Shown here: positions 1-64,000 of the stretch, piece after piece
Position numbering within the stretch: the stretch's first letter is position 1
How the letters are laid out: each line of letters opens with the position of its first letter
Assembly (NCBI RefSeq): GCF_025377685.1
Contig: NZ_JACEHK010000017.1
Location: 1 to 64,000, forward strand
Source of the DNA: Anaerobacillus sp. CMMVII
GTDB taxonomy: Bacteria; Bacillota; Bacilli; Bacillales; Anaerobacillaceae
Direction of reading: 5' to 3'
DNA: 64,000 nucleotides
Made by a program: the position numbers and the translations under genes
Notes under the pieces: generated by a model
Database searches by the model: none
The model's input: the letters and a program-made list of their open reading frames with translations, nothing else
What the model was told of the DNA's origin: nothing

Positions 1-814
1 CGTTTTTTCCAGATGCAATGGATGAGAAGCAAGAAAAGATTCAGGAAGTTGCTTTACATGAATTAAGGCCAAATCCTTATCAGCCAAGAAAGTATTTTTC
101 CGAAGAATCGATTAACGATCTGAAAGAATCAATCTTAAACCACGGCGTGTTACAACCATTACTAGTTAGAAAAAGCATCAAAGGCTATGAAATTGTTGTT
201 GGTGAACGTCGCTTTCGAGCAGCAACAGAAGCGGGCCTAAAAACAATCCCAGTTGTCGTAAAAGAACTAACAGAAGATAAGATGATGGAGTTTGCTTTAA
301 TTGAAAATCTTCAACGAGAAGACTTAAACCCATTGAAGAAGCTGTTGCATACGATAAACTAATGAAGCATTTAGAAGTAACGCAAGAGCAGCTAGCTAAG
401 CGATTAGGTAAAAGCCGTCCTCATATCGCTAATCACTTGCGTCTATTGCAATTACCAAATGAAGTCCTGACTCTAGTTGAAAACGGTGAACTTTCTATGG
501 GGCATGGACGTGCTTTACTTGGATTAAAAAACAAAGAGAAACTTAACCTTTTGTTAAAGAAAGTATTAGAAGAAGGCTTAAATGTTCGGCAATTAGAGCA
601 TCTTATTCAAATCTTAAATGAAAATGTTTCACGTGAAACAATTCGAAAAAACCCGAACCTTCAATTTTTATTAAGGAAAAGGAAGAGCATTTAAGAGAAA
701 GATTGGTACATCTGTAGCTATTAAGAAGAATAAGAAAAAAGGTAGAATTGAAATTCAATTTATTCAGAAGATGATTTAGAGAGAATTTTATCTTTGTTAG
801 AAGGAAATCAATAA
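1..814 (+). CDS. parB: ParB/Spo0J chromosome-partitioning protein, 5' end outside window, frame broken
   Basis: ParB binds parS sites, loads SMC condensin and segregates the origin together with ParA (Soj). The visible part starts at residues FPDAMDEK, a few residues inside the normal N terminus. It shows the ParB CTPase fold (NPYQPRKYF, GERRFRAA) and then a helix-turn-helix (TQEQLAKRLGKSRPHI). The reading frame is broken near 330, and again near 680, 703 and 763. Restoring one base at each place gives a normal C terminus ending at the TAA at 812-814. All the breaks fit single-base deletions in short runs, so the gene is probably intact in the cell. A perfect parS site lies inside it. Confidence 0.93.
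625..640. promoter_or_regulatory. parS centromere site
   Basis: TGTTTCACGTGAAACA is a perfect 16-bp palindrome and matches the Bacillus parS sequence exactly. It lies inside the parB coding region, where B. subtilis also carries a parS site. It is the nucleation site for ParB spreading and SMC loading, and places this window close to oriC. Confidence 0.95.
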
Positions 815-918
815 TAGAGAAAACTAAATAGTAAGCATGACTCGTTCGCTTTCTATTTATAGAATTTTATTAAAGAAATAAGTAACCTATTGTTGAAAGT
901 AAACTTTCTTATAAAACT

Positions 919-950
919 GACCCCGTCCTTTAGGGGTTGGTCTCTTTTTT
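919..950 (+). terminator. Rho-independent terminator after parB
   Basis: An ACCCC/GGGGT hairpin with a short AT-containing loop is followed by a CTCTTTTTTT tract about 100 bases after the parB stop. Confidence 0.6.
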
Positions 951-966
951 TATATTTTTAGCTAAG

Positions 967-1037
967 TGAATTTCATAATTACCCTAACCGAGCTACATTT
1001 AGAACGTTGTAGCGAAAATAATGAATTATGAAATTCA
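967..1037. repeat. Nested palindrome between parB and the desulfurase-like gene
   Basis: TGAATTTCATAATT (967-980) has a perfect inverted copy at 1024-1037. Between the arms lies a second hairpin, GCTACA...TGTAGC (992-1013). There is no T tract directly after it, so it is not a standard terminator. It could be a transcript-processing structure or a small palindromic repeat element. Confidence 0.55.
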
Positions 1038-1077
1038 TTAAAGCAAAATGTTTCGTAATCTTCAAAGGAGGGTAGCC

Positions 1078-2238
1078 GTGTCTATCATTTATTTTGATCA
1101 AGCTGCTTCATCATTTCCAAAACCTGAAACTGTCGCAGTCGCAGTTGCTAAGGCAATTAGTGAGTATGGGGCTAATCCAGGACGAGGTGGGCACCAATTA
1201 GCAAATCATGCAGCTGCAATGATATATGAAACGAGAGTGAAACTAGCAAAATTGTTTGGTGAAAGGGACCCGAGCAATGTGATCTTTTGCCAAAATGCAA
1301 CACATGCCTTAAATCAAGCGATTAAGGGTTCCTTTAGGACAAGGTGATCATATTATTTCAACTACTTATGAACACAATTCAGTCAGGAGACCACTAGAAT
1401 TTCTAAAGCAAGAAAAAGGTGTGATAGTCACTTATCTTAAAAGTGATCATAATGGTTTCATTACGAAAGAACAGTTGCTAAATGAAATTACACCCAAAAC
1501 CAAGTTGATTGTTGCAAGTCATGGTTCTAATTTAACGGGTGCAATATTTCCAATTGAGATGATTGGATCTGTTTGTAAAGAAAAAGGAATTACTTTTTTA
1601 GTTGATGCTTCACAGACAGCAGGAGTGCTCCCTATTGATATGGATGCAATGAATATTGATATGCTGGCTTTTCCAGGGCATAAAGGGTTATTAGGTCCAC
1701 AAGGGACCGGGGGCCTCTTATCGTCAAAGGTTCAGTGGAATTAGCCCCAATTTTTCATGGTGGAACAGGTAGTCATTCTGAAGAGAAAGACCAACCTAAG
1801 GTACGTCCGAGTAGATATGAGAGCGGTACGTTAAATACACCTGGTATTGCTGGATTATCTGCTGGAATAGATGAAGTAATGAAGAGAGGCGTTGAAACTA
1901 TTTTTGAACATGAGTGGATGCTCACCAAATATAGTTTAGATAAACTAAGTGACATTGATGGTGTTACAGTATTTGGACCGGATCTTAATGTCGAAAGGTT
2001 AGCGGTTATTCCATTTATCATTGATGGAACCGATGTCCAAGAAATCGCGATGATTTTTGATCAACACTATCAAGTAGCATTAAGAGGTGGGCTTCACTGT
2101 GCACCGTTAGCTCATGAAACAATAGGTACAATTGAAGGTGGTACGCTAAGAGCTAGCTTCGGTCTTTACAACACATTAGAAGAAATAGACCAGTGGCTGG
2201 GAATGATCAAAGAGATAAAAGAAGGGTTAGTCGGATAG
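1078..2238 (+). CDS. Cysteine desulfurase family protein (aminotransferase class V)
   Basis: This is a PLP-dependent fold-type I enzyme of the NifS/Csd type. The GTG start at 1078 follows AAAGGAGGG. Seen in order: GANPGRGGHQLA near the N terminus, ASHGSNLTG, the lysine region FPGHKGLLGPQGTGG and the C-terminal RGGLHCAPLAH, which carries the likely catalytic Cys. The frame breaks near 1330 and near 1725; one restored base at each gives about 387 residues, a normal length. The substrate may be cysteine or a related amino acid. It is most like the small Firmicutes subgroup of desulfurase-like proteins, distinct from SufS and IscS. Confidence 0.82.
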
Positions 2239-2249
2239 GAGTAAAAAGT

Positions 2250-2950
2250 ATGGCTTTATTAGGAACAATAGTTAATGGCTTAGCAATTATTATAGGTTCA
2301 TTAATTGGAACAAAATTAAGACATATTCCAGAAAAAATGAAAGTTACAGTGATGCAGGCAATTGCTTTAGCTGTAATGATCATTGGAATTGGGATGGGAT
2401 TAAAAAGTGAAAACTTCTTAATCGTAATCGGGAGTTTAGCTGTAGGAGCCGTATTAGGTGAGAAGTGGGACTTAGAGGATAAACTAAATCGACTCGGTAA
2501 ATGGTTAGAAGTAAAAACTGGAGCAAAAGAAGAAGGCTCATTTGCAAAGGGGTTTGTTACGGCGACTTTGATTTATGTTGTTGGGGCTATGGCTATTGTT
2601 GGTGCACTAGATAGTGGACTAAGAAATGATCATGCGGTGTTATATACAAAATCAATGCTAGATGGATTCTCAGCCATTTTGTTTACTAGTACACTAGGGA
2701 TTGGAGTCTTATTTTCGGCCTTTCCAGTGATGATTATCAAGGAGCAATTGCCATTTTAGCTACTCAAATCACGCAATTTATTCCTCAAGAGATCATGGAT
2801 GCGTTTATTGTCGAAATGACTGCAACTGGTGGTGTAATGATATTAGCGATTGGTTTAAATATTCTTGGTATAACAAAAATAAGAGTAGCAAATCTATTAC
2901 CTGCAATTCTCGTAGTTGCAGTCATAGTCTATATCTTAAGCTTCTTTTAA
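2250..2950 (+). CDS. DUF554 family membrane protein
   Basis: A hydrophobic protein of about 233 residues starts MALLGTIVNGLAIIIGSLIG and has several membrane segments and Gly-rich helices typical of DUF554 (YqgA/YdfK type). Its function is unknown; the family resembles small transporters. The start at 2250 lies 12 bases after the desulfurase stop, so the two are probably co-transcribed. The frame breaks near 2738, where one T is missing; reading on gives LATQITQFIPQEIMDAF and a C-terminal membrane segment ending at 2950. Confidence 0.75.
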
Positions 2951-3000
2951 TGGAACAATGAGTTTCCATCTAAACGAATAATAAATTACTCATAAAATAA

Positions 3001-3040
3001 GACAACCCCTACTATACATGTAAGGAGTTGTCTTTTTTGT
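3001..3040 (+). terminator. Rho-independent terminator after DUF554 gene
   Basis: GACAACCCCT pairs with AGGAGTTGTC around a short loop and is followed by TTTTTTG. Confidence 0.75.
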
Positions 3041-3086
3041 GTGCGTTAATCGAACCAAAAGCTCGATGAATATCAAGCTGGTTGTA

Positions 3087-3707
3087 TTAACTTGAGAAAA
3101 AAGAGGGCTTAACGCTTTTTAATATAGACCGTTGTCTTTCTTTTGTCAGTTTCATATCAGTCAGGTGGATACTTTCAGCAATTTTATTCGCCATTTTAAT
3201 TACGAAATGGAGGCGTGTATTTTGCAAAACCATATACTCCATAAAACCACCAACATTAACAATTCCAGTAATATGAATATCACCTACAGGTGGAAGTTTT
3301 TTATTAACTGCTGCTCCAGGTTTAACAGGGCCGTCATCGATTGACATAATTCCAACACTTGTAGAGCGACCAAGGCAGGCATCGATACCAATTGTGAAGG
3401 CGTCACAATGTTTTTCATTAATTTCAGCTAGTTTTTCTTCGAGATTAACAGCATGAATAGGGTTTTCTAACGTGCCATAGACATGGAATAACTTTAAATT
3501 ACATTCTTGTAGTCTAGAGCCAATTAGTGGTCCTAATGAGTCGCCAGTTGATCTATCAGTTCCAATACATACTATAACAATATCTTTTTTTGCTAGTTTT
3601 GGTAGAAGGTCTAAAAGTTGGTCTGCAAAGTCATGACTTGCATTGTTTTCATCAATATGAATTCGAAAAGGTAATTGTCTCTTTTTAAAGAGATTACGTG
3701 AAATCAT
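3087..3707 (-). CDS. yyaC: YyaC, spore-specific GPR-like protein
   Basis: YyaC is a sporulation protein conserved in spore formers, structurally related to the germination protease GPR and hydrogenase-maturation proteases. Seen: the core VCIGTDRSTGDSLGP, then YGTLENPIHAVNLEE and GIDACLGR, all family hallmarks. I chose the ATG at 3707 (MISRNLFKKRQ) because GGGAGGT lies just upstream; the open frame runs further but without a better start. The length of 206 residues is normal. It is head-on to its neighbours, and yyaC sits next to parB in B. subtilis too. Confidence 0.88.
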   Translation of the reverse strand: MISRNLFKKRQLPFRIHIDENNASHDFADQLLDLLPKLAKKDIVIVCIGTDRSTGDSLGPLIGSRLQECNLKLFHVYGTLENPIHAVNLEEKLAEINEKHCDAFTIGIDACLGRSTSVGIMSIDDGPVKPGAAVNKKLPPVGDIHITGIVNVGGFMEYMVLQNTRLHFVIKMANKIAESIHLTDMKLTKERQRSILKSVKPSFFSS

Positions 3708-3802
3708 TCTATGACCTCCCATCTTAACAATAGTAGTAACAGTATACGGATATTTTTTCCTTTCTATACATGCCATTAATAAAATTGGAAGGATGCGTTT
3801 TT

Positions 3803-4825
3803 ATGATTAAAGCAGGACTAAAGTGGATGTGTTTAATAATAGGTACGATGATTGGTGCAGGGTATGCCTCAGGGAGAGAATTGTGGGAATTTTTCGGTAG
3901 TGAAAGTGGATTAGCTATCATCTTATTTTCAATTTTATTTAGTATATGCTGTTTGGTGATCATGGGAATAAGCTTTCGCCAAAAAACAATTCATTATTTA
4001 CCTGTGCTACAGTTGTTAATGGGAAAAAAGTTAACTAGACTATATGATTATATGATTATCTTGTACTTGTTCTCTGTTACAGTCATTATGTTAGCGGGTG
4101 GGGGAGCGACGTTAGAAGTTGTTAATTTGCCTTACTGGTTAGGGATTATACTCATCTCTGGACTTTTAATCGTGCTATTTTTTTGGGATACAAAAGGAAT
4201 TACTTCTATGAATTCACTCGTAGTACCAGTCTTAATTGTTTTTTTAGTGGGGATATTACTCTCGTTTCAGTCTTTACAAGGTTTTTCAATTACTTTAAAT
4301 TTAAATGAGCAAAAAAATTGGCCTTCTGCTTTTACCTTTACTGCCCTTAATATCTTACCTTTGGTAGCTGTATTAGCTGGAATTGGTAGTGAAATTAAGA
4401 CGAAAGGTGAGATTTGGATTGCAAGTATTGGTAGTGGGGTAACTTTAGGCGGTATTTCTTTTCTATACAATGAATCACTCATAAGGGTTGCTCATGACAT
4501 TATGTTTTATGAAATACCGTTGTTTGCAATTCTAAAACACTATCCGTATGTTATGGTACTAGTCATGTCTGGTTTATTATGGGTTGCCATTTACACAACG
4601 GCAGCTTCAGGATTATTTGGCTTAGCAACGAGATTCCGAAAATATGTATCGGTTCCACTTTGGGCACTAGCATTTTTTCTGATATTATCAATGATACCTT
4701 TAACGAAGATTGGTTTTTCTACATTGATTGCAGTTTTGTATCCACTATATGGGGTTCTGAACTTATATATTTTAGCGTCAATCCTTTTATATCCAATTGC
4801 TAGGAATTATGATAATGAGACGTGA
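3803..4825 (+). CDS. YkvI-like multispanning membrane protein
   Basis: A 340-residue integral membrane protein with about ten hydrophobic segments. The N terminus (CLIIGTMIGAGYASGRELWEFF) has an unwound GAGYASGRE-type motif found in YkvI-like proteins, which are distantly related to LeuT/APC-fold transporters. No substrate is known. The ATG at 3803 follows GGAAGGA; an upstream in-frame ATG has no ribosome binding site. It is transcribed divergently from yyaC and is followed by its own terminator. Confidence 0.7.
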   Translation: MIKAGLKWMCLIIGTMIGAGYASGRELWEFFGSESGLAIILFSILFSICCLVIMGISFRQKTIHYLPVLQLLMGKKLTRLYDYMIILYLFSVTVIMLAGGGATLEVVNLPYWLGIILISGLLIVLFFWDTKGITSMNSLVVPVLIVFLVGILLSFQSLQGFSITLNLNEQKNWPSAFTFTALNILPLVAVLAGIGSEIKTKGEIWIASIGSGVTLGGISFLYNESLIRVAHDIMFYEIPLFAILKHYPYVMVLVMSGLLWVAIYTTAASGLFGLATRFRKYVSVPLWALAFFLILSMIPLTKIGFSTLIAVLYPLYGVLNLYILASILLYPIARNYDNET

Positions 4826-4833
4826 ATACCAAG

Positions 4834-4863
4834 GAGAGCACAAAATGTGTTCTCTTATTTTTT
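4834..4863 (+). terminator. Rho-independent terminator after YkvI-like gene
   Basis: The hairpin GAGAGCACA/TGTGTTCTC has one G-T pair and an AAA loop; TTATTTTTT follows. Confidence 0.7.
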
Positions 4864-4968
4864 ACATTCTATGTATTACAATAGTATCTAAAGAGCTTAG
4901 TAATGTATAATAACTATTAGATGAATTGCAAGAAAGACTAATGGTGAACTAATAGGAGGGGAAGGATA

Positions 4969-5169
4969 ATGGAAAATCAAAAGCAATACGACCTAAATGA
5001 TGTTGTTGAGATGAAAAAGCCTCATCCTTGTGGAGAAAATCGCTGGAAAATTATTCGCTTAGGAATGGATATTCGTATTAAGTGCCTCGGATGTGATCAT
5101 AGTGTATTAATCCCACGTAAAGAATTTGGAAGAAAACTAAAAAAAATACTAGTAAAGCATGCAGAGTAA
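4969..5169 (+). CDS. yyzM: DUF951 family small zinc-ribbon-like protein
   Basis: This 66-residue protein starts at 4969 after AGGAGGGGAAGG. DUF951 proteins start with a short beta-barrel: here DVVEMKKPHPCGENRWKI, then IRIKCLGCDHSVLIPR. The Cys residues (PHPCG and CLGC) could bind a metal. B. subtilis yyzM occupies the same place next to yyaE. The function is unknown; nucleic-acid binding is possible from the fold. Length and composition are typical. Confidence 0.85.
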   Translation: MENQKQYDLNDVVEMKKPHPCGENRWKIIRLGMDIRIKCLGCDHSVLIPRKEFGRKLKKILVKHAE

Positions 5170-5189
5170 AAATACGATCTATGCGATCT

Positions 5190-5224
5190 AGCTTTAGTGT
5201 CTAAAGAGGCGCTAAAGCTTTTCT
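5190..5224 (+). terminator. Terminator between yyzM and yyaE
   Basis: AGCTTTAG and CTAAAGCT form an 8-bp stem around a 14-base loop, followed by TTTTCTA. The large loop makes it a weak or conditional terminator. Confidence 0.55.
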
Positions 5225-5242
5225 AATATAGGAGGGGTTCGA

Positions 5243-7239
5243 TTGGAAAAAAAGATGATTTCAGCCTGTCCCCTTAATTGTTGGGATACATGTGGTTTCA
5301 CGGTAACTGTAGAAAATAATACTGTAGTAAAGGTAGAAGGAAACAAACAACACCCGGTTACAAAAGGACATATCTGCAATAGAGGAAGAATGCTAGAAAC
5401 GCGGACCAATTCTCCCTCTCGGATTACGAGGCCATTAAAAAAAATGAACGGTCAGTTTGAAGAAATCTCTTGGCAGCAGGCACTTGATGAAATCGCTGGA
5501 AAGTTAATTTCAGTGAAGCAAAACTATGGATCGACTTCTGTTTTGCATAGTCATGACTATTCAAATAATGGACTGTTAAAAAACTTAGATCAACGTTTTT
5601 TTAATTGCTATGGAGGCGTGACAGAAGTAATTGGAAGCTTATGTTGGGGTGCAGGTATTGAGGCACAAATATGGGATTTTGGAAATAGTGCAGCTCATGC
5701 GCCTGAAGATATCTTTCATAGTAAAAATATTATTATTTGGGGTAGAAATGCAGCGAGCACTAATATTCACCTATTTAGCAACCTACTAAAGGCAAAGAAA
5801 AAGGGTATTCATGTAACAGTGATTGACCCTCTCTATCATCAAACCGCGAAGTTAGCAGATACATATATTGCTGTTCGACCAGGAATGGATGGACTGTTAG
5901 CGATAGGGATTATGAAAGAGTTAAAGAAGCGCAAGCTAGTCGACGAAAATTTTATTAATCAGCATTCAGTCGGGTTTTCAGATTTTGAAGCCTATATTGA
6001 TAAAATGGAAATGTCAGAGATAGTCTCGCAGACATCCGTAAGTATAGAAACAATACACCATTTGGCCGATCAGTATAGTAATGGTCCAACGTCAACCTAT
6101 TTAGGATTAGGCCTACAAAGATATGTAAACGGTGGTCATACAGTTAGACTAATAGATGCAGTGGTAGCAATAAGTGGAAATATCGGGATTAAAGGCGGAG
6201 GTGCTAATTATGGACATCTTCCAGTCGGACAAGCATTTGATGTCAGTAACCTTACATTAAGTGAAAGAAAACAAAAAACACGTACATTTACAAGGATGAA
6301 CCAAGCTGAAAAAATACTTTCAGAACAAGATTCGCCGATCAAAATGGCCTTTGTTACTAGAGGAAACCCACTGACACAGTTGCCTGATACAAATCGAGTC
6401 GAAGCAGCATTTTCAGTTATTGATACGCTAGTTGTCATTGACCAATTTATGACTGACACCGCTGAACTAGCTGATTATTTCCTCCCATGTACCACTGTAT
6501 TTGAGGAAGAAGATATTTATTATTCCTCAATGTACCATAGCTATGTTAATTATGGACCTAAGCTAGTATCTCCAAAAGGGGAAGCAAAATCTGACCGTTG
6601 GATTTGGACTGAGCTTGCCAACCGTTTAGGATTTGGTGATGAATTTGCTTATAGTGACGATGAATTTCTTGAAATGGGATTACACTCACTAGCCAAGGAA
6701 GGAATTACATTAGCGGCAATAAAGGCAGAGGGATTTATGAAGCTACCAATTCAGGATGTGCCTTGGAGTGATTATAAGTTTAAAACGCCGTCAGGAAAGT
6801 ATGAGTTTACCTCCAACTTAGCGATAAAAGAAGGACAAGAGGGGAGACTAACGTTTCAGTATCCAGAAGAATCAGTTATAAGCCCTAAAAAGAAGATATA
6901 CCCTTACCATTTAGTGTCTAAACATCCCACTAGATCTAACCACTCACAAAACTATAACCTTCTTGGTGAAACAAGAGTCATAGTTGAAATCTCTGAAGAT
7001 ATAGCTTACGACCGTAAGCTTTCAGAAGGGGAAGAAGTAGTAGTTTGGAACGACCGCGGGAAAATTGTCGGGTACGTAAGAATACTAAAAATTCCCACCC
7101 AGATACGATTAATATTGATGAAGGAAGATGGAAAAAACTTGGCGGGTCTGTCAATGTCCTAACTTCATCAAGCAGGTCAATAATCGGACTTGGCGGAGTC
7201 CAGTATGACTGTTTGGTCGATATAAAGGCTCTTTTCTAA
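5243..7239 (+). CDS. yyaE: Molybdopterin oxidoreductase (YyaE type)
   Basis: A DMSO-reductase family enzyme of about 665 residues that should bind bis-MGD molybdenum cofactor and an N-terminal [4Fe-4S] cluster (CPLNCWDTCGF, then GHICNRGR). The TTG start at 5243 follows GGAGGGG. Central motifs include GSLCWGAG, IIIWGRNAASTN, VIDPLYHQTAKLAD and GNPLTQLPDTN. There is no signal peptide, so it acts in the cytoplasm; the physiological substrate is unknown. The frame breaks near 7088 in an A run. Reading on gives the normal C terminus SHPDTINIDEGRW...GLGGVQYDCLVDI, ending at 7239. B. subtilis has yyaE in the same place. Confidence 0.85.
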
Positions 7240-7245
7240 AACATT

Positions 7246-7267
7246 GCTCCTGCGGTTACTCGTCGCA
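7246..7267 (-). repeat. Inverted fragment of the Bacillaceae dispersed repeat
   Basis: GCTCCTGCGGTTACTCGTCG is the reverse complement of the segment at about 7532-7553 in the larger repeat, apart from minor changes. It sits directly after yyaE. The two could pair over about 280 bases. Confidence 0.55.
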
Positions 7268-7489
7268 CAAAAAAACTTGTTGCTATTTAACCTAAAATGA
7301 TTGTGAATATTACTTATGAAGATATCGTCCAATAAATTGAGTAAGAAAAGAGCATTACTTACTAAAGTAAGTAGTGAAATCTTAGCATTTACTTAAGCAA
7401 CAAACTTTGCGAAAACAGCCATATTAAAAAAGAAAATTGTAATAAAAACTAGCTCGAATCGAAGCAAGGTAAGTAAGTATAACGGTAGC

Positions 7490-7728
7490 GCCATGGAGAA
7501 TACTGCTTGAACTCAGTTCTTAGCTGCCTTGCGACGGGTAATCGCAGGAGCAGCTGTTTAGCCTCTCGAGGTCAAAAACACGTGTTTACCTAATCGTTGC
7601 CTCTTTGGTTCAGTGGGCCCTCGAGGCAAAGCACCATGTGGTATCTCAAGAAGCAACACATGGTGTTAACGAGGTCAGCGGCTTTTGTCGGGGCTAAATG
7701 GGCGCTTGCGCTTTTCTTGGGTTATCAA
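7490..7728. repeat. Dispersed Bacillaceae palindromic repeat, copy 1
   Basis: Hallmarks shared with copies at 16322 and 33333: CTGCCTTGCGACGGGTAATC, AGCCTCTCGAGGTCAAA and the 3' end GTCGGGGCTAAATGGGCGCT followed by TGCGCTTTTCTT. The core holds nested palindromes such as AGCACCATGTGGT...ACACATGGTGTT. Similar GC-rich intergenic repeats occur in Bacillus and Geobacillus genomes. The rest of the 7240-7817 gap is AT-rich; I see no gene in it. Confidence 0.75.
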
Positions 7729-7817
7729 TATAATTGTTTAGGGTTAGTAGTTACGTTTAACTTAAACTTTAATAAAAGTGTATATAAAGATTATATAAAT
7801 GAAGGAAGTGTCCACGA

Positions 7818-8918
7818 ATGGCTTTAACAACTGGAATTGTCGGTTTGCCGAATGTTGGTAAATCAACACTATTTAATGCAATCACTCAAGCAGGTGCTGA
7901 ATCTGCAAACTATCCATTTTGTACGATTGATCCTAACGTAGGTATTGTAGAGGTACCTGATCATCGTTTAACAAAGCTAACTGAGCTTGTTCAACCGAAA
8001 AAAACAGTTCCAACTGCATTCGAATTCACAGATATTGCAGGAATCGTTGAAGGCGCTAGTAAAGGGGAGGGGCTTGGGAACAAGTTCTTATCTCATATTC
8101 GCCAAGTTGATGCGATTTCTCACGTTGTTCGTTGTTTTGAAGATGAGAATATTACCCATGTATCTGGAAGTGTAAACCCAATTCGTGATATTGAAGTTAT
8201 TAACCTTGAGTTAATCCTTGCAGATTTGGATTCAGTAGACAAGCGAATTATGCGTGTTGAGAAATTAATGAAGCAAAAAGATAAAGAGGCAATGGCTGAA
8301 TATGAAATTTTAGTAAGGTTTAAAGAAGCCTTTGAAGATGAAAAGCCAGCAAGAAGTGTCGAGCTAACTGAGGAAGAAAAGAAGATTGTTCAAGGAATGC
8401 ATTTATTAACGATGAAGCCTGTCTTATATGTGGCAAACGTAAATGAAGATGGATTACTAGTAGCTGATGATAATCCGCTGGTTCAAAAGGTTAGAGAATT
8501 TGCAGCTGCAGAAAACTCAGAAGTTATCGTTGTCTGTGCAAAAATTGAAGAGGAAATTTCTGAACTTGATGGGGAAGAAAAGGCCATGTTCCTAGAAGAG
8601 TTAGGAATTAAGGAGTCTGGTTTAGATCAGCTCATCCGTGCTGCTTACAGCTTATTAGGCTTATCAACATACTTTACAGCTGGAGTTCAAGAAGTTCGTG
8701 CTTGGACAATCCGTAAGGGAACAAAAGCACCACAAGCAGCTGGTGTCATTCATTCCGATTTTGAACGTGGTTTTATTCGTGCTGAGGTTGTAGCTTATGA
8801 CGATTTAGTTGAAGCTGGATCTCATGCGGCAGCCAAAGAAAAAGGAAAAGTAAGACTAGAAGGAAAAGAGTACATCGTTGCTGATGGTGATGTTATTCAT
8901 TTTAGATTTAATGTTTAA
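7818..8918 (+). CDS. ychF: YchF/Ola1 family ribosome-binding ATPase
   Basis: YchF is a conserved Obg-family P-loop NTPase that binds ribosomes and prefers ATP. Seen: the P loop GLPNVGKST at residues 8-16, the G3 region DIAGIVEGA, NVNEDG in place of the usual NKxD (which explains ATP preference) and a C-terminal TGS domain (about 280-364) ending YIVADGDVIHFRFNV. The length of 366 is normal. The ATG at 7818 follows GGAAGTG. B. subtilis yyaF, just before rpsF, is the same gene. Confidence 0.97.
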   Translation: MALTTGIVGLPNVGKSTLFNAITQAGAESANYPFCTIDPNVGIVEVPDHRLTKLTELVQPKKTVPTAFEFTDIAGIVEGASKGEGLGNKFLSHIRQVDAISHVVRCFEDENITHVSGSVNPIRDIEVINLELILADLDSVDKRIMRVEKLMKQKDKEAMAEYEILVRFKEAFEDEKPARSVELTEEEKKIVQGMHLLTMKPVLYVANVNEDGLLVADDNPLVQKVREFAAAENSEVIVVCAKIEEEISELDGEEKAMFLEELGIKESGLDQLIRAAYSLLGLSTYFTAGVQEVRAWTIRKGTKAPQAAGVIHSDFERGFIRAEVVAYDDLVEAGSHAAAKEKGKVRLEGKEYIVADGDVIHFRFNV

Positions 8919-8920
8919 TT

Positions 8921-9020
8921 AGTGTAAAGTTTAGAGTTGTTGGTAGTAAAGCTTCGAAGGGCATGCTTAGAAAGCAACTTTGAACTGCTAACGCAAACTC
9001 TTCACTCTAAACTTTACACT
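8921..9020. repeat. Long-armed hairpin element A
   Basis: AGTGTAAAGTTTAGAGT (8921-8937) has a perfect 17-bp inverted copy at 9004-9020. The loop contains GTAGTAAAGCTTCGAAGG and ATGCTTAGAAAG, which resemble the loop of the element at 14785-14855. It lies directly after ychF and may stop its transcription, but no T tract follows. Confidence 0.8.
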
Positions 9021-9026
9021 CTACAC

Positions 9027-9055
9027 TTGTTTTACAAAGAGGTTTCTGCTATAAT
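9027..9055 (+). promoter_or_regulatory. Sigma-A promoter for rpsF-ssb-rpsR
   Basis: TTGTTT (9027-9032) and TATAAT (9050-9055) are separated by 17 bases, upstream of the S6 operon. Confidence 0.75.
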
Positions 9056-9093
9056 CGATAAATGCGAGTAAATGACACTTTAATAATTGTTAT

Positions 9094-9140
9094 TATTCGC
9101 CCCTTGCTCCTCGAATGAGAGGGGCCGTTAGACCAAAAGG
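9094..9140 (+). promoter_or_regulatory. Candidate S6:S18 autoregulatory leader hairpin
   Basis: GCCCCT...AGGGGC forms a hairpin directly before the rpsF ribosome binding site, with CCG right after the stem. Known S6:S18 leaders use a hairpin with a CCG motif bound by the S6-S18 complex to repress the operon. The assignment rests on position and this short motif. Confidence 0.45.
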
Positions 9141-9153
9141 AGGTGACGTACAA

Positions 9154-9441
9154 ATGCGTAAATATGAAATCATGTACATTATTCGACCAAACCTAGAAGA
9201 GGCTGCAACAAAGGAATTAGTTGAGCGTTTTAACAACGTGTTAACTGACAATGGTGCTACTCTTGATAAGGTTCAAGAAATGGGTAAGCGTCGTTTAGCT
9301 TATGAAATTGAAGACTTCCGTGAAGGCTTCTATGTATTACTAAACGTAACAGCTGAGCCAGCAGCAATCGCTGAATTCGATCGTTTAATTAAGATTAACG
9401 AAGATGTAATTCGTTTACTTATCACGAAAGACGAAGAATAA
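9154..9441 (+). CDS. rpsF: 30S ribosomal protein S6
   Basis: S6 binds S18 and 16S rRNA in the platform of the small subunit. The 95-residue protein begins [16 protein letters not shown], the standard S6 start, and contains [20 protein letters not shown]. The ATG at 9154 follows AAAGGAGGTG; the frame is open further upstream but that is not coding. It is first in the rpsF-ssb-rpsR operon. Confidence 0.98.
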
Positions 9442-9472
9442 GAACTAGTAGATAGTATGGGGAGGGGTTCTG

Positions 9473-9973
9473 ATGCTTAACCGTGTCGTTTTGGTAGGTC
9501 GCCTCACGAGAGATCCTGAACTTAAGTACACGCCGAATGGTATTGCAGTAGCGAGTATTACACTTGCTGTCAATAGACCGTTTTCAAACCAACAAGGCAA
9601 CCGAGAAGCAGACTTTATTAACGTAGTCATTTGGCGTAAACAGGCAGAGAATGTTGCTAATTACTTACGTAAAGGAAGTTTAGCAGGTGTCGATGGTCGA
9701 CTACAAACTCGTAGTTATGAAAACAACGAAGGTAAGAAAGTTTTTATAACAGAAGTAGTAGCGGACAGTGTACAATTTTTAGAAACAAAAGGTTCTAGTA
9801 ACCCTGGTGGAAATCAAAATCAGGGTGGTGGAGACTATTATGGCTCTCCTAATCAAGGAGGATATCCTAACAACAACCAGAATCAAGGCCGTAGTAATCA
9901 GTCATTTTCTGATGATCCATTTGCTAGTGATGGCAAGCCAATTGACATCTCAGATGATGATTTACCATTCTAG
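9473..9973 (+). CDS. ssb: Single-stranded DNA-binding protein
   Basis: SSB coats single-stranded DNA and recruits repair and replication partners through its acidic tail. OB fold at about residues 1-105 ([38 protein letters not shown]), then a Gly/Asn/Gln-rich linker, then the conserved tip DISDDDLPF. The 166-residue length is normal. The ATG at 9473 follows GGGGAGGGG, 31 bases after rpsF. Confidence 0.98.
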
Positions 9974-10062
9974 ATCTATTGGCTTTCTAATTTAACTTTA
10001 ACTTTTATAGGGTCAAGCCCTTTTGTGTGAATATAAAATCTAAAATAAAGGAGGTTTTTTGA

Positions 10063-10308
10063 ATGGCAATGGGAGGACGTCGTGGTGGCCGTGGTGCGAA
10101 ACGCCGTAAAGTTTGTTACTTTACTGTAAACAAAATCACGAAAATCGACTATAAAAACGTAGAATTACTTAAACGTTTCGTTTCTGAGCGTGGTAAAATT
10201 TTACCTCGTCGTGTAACTGGAACTTCAGCTAAGTACCAACGTCAATTAACAACTGCAATTAAGCGTGCACGTCAAATCGCTTTATTACCGTATGTTAGTG
10301 GTGAATAA
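10063..10308 (+). CDS. rpsR: 30S ribosomal protein S18
   Basis: An 81-residue basic protein: [20 protein letters not shown], then [20 protein letters not shown] and the C-terminal [11 protein letters not shown]18 pairs with S6 in the small subunit. The ATG at 10063 follows AAAGGAGG. One Cys remains (CYF), which fits a zinc-independent form. It ends the rpsF operon and is followed by a terminator. Confidence 0.98.
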
Positions 10309-10314
10309 ATAATG

Positions 10315-10352
10315 TAAAAAGGGGATGGCTTATAGTCGATCTCCTTTTTTTA
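10315..10352 (+). terminator. Terminator of the rpsF-ssb-rpsR operon
   Basis: AGGGGAT...ATCTCCT forms a stem with one G-T pair, followed by TTTTTTTA. Confidence 0.75.
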
Positions 10353-10540
10353 TTGATGGCTGTTTATACAAGGCTAGTATCACTTGAAGTATTAGGGTCT
10401 CAAACTGAAATATTTTACAAAAATAAACTGTTTAATGAGTTTGTTAATCAAAAAAGTGGCGTGTTTTTCTTAAGTACATTGTAAATAGAGAAACTGTTTA
10501 AACTATACATACTATAAAAAGGTATAGGGAGGCGTAACGT

Positions 10541-11197
10541 ATGAAAAAACAATTTGCAGTTGTGGGTCTAGGAAGATTTGGTGGCAGTGTTTGTAAAGAG
10601 TTATATGCGATGGGACATGAGGTTTTGGCGATTGACATTAATGAGGATAGAGTTCATGACTTTGCGAATTATTCCACACATGCAGTCGTAGCCAATGCCA
10701 CTGATGAAAATACGCTATTATCTTTAGGCATTAGAAATTTTGAGCATGTCATCGTTGCCATTGGTGATAATATTCAAGCTAGCATTCTTTGTACCTTATT
10801 ATTAAAAGAGTTGAATGTAAAGCGAGTGTGGGTGAAGGCACAAAATAACTATCACCATAAGGTAGTTGAGAAAATCGGTGCAGATCGAATTATTCATCCT
10901 GAAAAAGATATGGGAATTAGAATTGCTCATTACTTAGTTTCTGAAAAAATTATTGATTACATCGAATTATCACCCGATTACAGTATCATGGAGTTAATAG
11001 CTTCAACAAAAGTTTCTAATAAAACGATTGCTAAATTAGATATTCGTGCTAAATATGGCTGTACTATTTTAGGTATTAAAAGAGGTGAAGATGTTATCAT
11101 AACACCTTTTCCAGACCAATTAATTCTTGAAAAAGATATCTTAATTCTAATTGGTCATAATAATGACCTTAAACGCTTTGAAGATGAAGGCCTCTAG
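10541..11197 (+). CDS. ktrC: KtrC/KtrA-type RCK subunit of a K+ uptake system
   Basis: A 218-residue cytoplasmic gating protein. RCK_N Rossmann domain at about 1-135 (AVVGLGRFGGSVCKEL, then IVAIGDNIQASILCTLLLKEL and IGADRIIHPEKDMG) and RCK_C at about 140-218 (IRAKYGCTILGIKRGEDV), the domain that binds cyclic di-AMP in KtrC/KtrA. It looks closer to B. subtilis KtrC (YkqB) than KtrA. No membrane subunit KtrB/D is adjacent. It is upstream of gdpP, whose product degrades c-di-AMP, so K+ and c-di-AMP control are genetically close here. The ATG at 10541 follows AGGGAGGCG. Confidence 0.88.
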   Translation: MKKQFAVVGLGRFGGSVCKELYAMGHEVLAIDINEDRVHDFANYSTHAVVANATDENTLLSLGIRNFEHVIVAIGDNIQASILCTLLLKELNVKRVWVKAQNNYHHKVVEKIGADRIIHPEKDMGIRIAHYLVSEKIIDYIELSPDYSIMELIASTKVSNKTIAKLDIRAKYGCTILGIKRGEDVIITPFPDQLILEKDILILIGHNNDLKRFEDEGL

Positions 11198-11410
11198 CTT
11201 TTTGTAAGGAGTTTTTTCTTATCCTATCAAAGGCTAGATTTCTTTTGAAGCAACTACCTTGCTGGTGGTATAAGAAAAGATTCACTATCTAGGTTAAAGT
11301 GAGGACTATTTTTAAAAATTTTGATCATCGTATATAATCATGAAGGGAAATACTTTCACGGGTGAGTTCTTCCTTAGTGTTTAGGTATTTAATGAAATGA
11401 GGGAAAATGA

Positions 11411-12346
11411 ATGAAAAATACAAAAGTAATGACTGAGGGGGCAATATTTGCGGCAATATTTTCATTAATTGCCTTTATGACAGTGTTTATTCCAATCTTG
11501 GGTTCAATTCTACTTTGGATTTTACCACTACCGTTCATTGTTTACACAGTAAGGAATGGATGGAAAGCTGGTTTAATGTTGTGGGTTGTTGCTATATTTG
11601 TTTCTACAATCATTGGTGGGTTAGTACTATTCTTTACTGCAATTATATTTGGAAGTGGTGGAATTGTTGTAGGAGAATTATATAGAAGAAAATATTCTGC
11701 CTTTGTGGTGTTATTAGGTGGAAGCTTAGCATATATCGCCAATTTAATTCTATATTTTATTTTAAGTATCGTTGTCTTAGGCTTAAATCCAATTAAAGTT
11801 ATCCAAGAGTTAATGATGGAATCAGTTCAAACGGCAGAGTCAATGCTTATAGCAATTGGGCAAGATCCTGGGGCACAACTTGTGCCTATGGTTGAATTCA
11901 TAGATCGTTTGGTATACTTAGCTCCTTCACTGATTATTTCAACGGGAGTTTTTTATGCACTTTTTATTCAATTAATTGCATATGCTGTTTTAAAGAGAAT
12001 CGGGGAAAAGATATCTCGTTTTAAGCCTTTCCGTGATTGGACCTTTCCAAAGTCTTTTTTATGGTATTATTTAGTAACATCAATTTTTATTTTAATAGGG
12101 TTAGAAGAAGGAACAGGTCTTTACATGGTAATGTGGAATTTGTTCCCGCTATTAGAGATTGCGATGACTATTCAAGGTTTAGCAGTTGTTTTATTTTATT
12201 GTCATGCGAAGGGGTTTCATAAATCTGTACCTGTTATCATTCTCGTTGTTACTTTTATCGCCCCATTTCTTCTTTATATCTATCGAATATTAGGTATAAT
12301 TGATTTAGGATTTGAACTTCGGAAAAGAATAAAAAACTCGAATTAA
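11411..12346 (+). CDS. yybS: YybS family (DUF2232) membrane protein
   Basis: A 311-residue protein with about eight hydrophobic segments, beginning MKNTKVMTEGAIFAAIFSLIAFM, typical of DUF2232/YybS, which resemble ECF-transporter S components. The function is unknown. It is directly before gdpP and rplI, as in B. subtilis, with only 16 bases before the gdpP ATG. A TATAAT at 11333-11338 may be the -10 of its promoter; the -35 is unclear. Confidence 0.88.
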   Translation: MKNTKVMTEGAIFAAIFSLIAFMTVFIPILGSILLWILPLPFIVYTVRNGWKAGLMLWVVAIFVSTIIGGLVLFFTAIIFGSGGIVVGELYRRKYSAFVVLLGGSLAYIANLILYFILSIVVLGLNPIKVIQELMMESVQTAESMLIAIGQDPGAQLVPMVEFIDRLVYLAPSLIISTGVFYALFIQLIAYAVLKRIGEKISRFKPFRDWTFPKSFLWYYLVTSIFILIGLEEGTGLYMVMWNLFPLLEIAMTIQGLAVVLFYCHAKGFHKSVPVIILVVTFIAPFLLYIYRILGIIDLGFELRKRIKNSN

Positions 12347-12362
12347 TTAGGAGTTGAAGATT

Positions 12363-14333
12363 ATGCCGGAATTCCTATTAAAACGGTGGCATGGGTATCA
12401 CTTATTTGCCATATTTTCTGTGGCAGTTATCTTTATTGGAATTTTAACAGTTTATCAGTGGGGCCTTGGTTTGTTGGGCTTCTTTTGCTTAACCATTCTA
12501 CTTGTATACACTGTACAGGCAAGAAATTCGTTTAAAAAAGACATAGAACAATATATTTCTACACTGTCATATCGTGTCAATAAAGCAGGTGAAGAAGTAG
12601 TCACAAAGCTTCCGGTCGGAATGGTGCTTTATAATGAAGATAAAGTCATTCAGTGGGCGAACCACTTGGTCATGTCAATTATTGAAGAAGAGTGTATTGG
12701 TCAACCAATTTCTAAAATAGATAATGACCTTTACGATGCTATTGAAACAGAGCAGAGAGAAAAAGTCATTCAAATTGGTGAAAATGTCTTTCGGGTTGTG
12801 TTTAGACATGAGGAGAGGCTCATTTATTTCTTTGATATTACTGAAGAGACAAAAGTGAAAAAGCTGTACGAAAAGGAACAAACTGTTATTGCTATTATTT
12901 ATTTAGACAACTATGATGAAGTTACACAAGGATTAGAAGACCAGATCAGAAGTAAGTTAATGAGTCAGGTTACATCAATTTTAAATAGATGGTCAAAGGA
13001 GCATGGTGTCTTTCTAAGAAGAACCTCTTCCGATCGATTTTTTGCTATCTTGCGTCAAGAGATGTTAGAAGAACTTGAAGATACGAAATTTGATTTATTA
13101 GATGAAATAAGGGAAGCAACTGCTCGCGAAAAAATTCCCATTACGCTAAGCATTGGTGTCGGTAGTGGCCAAGGGTCACTACAAGAACTCGGTGCGCTTG
13201 CTCAGTCAAGCTTAGACTTAGCACTTGGTAGGGGCGGTGACCAAGTGGCGATTAAGCAGAAAAACGGTAAAGTTCGTTTTTATGGTGGCAAATCAAACGC
13301 TGTCGAAAAGCGTACGAGAGTAAGAGCTAGAGTTATTTCTCATGCGATACGTGATTTCATCCTAGAAAGTGATCGTGTGATGATTATGGGTCACATCAGC
13401 CCTGATATGGATGCAATTGGTGCTTCGATCGGTGTCTTGAAATTGGCAGAACTTAATGGTAAAGAAGGATATATCATTTTAGACCCTACCAATATTAGTA
13501 GAGATGTCCGAAAGTTGATGGAGGAAGTTGAAAAACATGATCGCTTATGGGCGCATTTTATTACTCCTGATGAAGCGTTAGAAGAGTTAACACCAAATAC
13601 ACTATTAGTTGTTGTTGATACGCATAAGCCTTCATTAGTAATTGAGCCAAGACTATTAGATAAAATTGACCGTGTAATTGTTTTAGATCACCATCGTCGT
13701 GGTGAAGAATTTATAGATGAAGCAGTGTTGGTATACATGGAGCCGTACGCTTCGTCAACAGCGGAGCTCGTAACAGAACTATTGGAGTATCAACCTAAAC
13801 AAACAAAACTAGACTTACTTGAAGCAACTGCCTTACTGGCTGGTATAATTGTAGATACTAAAAGCTTTGCGGTTCGTACTGGTTCAAGAACCTTCGATGC
13901 AGCGTCTTTTTTAAGGTCACAAGGAGCAGATACGAATTTAGTCCAAAATCTATTGAAACAAGATTTGGACCAATATATAAAACGTTCCAGGTTAATTGAA
14001 AGTGCTCAAATATATCGAAATGGCGTCGCGATTGCGAAAGGAAATCCTAATGAGGTATGTAGTCAGGTGCTGATTGCCCAAGCTGCAGATACGCTTCTCT
14101 CTATGAATGGAGTAGTTGCTTCGTTTGTCATTTCAAAGAGGAAGGACGGCGCTATAAGTATTAGTGCTAGATCCTTAGGTGATGTAAATGTTCAATTAAT
14201 AATGGAAAGGCTTAATGGTGGAGGACATTTATCGAATGCTGCCACGCAGCTAGGTGATGTAACTTTAGATGAGGCTGAAAAATTATTAATGGAAAAGATA
14301 GATGAATATATTGAAGGAGGAAAAGAAGAATGA
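12363..14333 (+). CDS. gdpP: GdpP, membrane-bound cyclic di-AMP phosphodiesterase
   Basis: GdpP hydrolyses c-di-AMP to pApA and so controls K+ uptake, wall homeostasis and beta-lactam tolerance. Order: two membrane helices (about 10-55), a degenerate heme-binding PAS (about 80-150), a degenerate GGDEF (about 170-300; [11 protein letters not shown]), then DHH (GHISPDMDA at about 343, [16 protein letters not shown] at about 442) and DHHA1 ([10 protein letters not shown] at about 619). All metal-binding DHH motifs are intact. I chose the ATG at 12363, nine bases after TAGGAG; a TTG at 12354 is too close to it. The stop overlaps the rplI start (ATGA). Confidence 0.96.
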
Positions 14334-14773
14334 AAGTTATTTTTCTTCAAGACGTAAAAGGCAAGGGAAAAAAAGGTGAAGTAAAGAATGTTTCAGAGGG
14401 ATATGCAAGAAACTTTCTATTACCTAATAAGCTAGCTGCTGAAGCAAATGCAGGAGCGCTAAAAACACTAGAAGTAAAAAAACAGGGCGAAGAAAAACGT
14501 GCGGAAGAAAAACTAAACGAAGCTAAAGCTTTTCGAGATGAAATTGAAAAGCTTACAGTTGAAATAAAGGCAAAGTCTGGAGAAGGTGGTCGACTATTTG
14601 GTGCCGTTACAAGCAAGCAAATTGCTGAAACGTTAGCAAAGATGAAAAAGAAAGTCGATAAGCGCAAAATTGAACTTGATGAGCCAATTCGAGCATTAGG
14701 CTATACAAATGTTCCAATTAAATTACATCCAGAAGTAACAGCAACAATTAAAGTACATGTTATTGAAGGATAG
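14330..14773 (+). CDS. rplI: 50S ribosomal protein L9
   Basis: L9 binds 23S rRNA near the L1 stalk. The 147-residue protein has the N-terminal domain [19 protein letters not shown] and [16 protein letters not shown], a long central helix and a C-terminal domain ([15 protein letters not shown]). It overlaps the gdpP stop by four bases, so translation is coupled. Confidence 0.98.
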
Positions 14774-14784
14774 TTTTGAGTGAG

Positions 14785-14855
14785 GAGTGTTGAGTGTTGA
14801 GTTGTGTAGGTAATGCTGCGAAGCAATGCTGAAAAGAACTCAACACTCAACACTC
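14785..14855. repeat. Long-armed hairpin element B
   Basis: GAGTGTTGAGTGTTGAGTT (14785-14803) has a perfect 19-bp inverted copy at 14837-14855. The arms are low-complexity (GAGTGTT)n; the loop GTAGGTAATGCTGCGAAGC, AATGCTGAAAAG resembles the loop of element A near 8946-8972 although the arms differ. It fills the rplI-dnaB gap. Confidence 0.8.
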
Positions 14856-14890
14856 AAAACTCTACACTTATAAGGGTAGGTGAATCAATC

Positions 14891-16261
14891 ATGAGTGAAT
14901 TATATGCTGATCGTACTCCACCACAGAATATTGAAGCAGAACAAGCCGTTTTAGGGGCAATTTTTCTTGAACCAGAAGCTCTTGTAACAGCATCAGAAAG
15001 ACTAGCGTCTGACGATTTTTATCGAGCGTCCCATCAGCGGATTTACAGTGTGATGATCCAGTTAGCCGAAAAGGGAGAGCCTGTCGATCTTGTTACTGTT
15101 ACAGCTGAGCTACAAGATAAAAAATGGCTTGAAGAAATAGGTGGAGTTTCATATTTAAGTGACTTAGCGAGCTCAGTTCCTACAGCAGCAAACGTAGAAT
15201 ACTATAGTAGGATTGTAGAAGAAAAATCGTTACTTAGACGATTGATCCGTGTTGCTACTAATATTGCTGCAGATGGGTACGCCGAAGAAGAAGAAGTAGA
15301 TACAATTTTAAGTGAAGCTGAAAAAACGATACTAGAAGTTTCTCATAAAAAAAATACGAGTGCCTTTATTTCGATTAAAGATGTACTTGTTGAAGCATAT
15401 GACAACATTGAACAGCTACAAAATCGTACAGATGATATTACTGGTATCCCAACAGGTTTCTCTGAATTAGATCGTATGACTGCAGGGTTTCAACGCAATG
15501 ACTTAATTATTGTTGCAGCACGTCCTTCTGTTGGTAAGACTGCCTTTGCCTTAAATATTGCGCAAAATGTAGCGACGAAAACAGACGAAAATGTTGCCAT
15601 TTTTAGTCTTGAGATGGGTGCTTCTCAGCTAGTCATGCGTATGATCTGTGCAGAGGGAAATCTTGATGCACAAAGACTGCGTACAGGTTCACTTCAAGAA
15701 GAGGATTGGACGAAACTGACGATGGCAATGGGAAGTTTATCAAAAGCCGGGATTTATATCGACGATACACCTGGTATCCGTGTAAATGACATTCGTGCAA
15801 AGTGTCGTAGATTAAGTCAGGAAAAGGGTTTAGGAATGATCTTAATTGACTACTTGCAGTTAATTCGCGGAGATGGCAAAAGTGGTGAAAACCGTCAGCA
15901 GGAAGTTTCAGAGATTTCGAGATCCCTGAAAGGTTTAGCAAGGGAATTACAAGTACCTGTTATTGCCTTATCACAGCTTTCACGTGGTGTAGAATCCCGT
16001 CAAGATAAACGACCGATGATGTCTGATATTCGTGAGTCAGGAAGTATTGAGCAGGATGCCGATATTGTTGCTTTCTTGTACCGTGATGATTATTATGACA
16101 AGGAAAGTGAGAGCAAGGATATCATCGAAATTATTATCGCAAAACAAAGGAATGGCCCTGTTGGAACAGTTGAACTTGCCTTTGTTAAAGAATATAACAA
16201 ATTCGTAAACTTAGAGCGACGTTTTGATGAACGTAGTATGCCTGTCGGAGCAGGGGCATAG
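14891..16261 (+). CDS. dnaB: Replicative DNA helicase DnaB (B. subtilis DnaC)
   Basis: The hexameric fork helicase, 456 residues. N-terminal DnaG-interacting domain (PPQNIEAEQAVLGAIFLEPEA), linker helix, then a RecA-like domain with Walker A ARPSVGKTAFA near 209-219, Walker B LILIDYLQLI-like segment (MILIDYLQLI) and the Gln/Arg-finger region SQLSRGVESRQDKRP. The ATG at 14891 follows GGGTAGGTG; the longer open frame upstream runs into hairpin element B and is not coding. In B. subtilis the gene is named dnaC. Confidence 0.97.
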   Translation: MSELYADRTPPQNIEAEQAVLGAIFLEPEALVTASERLASDDFYRASHQRIYSVMIQLAEKGEPVDLVTVTAELQDKKWLEEIGGVSYLSDLASSVPTAANVEYYSRIVEEKSLLRRLIRVATNIAADGYAEEEEVDTILSEAEKTILEVSHKKNTSAFISIKDVLVEAYDNIEQLQNRTDDITGIPTGFSELDRMTAGFQRNDLIIVAARPSVGKTAFALNIAQNVATKTDENVAIFSLEMGASQLVMRMICAEGNLDAQRLRTGSLQEEDWTKLTMAMGSLSKAGIYIDDTPGIRVNDIRAKCRRLSQEKGLGMILIDYLQLIRGDGKSGENRQQEVSEISRSLKGLARELQVPVIALSQLSRGVESRQDKRPMMSDIRESGSIEQDADIVAFLYRDDYYDKESESKDIIEIIIAKQRNGPVGTVELAFVKEYNKFVNLERRFDERSMPVGAGA

Positions 16262-16280
16262 AAAATCTGAGTTTGAAAAT

Positions 16281-16321
16281 ATTCCCCTTACGGTACCTGG
16301 GAGTGCCTAAGGGGATTTTAT
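16281..16321 (+). terminator. Terminator after dnaB
   Basis: TCCCCTTA(C)GG pairs with CCTAAGGGGA around a 10-base loop, followed by TTTTATT. Confidence 0.75.
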
Positions 16322-16540
16322 TGCTGTCTAGCTCCAGCAAGGCTACTGCTTGAATTTGCTTCTTACTGCCTTGCGACGAGTAATCGCAGGAGCAAATGTG
16401 GAGCCCCTCGAAGTCAAATAACCTTCGAGAGAAAAAGTGAACTTCCTTTTTCCTAGAATAAAAGTGATAGAGCAAACTTTCTTCTCGAAGAACATTTGCT
16501 TGTTGGGGCTTAAATGGGTGCTTCCGCTTTTCTTATTAGT
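16322..16540. repeat. Dispersed Bacillaceae palindromic repeat, copy 2
   Basis: Starts TGCTGTCTAGCTCCAGC, contains CTGCCTTGCGACGAGTAATC and CCCCTCGAAGTCAAATAACC and ends GTTGGGGCTTAAATGGGTGC, TTCCGCTTTTCTT. The same blocks occur in the same order at 7490 and in part at 33333. Confidence 0.75.
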
Positions 16541-16565
16541 TACCAGGTAATGACGTATATTTTTA

Positions 16566-16655
16566 TTGAAAAATATTGTAGAATGTAGATTGTAAAATTT
16601 GTTAGGGTAAAGTTTTCTTCACTAACATAATTCTAATCTACATTTTACAATCAAA
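16566..16655. repeat. Long-armed hairpin element C, imperfect
   Basis: ATTGTAGAATGTAGATTGTA at the left pairs imperfectly with CTAATCTACATTTTACAATC at the right; inside, GTTAG and CTAAC form a smaller stem. The arms are low-complexity like those of elements A and B but differ in sequence, and the loop is unlike theirs. Confidence 0.55.
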
Positions 16656-16666
16656 AATTCCAATTT

Positions 16667-16707
16667 CGAGAGTTCGCGATCTCCTCTCGTTAAAAAAAAC
16701 TAGGGAG
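16667..16707 (+). promoter_or_regulatory. PreQ1-I riboswitch controlling queCDEF
   Basis: CGAGAG pairs with CTCTCG (P1), with loop TTCGCGATCTC holding the family's GUUC element, followed by the A-rich tail TTAAAAAAAACTAGGGAG. The tail can run back into the loop to form the H-type pseudoknot and contains the GGGAG Shine-Dalgarno sequence, so binding of preQ1 should block translation of queC. Layout and tail match the B. subtilis queC riboswitch closely. Confidence 0.88.
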
Positions 16708-16716
16708 TGTTTAAAT

Positions 16717-17384
16717 ATGAAAAAGCATTGGTGGTGTTCAGTGGCGGACAAGATTCAACAACTTGTCTATTTTGGGCACTAAAAAATTATGATCATGTAG
16801 AAACAGTGACCTTTGATTATAACCAAAGGCACAATGAAGAAATTGAAGTAGCTAAAAAAATTGCTGAAGATCTAGGCGTAGAGAATACGGTTATAGATAT
16901 GAGTTTATTAAATCAGCTAACTTCTAATGCGTTAACACGCAGTGAAATCGAAATAAAAGACGGGGAAGATGGCGGTTTACCTAGTACATTCGTTGATGGG
17001 CGCAATCACCTCTTTTTATCGTTTGCAGCGATTATGGCGAAAGCTAAAGCGATCCAAAATATTATTACAGGTGTTTGTGAGACAGATTTTTCAGGTTACC
17101 CTGATTGTCGTGACATGTTTGTAAAGTCACTAAATGTAACGATAAATTTAGCGATGGATTACAACTTTGTTATTCATACACCATTGATGTGGATTGATAA
17201 AAAAGAAACGTGGGCTCTAGCTGCTGAGCTTGGAGCTTTTGAATATATAAGGGAAAAGACGCTTACATGCTATAACGGTATTGTAGGCGACGGTTGTGGC
17301 GAGTGCCCTGCATGCAAGCTTCGTAATGAAGGCTTACAAAAGTTCCTTAATGAACAGGAAGGGGGCATGCAGCGTGTCGAGTAA
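16717..17384 (+). CDS. queC: 7-cyano-7-deazaguanine synthase
   Basis: QueC converts 7-carboxy-7-deazaguanine to preQ0 using ATP and ammonia. Seen: PP-loop [24 protein letters not shown] and the zinc Cys cluster [10 protein letters not shown] near the C terminus. The open frame has only a GTG at 16707, which overlaps the Shine-Dalgarno GGGAG and so cannot be the start. The ATG at 16717, nine bases after GGGAG, is one base out of frame; adding one A to the following A run gives [11 protein letters not shown]. This is one more homopolymer deletion. First gene of the queCDEF operon. Confidence 0.93.
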
Positions 17385-17862
17385 AGATGGATTATTTGGT
17401 TTTCGAATTGTTGATAAGCTAGAAAAATTAGGTGAAGACATTCAAATAAAAGACTTGAAGTACCACAATAAGCGCGTGATGGTAAGTAAGGAATTTACGT
17501 TTGATGCCGCCCACCACCTTCATCATTATGAAGGGAAATGCAAAAACCTACACGGTCATACGTACCGAGTTGTTTTTGGTATTAGTTCTTTTACAGATGA
17601 AATTGGGATTGCCATTGACTTTGGTGATATAAAAAAAATCTGGAAAGAGCAGATTGAAATATATCTTGACCACCGCTATTTGAATGAAACGCTACCTCCG
17701 ATGAATACGACGGCAGAAAACATGGTTGTTTGGATCTACGAAAAAATGGCGGACTACTTAAAAGAAAGTCAGTTTAAAATGTTAGAACCAAGGGTTGAAT
17801 TTGTTCGACTTTTTGAAACACCAACAAGCTATGCCGAAGCTAGAAGAGAGTGGATGGAATGA
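17374..17862 (+). CDS. queD: 6-carboxytetrahydropterin synthase
   Basis: QueD makes 6-carboxy-tetrahydropterin from dihydroneopterin triphosphate. Seen: zinc-binding [10 protein letters not shown] and HGH in [11 protein letters not shown], with the catalytic Cys of [16 protein letters not shown] and the C-terminal [14 protein letters not shown] follow. I chose the GTG at 17374 after AGGAAGGGGG; this gives 162 residues and an 11-base overlap with queC. The N-terminal 30 residues before the core are longer than in E. coli QueD, as in other Firmicutes. Confidence 0.92.
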
Positions 17863-18583
17863 AAATACCGGTTTTAGAAATTTTCGGCCCGACCATTCAA
17901 GGTGAAGGTGCAGTAATTGGAAAAAAAACTGTTTTTATTCGCACGGCTGGGTGTGATTATCAATGCTCTTGGTGTGATTCTGCGTTTACGTGGGATGGAA
18001 CCGGGAAAGATGAAATTAAAATGTTGACAACTGTTGAAATCGTTACTGAACTTAAAAAAATTGGGTTAGACAACTTTCAGCATGTAACAATTTCTGGTGG
18101 AAACCCAGCACTGCTGAAGCAGCTTGGTGATCTTATACGTGCTTTAAAAGATTTGAACATGAAGATTGGCCTAGAGACACAAGGTACTGTTTGGCAAGAC
18201 TGGATGCTAGAAATAGATGACTTAACAGTTTCTCCAAAGCCACCTAGTAGCGGTATGGAAACAGATCATACAAGGCTAACTGAAATGATCGAGCGTTTAA
18301 CTAAAAAGGTTGTTGCCGGTGAAGTTAGTTTAAAGGTTGTTATTTTTGATGAAAAAGACTTACAATATGCAAAAAAGTTCACCTAGACTATCCTACTGTG
18401 CCTTTTTACCTCTCTGTCGGAAATGAGAATTTAACGATGGAGGATGACGAGCAACTTGCTCAAAAACTGTTAAAAAAGTTAGATTGGTTAGTGAGTAAAG
18501 TGATTGTTGATCCTGATTTTAATAATGCAAGAGTCTTACCACAGCTACATGCCCTTCTTTGGGGTAATAAAAAGGGAGTGTAA
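17859..18583 (+). CDS. queE: 7-carboxy-7-deazaguanine synthase (radical SAM)
   Basis: QueE is a radical-SAM enzyme that forms 7-carboxy-7-deazaguanine. Seen: [20 protein letters not shown], the cluster motif CDYQCSWCD (CxxxCxxC) and [10 protein letters not shown]. The ATG at 17859 overlaps the queD stop by four bases. The frame breaks near 18373 in an A run; restored, it continues [18 protein letters not shown] to the stop at 18583, giving about 241 residues, a normal length. Confidence 0.92.
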
Positions 18584-18585
18584 TT

Positions 18586-19068
18586 ATGAGAAAAGATCAT
18601 GAATTAGAAGGTGTTTCTTTACTAGGAAATCAAAACGTTCAATATAAATTTGAATATGATAAGTCCATTTTAGAAACGTTTGAAAATAAGCATCTAGATA
18701 ACGATTACTGGGTGAAATTTAATTGTCCTGAATTTACAAGTCTTTGTCCGAAAACAGGACAGCCTGATTTCGCAACAATTTATATCTCTTATATTCCGAG
18801 TGAAAAAATGGTCGAAAGTAAGTCATTAAAGCTGTACTTATTTAGCTTTAGAAACCAGGGCGATTTTCATGAAGATTGCATGAATATCATCATGAAAGAC
18901 TTAATTGAATTAATGGACCCCAAATATATTGAGGTTTGGGGTAAATTCACACCTCGTGGCGGTATTTCGATTGACCCTTATGTAAACTACGGCAAAAAGG
19001 GTACAATGTTTGAGGAAATGGCTAAACAACGCTTATTCAATCACGATATGTATCCAGAAAAAAATTGA
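18586..19068 (+). CDS. queF: NADPH-dependent 7-cyano-7-deazaguanine reductase
   Basis: QueF reduces the nitrile of preQ0 to preQ1 and is the last step before tRNA insertion. This is the short unimodular (B. subtilis) type of 160 residues. Seen: the catalytic Cys in [13 protein letters not shown], the NADPH/QueF motif [20 protein letters not shown] and [13 protein letters not shown]. The ATG at 18586 follows AGGGAGTG, two bases after queE. Confidence 0.96.
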
Positions 19069-19084
19069 TAATCGGTAATAGAGA

Positions 19085-19120
19085 AGGCAGTTGGGAAAAT
19101 CTCAACTGCCATTTTTATTT
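19085..19120 (+). terminator. Terminator of the queCDEF operon
   Basis: GGCAGTTG and CAACTGCC form a perfect 8-bp stem with a 9-base loop, followed by ATTTTTATTT. Confidence 0.9.
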
Positions 19121-19130
19121 AAAGTACAAT

Positions 19131-19261
19131 TGCATTATGACCGTAGCCAAGCAAAGCTTGGCTCTTCACGCATAGCGTGAAGTTTGTAAACTAAATGAGG
19201 CGGAGGGACAAATGAATTTGTTCCTCCGCCTCATTTAGTTTACGAAAACGGTCATTATGCA
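19131..19261. repeat. Four-way-junction palindromic element
   Basis: An outer stem (19131-19144 with 19248-19261, 14 bp, one mismatch) encloses three perfect hairpins in a row: 19145-19152/19156-19163 (8 bp, 3-base loop), 19164-19171/19175-19182 (8 bp, 3-base loop) and 19186-19206/19223-19243 (21 bp). The whole folds as a cloverleaf in RNA or single-stranded DNA. It encodes no tRNA: no anticodon or T-arm motif is present. The long GC-rich third arm contrasts with AT-rich flanks. Confidence 0.85.
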
Positions 19262-19392
19262 TAAATTTTATATTCTGTCAGACCATAAAAAAATGTATAC
19301 CACCAGCCAAACAGGGATACTTTTCTCTAAGGATATAAATCTCCATTCTATAATCTATATTAAGAAACCCCTCAGTTTTTATTATAGTTTTT

Positions 19393-19440
19393 AAAACTAC
19401 GAACAAATAAATATATATTTTGAATATTGTTCGGAATTTA
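19393..19440 (+). promoter_or_regulatory. Pair of inverted PurBoxes upstream of purA
   Basis: ACTACGAACAAAT (core CGAAC at 19400-19404) and, inverted, ATTGTTCGGAATTT (core GTTCG at 19429-19433; its complement AAATTCCGAACAAT matches the PurR consensus). The 24-base gap between the cores is identical to that at the pbuG-like gene near 54926. PurR should repress here when purines are plentiful. Confidence 0.85.
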
Positions 19441-19469
19441 TTGACTTCAGAAAAGTAAATTGTTACACT
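19441..19469 (+). promoter_or_regulatory. Sigma-A promoter of purA
   Basis: TTGACT (19441-19446) and TACACT (19464-19469) with a 17-base spacer, directly downstream of the PurBox pair. Confidence 0.75.
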
Positions 19470-19545
19470 AGCTATGGTTTTGAATGATTTAGGGAATATA
19501 AGATAAAAATATATAAGCATTGATTATTTGCGGAGGTGTACATAA

Positions 19546-20832
<1,287 letters not shown>

Positions 20833-20844
20833 GTAAATAATAAG

Positions 20845-20877
20845 AAATGCCTGGAGTTGATCTAGGCATTTTTTGTT
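20845..20877 (+). terminator. Terminator after purA
   Basis: AATGCCT...AGGCATT forms a 7-bp stem followed by TTTTTTG. Confidence 0.75.
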
Positions 20878-21149
20878 TGCTTATTACTAATACAATAATT
20901 TGGCTAAAAGTTACGAGATGTATTTTAAATAAATAAGGCTATTGCTGTCTAAAAAAACCTTGTTGCTAAGCCCATTGTGAATAGATCAATTAGAATACAT
21001 CGCGCTTTAATTTTTAAAAATCGACTAATTAGCCAAAACCAAGTAATTCCAGATTAAAATCTCTTGCTTTTCATTAATAATTTCTGTAATATAGGACAAG
21101 TGTTGAAAAACACATCGAAACATGTTTAAAAAAGTTTTTTAAAAAAGAC

Positions 21150-21178
21150 TTGCATTGATTATTTTAATATGTTATTAT
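21150..21178 (+). promoter_or_regulatory. Sigma-A promoter of the tRNA cluster
   Basis: TTGCAT (21150-21155) and TATTAT (21173-21178) with a 17-base spacer, followed by a roughly 150-base leader containing the hairpin GAGATGACCCATTATCTC. The rest of the 20878-21330 gap is AT-rich; I see no gene in it. Confidence 0.65.
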
Positions 21179-21330
21179 TAATCTTGTCGTCACGAGATGA
21201 CCCATTATCTCAGTGGCGAGCGAAGCATCTTTGAACTGACAGCGAGTTGTTTCGACGGATACTCTTCGAAGCAAAGCTGGAAGAGGAAGAAACAGGTATT
21301 AATCTGTAAGAATTAATATATAGTTATCAA

Positions 21331-21406
21331 GAGCCATTAGCTCAGTTGGTAGAGCATCTGACTTTTAATCAGAGGGTCGAAGGTTCGAATCCTTCATGGC
21401 TCACCA
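21331..21406 (+). tRNA. tRNA-Lys (TTT)
   Basis: Acceptor GAGCCAT pairs with ATGGCTC, anticodon loop reads CTTTTAA with anticodon TTT, T-arm GGTTCGAATCC, CCA encoded. First of six tRNAs. Confidence 0.97.
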
Positions 21407-21420
21407 TTTTTCATCTCAGT

Positions 21421-21495
21421 GGCCCGTTGGTCAAGCGGTTAAGACACCGCCCTTTCACGGCGGTAACACGGGTTCGAATCCCGTACGGGTCACCA
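21421..21495 (+). tRNA. tRNA-Glu (TTC)
   Basis: Acceptor GGCCCGT pairs with ACGGGTC (one G-T pair), anticodon TTC in loop CTTTCAC, CCA encoded. It starts 14 bases after tRNA-Lys. Confidence 0.97.
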
Positions 21496-21585
21496 TTTTA
21501 TATCTTGTGTTGTAAAAAACATGGAAATGGGATATAATAATATTTGTCGGATTGAGCAAGGACAGAATTAAATAATTTTTATTAT

Positions 21586-21665
<80 letters not shown>

Positions 21666-21797
21666 CGTAAACATCTTGAATAATCATCGTTGTAGAATTT
21701 GCGACGAGGAGCTAATGCACCGCAGGAGCACAGTACCAGGTACTTTAATAAAAACTCTTTACTGGCATTGCATTAAATCAAGATATCTACTATTGAT

Positions 21798-21873
21798 GGA
21801 CCCGTGGTGTAGCGGTTAACATGCCTGCCTGTCACGCAGGAGATCGCCGGTTCGATCCCGGTCGGGTCCGCCA
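21798..21873 (+). tRNA. tRNA-Asp (GTC)
   Basis: Acceptor GGACCCG pairs with CGGGTCC, anticodon GTC in loop CTGTCAC, CCA encoded. Confidence 0.97.
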
Positions 21874-21909
21874 TTTTGTTAATTAGTAATTAGTAATTAT
21901 TTATATATT

Positions 21910-21985
<76 letters not shown>

Positions 21986-22000
21986 CTATAATCAAGGCAT

Positions 22001-22073
<73 letters not shown>

Positions 22074-22088
22074 CTCTTATATAAAGAT

Positions 22089-22126
22089 TAAAGTCTATCA
22101 GTTACTGATAGACTTTTATTTTTTGC
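22089..22126 (+). terminator. Terminator of the tRNA cluster
   Basis: AAGTCTATCAG and CTGATAGACTT form a perfect stem with a TTA loop, followed by TTATTTTTT. Confidence 0.9.
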
Positions 22127-22327
22127 CCTGCTTCTAGGACTATCGATACTTAAATTGGAAGAAATATTCCAGTAATGATACAATTATATTACGTTTTCTT
22201 TATTTTTCTGACAAATTAATTGGTATTGTGATAAAATACAAAGGATTATAGTATCTCTATTTTTTAGTAGTTTAGTAGGGTATTTGAATAGAGAGTAGTA
22301 AGTATATAGTAGTGTAGGAGGAGAACC

Positions 22328-23844
22328 ATGGAAGATTACAAACGCCGGTTAGATCAACTACAAGAAAAACTTAAAGGTATAACAAAAGGTAGTTTAAACA
22401 CAATAAAACAATTATCAAAAAAATATAAAAAGCAATAGGAACAAGTTTATGTATAGCTGCTTTATTAACAACAAGCGTACATACAGATACAGTAAAAGCT
22501 GAGGATCCTACAAAACTAAAGGTTAAAACGATTTATCATGTATATATGGATAATCACCGGGTAGGTTCGGTCGATGAAAAAAGTCAAGTTGACCGTATAA
22601 TTAATTCGAAAATTAACGAATATGCTGATGCTTATTCCGACGTAGAACTGGTTATTGGTGAAGAGCTTAAGTTTATTCCAGAAGTGGTGTTTACTTCAAG
22701 AGCCAATACTAGTGAAACTCTTAAAAAGTTAGAAAATAGTTTAACAGTTAAAGCAGAAGCCCTTGCTTTAATGGTTGATGGAAATGAAGTAGGGTATGTT
22801 CGTTCCGAAGAAGAATACAACACTGTTGTGCAGGAATTAATGCTGCAGTATGTCTCTGAAAAGGACTTGGCTACTATACTAAAGGCAAAAGAGGAAGGCA
22901 CAACAGTCAAACAGCCTGCTGTTGGAGAAAGTGTTACTTTAGACGTTACATTGTCAAAGGATATTGAGGCTGAAAAAGCAACAGTTCATCTTCGTGATAT
23001 ATTATCAGTGAAAGATGCAATTAAGCAGCTCAATTTAGGCACGTTAGAAGATGATCTTTATGAAGTTCAACCAGGTGATGTATTAGGAACAATTGCCGAG
23101 GCACATGATCTTGCTATTTCGGAAATATTAGCACTTAATCCTAACATTACAGAAAATACGCTACTGCAAATTGGTGATGAATTAAACGTTACAGTGTATA
23201 AGCCGATTGTTAAAGTTATTGTACAAGAAGCTTTGACTGATAAAGAAGAAATTCCATTCCAAACAGAAACAAAAGAAGATGCAAATATGTGGCGTGGTGA
23301 TACGAAAGTTCAACAAGCTGGACATGCAGGTGAAAGAGTTGTTAGCTATAATATTACCCGGGAAAACGGGCGAACACTTAAGAGAGAAATTGTAAGTGAA
23401 AAAGTAACCAAAGAGCCACAAAATCGGATTATACTAAAAGGAACAAAGGTTACTCCTTCTAGAGGTTCTGGACAGCTTGGCTGGCCTGCTGTTGGTGGGT
23501 ATATTTCAAGTTATCAGGGTATGCGTTGGGGAAGATTCCACAGAGGAATTGATATTGCAAGACCGTCAAATCGTAATATTTTAGCTGCCGATAATGGTAC
23601 AGTATCTTTTGCTGGCTGGGATGGTGGCGGTTATGGTAATAAAATTATTATTAATCATAATAATGGAATGACAACTTTGTACGCACACTTAGCTTCAATT
23701 GATGTAAGAGTTGGACAAACGGTAGCAAAAGGGCAAAAAATAGGTGTAATGGGATCAACAGGTAATTCGACTGGAGTTCATTTACACTTTGAGGTTACTC
23801 AGAATGGGAATTTAAAAAACCCAATGGAGTTTTTAAATAGATAA
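22328..23844 (+). CDS. M23 family metallopeptidase with LysM and G5 domains
   Basis: A secreted or membrane-anchored peptidoglycan hydrolase of about 505 residues. Order: charged N terminus MEDYKRRLDQLQEKL, one hydrophobic segment (GTSLCIAALLTTSVHTD), LysM (YEVQPGDVLGTIAEAHDL...GDELNV), G5 (EEIPFQTETKEDANM) and M23 with zinc ligands HRGIDIA and HLHFEV. ATG at 22328 follows GTAGGAGGAG. The frame breaks at about 22430 in an A run; the part downstream is a long open frame. It sits directly before walR, whose regulon in Bacillus contains wall hydrolases. Confidence 0.9.
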
Positions 23845-23855
23845 CGATCCTAGAA

Positions 23856-23922
23856 GGTCTGACTACTAGCAAAGGTATTGGTAGATTTATCAATTCGGTT
23901 GCTAATAAAGTCAGGCCTTTTA
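23856..23922 (+). terminator. Terminator after M23 peptidase gene
   Basis: GGTCTGACT...TAGCAA and TTGCTA...AGTCAGGCC form a long interrupted hairpin, followed by TTTTATTT. Confidence 0.7.
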
Positions 23923-24001
23923 TTTGGGAAAAAGAGAGTCATAGTATGATAAAATAGACTAAGAAATGTAAGTTAGGACTAAGTCAGGAGTTGAGAATGG
24001 T

Positions 24002-24703
24002 ATGGAAAAGAAAATATTAGTTGTTGATGATGAACAGCCGATTGCAGACATTTTAAAGTTCAGCTTAGAAAAAGAGGGATTTACTGTTGAATGTGCTTAC
24101 GATGGTGAAGAAGCGATTAGAAAAGTAGTTCAGATTGTTCCTGACTTAATTTTATTAGATATTATGCTTCCACTAAAAGATGGAATGGAAGTATGCCGTG
24201 AAGTTAGAAAGAAATTTGATATGCCAATCATTATGTTGACAGCAAAAGATTCTGAGATTGATAAAGTTTTGGGTCTAGAATTAGGTGCTGATGATTACGT
24301 AACGAAACCGTTTAGTACGAGAGAGCTATTAGCTAGAGTTAAGGCTAACTTAAGACGACACCAGCAAAAAGCCGACGAAGTGACTTCGGATAAGAAGGAG
24401 CTCTATATTGGCTCGCTTGTTATTCAACCTGATGCTTATTTGGTGACAAAACGTGGAGAAGCTATCGAACTGACTCATCGTGAATTTGAGCTAATTTATT
24501 ATTTAGCAAAACATATGGGACAAGTGATGACAAGAGAACACCTTCTACAAGCCGTTTGGGGTTATGACTATTTTGGGGATGTCCGAACGGTCGATGTTAC
24601 TGTCCGCAGGCTAAGAGAAAAAGTTGAAGATAATCCTAGTCATCCAAATTGGATTATCACAAGAAGAGGAGTAGGCTATTATCTAAAGAATTATGAGGAG
24701 TAA
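24002..24703 (+). CDS. walR: WalR, response regulator of cell-wall homeostasis
   Basis: An OmpR-family regulator of 233 residues, essential in Bacillus and Staphylococcus. Receiver domain (1-120): acidic pocket VVDDEQ, phospho-acceptor Asp in LILLDIMLP, Lys in DDYVTKPF. Winged-helix DNA-binding domain (about 130-233): [15 protein letters not shown] and [13 protein letters not shown]. It controls autolysins and wall genes together with WalK. ATG at 24002; first gene of walRKHIJ-htrA. Confidence 0.97.
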
Positions 24704-24708
24704 TTATT

Positions 24709-26526
24709 ATGGATAAAGTCGGTTTTTTTAAATCAATACACGTGAAAATTGTCATTATTTATGTGTTATTGATTTTAATTGCAATGCAAGTAATTGGTGT
24801 TTATTTCACCAAGCAGCTTGAAGATCAACTCGTAGACAATTTTTTTGAAATGTTAGATGAAAGGGCCAACCTTTTAGCTTATAACGTTGAACAAGAAATG
24901 AAAAAAAACCGTGATGAAACGACGCCAACACTACGGTCCGATATTGATATTTTGCTTCGTGAATTCTTTTCAATTGATAATGCTGAAGTTCAGGTTGTTG
25001 ATAAAAATAAGGTTGTTTTGAGTGTTTCAAATTTCCAAAAACGACATGTTATCGGACAAAGGACAACGGAGGTTCGTGTTAAACGTGCCTTACTTGGCAC
25101 TGATGATGAAGATATCCTTCGTGATCAAGCGACAGGGCATCGGATGAGAGTTTTGGCTGTACCTGTAAAATCAAATAATGAAACAATCGGAGCCATTTAT
25201 ATTGAAGCTTCAATGGAAGAGATTTATGAGCAAATGAGACAGATAAATCAAATCTTAATGACAGGTACAATTATTGCCCTATTGATCACTGCTGCTTTGG
25301 GGATCCTTCTTGCACGAACGCTAACAAGACCAATTCTTGATATGCGTAGGCAAGCACAGGTTTTGGGAAAAGGTGATTTTACAAGAAAAGTACATGTTTA
25401 TGGTAAAGACGAAATTGGCCAGTTAGCGATTACGTTTAATGAACTTACAAATAAATTAAAAGATGCCAATGCTACAACTGAGGCAGAAAAACGAAAGCTA
25501 ACTTCAGTTCTGTCACATATGACTGACGGGGTAATTGCTACTGATAAAGAAGGAAATATTATTTTAATTAATAAGCAAGCGGAGCTACTTCTCGCTGTTT
25601 CTCAAGAACAAATTTTGGGAACAGCGATTGTTGAATTACTACGTTTATCGGAATCCTTTACATTAGCTGATTTAATAAGTCATGCAGAGCCGTTGCTTTT
25701 AGACTTTGGTAATATCGAAAAAGAATATTTATTAGAAGCAAGTTTTTCGGTGATCCAAAAGGAGGAAGGCGATTTTAACGGGCTAATCACTGTCCTCCAT
25801 GATGTTACTGAGCAAGAAAAAATTGAAACAGAGCGACGTGAATTTGTTGCTAATGTATCGCATGAGCTCAGAACGCCTCTTACTTCAATGAAAAGCTATC
25901 TCGAAGCTTTAGAGGATGGTGCACTTCATGATCCAGCAATTGCACCGCGATTTTTGAATGTTGCTCAAACGGAAACAGAACGAATGATTCGGCTTGTGAA
26001 CGATTTACTACAACTATCAAAAATGGATAGTAAAGATTATCGCTTAAATTTTGAAACTACTGATGTAACAAGGTTGTTAAATAGTATTATTGATCGCTAT
26101 GAGCTTGTATCTGATCGAGAGAAAATTACGTTTCAAAGAAATAATTCTGATCAAACAATATTCGCAATGGTCGATCGGGACAAATTAACTCAAGTTATTG
26201 ATAATATTTTATCGAATGCTGTGAAATATTCACCTGAGGGTGGGAAAATTTCTATTACACTTGAAGAAAGTGAAAGGTACTTTACGATTAGTGTTAGTGA
26301 CGAAGGCGTTGGAATCCCGAAGGAAAGTTTACCACAAGTGTTTGACCGCTTTTACCGTGTTGATAAGGCACGTTCACGAAAACTAGGGGGCACAGGGCTA
26401 GGTTTAGCAATCGCTAAGCAAATTGTTCTAGCACATGAAGGATATATTTCGGTTGATAGTGAGTGGAATATTGGCACAACAATCTCTTTTACATTACCTT
26501 ATTCTGTAGAGAAGGTGGTGGGTTAA
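24709..26526 (+). CDS. walK: WalK, sensor histidine kinase
   Basis: A 605-residue membrane kinase paired with WalR. Order: TM1 (about 12-32), extracellular PASdc-like sensor (about 35-180), TM2 (about 185-205), HAMP (ARTLTRPILDMRRQA), cytoplasmic PAS (MTDGVIATDKEGNIILIN), HisKA with FVANVSHELRTPLTSMKS, and HATPase with NILSNAVKYSPEGG, DEGVGIP and GGTGLGLAI. All catalytic motifs are intact. It starts five bases after the walR stop. Confidence 0.97.
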   Translation: MDKVGFFKSIHVKIVIIYVLLILIAMQVIGVYFTKQLEDQLVDNFFEMLDERANLLAYNVEQEMKKNRDETTPTLRSDIDILLREFFSIDNAEVQVVDKNKVVLSVSNFQKRHVIGQRTTEVRVKRALLGTDDEDILRDQATGHRMRVLAVPVKSNNETIGAIYIEASMEEIYEQMRQINQILMTGTIIALLITAALGILLARTLTRPILDMRRQAQVLGKGDFTRKVHVYGKDEIGQLAITFNELTNKLKDANATTEAEKRKLTSVLSHMTDGVIATDKEGNIILINKQAELLLAVSQEQILGTAIVELLRLSESFTLADLISHAEPLLLDFGNIEKEYLLEASFSVIQKEEGDFNGLITVLHDVTEQEKIETERREFVANVSHELRTPLTSMKSYLEALEDGALHDPAIAPRFLNVAQTETERMIRLVNDLLQLSKMDSKDYRLNFETTDVTRLLNSIIDRYELVSDREKITFQRNNSDQTIFAMVDRDKLTQVIDNILSNAVKYSPEGGKISITLEESERYFTISVSDEGVGIPKESLPQVFDRFYRVDKARSRKLGGTGLGLAIAKQIVLAHEGYISVDSEWNIGTTISFTLPYSVEKVVG

Positions 26527-26527
26527 A

Positions 26528-27884
26528 ATGATTGAGCGCATTAAGACAGGTACGCTTTGGTTATTAATTTTACTAAGTATATTTTTAACAATACAAATTT
26601 GGACCTTTCAGCCTAACTATGCCATTTTGAAGAGCACAGAGTATATTGATAATACTCAAATTGGTGAAGAAAAGAAATTGCAGCAGGTTATTAGGCCGAA
26701 ACAGGTGGTTGTGCATCATGAAGGTGGTCATTACTTTTCACCGTTAGATAGTTTTGACTTTATTGATCATTTCTTTGAAGAATACTCTGGTGCGGTTTTA
26801 GAGCAATTTATACTTTTACCAAACATTCAAACGTTTAGCCGCCATGAATCGGGTTCAAAAATAGAATTTATTTTTCCAACAAGTATTCCTGCTGAAGCGA
26901 TAAAAGAGATTTTTCAAATTAGTGGTAACCAGGTTTTTATTGATAGTGTTGATCGGATTGTTTTGTTTTTAACAAGTGAGCAAGGGAAAGAGCAAATAGA
27001 TGTGAAATTAATTTCTAATGATGCTCAAATGGTTGTTCAGGCTCAAACAAATATATCAGTTAGTAAGTTTAAAGAGGATATCCAGGTAGAGTCTAACGAT
27101 GCTTATTATAAAGTATTTCCTTATGATGTTAAGCTCTTTGGTAATGGTTTCAAGAAGACGGTATATTTACCACTAGAGTCTCATTACGTGAATAGTGTAA
27201 CTTATTTAGCAAAGCCAATTCCAACTGAGCACTTTAAACAAGTTCTTTTTAGTGATCCGAATTTCGTCAAACAGTACTTACAGTCAAATGGCGAAGAATC
27301 CTTCACTGATGGGAATCGGATGGTCAATATTTTACAAGGTGGAAATGTATTACGTTACATTAATCCTACTATTGGTGATTTAATTGAGCGCGGAAATAAG
27401 CATATCTTATATAGTGCTCTTGACTTTTTAAATGCTCATGGAGGCTTCACAAATTCATTTTATTATGATTCTACCAAGTCGTTCGGATCTACCGAGGAGG
27501 TTATTTTCGACTCTTAGTTGACGGTGTTCCCGTTTATCGTTCTAGTCTATTTGAGGTAACGAATCATCTATATGAAATTTCGTTACAACGTGGGAGTGGT
27601 AATCAAATTGAACAGTACATTCGGCCGTTATTTTTCTTGGAGAATGAACCAATCAATATTACAAAATCTACAAAGTTACCATCAGGTAGTGAATTGATTG
27701 AAGCACTTCAGAATATTGAGGGTTTTCAGTCACATTTCCTAACAGACATTAACTATGGATTTATGATGATTAAACGCCAGTCATTTGTGATTTTTGAACC
27801 AAGGTGGTTTATCAATATAATGGTGAGTGGGAAGCAGTTCAGATTGTTGATGATAGTGAGGGGATAACAAATGGATTGGAGTAG
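26528..27884 (+). CDS. walH: WalH (YycH), regulator of WalK
   Basis: WalH is a membrane-anchored extracellular protein which with WalI binds WalK and tunes its activity. One N-terminal TM helix (TLWLLILLSIFLTIQIW), then an all-extracellular YycH domain including NPTIGDLIERG and ALDFLNAHGGF. The frame breaks near 27503 and near 27805, both fitting a lost T. Restored, it ends at 27884 and overlaps walI by 14 bases, the usual arrangement, for about 452 residues. It begins two bases after walK. Confidence 0.88.
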
Positions 27885-28665
27885 AGCAAAAACAATTTTT
27901 ATCATTACTTTTTTGCTTCTTAATATTTTCCTTGGCTATCAACTAAATGAAAAAAAAACTGCTAGTAATCTTAATTTTGTAGCAGAAGCTACGTTACAGG
28001 AACGACTATCGGAAATGAATATTACCATTGCTGCTGAGTTGCATGAGGAGCAACTAACTGGCACCTATATTAGTGGTTCAAGTGAACTGCCACTAGATAC
28101 TCTGATTACTAGTAAACTAGCCAATCAGGAAGTCATAAAAGTGACGGACGAAGTAGTTACAGTTAGCTTAGAGAAACCATTTCAATTATTTCAAGGTGAT
28201 ATAAGTGTTCAAGTTCAAGTGAAGGAATTTGTCAGTGAACATATTATCAATGGACAAGAATATCGCTATAGTCATTACAATGAAGAAATGAAGCAAGTTT
28301 ATTTTTTCCAGACGTATGAAGGCAAAAAGGTCGATAATTATGAAAGCGGACGATTTCCTTTAATGTTACAGCTAAATGAAGACTTGCAAATCACAACTTA
28401 TGAGCAAAACTATTTAACCATCCAGCCTATTCATCCACAGGGAAAAGAACAAGAAGTGATTTCAAGTATTAAAGCGATTGAGAAGCTTTTTAATGAGCAG
28501 CTAGTTCCACCAGATAGTAATATAACAAAGGTTGAGCTAAGTTATTTTAGTTTTTTCAAGCCACATGGTGAAGTCCAAGTGTTTGCACCAATGTGGAATA
28601 TTGGTGTCAATGAACAAATTTATTATGTTAACGCCATCGACGGCGCAATTCAAAATATACAATAA
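27871..28665 (+). CDS. walI: WalI (YycI), regulator of WalK
   Basis: 264 residues: MDWSRAKTIFIITFLLLNIFLGYQL is the signature TM start of YycI, followed by a YycI extracellular domain. It acts with WalH as a membrane complex on WalK. The open frame is intact. The end QIYYVNAIDGAIQNIQ is typical. Confidence 0.93.
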   Translation: MDWSRAKTIFIITFLLLNIFLGYQLNEKKTASNLNFVAEATLQERLSEMNITIAAELHEEQLTGTYISGSSELPLDTLITSKLANQEVIKVTDEVVTVSLEKPFQLFQGDISVQVQVKEFVSEHIINGQEYRYSHYNEEMKQVYFFQTYEGKKVDNYESGRFPLMLQLNEDLQITTYEQNYLTIQPIHPQGKEQEVISSIKAIEKLFNEQLVPPDSNITKVELSYFSFFKPHGEVQVFAPMWNIGVNEQIYYVNAIDGAIQNIQ

Positions 28666-28680
28666 TGGAGAGAATAACCT

Positions 28681-29474
28681 ATGAGCTTAAAATTCAGTGT
28701 TTTAGCAAGTGGTAGCTCTGGAAATGCCATTTATGTAGCTACGGAAAAACAGCGAATTTTAGTAGATGCAGGTCTAAGTGGTAAAGCAATGGATGATCTT
28801 TTTAAAAGATCGACTGTTGCCCGAGTGATTTAGATGCAATTCTAGTTAGTCATGAGCATAGTGACCATATCAAAGGGGTTGGGATATTAGCACGAAAGTA
28901 TCATATTCCTATTTATGCAAATGAAAAAACGTGGCAAGCGATGGACGGCTTGTTAGGAAAAATTCCTTTAGAGCAAAAATTTATTTTCGGGATGGAAGAA
29001 ACAAAGGTTTTTGGAGATATTGATATTGAATCATTTGGTGTTTCTCATGATGCTGCAGAACCTATGTTTTATGTCTTTCATCATGAAGGCAGAAAGCTAT
29101 CCCTTATTACTGATACAGGCTACGTAAGTGATCGCATGAAAGGGACGATCAAAGAATCCGACGTGTATATCTTTGAATCGAATCATGATACAAATATGTT
29201 AAGAATGGGAAAATACCCATGGAGCGTTAAGAGGCGAATTTTAAGCGATGTTGGCCACGTTTCAAATGAAGATGCAGCACTTGCCTTAGCAGACGTAATT
29301 GGAACGAAAGAAACACGCATTTACCTAGCGCATTTAAGTAAAGATAATAATATGAAGGACTTGGCTCATTTGACGGTGAAACAAACTCTAGCAGAACAAG
29401 GCTTTGAAGTTGGTGAGGAGTTAAAGTTATTTGATACAGATCCGGCAAAACCTACTGAACTTTTAGCAGTTTAA
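28681..29474 (+). CDS. walJ: WalJ (YycJ), MBL-fold exonuclease-like protein
   Basis: WalJ is a metallo-beta-lactamase-fold phosphodiesterase linked to DNA repair and replication. The ATG at 28681 begins [19 protein letters not shown], the family start. Metal motif HEHSDH follows, then [24 protein letters not shown] and a C-terminal AHLSKDNN. The frame breaks near 28812 in an A run, so the open frame seems to stop early; the rest is intact and totals about 264 residues. Confidence 0.9.
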
Positions 29475-29581
29475 AAGATTCATATATTGGAAATAACTGT
29501 TGAAAAAATAAATTAAAATACTGGATTCCCTAATAGTAAATTTGATAAATTATAGTTGAATTAATCTAAGGAGGGGTATTT

Positions 29582-30798
29582 ATGGGATACTACGATGAGC
29601 ATTATCAAACAGAACCCAAAAGGGAACAAAACACTGTTAGAAATATCGGAGTAGCATTTTTAAGTTCAGTAGTAGGAGCTTTGCTTATCATCTTTTCTGT
29701 TCCATTTCTCTCAAATGCGGGGTTACTTCCATATGAAGTAGTTCCAAAAGGTCAAAGTGAAAATAGTGCACAGCCTGAAAGTGAGCCAGTTTCATCACCG
29801 CTTGGCAATACTTTAAATGTGACAGTTCAATCTAATATTATCGACGCTGTTGAACTGGTATCAGATGCTGTCGTTGGTGTAATTAATATTCAACAATCTA
29901 ACTTTTGGAATTCTACACAAGGAGAGGGAACAGGCTCCGGTGTCATTTATAAAAAACGAACGACCACGCCTTCATTGTTACAAATCATCACGTAATTGAA
30001 GGAGCTGGACAAATTGAGGTTTCGTTAAGTGATGGCTCAAGAGTTCCTGCAGAATTACTAGGAACAGATATTATTACAGATCTAGCCGTGTTAAAAATTT
30101 CAGCAGAAGGTGTTGAGACAGTAGCTGAGTTCGGAAATTCAGAACTACTACGTGTAGGCGAACCAGCAATTGCAATTGGTAATCCGCTCGGGTTACAATT
30201 CTCGCGAACAGTTACCCAAGGAATTATTAGTGCAACCGAAAGAAGTGTACCGGTTGATTTAAATAAGGACGGTCGTGTTGACTGGGAAGCAGAAGTTTTA
30301 CAAACGGATGCAGCCATCAATCCCGGAAATAGTGGTGGTGCTCTTATTAATATTCAAGGGCAAGTCATTGGTATTAACTCAATGAAAATCGCCGGCTCAG
30401 TTGAAGGCATTGGCTTCTCCATTCCTAGTGCGATTGCCATTCCAGTCATTAATGACTTAGAAACATTCGGTGATGTACAGCGCCCACAGATGGGAGTAGT
30501 CATCCGCTCACTATCCGAAATACCGAGCTTCCATTGGAAAGATACGTTTAATCTTCCTGATGAAGTAAAAACAGGAGTCGTGATCGAGAGAGTGGAACCA
30601 ATGTCGCCAGCAGCTAAGTCTGGGTTAGGTGAATATGATGTTATTGTTTCTTTAGACGGAGTAGATATCCAAGATACTCATGACTTGCGTAAACATCTTT
30701 ATACGAAGAAAAAAATTGGTGATGAGCTAGAAGTAACCTACTACCGTGATGGTCATAGGCAAACGACAACGATCATATTAGCAAAACAAACATTATAG
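29582..30798 (+). CDS. htrC: HtrA-family serine protease (HtrC/YycK type)
   Basis: A membrane-anchored extracytoplasmic quality-control protease of about 405 residues. Order: TM helix ([17 protein letters not shown]), trypsin-like domain with His in NHHVIEG, Asp in ITDLAVLK and Ser in [11 protein letters not shown], then a PDZ domain (about 295-400) with [18 protein letters not shown]. All three catalytic residues are present. The frame breaks near 29958 in an A run. The ATG at 29582 follows AAGGAGGGG. It is the last gene of the wal locus, as in B. subtilis. Confidence 0.93.
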
Positions 30799-30803
30799 TA
30801 TAT

Positions 30804-30835
30804 ATGCCTATCACCTAGTGATAGGCATTTTTGCA
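30804..30835 (+). terminator. Terminator after htrC
   Basis: TGCCTATCAC...TGATAGGCA forms a stem of about nine pairs, followed by TTTTTG. Confidence 0.8.
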
Positions 30836-30907
30836 TTACTTTATGTTTAGTCTCATAATTATAGGGGAAACCAATAAAAGACTTTTACATAGGAGGATGA
30901 TGTTGTC

Positions 30908-32331
30908 TTGTCACCAAACATGGTTGGCTTTAGTTTTATTCTGTTAGGGATTTTTTGATTATTGGGAAGATCCTGAGAAGTAAAATTGAAGTGTTAAGAA
31001 AACTATTCTTACCGAGCTCAATTATTGCTGGGTTTGTCGCCTTATTTGTTGGACCAGAGGTTTTGGGGAGAATGATTAGTTCATTTGTGACTACAGACTC
31101 CATTTTTTATCAAGGATTAATCCCAGAATTTATCTTAGAGGTTTGGAGAACGTTACCTGGCCTTTTCATTAATGTTGTTTTTGCAGCGCTATTTTTAGGA
31201 AAAGTTGTCCCGAGTTTAAAGAAAATCTGGTTGATTGCAGGTCCGCAAGTTGTGATGGGACAAACTGTTTCTTGGGGCCAGTATGTTGTCGGTTTACTGC
31301 TTGCCATTACAGTATTAACTCCGTTTTTCGGAATGAATCCATTAACAGGTGCATTAATTGAAATTAGTTTTGTTGGTGGCCACGGCACGGCTGCAGGGCT
31401 AGCGGGTACGTTTGAAGAATTAAATTTTGCCGAAGGGGCAGATTTGGCAGTTGGACTTGCAACTATCGGGATCGTCTCCGGTGTAATTATTGGGATCATC
31501 TTAATAAACTGGGGAGCGAGAACAAACAGAGCTAAGTTTGTTGGAGGCAAACATCGTTTATCAGAGGAAGAAAAAAATAAGCTAGCTGAATTAGAAGACC
31601 GAGAGCAAGAAATTAAACCAACCCATACAACTTCGATGGAACCTTTAGCTTTTCATTTAGCGCTTGTCGGGGCTGCTATTGCCGTTGGCTATGTCTTATT
31701 AGAATTAATTGTCCTGCTAGAGCAGTACACGTGGGGAGCATGGACTGGAACAGTACTATTCCCTTATGTACCATTGTTTCCACTAGCAATGATCGGCGGC
31801 ATGTTAATCCAAATTGGACTTGACCGTTATGGGAAAAGTCACTTCATTGATCGTGAAATGGTGAACCGAATTTCCGGTTTTTCGCTAGATATCTTAATTG
31901 TCAGTGCCTTAGGAACATTGTCATTAGCAGTTATTGGTGACAACCTTATTCCATTTTTACTACTAGCGGTTGTCGCAATTAGCTGGAATGTCTTCGCCTT
32001 CTTAGTATTAGCACCAAGAATGATTCCAGAGTATTGGTTCGAACGGGGAATAGGTGACTTAGGCCAAGCAATGGGGATGACAGCAACAGGTTTATTACTC
32101 ATGAAGATTGCGGACCCGGATATAGAGACTCCAGCTCTCGAAGGCTTCGGTTATAAACAACTTCTATTTGAGCCATTAGTAGGTGGTGGTTTATTTACAG
32201 CAGCGTCACTGCCACTAATTTATCAATTTGGCCCAGTTGCCATTTTAATTGTTTCGGTGATTGTGACGACCTTCTTCTTGTTATTTGGACTCTTTTACTT
32301 TGGTGGGAAAAAAGCGAAGGCAACTTCTTGA
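30908..32331 (+). CDS. GltS-family sodium/glutamate symporter-like protein
   Basis: A multispanning protein of about 475 residues. Seen: pore-like repeat GGHGTAAGLAGTFEEL and the second half GIGDLGQAMGMTATGLLLMK, which are GltS features, plus a cytoplasmic acidic loop. It should import an organic anion with Na+; glutamate is the family default. The open frame starts inside the gene because a T is lost near 30955. Upstream reads LSPNMVGFSFILLGIFL, so a TTG at 30908, 11 bases after AGGAGG, is a likely start; ATG at 30920 is the alternative. Confidence 0.78.
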
Positions 32332-32373
32332 ATGTAGAATTGTAAGAAGTATTTTCAGAGAAGTTTAGATGCA

Positions 32374-32414
32374 AAAGGCCTGTGCATAAAAAAATGTTGC
32401 AGGTCTTTTTTGCT
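32374..32414 (+). terminator. Terminator after the GltS-like gene
   Basis: GGCCTGTGCAT and ATGTTGCAGGTC form an interrupted hairpin with an A-rich loop, followed by TTTTTTG. Confidence 0.6.
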
Positions 32415-32418
32415 TTGT

Positions 32419-32695
32419 TGTGGATAAAAAAGGACAAAGTAGTTAAAATGGGTTAATGTAGAAGTTTAACTAATGAAAGAAGTGATTGAGGTAATGTATT
32501 ATTGCTGTGAAGAACATGTTGATTTAGCGATCGATATCGTTGTTGATGAAAGAGAACTTGCTCCTATTATGGAGAAAATAGATCCGGAAAAAAAGTTGTC
32601 CACAACCTGTAACTTCTGTACTGAAAAGGCAATTTATCAAATAAGTGGATAAATTGCCTTTAACCTGTTGATATGTGGATAACTTTTGTGGATAA
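32419..32695. promoter_or_regulatory. Cluster of DnaA boxes upstream of rlmH
   Basis: TGTGGATAA, the complement of the perfect DnaA box TTATCCACA, occurs at 32419-32427, 32674-32682 and 32687-32695. Near matches are AGTGGATAA (32644-32652) and TTGTCCACA (32596-32604). The small CxxH/CxxC gene lies between them. In B. subtilis the rlmH (yydA) region is a reported DnaA target. Confidence 0.75.
32494..32652 (+). CDS. CxxH/CxxC family small protein
   Basis: A 52-residue protein: MYYCCEEHVDLAIDIVVDE, then LSTTCNFCTEKAIYQISG. The paired motifs CEEH and CNFC suggest a zinc site; this small family usually lies next to rlmH in Bacillus. An in-frame ATG at 32473 lacks a ribosome binding site, whereas AAAGAAGTG lies at the right distance before the ATG at 32494. 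The function is unknown. Confidence 0.82.
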   Translation: MYYCCEEHVDLAIDIVVDERELAPIMEKIDPEKKLSTTCNFCTEKAIYQISG

Positions 32696-32720
32696 CATTG
32701 AAAAAGTGGTGAATTAAGCT

Positions 32721-33200
32721 GTGAATATCTCTATTGTGACAGTTGGCAAGCTAAAAGAGAAATATTTAATTAATGGGATTAATGAATACATAAAAAGAAT
32801 GGGCCCCTATGCAAAGATCGAAGTTATTGAAGTGCCAGATGAAAAAGCGCCAGAACAATTAAGTGACGCCGAAATGCAGCAAGTTAAAGATAAAGAAGGT
32901 GAGCGAATTTTGGCAAAGGTACCTGCTGACGCCTATGCCATTGCGTTAGCCATTGAAGGAGAAATGTGGAGCTCAGAAAAGTTAGCCAAAGAGCTAGATA
33001 AGCTTGCTACTTACGGCCGTAGTAAGGTCACATTTATTATTGGTGGCTCGCTCGGCTTAAGTGCCGCCGTCATGCAGCGTGCCGATGCAGCCCTATCATT
33101 TTCAAAAATGACTTTTCCACATCAACTGATGAGGTTGATTTTGGTTGAGCAGGTGTACCGCGCTTTTAGAATTAATAGGAATGAACCGTACCATAAATAG
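32721..33200 (+). CDS. rlmH: 23S rRNA pseudouridine-1915 N3-methyltransferase RlmH
   Basis: A SPOUT methyltransferase of 159 residues which modifies helix 69 of 23S rRNA. Seen: [24 protein letters not shown]-like [38 protein letters not shown] and the C terminus [18 protein letters not shown] ending NEPYHK. The GTG at 32721 is the start. Its 3' end (GAACCGTACCATAA) is repeated at 36595, marking an insertion site like that used by SCC elements. Confidence 0.98.
33182..33199. other. Putative attachment site attL at the rlmH 3' end
   Basis: TGAACCGTACCATAA at the end of rlmH (33182-33196) recurs exactly at 36594-36608; with the next three bases the match is 17 of 18. It encodes the conserved C terminus EPYHK plus stop, the place where SCC elements enter staphylococcal rlmH. 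Confidence 0.7.
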
Positions 33201-33261
33201 AGGGATTTTTTTGATTTCAAAAAAGATGTTTATAATGATTATTTATAAAAATTGACTGAAG

Positions 33262-33296
33262 ACGCCAAACTAATATACTAGTTTGGCGTTTGTTAT
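33262..33296 (+). terminator. Terminator after rlmH
   Basis: ACGCCAAACT and AGTTTGGCGT form a perfect 10-bp stem with an eight-base loop, followed by TTGTTATTT. Confidence 0.85.
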
Positions 33297-33332
33297 TTAA
33301 AGATAAGTATATGTGTGTTTTTTTAGTATTTG

Positions 33333-33563
33333 ATGTCTAGCTCCAGCGCCCAGCCTCTCGAGGTCAAATAACCTGCCTAGGAAAAAGGACTTCACTTTTT
33401 CTTAGTTAAAAAGTGAAAAGGCACCCTACTTGTTCCTGCGGTTACTCGTCGCAAAGCTTGCAAAGAAGAATACTCAGGGTGTTGCTTGTCAGAACATTTG
33501 CTAGTTGGGGCTAAGCAGGGAAAAAGCACTACACTTTTTCCTAGGGCGCTTGCGCTTTTCTTA
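33333..33563. repeat. Dispersed Bacillaceae palindromic repeat, copy 3
   Basis: Starts GATGTCTAGCTCCAGC, contains CAGCCTCTCGAGGTCAAATA and CCTGCGGTTACTCGTCGCA and ends TAGGGCGCTTGCGCTTTTCTT. The internal part also carries a second palindrome (CCTAGGAAAAAGGACTTCAC...GAAAAAGCACTACACTTTTT CCTAGG type). It fills most of the gap 33201-33705. Confidence 0.7.
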
Positions 33564-33705
33564 TGATCTTACCACCTTTTGAAAACACTAAGAATATCTT
33601 AAGAACTGTATAAAGTGTTTATTAAGATTTTATTGATATTATTTTCTTATAACGAGCGATAAAGAGGTGATAAATGTTGAAAATTACATTTAGGAGTGAA
33701 TTTCC

Positions 33706-34392
33706 ATGAACATACTAGTTTGTGATGATGACAAAGCAATTGTCGAAGCGATAGAGATCTATTTAGAAAATGAAGGCTATAAAATATTTAAAGCTTTTAA
33801 TGGAATAGAAGCAATAGAAGTAATCAGAGATCAAGAGATCCATCTTATTATTATGGATATTATGATGCCTAAGATGGATGGGATTAGAGCTACCATGAAG
33901 ATTAGAGCAGAAAATAATATCCCATTGATCATGCTTTCGGCTAAATCTGAGGATTCAGACAAAATAATCGGACTAAATATAGGGGCTGATGACTATATCA
34001 CCAAGCCATTTAATCCCTTGGAGCTGATAGCGAGGGTTAAATCTCAACTGAGAAGATATACAACCCTGGGAGGTCTTGAAACGAGGAGCAATGTATATCA
34101 GACTGGGGGACTTGTGATCGACGATGAAAGTAAAACAATCACCGTCGATGGGGAGGACGTCCATCTTACACCGGTACAATATAAGATGTTAAAGTTTCTG
34201 ATTGAAAACGCTGGAAAAGTATTCTCAATCGAGGAGATCTATGAGAAGGTATGGAATGAAACGGCGCATAGTCCGGAAAATACGGTGTCCGTTCATATAA
34301 GAAAAATCCGAGAGAAAATAGAAATAAATCCGAAAGAGCCAAAATATTTGAAGGTGGTGTGGGGAGTTGGATATAAAGTTGAAAAAATATAG
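33706..34392 (+). CDS. OmpR-family response regulator (VanR-like)
   Basis: 228 residues. Receiver: CDDDKAIVEAI, phospho-acceptor in LIIMDIMMPKMDG, Lys in DDYITKPFNP. C-terminal winged helix: LTPVQYKMLKFL, ENTVSVHIRKIREK, WGVGYKVEKI. It pairs with the adjacent kinase and is similar in kind to VanR/VanS and peptide-antibiotic sensing pairs; no target gene is present inside the 3.4-kb segment, so its regulon cannot be told from context. The ATG at 33706 follows TAGGAGTG. Confidence 0.88.
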   Translation: MNILVCDDDKAIVEAIEIYLENEGYKIFKAFNGIEAIEVIRDQEIHLIIMDIMMPKMDGIRATMKIRAENNIPLIMLSAKSEDSDKIIGLNIGADDYITKPFNPLELIARVKSQLRRYTTLGGLETRSNVYQTGGLVIDDESKTITVDGEDVHLTPVQYKMLKFLIENAGKVFSIEEIYEKVWNETAHSPENTVSVHIRKIREKIEINPKEPKYLKVVWGVGYKVEKI

Positions 34393-36444
34393 TCACTCAA
34401 TCATAACAAAAATCGTTATTTTTATTATTGCGATCATCTGTTTAACTGGGGTCATGAAAGTGGTCGTAGAAGTAGAGATTGAAAATGATGCGCAACTTAG
34501 TAACGCTTTGGAAGATCATTATTTTCAAAGCTTTACATATGTACAAGAAAGTGCAAAACTCATCCGTAACCTCACTTCCCTAATAGAAGAATATAAGAAT
34601 GAGGAACATATTTTAAGTGGTGGAACAATTGGTGAGGATGAATGGAGACGAGTTGAAGAAAACTTATTTTCAGATTATCAATTCCGTTCTAGAAATTATA
34701 ACCATGAGTTAAGTGAAGAGGAAATTTATGAAACGTTTAAACAAGAATATGCAGACGAAATCACCCAGGCAAAGGATAAGTTGATTAAGGATGATTTAAA
34801 AGAGTATCATTTGCTCCTGCAAAATCTAGAAGAGTATGAGGTACCATTGTTTTATGCCAGTGATGGCAAAAATGTGTTTACAAACACTACTTTGATAGAA
34901 AAAATGCAGTTTGAAACCTACCCTGCTTATATGATATTTGAGGATTATAAACAAGAGATTTACCCAAAGGAAACGAAAGAAAATGAGTATTTATCTCGGT
35001 TAACACATCACCTAGATCGGTTGGATCCAGAAAACACGGTTGTTTATGTTGCCTTCACGGAGGAATTTTTAGATTCTAAAATAAAAGTATGGCAAGAAAA
35101 CAAAGCAATTGGTACAAAAAAGTTATATAAACTAGTAGGATTTTTAATAGGATTTATTTTTTCATTTTCCTATCTCGTACTCGTAATAGGGCGAAAGTCG
35201 TTTAACGATCAAGAGTTACACTTGAACGCAATAGACAAGCTATACAATGAGATTAAAATAGTAATATGTATATTTCTTATACCAATTTGGTTGGAATTGG
35301 TAAAGGAAATCTATAGAAATATTGATATATTCCTCTTACCAATAACGGTTCCTTTTGCCATTCTTGGACTTGTACTGGTACTGTCACTCGTAAAACATTT
35401 AAAAAATAAAACACTTATCAAGCATACATTGATCTATAGTATTATTTATAAGTTAACTAAATTTGTAGGGGATGTATATAGTAGCGGTAATGTTGGCGTG
35501 AAGACGGTCTTAGTCGTAATAGGTTATCCTATACTAGTAGCGTTAACGTTTTTCATGTTCCCGGTAACGATTGGTTTAGCAGCCTGGTTTGCCTATAAAA
35601 GATTAAGTCCTTCAATGCAATTCAGGAAGGGGTAGAGACAATAAAGGATGGAAATCTTCATTATCGGATTGAAGTGGGTGGAAAAGGAGAGTTAGGAAGA
35701 CTAACTTCGAATATTAATAGCATCACTGATGGATTGAAAAAGGCAGTTGATAGCGAACTTAAAAGTGAGCGGTTAAAGACTGAGCTTATCACCAATGTAT
35801 CACATGATATAAGAACACCACTAACTTCCATTATTACCTATGTGGATCTACTGAAAAATGAGAAGGACCCATTAAAGGTAGAAAAATATATTGAAGTACT
35901 GGATCAAAAATCAAAAAGGTTAAAAATTTTAACAGATGATTTATTTGAAGCAGCAAAGGCTTCTAGCGGAAGTATTCCAGTTGATTTTGAGAAAATTGAT
36001 ATCGTCTCCTTGATAACTCAGGGGCTAGGGGAAGTAAATGACAAAATTGAGGCCATGGCATTAGATTTTAGGTTGAATCATCCTAAGGACAAGGTTTATG
36101 TTATAGCGGATGGAAAATTATTGTGGAGGTCCATAGAGAACTTATTATCTAATATATTTAATTATGCTCTCGAAGGATCAAGAGTATATATAGATATTGA
36201 GGATTTAGGAAGCGAAATACTTCTTACCTTCAAAAACATGTCAGCTGCTGAGTTGAATATCTCTTCAGACGAATTAATGGAGCGTTTTAAAAGAGGCGAT
36301 GAATCCAGAACGAGCCAGGGCAGTGGGTTAGGATTATCGATTGCAAAAAATCTGGTTGAAATACAAAAAGGTAAATTTGATATTCAAATTGACGGAGATT
36401 TATTTAAGGCAATCATCTTTCTGCCAAAACATACATTTATTTGA
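34379..36444 (+). CDS. Membrane sensor histidine kinase (VanS-like)
   Basis: A kinase of about 689 residues paired with the regulator upstream. TM1 at the N terminus, a roughly 230-residue extracellular region, then four or more TM helices (about 250-410), HAMP-like linker, HisKA TNVSHDIRTPLTSIITY and HATPase with SIENLLSNIFNYALEGS and QGSGLGLSIAKN. The frame breaks near 35602 in an A run. The start is probably TTG at 34379, 12 bases after GGGGAG; a TTG at 34367 abuts that site. It overlaps the regulator gene by 14 bases. Confidence 0.85.
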
Positions 36445-36474
36445 TTGATTGATAATATATGAAGGTTTGGAAGG

Positions 36475-36505
36475 AATAGGACATCTAGGGGATGTCCTAT
36501 TTATC
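36475..36505 (+). terminator. Terminator after the two-component system
   Basis: AATAGGACATC and GATGTCCTATT form a perfect 11-bp stem with loop TAGGG, followed by TATCTTTATT. Confidence 0.85.
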
Positions 36506-36593
36506 TTTATTGCTGAAAAAATAAATCAAAGAGTAAAAGGAGTGGCCAGAGTTGGCACCTCTTATATAGAAATAGCAGGTTAAATAGATATCG

Positions 36594-36611
36594 TGAACCG
36601 TACCATAAGTA
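36594..36611. other. Putative attachment site attR
   Basis: TGAACCGTACCATAAGTA repeats the rlmH 3' end at 33182-33199 (17 of 18 identical). Read in the rlmH frame it gives REPYHK and a stop, so a second rlmH tail is preserved here, 3.4 kb from the first. Confidence 0.7.
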
Positions 36612-36689
36612 AGTAAGCTTTTTTTGAACATGTTCGAGGATTTAGGTGTAGAGGGTCATACAAAAAAAGTCGCTATCGCTTTTAAAAGA

Positions 36690-37480
36690 AACTTTTTTTA
36701 TTTATGGCTTATTTGGTTACTGCTGCTTCTTCATAGGGTGTATTCCTGATTAGGTAATCGGATGAACCTAAGGCAGCCGTAGCACCAGACCGATAAAATA
36801 ATGATTTGTTTGTATACACGGTTTGTGCAATCTCCTGCAGCAAATACGCCTGGTACATTTGTAGCACCATGTCTATCTACTACAATTTCACCAAAGCCGT
36901 TTCGCTCAATAAATATTGTTTAACCAATCCGTATTTGGTACAAGTCCGATTTGACCGAATACACCGGTGTATTTTTTCTGTTTCCCGGTCCATGTAAGAA
37001 ATATAGTTTACTTTTTCTTCTTCAGTAATTTCTATTGTCTGTGCATTTTTAATGACAGTTACGTTAGGTAGACTATAGAGAAGTTTTGTAGTACTTCATC
37101 TGCTTTGAGCTCTGGCATAAATTAAAGGACAGTTACATGTTTGCCTATTCCAGCCAGAGCAATGGCAGCTTCAATACGAGAGTTACCGCCACCAATAACA
37201 GCTACGTCTTTTCCTTCGAACAGTGGATCATCTCTATGAGGGCAGTAAGCTACACCTTTATTTTTAAACTTTTGTCTACCTGGTACACCAACATTACGCC
37301 AGCGGGCACCTGTAGAAATATTGACACTCTTACTTTTTAGGACTGCACCGTTCTCTAATTCAATTTCAATTAGTTCCTTTTTCTCGAGACGTTTCGCCCG
37401 TTGTCAGTTCATTAAATCTATGTTGTATTCCTTCACATGCTCTTCAAGGCTAGCTGCAAGTTTAGGTCCTTCTTAAATTT
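36690..37480 (-). pseudogene. ahpF: Remnant of ahpF (alkyl hydroperoxide reductase subunit F)
   Basis: Read on the minus strand in changing frames, the segment gives AhpF blocks in order: [71 protein letters not shown] and [16 protein letters not shown], then FAAGDCTN. The N-terminal third is missing. The active-site motif CPHCDGP is CPHRDDP here, with the second Cys lost, and several frameshifts and stops interrupt it. Substitution of a catalytic residue shows true decay, beyond the single-base losses seen elsewhere. The plus-strand open frames here are shadows. Confidence 0.85.
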
Positions 37481-37595
37481 TTTAACGTAGCCTTACAAAA
37501 AATGAAATTCTTTGTTAAATAAAGCTCCTCTCGTAGACTGTGTTGTTTTATATCATCTATATTGGAAACGGCTGTTTTCATAAGTTTTATAAAAA

Positions 37596-37632
37596 TTGAG
37601 TAGGAGGGGGTTAGTCGTCCCCTCCTACTCGA
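37596..37632 (-). terminator. Terminator of the glycosyltransferase cluster
   Basis: GAGTAGGAGGGG and CCCCTCCTACTC form a perfect 12-bp stem; on the minus strand it is followed by AATTTTTATAAAA. Confidence 0.85.
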
Positions 37633-37660
37633 TTCAGTATACCTCTTCAGTTTTAAATAA

Positions 37661-38770
37661 CTATTTTACAAATTTGCCCTTGTATTGACAGATTAAATGA
37701 TGACTGTTTAATTGTCCAAGTGCTTTTAAGTTTTTTATGGGGGTTCTATAATCAGGATTTTTCTTAAGTGCCTTCATAAAATGTTCATATGCTTTAGTAT
37801 AATTTTGAAGGGATAAGTATGCTTCCCCAAGGTAATTTTCAATAGTATGATCTTTGTTAGTGAAGGATAAAAAGATTTGTTTAGCATCCTCAAATCTATT
37901 TTCAAATAGACCCTTCATTCCTTCAAAGAAGGCTCGATCCCATTCGTCTTTTATGAAAGGAATAGCGGCTTCGAAAAGGTTAATCCCTTCGAGGATCATT
38001 CCTCTTTTTGATAATGCTTCGCCAATTATCAATTGTGCCTTCAGCTGACTTTTTTCTTTGCTATCGTTTTCCCAATTGATTTCATTCAATACTTCCTGAA
38101 AAGTAACATTTCCTAAAATTTCTTGAATATGCTCTGCCAACTGGTCGTAGCTTATCTCTTTTGTCAAATTACTAGTGTGGCGTCTATAAAGATAAAGCGG
38201 TTCTTGAATGTGGTAAGATGCATACTTCGTAGCTATTTGCATAATAAATTCTGTATCTTCACCTATTTTATAGGGCTTAAATTGAAGTCCAGTAAGAACT
38301 TCACTTCGAAAAATAATTGTTCCATTGTTAAAGGGGGTTCCAACATTGATTAAAAAGGAAAAAACATCGTCTTGGTGAATATTACTTGATTGCCAGTACC
38401 CGATAGGTTGATTGAGTTCATTGATTAATAACATATCCGAATGAACAAATCCAATATCTCCGTGAAAGCACTCTAGTAACCTTTCAAATCGATTAGGTAA
38501 TGAAAGGTCATCCGCGTCATGAAATGTAATAAAGTCTCCATTGCAATGTCTCAGACCTTCATTTTTTGCTGCTGCTACTCCTTTGTTTTCTTGCTTATAA
38601 TATTGAATTCGATGGTCATGAAAAGATTTGATAATCTTTTCCGTATCATCGGTAGATCCATCATTAACAATAATAAGCTCAAAGGATCCTATCGTTTGAA
38701 TTAGAATGCTTTCAATCGTCTCTTTAAGAAATGCCTCGCCATTATAAACGGGTAAGATGATGCTAACCAT
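37661..38770 (-). CDS. Family 2 glycosyltransferase with TPR tail
   Basis: 369 residues. GT-A fold at about 1-220: VSIILPVYNGEAFLKETIES, ELIIVNDGSTDDTEKI, NEGLRHCNGDFITFHDADD with the DxD-like metal site; then GTPFNNGTIIFR. The C-terminal part (about 240-360) is TPR-like (YLGEAYLSLQNYTKAYEHFM). Cytoplasmic, no TM. It is the last gene of a minus-strand cluster and overlaps its upstream neighbour by eight bases. The acceptor is unknown; the collagen-like protein nearby is a candidate. Confidence 0.88.
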   Translation of the reverse strand: MVSIILPVYNGEAFLKETIESILIQTIGSFELIIVNDGSTDDTEKIIKSFHDHRIQYYKQENKGVAAAKNEGLRHCNGDFITFHDADDLSLPNRFERLLECFHGDIGFVHSDMLLINELNQPIGYWQSSNIHQDDVFSFLINVGTPFNNGTIIFRSEVLTGLQFKPYKIGEDTEFIMQIATKYASYHIQEPLYLYRRHTSNLTKEISYDQLAEHIQEILGNVTFQEVLNEINWENDSKEKSQLKAQLIIGEALSKRGMILEGINLFEAAIPFIKDEWDRAFFEGMKGLFENRFEDAKQIFLSFTNKDHTIENYLGEAYLSLQNYTKAYEHFMKALKKNPDYRTPIKNLKALGQLNSHHLICQYKGKFVK

Positions 38771-40180
38771 TTTTTAATACCCCTTCGTAAAAGGCTTTAT
38801 TTTGCAGTACGCTAGGATTGGTAGGTTCAAAACCTCTTGCTAACTCATTATGTTCATAAGCTCTTTGGACATCTCCTAATTGCCAATAACATAAGGATAA
38901 TTGAATGTGAGGAGTAGTTGTAGACAAAGATGAAAAATGGCCTGTTGTTTCGCCAATTTTCACAGCTTGTTTATACCAATAAGCAGCTGTTTTAAAGTCG
39001 TCTCGTATAAAATAGTAATAAGCCATTTCACAGCAATATTCTGAATTTATTGTTTCATTATCTAAAGATCTAATTTTCGCATACCCACTTAATAACCAGT
39101 CAATGGCATGCCCAAAATCAATCGCTACTTTATTTTCCTTAGCAAGCATGCCACATATTAAATTAGCTGGAATTCCCGCTGAAACTAAAGCAACATCGTA
39201 ATCATATTCTTTTGTTCTTTTTACAACATCAGGGACTGCTTTCATTCCATTAACTGGGATCGTACCTACAATACTTTCATAGCCAAGTTTTTCAAAAAAC
39301 GTTTTTCCTTGCTCCATTTTATTTCCTATTAATAATACTTTATAGTTGCTAAATATTTCATGAAGTAGTGTGGTGTAATGACATAACTCAAAATGAATAT
39401 TTGAACTTGCTAAGTTCATTTTACTAAAATTCCACTTATGATATTTTGCTAGTTTGGTAAATAGGTTTTGAAACGTGGGAAATCTAGCTATTGGCATTCC
39501 TATTGCATCAGTACGTAATAACACTTCAGACAATTTATCACGTGTTTCATGATCAGGTAAGTTAACTCCTGCATACGCCAAAAACTTTAGCCTCGGCTCC
39601 TTTTCAATTTCTTCAGTAGAATACAATATATCATGTGCTAAAAAGAGTAACTCTCCATCTCCTAAGCGAACAAGTGAATAGCCACGACTCATGTTTAGAG
39701 CTTCTCTTATTTCATTGGCAATTTCTTCTGCATTTTTTAATTTAATTGTCTTATCTTTCAAAACTTCTAACCCTGCACTAATTATTTCCTCAATATTGTA
39801 AGGGAGATAGTGATACTTCTTTAGGTTATTTTCAACAAATCTATCTCCACCATGATAAAGCCCTTCAACAGCAAAGTTCTTTACATCTCCTTTTTCTACA
39901 TGACCAAACTTTATAAGCCTTTCCCACTCCTCTTTCGAAAGATTATACATCTTCATCACCCCTTTTTTTATCGTTTCATGTAAAACAGGAATGTTGTTTT
40001 TGCCTATGATGGATCCTCCGCCTAGTACGATCAAATCATAATTATCTAAATCAAATTCTCTTGCAGGGTTTCGTATGGTACGATCCAACTCCAAATTTAC
40101 ATTTCCAGTCTTTTGATCAAGCTTTTCTTTGAAAAGAAGTCATCGCCAAGGTTTTTATGACCAATCCAACCTACATACAA
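38763..40180 (-). CDS. GT-D fold glycosyltransferase with PPT-like N terminus and TPR tail
   Basis: About 472 residues in three parts. N terminus YVGWIGHKNLGDD...FDLDNYDLIVLGGGSII resembles polysaccharide pyruvyl transferases. The middle (about 125-345) is a GT-D domain, with YSLVRLGDGELLFLAHD, TDAIGMPIARFP and LIGNKMEQGKTFFEKLG. The C terminus has a TPR module (HIQLSLCYWQLGDVQRAY) also found in the next gene. The frame breaks near 40124 where a T is lost. No ATG precedes the N terminus; a TTG at 40180 is possible, so the exact start is uncertain. Confidence 0.75.
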
Positions 40181-40186
40181 AATTTT

Positions 40187-41292
40187 CTATTTTCCCAAAA
40201 GTGTTGGATTCTCTTTAAAGTAGTCTTTAAAAAAGTTTTTATTAAACACAACACTTGGATCATTCGGTATAAACTTCTCAGCCATTGTATTATGTTCAAA
40301 TGATTTTTTCATATTTCCTGTTTCCCAGTAACATAACACTAACTGTAAATGTGGGAACCATGTGGAATATGCCGGTTTCTGAAATCCCCCATAATCTCTA
40401 TGGTTTTTATTGACGGCAGTAGTAAACCAAAAAATAGCACTCTCATAATCCTTTTTCCCCATAAAATAACTACCTAGACGGCAGCAAACTTCAGGTCGAG
40501 GTTGATCATATTTGAAAGAACTACATAAGGCATTTATTTCTTCCTCCTTCTGACGCAGTTGACCATAACAGTCCGCCATATTGATACAAGCCATTATATC
40601 ATCTTCAATCCAGCCCTTTTTAGTTGCTAAAAATTCTTCGTAATAAAGGGTGGCTTTTTTGTAATGTTGATTGTCTTTTAATTCATTAGCATAGTAGTAT
40701 AAATCTCGAGGAGAGAATGGTTTACCTTCCTTTAGCTTGTTTTCATAAATTCTCAAGTTTCTTGCCTTATCTGTAGGGGTCTTTTTCTTTTCCCCCTTAT
40801 TATGGGTGACTGCAATATCCGAATTTAAAACATTGCCAGCTATTTCTAAATATTCATGTACTATTCCATGCCATTTAAAGTTTTTTTCCCGCTTAACAAG
40901 ACGATTACGACGGTAGCTGAATGTGGGATTCTCGTGCTCGTCAAAAGCTATGTGATAAAGCATAGATACAACATCAATAGAATGATCGAGATTTTTCTTT
41001 AGTGCTAATAGTTTATTAAGGTCCTCTTTTTAAGAATGTCATCGGCATCTAACCAAAGGATGTATTCCATCGTTGCGTGACTAAAGGCAAAGTTTCTAGC
41101 AGCTGAGAAATCATCAATCCATTCAAAATCTATAACCTTATTTGTATAGTTAGCTGCAACTTCTTTTGTCTGATCTGTTGAACCTGTATCAACAATAATG
41201 ATTTCATCACAGGCTTCTCTAATACTCTTTAAACAGTTTTCTAAAACTTCTTCTTCATTTTTAACTATCATACATAGACTGATCGTTGACAC
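40187..41292 (-). CDS. Family 2 glycosyltransferase with TPR tail
   Basis: About 368 residues. GT2 domain: MSTISLCMIVKNEEEVLENC, EIIIVDTGSTDQTKE, FSAARNFAFSHA and ILWLDADD (metal site). This is the TPR-linked GT2 type in which WHGIVHEYLE follows. The C-terminal half is TPR-like and ends with HLQLVLCYWETGNMKKSF, matching the tail of the neighbouring gene. The frame breaks near 41032 in an A run. It is first in the minus-strand cluster. Confidence 0.85.
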
Positions 41293-41475
41293 AGTATCCC
41301 CCCAATTAAGGTATTAATTCGCATTCTAATGCACTATATTCTTGTAAGAATCTAACGTGAGGGTGTTTATAAGAAGTTTACTCAAAACAATATATTTCAT
41401 CTTCATTTCAGTCACTCTATAACCTCCTAATAATAAAATGTAGAAGGTTACATTAAAGAAAATGGAGGGCAAAAG

Positions 41476-43221
41476 GTGATACAAGAATTAAAACTTAAAG
41501 AATTTAACAAAAGGTTAAAACGCTTGCCGCTAGCTAAGAAACAAAAGTTAATTACTAAAGAGTCATTTGAAGAACTAGATGACCTTCATGTTGTATATGT
41601 GATGAGTCACGTTGGAGTAAGTGGAGGCGTAAAAATTATTTTCGAACATGTAAATCGTTTAAAGAAGTTAGGAGTTCAAGTGTCAATCGTTTCCCATTTT
41701 GAAAATCCTGCTTGGTATCCGATTGAGGCAAACTATATCCAGGTCCCATTTGATATGGAACTTGCAAAAGGGATACCAGATTGCCAGGTAATTGTAGCTA
41801 CGTACTGGGATCATATTCAATCATGTATTGATACGGGTATAGCTCCAGTTGTTTATTTTGAACAAGGGGATTTTCATATTTTTGAATATGAAATGATGAA
41901 TGAAGTGTTAAAGAAATTTATTGATAAGCAGTTTCAATTACCTGAATTTATCTATACGGTTTCACATAGTACAGCAAAATATATTGAGGGCCATTATCAC
42001 CGAAAAGCAAAGGTTATTAATAATGCTATTGATGAAACCATTTTTTCTGAACATATAGAAGCTTATCAGCATTCTAACCCTTATTTGTTAATGGTTGGAG
42101 CAGAATCAGCAAAATTTAAAGGGATTTCTGACATTATTCAAGCTTATGAACTCTTAAAAGAAAAAGGAATAGATATTGATTTAATTTGGATTACACCAGA
42201 AGATCCATCTGTTCAAATGAAGGATAGAGTAACAAAATATTTTATTCAGCCAAACCAGCAAACCATTGCAAACCTATATAAAGGAGCTACTGTATATATA
42301 TCTGCCTCGCATTATGAAAGCTTTTCCCTGCCACCATTAGAAGCAATGGCTTGTGGGTGTCCAGTTGTAACCACAAATAATAAGGGTGTACTCGAATATG
42401 CACTGCATGAAGAAAATGCTCTACTATGTGAGAAGAAAAACGTAAAGGATATGGCTGCGAAAGTAGAACAACTGTTACAAGATAAACTATTAAAAGAAAA
42501 GCTTGTTCAAAATGGTCTTTTGACAGTAAGGAAATTTAACTGGAGCCAAATAACAGGGGAATTACTTGAGTATTATCGAGAAGTTTCAGGATTAGAAGTA
42601 TGTCCAACATTTCAACTAGATGAATGGGAAATAACCTTAACAGAGGATATGTGTTTACAAAAAGGAGATTATGCTAAGTTATTAAAGTTCTTGCAGTGTT
42701 CTAAAGCAAATTTTATTCAGGTACCAGTTGTCTATAGTATAGATGGTTTTATCCAATTTGCCAGGTGGGAAGTCGTTGCTAGACGAAAAAAACTATCTAT
42801 GAGTATTGACCTAGACCAATGCTATTGTCCTATTTTACCTTTCAACCACCTTTCGATCTTAAACGAAAAAGCCTATCGTTCATTTTATAAAAGGGAGTTT
42901 GAAGAGTCATACGCTGAATTCACAGACCTATATAATAAACAACAAGAACCAAAGCTTCAGGCAGTCTATTTTCGGTGGATGATTTTATGTTTATACCGTC
43001 TCCAACGAAAGTATGAGGCTAGGTCCAAAATAAGTAAATGGATTGAACACTATAAACACCCTTATTTTTCAGATTTTGATTTCCTCGAGATTCTTCTCGG
43101 TGGAAAAGAGAACTCAACTTTCTTTCGTAAAATATGCCTACTAGGAGATGCTACTTCATATCCTGAATTTATTTTTAATATCAAAGATCATGTAATAAAT
43201 AATAGAATAACAAAAGAATAA
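41476..43221 (+). CDS. Family 4 glycosyltransferase with C-terminal extension
   Basis: 581 residues. GT-B fold: N-terminal HVVYVMSHVGVSGGVKIIFE, VSHSTAKYIEGHY, INNAIDETIF and the retaining-GT4 motif ESFSLPPLEAMACGCPVVTT. The C-terminal 200 residues are helical and TPR-like and carry no recognised catalytic motif. GTG at 41476 follows GGAGGG. It is divergent from the other three glycosyltransferase genes, with a shared 183-base control region. Confidence 0.87.
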   Translation: MIQELKLKEFNKRLKRLPLAKKQKLITKESFEELDDLHVVYVMSHVGVSGGVKIIFEHVNRLKKLGVQVSIVSHFENPAWYPIEANYIQVPFDMELAKGIPDCQVIVATYWDHIQSCIDTGIAPVVYFEQGDFHIFEYEMMNEVLKKFIDKQFQLPEFIYTVSHSTAKYIEGHYHRKAKVINNAIDETIFSEHIEAYQHSNPYLLMVGAESAKFKGISDIIQAYELLKEKGIDIDLIWITPEDPSVQMKDRVTKYFIQPNQQTIANLYKGATVYISASHYESFSLPPLEAMACGCPVVTTNNKGVLEYALHEENALLCEKKNVKDMAAKVEQLLQDKLLKEKLVQNGLLTVRKFNWSQITGELLEYYREVSGLEVCPTFQLDEWEITLTEDMCLQKGDYAKLLKFLQCSKANFIQVPVVYSIDGFIQFARWEVVARRKKLSMSIDLDQCYCPILPFNHLSILNEKAYRSFYKREFEESYAEFTDLYNKQQEPKLQAVYFRWMILCLYRLQRKYEARSKISKWIEHYKHPYFSDFDFLEILLGGKENSTFFRKICLLGDATSYPEFIFNIKDHVINNRITKE

Positions 43222-43265
43222 AATTCATAGTACCCATTAAATCGCCATAAAGATGTAGTATCCTA

Positions 43266-43380
43266 AGGGCAATAACAGCAAGTTTGGCGGGCATCTTTTC
43301 TAACTTGTTTTTTGCCTAAGTAAGGTATGTTTTCTGAGACAACAAAAAAAGGCTAGTGAAGAGCAACAAAGTTTACGAAA
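43266..43380. repeat. Left copy of a degenerate repeat flanking the IS/collagen segment
   Basis: AGGGCAATAACAGCAAGTTT, GGCATCTTTTCTAACTT, ACAACAAAAAAAGGCTAG and AGAGCAACAAAGT recur in the same order, with many changes, at about 50388-50478. A further GTTTACGAAAA...GCCTT block follows both here (43372) and at 52840. Confidence 0.5.
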
Positions 43381-43506
43381 ATTGCCTTGAATAAAGAAAA
43401 AAGAGACAGTTTTTTAATAACGGGTTCGTTTTGAGGTAGAAAAACATATTTAGCAGTTAAATTTACAGTAGTTTTAACATCACTATTAACAGTAAATTAG
43501 CATTAT

Positions 43507-43547
43507 AAAAAGCAAGGGAATTGGTAATTCCTTTGCTTTTTTTGTTC
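43507..43547. terminator. Hairpin terminator after the GT4 gene
   Basis: AAAGCAAGGGAATT and AATTCCTTTGCTTT form a near-perfect stem with a four-base loop, followed by TTTTTG. It lies 285 bases after the GT4 gene, facing the IS110 element. Confidence 0.8.
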
Positions 43548-43554
43548 TCTATGC

Positions 43555-45300
43555 AATTTGGTGATTATTTCGATAGTTATTAAGGTTTATTGGATATTTA
43601 TGTGAATAATGGATAGGTTTTTGAGAGTAAGAGCTACATGAAGGCGTGCAGGAATAGAGGAGGTAGTGTCTAACTCCATTTATTACCATATATTGCACGT
43701 GTTCTCCACGCCGCCCCTGGAGGCTTTCCCTCCCATGTCTCAACGGGTCTATGTCCTTTCATTCCTTCGTCATGCCTATCCAAGGGGTGGAGGCTGTTTT
43801 GCTAACGAAACGGGTCGGTGCCCTTTTGTGTAAGTGATCCAGTACTCCGTGCTTTTTTGAGATCCTATGAATAAGACAACACTCGAAAAAGTATAATCTA
43901 GTTTTTAACCACCTAGGCTGCAATTGGTGAAAAAGTTTGTATTTTTTTAGGATAATAAGATTCATTTCTTCTAGCCATTCCTACTAAAAGTCTTGCGAGT
44001 TTGCCAATCAATTTCATAATGGAGTTCATTTTTTTGATTTTTTTAACATGTACATTGTGGGCGTGATAAGCTTTGAATTCAGGATTATTTACAATAAGTG
44101 ATATAGTCGCTAAGTAAAGGAATCGGCGTAACCTAGACCTTCCACGCTTGGACAGCACAATTTGACCCTTCCATTTGCCTGAACTCGCCCCTGCAAGATG
44201 TAAACCAGCATGTCGTAGGAGAGAATTACCGTGTGCGAAACCACTTAAATCTCCCGCTTCTCCAAGGATTCCAGCCAGAGAAATTTCACTAATACCTTTT
44301 ATGGCAAGTAGTTTGTCTGTAAAAGTAATCTGTTTGAGTACGTTGTGACTTCTTTTTCTACCCTTGAAAGTTGAGCTGTAGCTAAATCAAATTCTTCAAG
44401 TAATTGTTCTAGATGAAGTTTATAAGCAGCGGTAGCTTGTGTACTTCCAACAGAGTGTTTAGCTAAGTCAATCAGTAAGCGTGCTTTATGTAAACCTGCG
44501 TATCGTTGCATCACAGTTCTCCATCCATCAATAATTTCTTGAGGTTCTAAAGATTGAAGATCGCTTGGTGTAGGAAATAAACGTAGAGTCGCGATAGCTC
44601 CTTTGCCTTTGACATCTTTAAATACTTGTCGAAGTTCTGGAAATATAACATCGACCCAACGGTTAATCTGATTGATTGAACTGACTAAGCTTTTAACGAT
44701 CACGTCACGGTTTGACATAAGTACTCGTAACTGTTCAAAGGCTTCTGAAGTCGGGCGAATAAACGCATAGTACCCATTCATGACCATATCAGCAATACCT
44801 AGAGTGTCTTTAATATCACTCTTAGATTGTGTATTATCTCGGTTTTCTTTATTCTTTTTTACAAGGCGAGGATTGACAGTTACAACATCATCGTTATGAT
44901 TGTAGAGCCATTTGGAGAGATTTAGCCAGTAATGTCCCGTAGGTTCCATTCCAACGATAGCTGTATTAAAGTTAGCCTTAGAGATTAAATGATTTATCCA
45001 TTCTAATAATCTAGCAAAGCCATCTTTATTATTTTCAAATGTAAGAGGCTCACAAACGATAATCCCACGAAAATTAACAGCACGAGCTACATGAAATTGT
45101 TGGGCTATATCTATTCCTACGACAAGGTGTTCATGTGTAATTCTTTCAATCAATTGATTTTGTTTGTCTTGCATTTTATACTTCATAGTAGAGCTTCCTC
45201 CTTAGATTTTTGAGTTTTAGAGTGATGTCTATTCTCATATCTTACTGAGGGGCTCTATTTTTTCAAACCTGATAATTAACGCTCTACAGGATTGCTAAGG
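43555..45300 (-). mobile_element. IS110/IS1111-family insertion sequence
   Basis: The element holds one transposase gene (43913-45186, minus) and about 350 bases of unusual GC-rich non-coding DNA after its stop (43560-43912), besides about 110 bases before its start. IS110-type elements lack long terminal inverted repeats, so the ends cannot be fixed by eye. The long non-coding 3' end is where IS1111-group elements encode their bridge RNA. Confidence 0.65.
43913..45186 (-). CDS. IS110-family transposase (DEDD/RuvC-like plus Tnp20)
   Basis: About 424 residues. N-terminal DEDD domain: GIDIAQQFHVARAV, VGMEPTGHYWLNL and KSDIKDTLGIADMV. C-terminal transposase_20 domain: IKGISEISLAGILGEAG, LRHAGLHLAGASSGKWKG with the serine nucleophile region, and RSRLRRFLYLATIS. 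The frame breaks near 44320 in an A run; a restored A gives KQITFTDKLLAIKGI. Transposition would use a bridge RNA and a circular intermediate. Confidence 0.88.
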
Positions 45301-45313
45301 AGAGTTGATTATT

Positions 45314-46304
45314 ATGAATCTAGGTGAGCAAATATTATCAGATTTAGTTTCTGCTTTAAAAGATTTGTATCCTAATATTGAAGTGGAAAGTACAAAGAAT
45401 AAATTATCTACTGTTCTATCAGAGTATTATTTTCAAAGAGTTGAGTTAGGTGAGGTACATCCAGACCTTGAGGATAAAATACAATGTTTCATCTCGGCAA
45501 AAAAGCTAGAAGGTTTAAGTTCTATTACTCTAGACAACTACCTCATGGAATTAAGTATGTTTGCTGATATCGTAAAAAAAAAGGCTGAGGACATAGCTAC
45601 AGCAGATGTTAGAATGTATTTAAGTCAAGATGGTACCCTAAAAATGAGCACAATTAGAAAGAAATTATCTGTTTTAAAGAGTTTTTTTTAGTTGGTTAGC
45701 TTCAGAAGAATATATTAAGTGTGATCCAACTACCAAGTTAAAAGCGCCAAAAGATGAATACCGACTCCCGAAATCATTATCAATCGAAGAACTAGAATTG
45801 TTTAAGAGAATCCTGCGATACAGTCCGGTAGCATGCTTTTCTAGAAATATTGTATGCAACGGGTTGTAGATTGTCTGAAGTTCATGGTTAGATAAAGCTG
45901 ATATCAATCTACAAAATATGAGCACATTAGTTATTGGTAAAGGTGATAAACAAAGGGAAGCCTATTTTTCAATTAGAGCGATGTATCATTTAGGTAAATA
46001 TATAAAAGGAAGAAATGACAATTGTGAATCCTTGGTGGTTACAGAGAGAAAACCTTATAGAAGATTATCTAAACGAGGAATACAAAGAGAAATAGATATA
46101 ATCGCTCAAAAAGCAGGTTTACAAGACAAAGTAAGTCCCCATGTTTTGAGACACACTTTTGCTACTTTAACCTTAACTAGTGGTGCTGAATTAGTTGCGA
46201 TTCAAGAACTGTTAGGACATAGTTCACCAGATACAACACTTAGATATGCAAAGATTACTCATGAGCGAAAGCGAGAGCAGCATAAAAAGTATTTGATTCA
46301 ATAA
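45314..46304 (+). pseudogene. Tyrosine recombinase (XerC/D-like), disrupted
   Basis: N-terminal SAM-like core-binding domain (SSITLDNYLMELSMFADIV, VRMYLSQDGTLKMSTIRKKL), then the catalytic domain with ATGCRLSEVHG (Arg I), HVLRHTFATL (His-x-x-Arg) and LGHSSPDTTLRYA (His and Tyr). Frameshifts lie near 45685, 45805 and 45888, and an in-frame TAG stands near 45828. Some breaks fit homopolymer loss, but this gene has more than any other, so it is probably really inactivated. It may have mobilised the surrounding segment. The ATG at 45314 begins MNLGEQILSDL. Confidence 0.7.
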
Positions 46305-46920
46305 GTTACTGCATATTTGACTAGATACTGCGCAACAAACAATTTCAAACTAGTATGAATTAAGTTATATTTCATATAATTCAAGTTAGATGTATTTTCT
46401 ATATAAAAATTGTCTCGACTTTCCACTCAACTGAGTATGGATACGAGTAGTCCACTATTATTATTACGACCTATTTCGTTATTTTTTGGTATTATTTTAT
46501 TTCTTTAAGAATAACCATGAGATTTTTAAAGGTTTTACTTTGGTGCTTTATTTGAACAAACGATTGAAAATGAGAATACAAGTTATGGTCCATTTTTCTT
46601 AAAACTGGACCATTTTTATATACAAAAAGCACCGCGTTTTGCGGTGCAATTAGGCAAACATTTCATAGTGTATAATTGAGTTTTGTGATAGTAAACGGAA
46701 CCCGTTAGTGGTAATTAGTTTTCTTTTTTTCAGGAATTACTTCGCAATTATCATTTAAAGCACGATCCGTATAGACAACTGCGTTTATTAAGATGATATA
46801 CCATATATTTCCTTGAAATGGCAGGACTTAATTTTTTCTCCAGTTATGTGTAGCCGATCTACTAGTCAGCAGGCACATTTTTTGTTAATTTCAAGGATTC
46901 ACTGTGAAGTTTTCTTTAGC
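46305..46920. other. Intergenic region between recombinase remnant and collagen gene
   Basis: AT-rich, no supported gene. It holds two hairpins: ATGGTCCA...TGGACCAT (46586-46615) followed by TTTTTATA on the plus strand, and GCACCGC/GCGGTGC (46628-46645) followed by TTTTTGTATA on the minus strand; the second may terminate the collagen gene. A short minus-strand frame (about 46715-46820, NIWYIILINAVVYTDRALN) is unlike anything I recognise. Confidence 0.5.
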
Positions 46921-49950
<3,030 letters not shown>

Positions 49951-49985
49951 AAGTTCACTCCCTTTGCATTTATTTGAGAACACAA

Positions 49986-50012
49986 TATCTTATGCGTACT
50001 GTTTAAGGGAGT
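49986..50012 (-). promoter_or_regulatory. Sigma-K-type promoter of the collagen gene
   Basis: On the minus strand AC, then 16 bases, then CATAAGATA matches the sigma-K consensus (AC, N16-17, CATANNNTA). It lies about 36 bases before the start codon. This puts the gene under late mother-cell control, as expected for an exosporium protein. Confidence 0.7.
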
Positions 50013-50539
50013 ATTGTACGTTTAACGTAGCAAACTGAAAATTAGATAAGACGCACATGTTTTAGAACTAAAGCAAAGTGTAATTCAAAAGATTTTAGTG
50101 TTGTATAGGGTATATTCATTCAGTCACTCTAGTAGTTTTGCTCCTTAACTTAAAGTTTTTTTACTTTCCTACATATAATCGGTAAACTAAAATAGGCATC
50201 ATCATTCAATTTTAGATTATATTGTTGAATGTTAATTTTCGGGGAGTAACAGTCGAACGCCCTAGTAATTTCAAGTGCCGTTATCTTGTTGATTACAGAG
50301 TATTATTTATAAATGTAGTATGAGATAATTGCCTCTCGGACACTATCCGAGGGGTATTTTTATGTTTAATAACAATTATTGAATATAGGGCAATAGACTA
50401 ACTTTGGCTGGTATCTTTTCTAGCTTATCTGATACAACAGATAAAGCTAATGAATAGCATCAAAGTAAGAAACTAGAAATAAAATACAGGGTGATTGGGT
50501 TAAGCTAATAGTAGTTCAGTTACTTATTGGAGGATAAAG
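50013..50539. other. Intergenic region between collagen gene and degV
   Basis: AT-rich with no supported gene. It contains a terminator-like hairpin GCCTCTCGGA...TCCGAGGGG then TATTTTTATG (50331-50362) and, at about 50388-50478, the right copy of the degenerate repeat seen at 43266. Confidence 0.5.
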
Positions 50540-51406
50540 ATGATAAAAATTATGGCGGATTCAACTTGCGATTTATCTACGGAGATACTTGAGTTATACG
50601 ACATTAGCCTAGCACCTCTTACAATTAATATTGAGGGGAAAATCTATAAAGATAGGGTAGATATTGAACCTGACTATTTCTATGGAATTATGGAGGCGCT
50701 ACCAGAGTTTCCAACAACAGGTATGCCTAGTCCAGCGGAATATTTACAAATAATAAAGGACGCCATTAAAGATGGATATAATGAAATTTTATGTATATGT
50801 ATGTCTAGTGGAACTAGTGGGTCATATCAATCAGCAGAATTAGCGAAATCTTATTTCTATGAGGAAAGTCCAGATTCAAGTGTGAAAATACATATTGTTG
50901 ACTCAAAATGTATGAGCCATGGAAGTGGTTGGTTAATTATGAAAAGTGCATTGATGAGAGAACGAGGCGCCTCATTTGAGGAAATAGTCAAATTTAATGA
51001 AGAATATAAGGTAAATGTAAAGCATTTCCTCTCAGTTGACGATTTAGATCATTTAATTAAGAGTGGAAGGCTTACAAATGCAAGTGCAATAATAGGAAAA
51101 ATTTTAATGCTAAAACCAATTATGACGATGAAGGCTGGAAAAGGAGCAATCGTTGCAAAGGTAAGGGGTCTCAAGCGGGTACTTCAGCATTATGTTGACG
51201 AGTTTATTAAAAGAAATAATAAAGAGATTACAGAATTTATTATTATCGGATACACATCGGATATAAAAGTCGCTGAAAATCTAAAGGTGAAAATTGAAAA
51301 GGAAACCGATTTTTCTGGGGATATCCATATTATGCAAATGGGAGTTTCGGTTGGCACCCATGTCGGTTTAGGTGCCATTTCTATGTTTTTCGTAGAGAAG
51401 AGGTAG
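50540..51406 (+). CDS. degV: DegV family fatty-acid-binding protein
   Basis: 288 residues. DegV/FakB proteins bind fatty acids for phosphorylation by the kinase FakA. Seen: IMADSTCDLSTEI at the N terminus, FPTTGMPSPAEYL, ICMSSGTSGSYQSAE, VDSKCMSHGSGWL, DDLDHLIKSGRLTNASA and the C-terminal GVSVGTHVGLGAIS. All family motifs are present. The ATG at 50540 follows TGGAGGATAAAG. No fakA is nearby. Confidence 0.93.
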   Translation: MIKIMADSTCDLSTEILELYDISLAPLTINIEGKIYKDRVDIEPDYFYGIMEALPEFPTTGMPSPAEYLQIIKDAIKDGYNEILCICMSSGTSGSYQSAELAKSYFYEESPDSSVKIHIVDSKCMSHGSGWLIMKSALMRERGASFEEIVKFNEEYKVNVKHFLSVDDLDHLIKSGRLTNASAIIGKILMLKPIMTMKAGKGAIVAKVRGLKRVLQHYVDEFIKRNNKEITEFIIIGYTSDIKVAENLKVKIEKETDFSGDIHIMQMGVSVGTHVGLGAISMFFVEKR

Positions 51407-51429
51407 AGGTTAACTTCTAGCAAAAAGCA

Positions 51430-51462
51430 AAGGCTTAGCAAAACGATGCTAAGCCTTATTTT
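51430..51462. terminator. Bidirectional terminator between degV and the sensor kinase
   Basis: AAGGCTTAGCA and TGCTAAGCCTT form a perfect 11-bp stem with loop AAACGA; T-rich on the plus side and TTTGCTTTTTG on the minus side. Confidence 0.85.
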
Positions 51463-52708
51463 AATTCGTATTATTAATTGGCAGTGTAATAAAAAAGCGG
51501 GTGCCTTTATGAAGAGTACTAGAAACGGAAATCGAACCATTATGTAATTCGATGATTTTTTTTGATAATGATAAGCCCAAACCAGTGCCTGTTTCCTTTG
51601 TTGAAAAGAAAGGGTCGAAAATATATCTTAGACTACTTTCACTCATGCCAATACCATTATCTTTGAAGATAATGTGAATATCATTATTGAGCTTCTTTCC
51701 TTCTATTGAGATTACTAATGGTTGAGTGTCTTGCTTGGAATCAATTGAATTGTTAAATAGGTTAATAAACACTTGAAGTAATTCGTTATGATTGATTAAA
51801 ACAATTGTATCAGTTAATTCCTCATCTAAAGCAACGATGAGCTCAACGTCCCTCATCATTGCTTCACTGTACATTAGGTTTTTAAAATGAGTAAAAAAGC
51901 TAGCAATCTTTTCGGGAGTTCTCTTTACGGGAGCATTTTTTGAAACCGTTAGGAAATCACTAATGATTTTATTTGCTCGATCCAATTCTGGTATTAGTAA
52001 GCTGCTTAAGAGGTCTGCAGCAATTGGGATTTCTTCCTGTGACATCAACTGCAAATATCCTCGAACGGTTGTTAGGGGATTCCTTATTTCATGGGCAATA
52101 CTAGCAGATATTTGCCCAATCATATTCATCTTTTCTGCCTCTTTGAGTGGATTTAAAAAATGAAAAAGACTAATCACTCTGACAAGGTTTCCGAACTGAT
52201 CGTAGATAATTCTAGTATTACAGATCCCATAATTTTTATCTAGAACCTCTTCACTAACGATTTCTTTTCCAGTCCTCAATGTTTGGAGGAGCCTAATTTG
52301 GCTTTCATCAATCTGCAATAAGTCTTGAATAGGCTTACCAAGAACATTTTCTAAGCTGACATTAAAATCATCGAGTGTTTGTTGGTTGCAAAGTGTGACT
52401 AAACCATTTTTATCAATAATAACAATGTGATGTGGGACTAAATCAAAGAGAGGTTTTAAAAACTGCTCAAGCCTTTCAAAATGATGTTCGAGCATCGGAA
52501 AATAGAAGGGACTTTGTTCTTCTTCTATTTTCACTTGTTCTTCTGGGATAATTGTAAGAGTTCTTTCGTTGCTTTTTTTCGTAACTTGTTTGTTAGTTAT
52601 TTCATCATAATAATTTATCTCGAAAGGAAGATCTGCGATGAGGCGTTTATATAATTGTAATTCTTCTTCAAGAGTTTCAATTGATTGTTCGGCTGTATCC
52701 TTATTCAC
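51461..52708 (-). CDS. Orphan PAS sensor histidine kinase, sporulation-kinase type
   Basis: 415 residues, soluble, no TM. An N-terminal acidic helix (ETLEEELQLYKRLIADLPFE), one PAS (VPHHIVIIDKNGLVTLCNQQTL), HisKA with SIAHEIRNPLTTVRGYLQLM, then HATPase with NHNELLQVFINLFNNSIDS, DNGIGMSESSLR and GTGLGLSLSKKI. The HEIRNPLT..RGYLQLM signature is that of kinases feeding Spo0F or NtrC-type regulators. No response regulator is adjacent. It converges on degV. Confidence 0.85.
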   Translation of the reverse strand: MNKDTAEQSIETLEEELQLYKRLIADLPFEINYYDEITNKQVTKKSNERTLTIIPEEQVKIEEEQSPFYFPMLEHHFERLEQFLKPLFDLVPHHIVIIDKNGLVTLCNQQTLDDFNVSLENVLGKPIQDLLQIDESQIRLLQTLRTGKEIVSEEVLDKNYGICNTRIIYDQFGNLVRVISLFHFLNPLKEAEKMNMIGQISASIAHEIRNPLTTVRGYLQLMSQEEIPIAADLLSSLLIPELDRANKIISDFLTVSKNAPVKRTPEKIASFFTHFKNLMYSEAMMRDVELIVALDEELTDTIVLINHNELLQVFINLFNNSIDSKQDTQPLVISIEGKKLNNDIHIIFKDNGIGMSESSLRYIFDPFFSTKETGTGLGLSLSKKIIELHNGSISVSSTLHKGTRFFITLPINNTN

Positions 52709-52980
52709 GATCGTTCACTCCGTCCCGCATAATAAATTAGACTGTTTTCTCAAAGATTCACGATATATCAAAGTCTCGATAATTTTTTCAAACATTTCAA
52801 GTATTTAAACTCGAATTATTGTCCATATAGCCCATAATGTTTACGAAAAAAGCCTTTAATTAAGAGACCTTTCCTGATAGATTGTTGCGTATCTAACAAT
52901 ACTTAAGAAACAAGCCAGTGAAATACCTATATCTATAGTAATAATACTTTATTATACAAATTATGTAAATCACCGAAAAG
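52709..52980. other. Intergenic region, promoter side of the orphan kinase
   Basis: AT-rich DNA with no supported gene. A GTTTACGAAAAAAGCCTTTA block at about 52838 resembles 43372. Confidence 0.4.
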
Positions 52981-52984
52981 ATTC

Positions 52985-53118
52985 ACCTTACACTCGGATA
53001 TCCAAACTTTCCTTCTTGATAATTACCATAAGCCAGTTGGATTTCTTCCATAGAGTTCATAACGAAAGAACCTCTTCTTTTAGTGGGACACCGGAATAGA
53101 TAAGAAGCTTTGAGCGTT
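52985..53118 (-). pseudogene. Remnant of a pirin-family gene (C-terminal fragment)
   Basis: On the minus strand two frames give IYSGVPLKEEV and then GSFVMNSMEEIQLAYGNYQE, GKFGYPSV and a stop. This matches the C-terminal end of pirins (LLGGEPLxEP...GPFVMNTxEEIxxAxxDYQxGxFG). No N-terminal cupin domain is found upstream, so it is a deletion remnant, about 40 residues long. Confidence 0.7.
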
Positions 53119-53187
53119 TATTTGCCTTATTGTGTATTTCGCTATCTTGGCCAGTTATCGACTGGAGCTACTGAATGAATAACCAAA

Positions 53188-53228
53188 TGAAAGAGACACA
53201 TTTTCCTTTTGGGAAGTGTGTCTCTTTT
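53188..53228. terminator. Terminator at the 3' end of the TPR-phosphotransferase gene
   Basis: GAGACACATTTTCC and GGGAAGTGTGTCTC form a long hairpin with one mismatch region, T-rich on the plus side (TTTTTT) and TTTCATTTG on the minus side. Confidence 0.65.
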
Positions 53229-54817
53229 TTACCTATTCTTAGATGTAAAAATACGAAGTGGAGCAGTTAGCTTCCATGACTTACTGTTAAGTAGGGAATG
53301 AAGACGTTGATGCAGGTACTTTCTTTCCGCCTCTAAAACAGCAACCTTTTGTGTTAGTTGTTCAATTCGTAATTCTTGTTCTTTTAGTTCCTCTAAAGTT
53401 GGTCGATTTTCTTCGTTCACCAGATCACCTTCATTAGCTAATGTAAATTTCAGCACTAAGTATTCTAAATCCTCTAAAGCTGGCAGGATAAACTCCGATA
53501 ATTCTGTTTCGATGCCTTTCTTACTTAATTTTTGAAAGTAAAAAGGATTAACGCATAGTGGAAAAAAATTTGTTCGATCTGGCTTAGCTTTTTATCTGCT
53601 TCATTTAAGTACAGTTCTTTTACTTGGGCATAGGGGAGAAGTAGACTCGTAAAATATCTAGCAAGATCAATAAAATGTGGTCCAAGCGTATGTGAAGTCC
53701 AGTCGATTACATATGGTCTTTCGGTATCTTTGTCTACTAAAATATTTTGAAAAGCAAAATCACCGTGTAGTAATGAATAATGCTTTTCAGGTTTTATATA
53801 CGAATATAAATGGTGGTTCATAATGGCAGATTCGAGGCGCTTCATTAATAAACGAACCTCTTTTGGGTATTGGTGCTGTTTCATTATCAAGTTAATCGCT
53901 TTAAATAATTTTTTATTGTAAGCTTCTTCATGGATCTGCGTAAAAAAGTGAACAACAGAAATGGCTCGACCTTTTCTAAATTGAAAGACATAGTTAGGTA
54001 GCTTGTAGCTAGGGGCAAGTTGGTGATAGTCAATTGTTGCGATTACTTGAGATGTATCAATCACTTTCTTTATATGAACAGGACCAACTGGACTTGCATT
54101 GATCATTTCTAGTGTTAGGTAAGAGACTTTATCAATGATTTGTGAATTTACAAAACGAGGAACTAGATTATTTAACTGCGGAAAACTACTACACAGATTG
54201 CTGTAGAAAGCTTCTTCGCGACCAGCCCCATTGTTTTTATTTGTATAGTTAGAGATCTTTGTAAACAACCTGTGCTCGCCGTCGTGATGAACAAAGGCAC
54301 CTAGGTTGTTTTTCCCGTCTATGAAGACGTAGCTTGATGTAACAGTGTTGAAGTTATCCGTAAAGCCTCTTTGAATGGTTTGGACAAGTTCAGAAAAAGG
54401 CAAGTTATGTTTATATTCTAAGGCAGTTTGGTAGGATTTTTTCGCTTTTTTGTTATTTAGTAGAAACGAGTAGCTTCTACCTAAGCGAAAATGGTAATCT
54501 GCTTGTTTCGGATTACGTTTCAGTAGCTTCATTGCGACATCTTTTGCCGCGTCCCACTCGCCTAAAAAATCATACAGTTTGTACAACTCTACTAAGATGT
54601 GTTCACTTGTTGGAAACCTTTTTTGACCTTCATCGAGAACCTCTTTTACGAGCGTGGTTTGCCCAACGATCCGTAAGCTTCTAGCATATGAAACATAGAC
54701 TGTATCTGAACATGACTCTCTATTTTCTTCAAGGTATTGCTCGAAACATTCAATGGCTTTTTGCCATTTATGTTCATCCTGATGCTTTTTGGCTAGTACT
54801 AATAACTGTTCAGTCAA
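53229..54817 (-). CDS. TPR protein with APH-like phosphotransferase domain and coiled-coil tail
   Basis: About 529 residues once a lost T near 53540 is restored. Order: TPR-like helices (about 1-130; WQKAIECFEQYLEENRES, YHFRLGRSYSFLLNNKKA), an aminoglycoside-phosphotransferase/kinase-like fold (about 160-420) with LLHGDFAFQNILVD (catalytic Asp and Asn) and YVIDWTSHTLGP, then a coiled coil (LRIEQLTQKVAVLEAERKYL) ending SKSWKLTAPLRIF, a tail often found on surface-glycan glycosyltransferases. Start is TTG at 54817 after TAGGTGAT. It may modify the sugars built by the GT cluster. Confidence 0.78.
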
Positions 54818-54925
54818 TCAAGATCACCTACTTATTTCCAAAAATATTAGTTTACTGTAATAATTATAAGTTTCTACCAGCTTTCTTTCAATTGTTATTA
54901 AAATAATATTTTATTAAATTAAATA

Positions 54926-54959
54926 CGAACAATTATTATTGACACATTATTAATGTTCG
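54926..54959 (+). promoter_or_regulatory. Pair of inverted PurBoxes upstream of the purine permease
   Basis: TACGAACAATT (core CGAAC at 54926-54930) and inverted AATGTTCGCTT (GTTCG at 54955-54959). The 24-base gap is the same as upstream of purA. PurR control of pbuG is known in B. subtilis. Confidence 0.8.
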
Positions 54960-54967
54960 CTTAATAT
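54939..54967 (+). promoter_or_regulatory. Sigma-A promoter of the purine permease
   Basis: TTGACA (54939-54944), a 17-base spacer and TAATAT (54962-54967), lying between and over the PurBox pair. Confidence 0.85.
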
Positions 54968-55004
54968 TAAAAACGTTGTAAAAAAAAGTTTAAATAAAAT
55001 TATT

Positions 55005-55094
55005 CGTTCGTATATTCCTGGTAATATGGGCTAGGAGTTTCTACAAGGGACCGCAAATTCCTAACTACGAGTGTGGCTAGGAATCTATATTTTT
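55005..55094 (+). promoter_or_regulatory. Guanine-type purine riboswitch with terminator
   Basis: P1 pairs CGTTCGTA with TACGAGTG; conserved core seen as TATGGGCTAGGAGTTTCTAC, GGGACCGCAAATTCCTAACT and ACTACGAG. The discriminating base in the 3' core (CTACGAG) is C, as in guanine/hypoxanthine aptamers, not U. ATTCCTA...TAGGAAT then CTATATTTTT forms an overlapping terminator, so it should stop transcription when guanine is bound. Confidence 0.92.
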
Positions 55095-55109
55095 CTGGAG
55101 GTTTTGTAG

Positions 55110-56399
55110 ATGGAACGGTTATTTAAGTTAAATGAGTTAGGAACGAATGTCAGAACAGAAGTGATAGCTGGTTTTACGACATTTTTGACCATGGTATACA
55201 TCGTAGTTGTCAATCCGGCGATTTTATCAGCTGCGGGAGTTCCGTTTGACCAAGTGTTTATTGCCACAATTTTAGCAGCCGTTATTGGTACGTTAATCAT
55301 GGCATTTTCAGCAAATTATCCGATTGCAGTTGCCCCGGGGATGGGATTGAATGCTTATTTTACAAGTGTTGTCATTTCCCAAGGAGTCAGCTATCAGGTC
55401 GTTTTTGGTACAGTCTTTTTGGCTGGTCTTTTGTTTTTGCTTTTAACATTTACAAAGTTTCGTGAAATGCTCATTCAATCGATTCCAGCTTCTATTAAAT
55501 ATGGTATTACATCAGGAATTGGTTTATTTATCGCGTTTATTGGATTACAAATGTCAGGGTTAGTCGTAGCCAGCCCGGCGACACTCGTAACAATTGGAGA
55601 TTTGCGCTCGCCAATAACGGCATTGACGATCCTTGGTTTATTTATTACTTTCGTTTTAATTGCCAGAAATATTAAAGGTGCGTTGTTTATTGGGATGCTA
55701 GTAACGGCACTTGTTGGTTATTTTACTGGGCATCTTGAAATCAATGGGATTGTTTCAACACCACCGCCGATCGTTTTCTTTGACATCGACATTGCAGGAG
55801 TATTTTCACATGCTTTATATACGGTTGTCTTTGCCTTTTTACTCGTAACAATTTTCGATACAACAGGAACACTAATCGGTGTAGCTGAGCAGGCAGGCTT
55901 AATGAAAGACGGCAAAATGAAAAAAGCAAAATCGGCCCTAACAGCCGATGCCGTAGCTACTACAGTAGGTTCTGCGTTAGGTACAAGCCCATCGACAGCT
56001 TATATTGAGTCATCCGCGGGTGTCGCAGCTGGTGGCCGTTCAGGATTAACGGCATTGGTTGTAGCAATCCTTTTCATGGTTGCCTTGTTTTTCTCACCGC
56101 TAGTTTCAGCAATTTCCGCGCTTCCGGCCATCACAGCTCCGGCGTTAATCATCGTTGGTTGCTACATGATGGAAGGCTTAGCGAAAATAAATTGGAAGAA
56201 GTTTGACGATGCCTTTCCTTCATTTGCGATTATCTTAACAATGCCATTAACATCAAGCATTGCCACTGGAATAGCCATTGGATTTATTACCTACCCAGTG
56301 ATCAAGCTAGTAAGTGGAAAAGGAAAAGAAGTACATCCAATTCTTTATATCTTTGGTATCATTTTTGCTATCCAAATGGTGTTTTTCCCAGCGCATTAA
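55110..56399 (+). CDS. pbuG: NCS2/AzgA family guanine/hypoxanthine permease
   Basis: 429 residues with about 12-14 membrane segments. Seen: ELGTNVRTEVIAGFTTFLTM, VAPGMGLNAYFTSVVI, ITSGIGLFIAFIGLQMSG, LVTIFDTTGTLIGVAEQAGL, LGTSPSTAYIESSAGVAAGG and SIATGIAIGF, all AzgA-family hallmarks. It imports guanine or hypoxanthine with protons. Both the PurBoxes and the guanine riboswitch upstream agree with this role. The ATG at 55110 follows TGGAGG. Confidence 0.94.
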   Translation: MERLFKLNELGTNVRTEVIAGFTTFLTMVYIVVVNPAILSAAGVPFDQVFIATILAAVIGTLIMAFSANYPIAVAPGMGLNAYFTSVVISQGVSYQVVFGTVFLAGLLFLLLTFTKFREMLIQSIPASIKYGITSGIGLFIAFIGLQMSGLVVASPATLVTIGDLRSPITALTILGLFITFVLIARNIKGALFIGMLVTALVGYFTGHLEINGIVSTPPPIVFFDIDIAGVFSHALYTVVFAFLLVTIFDTTGTLIGVAEQAGLMKDGKMKKAKSALTADAVATTVGSALGTSPSTAYIESSAGVAAGGRSGLTALVVAILFMVALFFSPLVSAISALPAITAPALIIVGCYMMEGLAKINWKKFDDAFPSFAIILTMPLTSSIATGIAIGFITYPVIKLVSGKGKEVHPILYIFGIIFAIQMVFFPAH

Positions 56400-56437
56400 A
56401 AGGGTAATATGCGCAAAATGTGAATATAGTTTAGAAG

Positions 56438-56473
56438 AGTTGTTCTCAATGGTATTGGGAGCAGCTTTTTTGT
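56438..56473 (+). terminator. Terminator after pbuG
   Basis: GTTGTTCTCAAT and ATTGGGAGCAGC form a stem with wobble pairs, followed by TTTTTTG. Confidence 0.7.
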
Positions 56474-56725
56474 TTTGTAAATAGAAAAAATGTAGTATTT
56501 GATACTTCGAGGTGAGGTTGAAAAGATAAAGTATAGTTCCATGATACATTTTGTGAAACAAGATTATTCTGGGTGTCACAGTGGATTTCGCCACAGTATT
56601 TATGTTTTGTCGAACGATATTTTAAGTAGACCCCATCTTTTCTTAGTAGAAGCTCTATTAATCGACAGTAAAATTAAAATGACCCTTTTATAATAGGATT
56701 CTATTAACTATTAAGGAGGGAAAGA

Positions 56726-57523
56726 ATGAAAACAATTTATCGTTCGCTTGTTTTATTGTTAACAATTACACTTTTATTTTCGACAACAGTATTAGCCAAA
56801 AATGACAATGCAAAAAAATCATTACTAGCTTTAGGAGACTCTATTCCTTATGGGTATAACCTTGGTGAAGACAATGACTCACCTTCTAAGGACGCCTTTC
56901 CATACCTAATCGGCGATGATAAAAATATGCGAGTTCGAAATTTAGCCGTGCCAGGGTGGAGAACAGATCAGCTGTTAGATGCTGTAGAAAACGAACAAAA
57001 ATTTCGCCAAGCAATTAAGCAGGCCGATGCAATTACGTTGAATATTGGGAATAATGATTTGTTGCAGGCGTTAGCTGTGGCTAATGCTGAAAGTGGTGGA
57101 GACCCATTTTGGTTTAATTATCATCTACAAGATCAAATTAATAAAAGTAACTTGTTTGAAAATTTAGGCTCTATTGTTGCTGAAATTCGTTCACTAACAG
57201 ATGCACCGATTGTCATTTATAATGTGTATAATCCTTTTCAGGTAAATGATACTTTACACGATATAGGTCAACTAGTTTTGCCAGGAATTAACCAATCATT
57301 TGGTCATGTTATTAGTGGGTTAAACGGAATTTACGGTGATGCTTTTGTTGCCGATGCTTATGGAGCATTTGGAACAAATCAAGCTGAATATGTGATTGCG
57401 GGTGATATTCATCCGACAGTTGAAGGGCAGAAGAAGCTAGCGGAGGTTGGAAATGATGTATTGGAGTCACTATTTGACTCAAAAAAAGGAAATTCAAAGC
57501 CCGAAAAAGCTATTAAACGATAA
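56726..57523 (+). CDS. Secreted SGNH/GDSL hydrolase
   Basis: 265 residues with a clear signal peptide (SLVLLLTITLLFSTTVLA, cut after VLA). GDSL block I ALGDSIPYGYNL (catalytic Ser), block III LNIGNNDLLQ, block V GDIHPTVEGQ (Asp-His). It is likely an extracellular esterase or lipase; the C terminus is basic. The ATG at 56726 follows AAGGAGGG. Between 56474 and 56725 I see no supported gene, only a short frame without a ribosome binding site. Confidence 0.93.
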   Translation: MKTIYRSLVLLLTITLLFSTTVLAKNDNAKKSLLALGDSIPYGYNLGEDNDSPSKDAFPYLIGDDKNMRVRNLAVPGWRTDQLLDAVENEQKFRQAIKQADAITLNIGNNDLLQALAVANAESGGDPFWFNYHLQDQINKSNLFENLGSIVAEIRSLTDAPIVIYNVYNPFQVNDTLHDIGQLVLPGINQSFGHVISGLNGIYGDAFVADAYGAFGTNQAEYVIAGDIHPTVEGQKKLAEVGNDVLESLFDSKKGNSKPEKAIKR

Positions 57524-57560
57524 GTTATCAAGACTTTAAAATACTTATTTTTTATACACT

Positions 57561-57600
57561 AAAAGCGCTGTAGAGGAAGAACTCTACAGCGTTTTTAAAA
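57561..57600. terminator. Bidirectional terminator after the SGNH gene
   Basis: CGCTGTAGAG and CTCTACAGCG form a perfect 10-bp stem with a GAAGAA loop, with TTTTTAAAA downstream and AAAA upstream, so it can also end the minus-strand gene. Confidence 0.85.
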
Positions 57601-57623
57601 GGGTGGTCCAGGCATCAAACTAA

Positions 57624-58253
57624 TTACTTATTCCAATCGCCTTTTGACTCATTCGTTAATAGTGTAACATTAATAACTTCGGTAGTAGTATCGCCTTTTG
57701 TAACTTTCTCAGAGGTCTGAATGTCAACAACCTCCATTACACCTTCAACAACGTCTTTAGTAGTCAAACTAGTTTCGCTTAACACTTTACCATTACTTCC
57801 CGGAGCACCTCGGTGCGTGATAGTAGTTTCTGTAGTTTCTGTAATAGTAAGCGGTGTTTCAGTGGTGGTAGTAGTAGTAATTGTCGTAGTCTCGTCCCAA
57901 GATGATTGTATAGTAGTTTTTTGAGTAGTAGTAGTAGTTACATACCTAAACCAATTTTGTGCAGGATGAAATTCTTTTTCTACTTTTGTATCAACTACCA
58001 CTAATTCTTCACTCGTACTGCTTTTGGTCTCAGTGGAAGACTCTTCGGAGGTTTCTCTATCAACTCTTAAATCTTCAGTTACTATCTCAGAGGTAGTAAC
58101 CAATGTTGTAATACCATTTGAGAAATTTGCGCTTTGTCCAGGAGCAGTTTCTAAGCCTTTACCTTTACCATTACTTGCAAGGGCACCAGTTGTCAAGCTA
58201 AGAGAAAGCAACAAAGTCAAAACTACTACAGATAATTTTTTTGCTTTTTTCAT
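57624..58253 (-). CDS. Secreted threonine-rich protein of unknown function
   Basis: 209 residues. Signal peptide MKKAKKLSVVVLTLLLSLSL...TGALA, then a mature chain very rich in Thr, Ser and Glu, with long Thr runs (YVTTTTTQKTTI, TTTITTTTTTETPLTITET) and the block FHPAQNWFRYV. No catalytic motif and no sortase or anchor signal is seen. It could be an O-glycosylated or fibrous surface protein. The ATG at 58253 is chosen for the AGGAG at the right distance. Its 5' leader holds the tandem pseudoknot RNA. Confidence 0.7.
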   Translation of the reverse strand: MKKAKKLSVVVLTLLLSLSLTTGALASNGKGKGLETAPGQSANFSNGITTLVTTSEIVTEDLRVDRETSEESSTETKSSTSEELVVVDTKVEKEFHPAQNWFRYVTTTTTQKTTIQSSWDETTTITTTTTTETPLTITETTETTITHRGAPGSNGKVLSETSLTTKDVVEGVMEVVDIQTSEKVTKGDTTTEVINVTLLTNESKGDWNK

Positions 58254-58263
58254 TTCCTTTTCT

Positions 58264-58303
58264 CCTCTTAATTTAATATTTTTTGACATAATTAAATAAG
58301 AGG
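58264..58303 (-). promoter_or_regulatory. Hairpin sequestering the Shine-Dalgarno of the Thr-rich gene
   Basis: CCTCTT-A-ATTTAAT (58264-58277) pairs with ATTAAAT/AAGAGG (58291-58303), with one bulged base. On the minus strand the arm next to the start codon contains AAGAGG and thus part of the AGGAG ribosome binding site. The opposite arm abuts the last base pairs of pseudoknot copy 1. Confidence 0.6.
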
Positions 58304-58305
58304 GC

Positions 58306-58446
58306 CGGTTACACCACTAGCTCGATATAGCCCAGGTGTCCAATTATAGGCTATACTTCATTGCATCCCCGTCTTGCGGGTCGGTTACACTACTAGCTCG
58401 ATATAGCCCAAGTGTCCAATTAAAGGCTATATTTCTATGCTCCCCG
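58306..58446 (-). ncRNA. Candidate tandem pseudoknot regulatory RNA in the leader of the Thr-rich gene
   Basis: Two 50-base copies (58306-58355 and 58382-58431) differ at three positions only; similarity extends a further 15 bases to a CCCCG. In each, 7-bp stem A (58326-58332 with 58349-58355) interleaves with 5-bp stem B (58311-58315 with 58335-58339), an H-type pseudoknot. Two of the three differences compensate: ACACC/GGTGT in one copy is ACACT/AGTGT in the other. Their position just before a sequestered ribosome binding site suggests a tandem riboswitch. I do not recognise the class, so ligand is unknown. Confidence 0.6.
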
Positions 58447-58817
58447 AAATTATTTAGTCCCAATTACCTAATTACTAGAGTAGTAGTTAGGATTTAGCGG
58501 TCTGAAGAATAGTTTTCGGTGGCCACCAAGTTATTTTTCAAATCACGCTTATAAATCGATTATATTGCCAAATCTAGTAAAATGATACAATATTTGGTCG
58601 ACAATACATTACAATATTTGTAAAAAAATGTCTAACTTTGCCCTCGGAAAAAACAACCTGGTACTATCATTGTAATAGTAAGTGTAGAAGAAATGCTTCT
58701 AATTACCTAGTGAGATTTCCCAAGGAACTAATTTATCACAAAAAAAGTGTTTGATAGTCGGAAGAAATTGGTCGGTTTGGGGAATATATAAGGACTGAAA
58801 TGTTTAGGAGGTTTAAT

Positions 58818-60368
58818 ATGAAAAAAGAAGTCTGGAGAAATCCTGTTTTTTCAATATCTGCTGCAGTCATATTTGTACTAGTCCTGCTAGGTGCAATTAT
58901 GCCGAGGGGGTTTGGACTAATTTCAGGTGCCTTGTTTAACTTTACGACAGTTAACTTTGGATGGTTTTACCTAATTGCCGTTTTTATCATTATTATCTTT
59001 TTAGTAGGTCTTGCCATTAGTAAATACGGTGCAATTCGAATTGGTGGAGAGGAAGAGCGACCAGAATTCCCCTTTTTCACCTGGGTTGGGATGCTATTCT
59101 CAGCTGGATTCGGTGTTGGTCTTGTCTTCTGGGGTGTTGCCGAACCAATGAGTCACTTTTTTTCACCACCATTTCGAGCGACTGAAGGGCAAACAATAGA
59201 AGCAGCAAGAATTGCTATGGGCTATTCCTTTTTTCACTGGGGTGTCAGTCAGTGGGCGATCTTTGCTATAGTCGGTCTTGTGATAGGTTTTTTACAATTT
59301 CGGAAAAAAAAGAACGGGTTGGTTTCAACAGCACTTGAGCCTATCACTGGTAATAAGCCTGTTGTTAAAAATACAATTGATATTTTAGCAGTTATAGCAA
59401 CCGTCATGGGGATTGCGACTTCGCTTGGCTTAGGTATATTGCAAATGAATGGTGGCTTGAACGCGGCTATAAAACCTGAAAATCCAATAAACCTACAATT
59501 TGCCATCCTAGTCTTTTTGTTTATTGCTTACATGCTATCATCAAGTACTGGTCTAGATAAGGGAATTCGATATCTAAGTAATTTAAATTTAGGACTTGCT
59601 TTAGGTCTGCTTTTATTTGTCTTTATTACTGGTCCAACCGTTTTTATTTTGGAGAGCTTTACCTTGGCTATTGGCGATTACTTTACGAACTTTATTAATT
59701 ATAGTTTACGTATGCAGCCGTACCGGGGGGGGACATGGGTTCGTGACTGGACAATTTTTTACTGGGCATGGGCCATTGCTTGGTCTCCATTTGTGGGTGC
59801 TTTCGTTGCAAGGGTCTCAAGAGGAAGAACAATTCGAGAATTCATTATGGGTGTCATGATTATACCACCTGTGATTGCTTGCTTATGGATTGCCACATTT
59901 GGTGGTGCAGCTTTATGGAATGATTTAAGAAATAATGCTGGAATTGCTGAAGCTGTGAATACAGACCTTACATTGGCTTTATTTCAGGTCTATGACTTTT
60001 TTCCATTAACGGGACTCTTGAATACACTCTCAATCTTATTGATCTTTACGTTTCTTGTTACATCGGCAGACTCTGCGACCTACATTTTAGCAAGTATGAC
60101 TACGAAAGGCTCTCTAAATCCCCAGCGCTTTGAAAAACTCGTGTGGGGAGCGCTGATGTCAGCGATAGCAGGGGTATTACTTTATGCAGGTGGGTTAGAG
60201 GCACTACAAACAGCATCACTAATCTCAGCCTTACCTTTTACTTTAATCTTATTATTATTGATGTTTTCAATCATCAAGTTGTTGAAGGATGAACCATTAC
60301 CGATTAGGAAGGCAGATTTACGAAGGTTCCGGCGTCTGCAAAAAGAAGCTGATAAAGAGAAGAAGTAA
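58818..60368 (+). CDS. opuD: BCCT-family glycine betaine/choline transporter
   Basis: 516 residues with 12 membrane segments. BCCT signature: the G-rich TM region GIATSLGLGILQMNGGLN and the Trp-rich betaine site DWTIFYWAWAIAWSPFVG. N and C termini are short and cytoplasmic; the C terminus is basic and helical as in osmosensing BCCTs. It takes up compatible solutes with Na+. The ATG at 58818 follows AGGAGG; an ATG at 58800 lies upstream of that site. The gap 58447-58799 contains no gene. Confidence 0.9.
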   Translation: MKKEVWRNPVFSISAAVIFVLVLLGAIMPRGFGLISGALFNFTTVNFGWFYLIAVFIIIIFLVGLAISKYGAIRIGGEEERPEFPFFTWVGMLFSAGFGVGLVFWGVAEPMSHFFSPPFRATEGQTIEAARIAMGYSFFHWGVSQWAIFAIVGLVIGFLQFRKKKNGLVSTALEPITGNKPVVKNTIDILAVIATVMGIATSLGLGILQMNGGLNAAIKPENPINLQFAILVFLFIAYMLSSSTGLDKGIRYLSNLNLGLALGLLLFVFITGPTVFILESFTLAIGDYFTNFINYSLRMQPYRGGTWVRDWTIFYWAWAIAWSPFVGAFVARVSRGRTIREFIMGVMIIPPVIACLWIATFGGAALWNDLRNNAGIAEAVNTDLTLALFQVYDFFPLTGLLNTLSILLIFTFLVTSADSATYILASMTTKGSLNPQRFEKLVWGALMSAIAGVLLYAGGLEALQTASLISALPFTLILLLLMFSIIKLLKDEPLPIRKADLRRFRRLQKEADKEKK

Positions 60369-60460
60369 TTAGTGACAAGTAACCTTTTTCGGAAAATAAA
60401 GATCGGCCAAGGATAAATGACTATCCAATTTTACAAATGAAAATTATATCGTTTCCTTAG

Positions 60461-60492
60461 AACCCTTGATATATGATCAAGGGTTTATTCAT
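60461..60492 (+). terminator. Terminator after the BCCT gene
   Basis: AACCCTTGAT and ATCAAGGGTT form a perfect stem with a short loop, followed by TATTCATT. Confidence 0.75.
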
Positions 60493-60700
60493 TGGTTTAA
60501 GCAAGTAGTCACTGAACATTACGACTTACTACTGAGCCTGTACCTATACTTTAGGATGAGGTTCAAATCAACCCGACAGGTATGATAGTTCACCCTGTTG
60601 CCGGATTATCCTGATGCAGAAATGAGAGTAATATTGTAAACAAGAAGAGCAACAACAAACTTTCAAACGAACAAAATATAGAAGGAGGTGTAAATACTCT

Positions 60701-61147
60701 TTGAAGGTCAAGAGTGGAAAGCTGATTATAGCATGTTTAATCTTATTTTTTGGATTTGGCATTAGTAGCATTCATGCTAGTGGCGACTCTGGTCAATTTC
60801 TCAAAACTTGGTATAATCAGCTTTTCCAAGTTGTGGTAGAAGATGTAGCTGCTAACGCTGATGAAAAATCACAACAAGAGTTAGCTAAGTTAATTGAAGA
60901 GAATGAGCAACTAATTCTTAATAGTCAAAAGCAGCTGGACGATGTTACAAACGAACTAAGTACAAGTATCGTGAATAATATCTCAGCATTAACTACAGAT
61001 TATGTTGATCAAATTGAAGAAGCAAAACAAAACATTATCAACCATGAGATCACAAGCGATTTACAACAATATGTCGATCAAAAGAAGGAACAAATTGATC
61101 GGGAAATAGCTGAACTCATCTTACAAATTGTAGAAGAAGAAAACTAA
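60701..61147 (+). CDS. Secreted WY-motif coiled-coil protein 1
   Basis: 148 residues. Signal peptide with cut after IHA, then FLKTWYNQLF and about 100 residues of charged coiled coil (EENEQLILNSQKQLDDVTNE, QYVDQKKEQIDREIAELI). TTG start at 60701, 10 bases after AAGGAGGTG. It is a short paralogue of the next two genes, sharing the W-Y motif about ten residues after the cleavage site. Function unknown; I recognise no family. Confidence 0.75.
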   Translation: MKVKSGKLIIACLILFFGFGISSIHASGDSGQFLKTWYNQLFQVVVEDVAANADEKSQQELAKLIEENEQLILNSQKQLDDVTNELSTSIVNNISALTTDYVDQIEEAKQNIINHEITSDLQQYVDQKKEQIDREIAELILQIVEEEN

Positions 61148-61232
61148 CTATTTGAGGATTTATTACCAAGGTATCAATTTAAAAATTAATTATAAAAAAT
61201 CCAAAATGTGAAAATCGAAGGGAGAAATTAAA

Positions 61233-62042
61233 ATGTTAAAAACAGTTAAAGGTAAAATCGCGGCAGGGGTATTAACAGTTACTTTAGTAAGCGGAGGTAT
61301 GGGTGTGGCATTTGCTAACACTAATGCTGGAGAACAATTAGAGAGATGGTATACAGAGTTGTTTAGTAGTAAAAAGGTAGAGATGGAGAATGACGTTAAT
61401 ATTTATGGACTAAGTTTAGTTGAGGATTTAAAAAATGACAAAAATCAACTGATTACTGACTCAAATCTCGATGTATCAGAGGCAGGAAGTACAGAAACAG
61501 GGAGAGTAGAGGGACAAATTACTTCAGCATTAGGTACACATAAAACTGATATTTCTAATATGGCAAATGATATTACTAAATGGGCTGGCGGTAAAGGTGG
61601 TCAAGCTAATGCAGGATTAATCTTTCATAATTTAAAAGATTGGAGAGCTTACTATGAAGGAGTAGTAGACGGAGTAATTAGTCAACAAAAAGCAAAGGCT
61701 ATGACAGAAGTTTTAAATGCTATTGCAGGTCAAGGTGAAACTTCCATCACTAACTTGGAAACTGCTGTAGAAAGTGCAAGGTCTGCTGCTGTCCTTGACT
61801 TAGAAGCTGCTATTCTAAAAGCGAAAACAGATATTGAAGGATTACTAGATGATAAAGCGAAAACTGATGGTGTAGATAAGCTTACAAACTACATTGATAT
61901 AAAGGTTGCAGCTGCAAAGAAAGAAATTGAAGATACTGCTAGTGATTTAGTAGAAGAGATTAAAGAGTCAATTTTAGAGTTAGGCGCCGAGTTAGAACGT
62001 GATGCTATACAAGATCTCCAAGATCTAGTAGACGGTATCTAA
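61233..62042 (+). CDS. Secreted WY-motif coiled-coil protein 2
   Basis: 269 residues. Signal peptide with cut after AFA, then QLERWYTELFSSKKVEMEND, a low-complexity middle (WAGGKGGQANAGLIF) and a helical Ala/Glu/Lys-rich second half ending IQDLQDLVDGI. No catalytic motif. The ATG at 61233 follows GAAGGGAG. The longest of the three paralogues; likely a structural or matrix protein of the envelope, which is inference only. Confidence 0.78.
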   Translation: MLKTVKGKIAAGVLTVTLVSGGMGVAFANTNAGEQLERWYTELFSSKKVEMENDVNIYGLSLVEDLKNDKNQLITDSNLDVSEAGSTETGRVEGQITSALGTHKTDISNMANDITKWAGGKGGQANAGLIFHNLKDWRAYYEGVVDGVISQQKAKAMTEVLNAIAGQGETSITNLETAVESARSAAVLDLEAAILKAKTDIEGLLDDKAKTDGVDKLTNYIDIKVAAAKKEIEDTASDLVEEIKESILELGAELERDAIQDLQDLVDGI

Positions 62043-62045
62043 CGA

Positions 62046-62099
62046 GTAGTAGTTTCAACTACCAGAAATCCTCCTACGAGGATTTCTGGCTATTACATA
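62046..62099 (+). terminator. Hairpin between WY proteins 2 and 3
   Basis: CAGAAATCCTC and GAGGATTTCTG form a perfect 11-bp stem with loop CTAC. No strong T tract follows, so it is likely a processing or partial-termination structure that sets relative expression of the two genes. Confidence 0.65.
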
Positions 62100-62117
62100 A
62101 AAGGAGGTTAAGTAAAA

Positions 62118-62720
62118 ATGAGTAGGTTATATAAATATAAAGTTGAAAAAAAACAAGGGTTTAAACGTAAATTTGTAATTGGACTTGTTTCTTTAAGTAC
62201 AACGTTTGTGCTGACGACGGGTGTAGCATTTGCTAATTCAGAGCTGAACATTTCTACTTTGCTGCAGGATTGGTATAGCAAAAAGGCCAATGAAGCCATT
62301 GTAAAAATGGAGGGTGAAGTTCAACGTGAATTAGAAGAACAAAAGCTACGTTTGAAGGAAGAAGTCCAATTAAAATTACAAAGCTCTGCCGAAGAGATCG
62401 ATAGTTTTACAGAAACCCAAACAAACAAAATTATTGCTGAGATTCAAAAGTATGCTGATGAATTGATTAAAAATGCAAATTTTTCCAATGGAGCTGAGAA
62501 GCAACAAATTGAAGCAAAGTTAGCTGCAATACAAAATGAGGCCACTCAAGCCATTGACGCTCTCTTTTCTAGTAGCGGTGAAGAAGCTACAGACCCAGCG
62601 TCTAGCAATAACGATTCTGATGTGATAGAAGAAGTAGAGGAAGAAGAAGAAATAAAAAAAGAAGATAAGAAGGAGAAAGGTCAAGAGAAGAAGAATGTAA
62701 AGGAAGAAGATCAGCCATAA
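62118..62720 (+). CDS. Secreted WY-motif coiled-coil protein 3
   Basis: 200 residues. Signal peptide KRKFVIGLVSLSTTFVLTTG...AFA, then LLQDWYSKKANEAIVKMEGE, a coiled coil rich in Glu/Lys/Gln (REL EEQKLRLKEEVQ) and an acidic-basic low-complexity tail (VIEEVEEEEEIKKEDKKEK). The ATG at 62118 follows AAAGGAGG. Paralogous to the two genes upstream; directly followed by a signal peptidase gene. Confidence 0.78.
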   Translation: MSRLYKYKVEKKQGFKRKFVIGLVSLSTTFVLTTGVAFANSELNISTLLQDWYSKKANEAIVKMEGEVQRELEEQKLRLKEEVQLKLQSSAEEIDSFTETQTNKIIAEIQKYADELIKNANFSNGAEKQQIEAKLAAIQNEATQAIDALFSSSGEEATDPASSNNDSDVIEEVEEEEEIKKEDKKEKGQEKKNVKEEDQP

Positions 62721-62788
62721 ACATATACATGCATTAAGAAAGTAAAACAACAGTAATAAACCTTATACTACTGGAAGGTGTATAACTC

Positions 62789-63367
62789 ATGCATGCAACT
62801 AAACTAGAAATTGATTCTAACGGGTTACAACAGAAAACTGAAGTTCCTAAGAATAACACCAAAAAAGAAATCATCGGCTGGGTTAAATTCATTTTTTTCT
62901 TAACACTTGCTGTATTCGTTATAAAGGGTAGTGTTGGTTTTACATTAGTGGCTGGGGATTCGATGCAACCTTCATTACGTGATGGAAGTCTTGTTTTAGT
63001 GAATAAATTATCTGCGACTTTTTCAGAGCCTAAATATGGAGATATTGTCGTTCTTGAAGAGGCTGGCTATGATGTGATCAAAAGGGTAATAGGGGTACCT
63101 GGAGATACAGTTTCGATAGAAGATGGAGTGGTTTACGTAAACCAACAACCATTACCGGAACTACACACAATTGGCGAGGCAAATAATATGCCGGCCATAA
63201 CGATTCAGCCGGGGAAGATTTTTGTGATGGGTGACAATCGGACACCAGGGGAAAGCTTAGATAGCCGTGATCCAAATGTTGGACCGGTATCGATTGAAAA
63301 TATTAAAGGATATGCAACTATATCTATTTTCCCATTTTATAAAATAGCCAAGCCGTTAAAATTATAA
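62789..63367 (+). CDS. sipS: Type I signal peptidase
   Basis: 192 residues. One N-terminal TM helix (IIGWVKFIFFLTLAVFVIKG), box B AGDSMQPSLRDGSLVLVN with the nucleophile Ser, box D YDVIKRVIGVPGD with the general-base Lys, box E GDNR...SLDSRDPNVGPV. This is the bacterial Ser-Lys (P-type) enzyme, not the SipW type. It is probably the enzyme that cleaves the three neighbouring precursors. The symbol is by family; the chromosomal sip genes cannot be told apart here. Confidence 0.85.
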   Translation: MHATKLEIDSNGLQQKTEVPKNNTKKEIIGWVKFIFFLTLAVFVIKGSVGFTLVAGDSMQPSLRDGSLVLVNKLSATFSEPKYGDIVVLEEAGYDVIKRVIGVPGDTVSIEDGVVYVNQQPLPELHTIGEANNMPAITIQPGKIFVMGDNRTPGESLDSRDPNVGPVSIENIKGYATISIFPFYKIAKPLKL

Positions 63368-63387
63368 GATTTTCAAAAAAAGTGTGA

Positions 63388-63430
63388 GGACTATCGCTAA
63401 TGTGATAGTCTCTTTACCTTTTTTTGACAA
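63388..63430 (+). terminator. Terminator after the signal peptidase gene
   Basis: GACTATC and GATAGTC form a 7-bp stem, followed by TCTTTACCTTTTTTTGA. Confidence 0.7.
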
Positions 63431-63569
63431 AAAAATTTTTCTTTCTACAATATGACAAGAAAACTAAACAAAAGGTGACAAAATAACCCCGTTGTTCAAT
63501 ATATAGAACATATAGTAAGATTTAACTAGAGTGGTTTTGTAAGTTTATTCCAAAAATAGGGGAAATTCC

Positions 63570-64000
63570 ATGAATAGTTTAGTAAAAGAAAGAAATTTGT
63601 ACCTAATTGTCTACCGATTGTCTCTGTGCTTACTAATTTTTTTATTCTATGGCACTTATTTTAGTACATATGGCTTACTAATCATCTCGGTGGGACTGAT
63701 TATAAACATAGCTTTTTATTGTTTAATTTTCTTTCAAATAGAGAAGCGTTACCTATATCTATTACTTATAATTGATCTCTCTTTAAATTTCGTATTGGTT
63801 AGTAGTACTGGACAAATTACTAGTCCATTTATGATCTATTTGTTGTCATCGCTTATTTTTGCAAACTTTTATTATTCTGGTAAGAAATTTTATTTTTTTG
63901 CATTAATCTATATCATTGTTTGTACGCAGCTACCATTAGTAGTCTCAGAGGAATTATTACCGGTTAATGTTCATTTTCAGCTAGTTCTTGTCATGCTTTC
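63570..64000 (+). CDS. Membrane sensor protein, N-terminal part (cut by window end)
   Basis: The ATG at 63570 follows AGGGGAAATT, and 143 residues are visible without a stop. The segment is five or six membrane helices (YRLSLCLLIFLFYGTYF, IISVGLIINIAFYCLIFF, LYLLLIIDLSLNFVLV) with a loop SSTGQITSPFMIYLLSS, a pattern seen at the N terminus of membrane histidine kinases. Catalytic domains, if any, lie outside the window, so the kinase call is inference. Confidence 0.55.
   Translation, partial: MNSLVKERNLYLIVYRLSLCLLIFLFYGTYFSTYGLLIISVGLIINIAFYCLIFFQIEKRYLYLLLIIDLSLNFVLVSSTGQITSPFMIYLLSSLIFANFYYSGKKFYFFALIYIIVCTQLPLVVSEELLPVNVHFQLVLVML

Follow-up and report, generated by a model that had tools for sequence, protein, structure and literature searches.

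The window analysed here, a 64,000-nt stretch of Anaerobacillus sp. CMMVII DNA, encodes on its minus strand a threonine-rich protein whose gene is preceded by a structured leader and candidate promoter elements. From the 3′ end of the transcript upstream, the locus contains the following features:

57566-57591, minus strand: terminator-like hairpin behind the gene, found by consensus scan
57624-58253, minus strand: open reading frame of the Thr-rich secreted protein P0001 (209 aa), with a signal-peptide-like N-terminus
58262-58267, minus strand: Shine-Dalgarno (SD) sequence GAGGAG, read from the sequence, 8 nt before the ATG at 58253
58264-58303, minus strand: SD-sequestering hairpin CCUCUUA...UAAGAGG (expression platform); all seven pairs are kept in all six aligned members, one member having U-G at one of them
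58301-58304, minus strand: 3′ strand of P1 of aptamer copy 2 (P1 partner 58367-58370); 58301-58303 are common to the SD-sequestering hairpin (partner 58264-58266)
58294-58377, minus strand: c-di-GMP-II aptamer copy 2, proximal and adjoining the expression platform (RF01786, 69.4 bits)
58368-58380, minus strand: linker CCCG-CAAGA-CGGG, which in folding can pair the P1 3′ strand of copy 1 with the P1 5′ strand of copy 2
58370-58453, minus strand: c-di-GMP-II aptamer copy 1, distal and 5′ in the RNA (RF01786, 69.6 bits, E = 1.5e-13)
58519-58526, minus strand: GTGGCCAC palindrome, likely an operator just 3′ of the promoter, judged by its conservation in the subfamily
58559-58564, minus strand: TATAAT, likely the −10 element, judged by its spacing from the box
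58598-58604, minus strand: TTGTCGA box, part of a composite promoter pattern and resembling the Spo0A box consensus

P0001 matched no Pfam or NCBIfam family at E 0.1, and neither the search of named genomes nor that of seven genomes of the genus returned a relative besides P0001 itself. It is nevertheless no orphan, since homologues from Mesobacillus subterraneus (54% identical) and from a MAG contig labelled Clostridiaceae (42%) both sit behind the same type of riboswitch. A structure model built from three sequences consisted mostly of strands and, with a mean pLDDT of 52.8, was too poor for a fold search. Elsewhere in the window, the minus strand at 46921-49983 encodes a protein of 1020 aa that contains a very long GPT repeat of collagen type and is reminiscent of exosporium glycoproteins. 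Three consecutive secreted-looking proteins rich in charged helical sequence (by eye) are encoded on the plus strand at 60701-63367, followed by a signal-peptidase-like gene, judged by its motifs; in another genome (L063), a c-di-GMP-II aptamer is followed by a secreted-looking protein of similar composition. A purine riboswitch (RF00167, 75 bits; 54988-55087, plus strand) precedes a permease-like gene at 55110.

The leader carries two full-length c-di-GMP-II aptamers

The initial annotation had described two 50-base copies, 76 bases apart and differing at three positions, and this description proved exact: 58306-58355 and 58382-58431 form the best 50-nt pair at an offset of 76, with three mismatches. 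Twenty mononucleotide-shuffled windows yielded no 50-mer pair with five or fewer mismatches at offsets of 50-199; by the same criterion, the first 20 clusters listed for the real window all lay near 47200-47800, in a collagen-like repeat. The full repeat is 68 nt long at 87% identity, and over a longer alignment the copies are 81% identical.

We scored class membership with the covariance model of the c-di-GMP-II family (RF01786; curated cut-off, 53.5 bits). Both copies matched over all 84 model positions and were the only sites above the cut-off in the whole genome; the two matches overlap by 8 nt, and tables that keep the best of overlapping matches therefore list copy 1 alone. Matches to mir-320 and MIR408 on the same stretch were far under the cut-off and were taken as chance. 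The P3 hairpin has 8 bp in both copies; it corresponds to the annotated stem A, for which 7 bp had been given, whereas the 5 bp of stem B stood, each copy forming five standard pairs between the P3 loop and the 3′ strand. This stem is the pseudoknot of the class, which the Rfam structure line for RF01786 does not draw. P2 of copy 2 contains one U-U mismatch, and at model position 18 copy 1 lacks the U of the RF01786 consensus. Of the three differences between the copies, two occupy both sides of one pseudoknot pair (copy 1, U-A; copy 2, C-G), which bears out the compensation noticed in stem B; among six aligned relatives, this pair is U-A in four, C-G in one and U-G in one. The locus thus shares with RF01786 the full-length aptamer, the pseudoknot, P1-P3 and a place in the leader of a secreted protein gene, and departs from it in two respects: the subfamily has one pseudoknot pair changed from the consensus G-C to A-U (GGAC with GUGU), and its P1 is GGG/CCC, with the 3′ strand serving also as the anti-SD strand.

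These matches bear on what the element senses. The initial annotation had mistakenly found the repeat unlike c-di-GMP-II and had left its proposal of a new class to a comparison with Rfam; since that comparison assigns both copies to RF01786, the proposal falls by the annotation's own test. Nothing but the pseudoknot geometry speaks for a new riboswitch class with another ligand, against matches of 69.6 and 69.4 bits over the 84 model positions (cut-off, 53.5), and we rejected it as extremely improbable. Drift of the ligand to another dinucleotide within a c-di-GMP-II-like fold could draw on the subfamily-wide change of the pseudoknot pair, but that change is compensated and GGDEF and EAL domains abound in the genome, which makes such a drift very unlikely in our estimate. 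Genome-wide, there are 21 GGDEF matches (20 over the cut-off) and 15 EAL matches over the cut-off, a few of them pieces of one gene, and the host therefore likely makes c-di-GMP and can also break it down. Just past the window end, the same contig carries a GGDEF gene (G000:C17:68032-68490) and a GGDEF-EAL gene (G000:C17:70159-71397), about 10-13 kb from the riboswitch. As judged from sequence, the element is a tandem c-di-GMP-II riboswitch, that is, a known class in a known tandem arrangement at a new locus.

The proximal aptamer shares a strand with the SD-sequestering hairpin

The RNA 3′ of the proximal aptamer reads ...GUGUAACCGGCCCUCUUAUUU...AAAUUAAGAGGAGAAAAGGAAAUG and contains, as had been annotated, a minus-strand hairpin that sequesters the SD of the Thr-rich gene, with arms at 58297-58303 and 58264-58270. 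On paper, from sequence and folding, the aptamer stem and this hairpin compete for one strand, 58301-58303. We computed SD accessibility, with and without forcing the aptamers to fold, in an energy model that includes neither pseudoknot nor ligand energies. The mean unpaired probability of GAGGAG was 0.30 in the free RNA and 0.28 when copy 1 was forced; forcing copy 2 raised it to 0.68, and forcing both copies to 0.70. Since forcing copy 2, and not copy 1, freed the SD, copy 2 is in this computation the aptamer coupled to the ribosome site. The calculation was extended to 40 sites as single-aptamer folding; with L118 and L110 set aside for their short P1 and some near-duplicates among the rest, forcing the aptamer raised SD accessibility at 34 of the 38 scored sites (by at least 0.1 at 31) and lowered it at four (L111, L131, L128 and L113). 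The whole leader of the window folded no better than its shuffled versions (z = −1.13).

Because the P1 3′ strand of copy 2 is the anti-SD strand too, ligand binding should free the ribosome site. When c-di-GMP is absent, CCUCUUA (58303-58297) would pair with UAAGAGG (58270-58264) and hide it. When c-di-GMP is present, the proximal aptamer would close P1 by pairing GGGG (58370-58367) with CCCU (58304-58301), a closure predicted to remove three nucleotides from the hairpin, open its G-C-rich base and free GAGGAG, turning translation ON. The distal aptamer would bind c-di-GMP as well, and its probable effect is to sharpen or shift the response. A consensus scan of 57530-58800 found no terminator-like site in the leader, on which ground we rejected transcription attenuation there; its sole match lies behind the gene, a placement that fits a minus-strand, translational reading without proving transcription. 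On the strength of the sequence and of this modelling, we consider it highly probable that the leader of the secreted Thr-rich protein gene is a tandem c-di-GMP-II riboswitch acting as a translational ON switch.

The switch recurs upstream of diverse secreted proteins

We built a covariance model of aptamer plus platform, R1, from six sites. Across 397 genomes of the order, R1 scored at least 92.6 bits at 12 sites, which are spread over 11 genomes and include the six from which the model was built; the next match below, at 71.3 bits, was copy 1 of the window. A search of 398 genomes drawn from the class added sites scoring 78-87 bits (four) and 64-67 bits (two). An exact pattern for the 3′ half of the switch matched in 38 stretches from named records; one genome supplied two of these, and some (L122, L126, L127 and L132) come from genomes already covered by the R1 searches. 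Evansella, Halalkalibacter, Mesobacillus, Neobacillus, Paenibacillus, Exiguobacterium, Lysinibacillus, Sporosarcina and Clostridium folliculivorans were represented, among others. As the exact pattern fixes the hairpin, invariance of the hairpin at these sites is no evidence. The P1 5′ strand, which lies outside the exact pattern, reads GGG at 36 of 38 sites, but the sites were placed by R1, whose consensus is GGG.

Proteins with signal-peptide-like starts follow the switch at 36 of the same 38 sites, which comprise 37 of the 38 stretches (without L103, where the aptamer is cut at its 5′ end) and a second site in L102. A heuristic had given 37 of 38 and was corrected by eye: its pass at L110 was false, and its failure at L109 reflected a cut at the stretch end. 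At L110, the pattern site (L110:1944-2054) lies before a sugar-epimerase-like gene, with the P1 GGG out of register. The secreted proteins belong to several families: the Thr-rich one of the window, with three members; one carrying a TYFQNGQKAGEVHT-like motif (36% identity between the two members aligned; others by eye); one with GFVGKGDVQ (by eye); and further types, for example one in Paenibacillus. Eight proteins of these families reached no Pfam or NCBIfam cut-off, two of the eight in a scan of Pfam only. Outside the subfamily, type IV pilin-like proteins follow 18 of the 32 RF01786 loci listed for the order (by eye), which are mostly best-scoring matches and no random sample. At L026, L027 and L040 (aptamer 1501-1584), c-di-GMP-II aptamers precede proteins with N-termini resembling PAS sensor domains (by eye); signalling genes may thus be among the targets of some switches.

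The doubling looks old, with copy 1 apparently less constrained

Two full aptamers above the RF01786 cut-off occur in one leader at four of the 12 order sites (the window, G004, G011 and G204), and a fifth, G047, retains a decayed copy of 25 bits. In the class search, R1 detected copy 2 of G431, whose copy 1 scores 62.9 bits. Among the named stretches, a second aptamer lies beside the pattern site in nine of 38 (eight found by R1; L118 by RF01786, at 67.8 bits); a tenth, L102, has an aptamer pair at another site of the same stretch, and the L103 stretch does not reach further upstream. Across five tandem loci, copy 2 sequences are 81-88% identical to one another and copy 1 sequences 61-80%. 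The doubling thus looks old and copy 1 appears less constrained.

How the two aptamers work together was examined through the linker, whose CCCG and CGGG could tie the two P1 stems together when ligand is absent. In a cooperative relay, binding to copy 1 would break the linker, copy 2 would then close, and both would have to be filled. The highest linker pair probability indeed fell from 0.80 in the free RNA to 0.00 when either aptamer was forced, all six computed pairs have a CCC...GGG linker, and the coupling came to −3.8 kcal/mol in the window and −0.8, −6.3 and −2.4 in three relatives. The two other natural pairs were positive, however, at +3.4 and +1.3, and the values for G431 and G047 are weak, as the aptamer finder, which imposes P1, P2 and P3 and holds the pseudoknot bases unpaired, located no P1 in copy 1 of the former or in the decayed copy of the latter. 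The six natural pairs (−6.3 to +3.4 kcal/mol) were no more strongly coupled than artificially joined aptamers, which averaged −3.3 (sd 2.5) for 80 pairs of ordinary aptamers and −3.0 (sd 1.7) for 42 joined subfamily singles. Moreover, CCC...GGG arises automatically once a GGG/CCC P1 is repeated, copy 1 forced alone does not expose the ribosome site, and one relative has let its copy 1 decay to 25 bits. The computed relay is thus unsupported against the joined-pair controls, and we regard it as doubtful; of the tandem, cooperative riboswitch initially proposed, the tandem minus-strand pseudoknot aptamers stand, and the cooperativity gains no specific support from the computed coupling. The alternative, to which we give about an even chance, is that the copies are two independent sensors of one ligand, giving a pseudo-cooperative response, or that copy 1 is a tuning or spare aptamer. 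The lower identity among copy 1s would suit this, as would the behaviour class published for tandem c-di-GMP-II riboswitches by Sherlock et al. (PMC9481103); against it, no further expression platform can be seen between the copies, and at six tandem loci (the window, G004, G011, G204, G431 and L118) copy 1 still scores above the Rfam cut-off.

Candidate promoter elements often accompany the switch

Upstream of the switch, we compared the 12 order sites with 32 other c-di-GMP-II loci, mostly high-scoring matches, searching either strand over 260 nt. The GTGGCCAC palindrome was present at 10 of 12 versus 0 of 32. TGTCGA was found at 11 of 12 versus 4 of 32, but at its conserved place at 10 of 12 (G004 has TTGTCGG there and was counted through a match elsewhere; G047 has none). 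The ordered combination TTGTCG...TATA-box...TGGCCA occurred at 9 of 12 versus 0 of 32. Spacing is also preserved: at 10 of the 11 box-bearing sites, box and −10 element are 38-40 nt apart (61 nt in G342, measured from the first of two boxes), and the −10 element and palindrome are 34-42 nt apart in nine sites. Both motifs are missing from G047, and the palindrome from G011. Among the four class sites that scored 78-87 bits, a TGTCGA-type box occurs at two and the palindrome, searched over 240 nt, at none; some members of the switch family therefore lack the promoter elements. A promoter scan of the minus strand found no sigma-70-type site.

Searched genome-wide, the composite TTGTCG-TATAAT-TGGCCA gave nine matches in 8 of the 11 genomes, eight of them at riboswitch loci, and the reversed pattern gave none. 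The ninth match (G000:C10:54927-55010, minus strand) lies in the same genome as the window, at a place without a riboswitch. A single site in the genome matches TNGTGGCCACNA, and it is not the one in the window, whose palindrome differs in the last base; the count therefore tells little about a regulon, and GTGGCCAC as the mark of a genome-wide regulon was set aside. The TTGTCGA-type box resembles the Spo0A box, TTTGTCGAA. The examined text of one Spo0A paper (PMC12090719) contains neither the word "consensus" nor TGTCGAA.

Discussion

The riboswitch class found here is known, and the shared promoter-riboswitch cassette is the interesting part, which is worth study. The tandem c-di-GMP sensor of Bacillus thuringiensis is reportedly of class I, with an unrelated fold. 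That system (PMC4759541) resembles the present locus as a case of tandem c-di-GMP sensing in a Bacillus leader. Within class II, Sherlock et al. 2022 (PMC9481103) report 59 doublets and 9 triplets. Those tandems likewise place two class aptamers in one leader before a surface or secreted protein, but lie mostly before COG4932 surface anchor genes in Paraclostridium and its kin and are tabled under multiple expression platforms, whereas at the present locus a single SD-sequestering platform can be seen and the 84-position matches share 8 nt. The class II riboswitches of C. difficile are described in PMC11477304 as ON switches for adhesins and type IV pili; they are transcriptional, save Cdi2_1, which acts on translation with a group I ribozyme, whereas the present platform is a plain SD hairpin. 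A survey (PMC12452182) found that c-di-GMP riboswitches tend significantly toward tandem occurrence, but it pools the classes, and its Bacillota passage concerns c-di-GMP-I doublets before yebA, a different fold and gene. Searches of open-licence papers, judged by title and opening abstract lines, turned up no description of a platform in which P1 supplies the anti-SD strand, or of the cassette.

We propose, half persuaded ourselves, that the elements form a widespread Bacillota cassette: a TTTGTCGA box resembling the Spo0A box, TATAAT, an operator (GTGGCCAC) and a c-di-GMP-II switch that has one or two aptamers and takes its anti-SD strand from P1. The cassette would lie before several unrelated families of secreted proteins. 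It could define a surface or matrix regulon in which Spo0A, and thus starvation, is read at the level of transcription and c-di-GMP at that of translation.

In Bacillaceae, this switch is found before secreted proteins that are uncharacterised and unrelated to one another, often together with the same promoter elements; the switch alone is also found in Paenibacillus, Exiguobacterium and a Clostridium. In Bacillales, c-di-GMP would thereby gain direct RNA targets besides type IV pilin-like genes. For the secreted proteins themselves, the switch suggests a testable function: they would be made at high c-di-GMP, and so may serve sessile life or the biofilm matrix.
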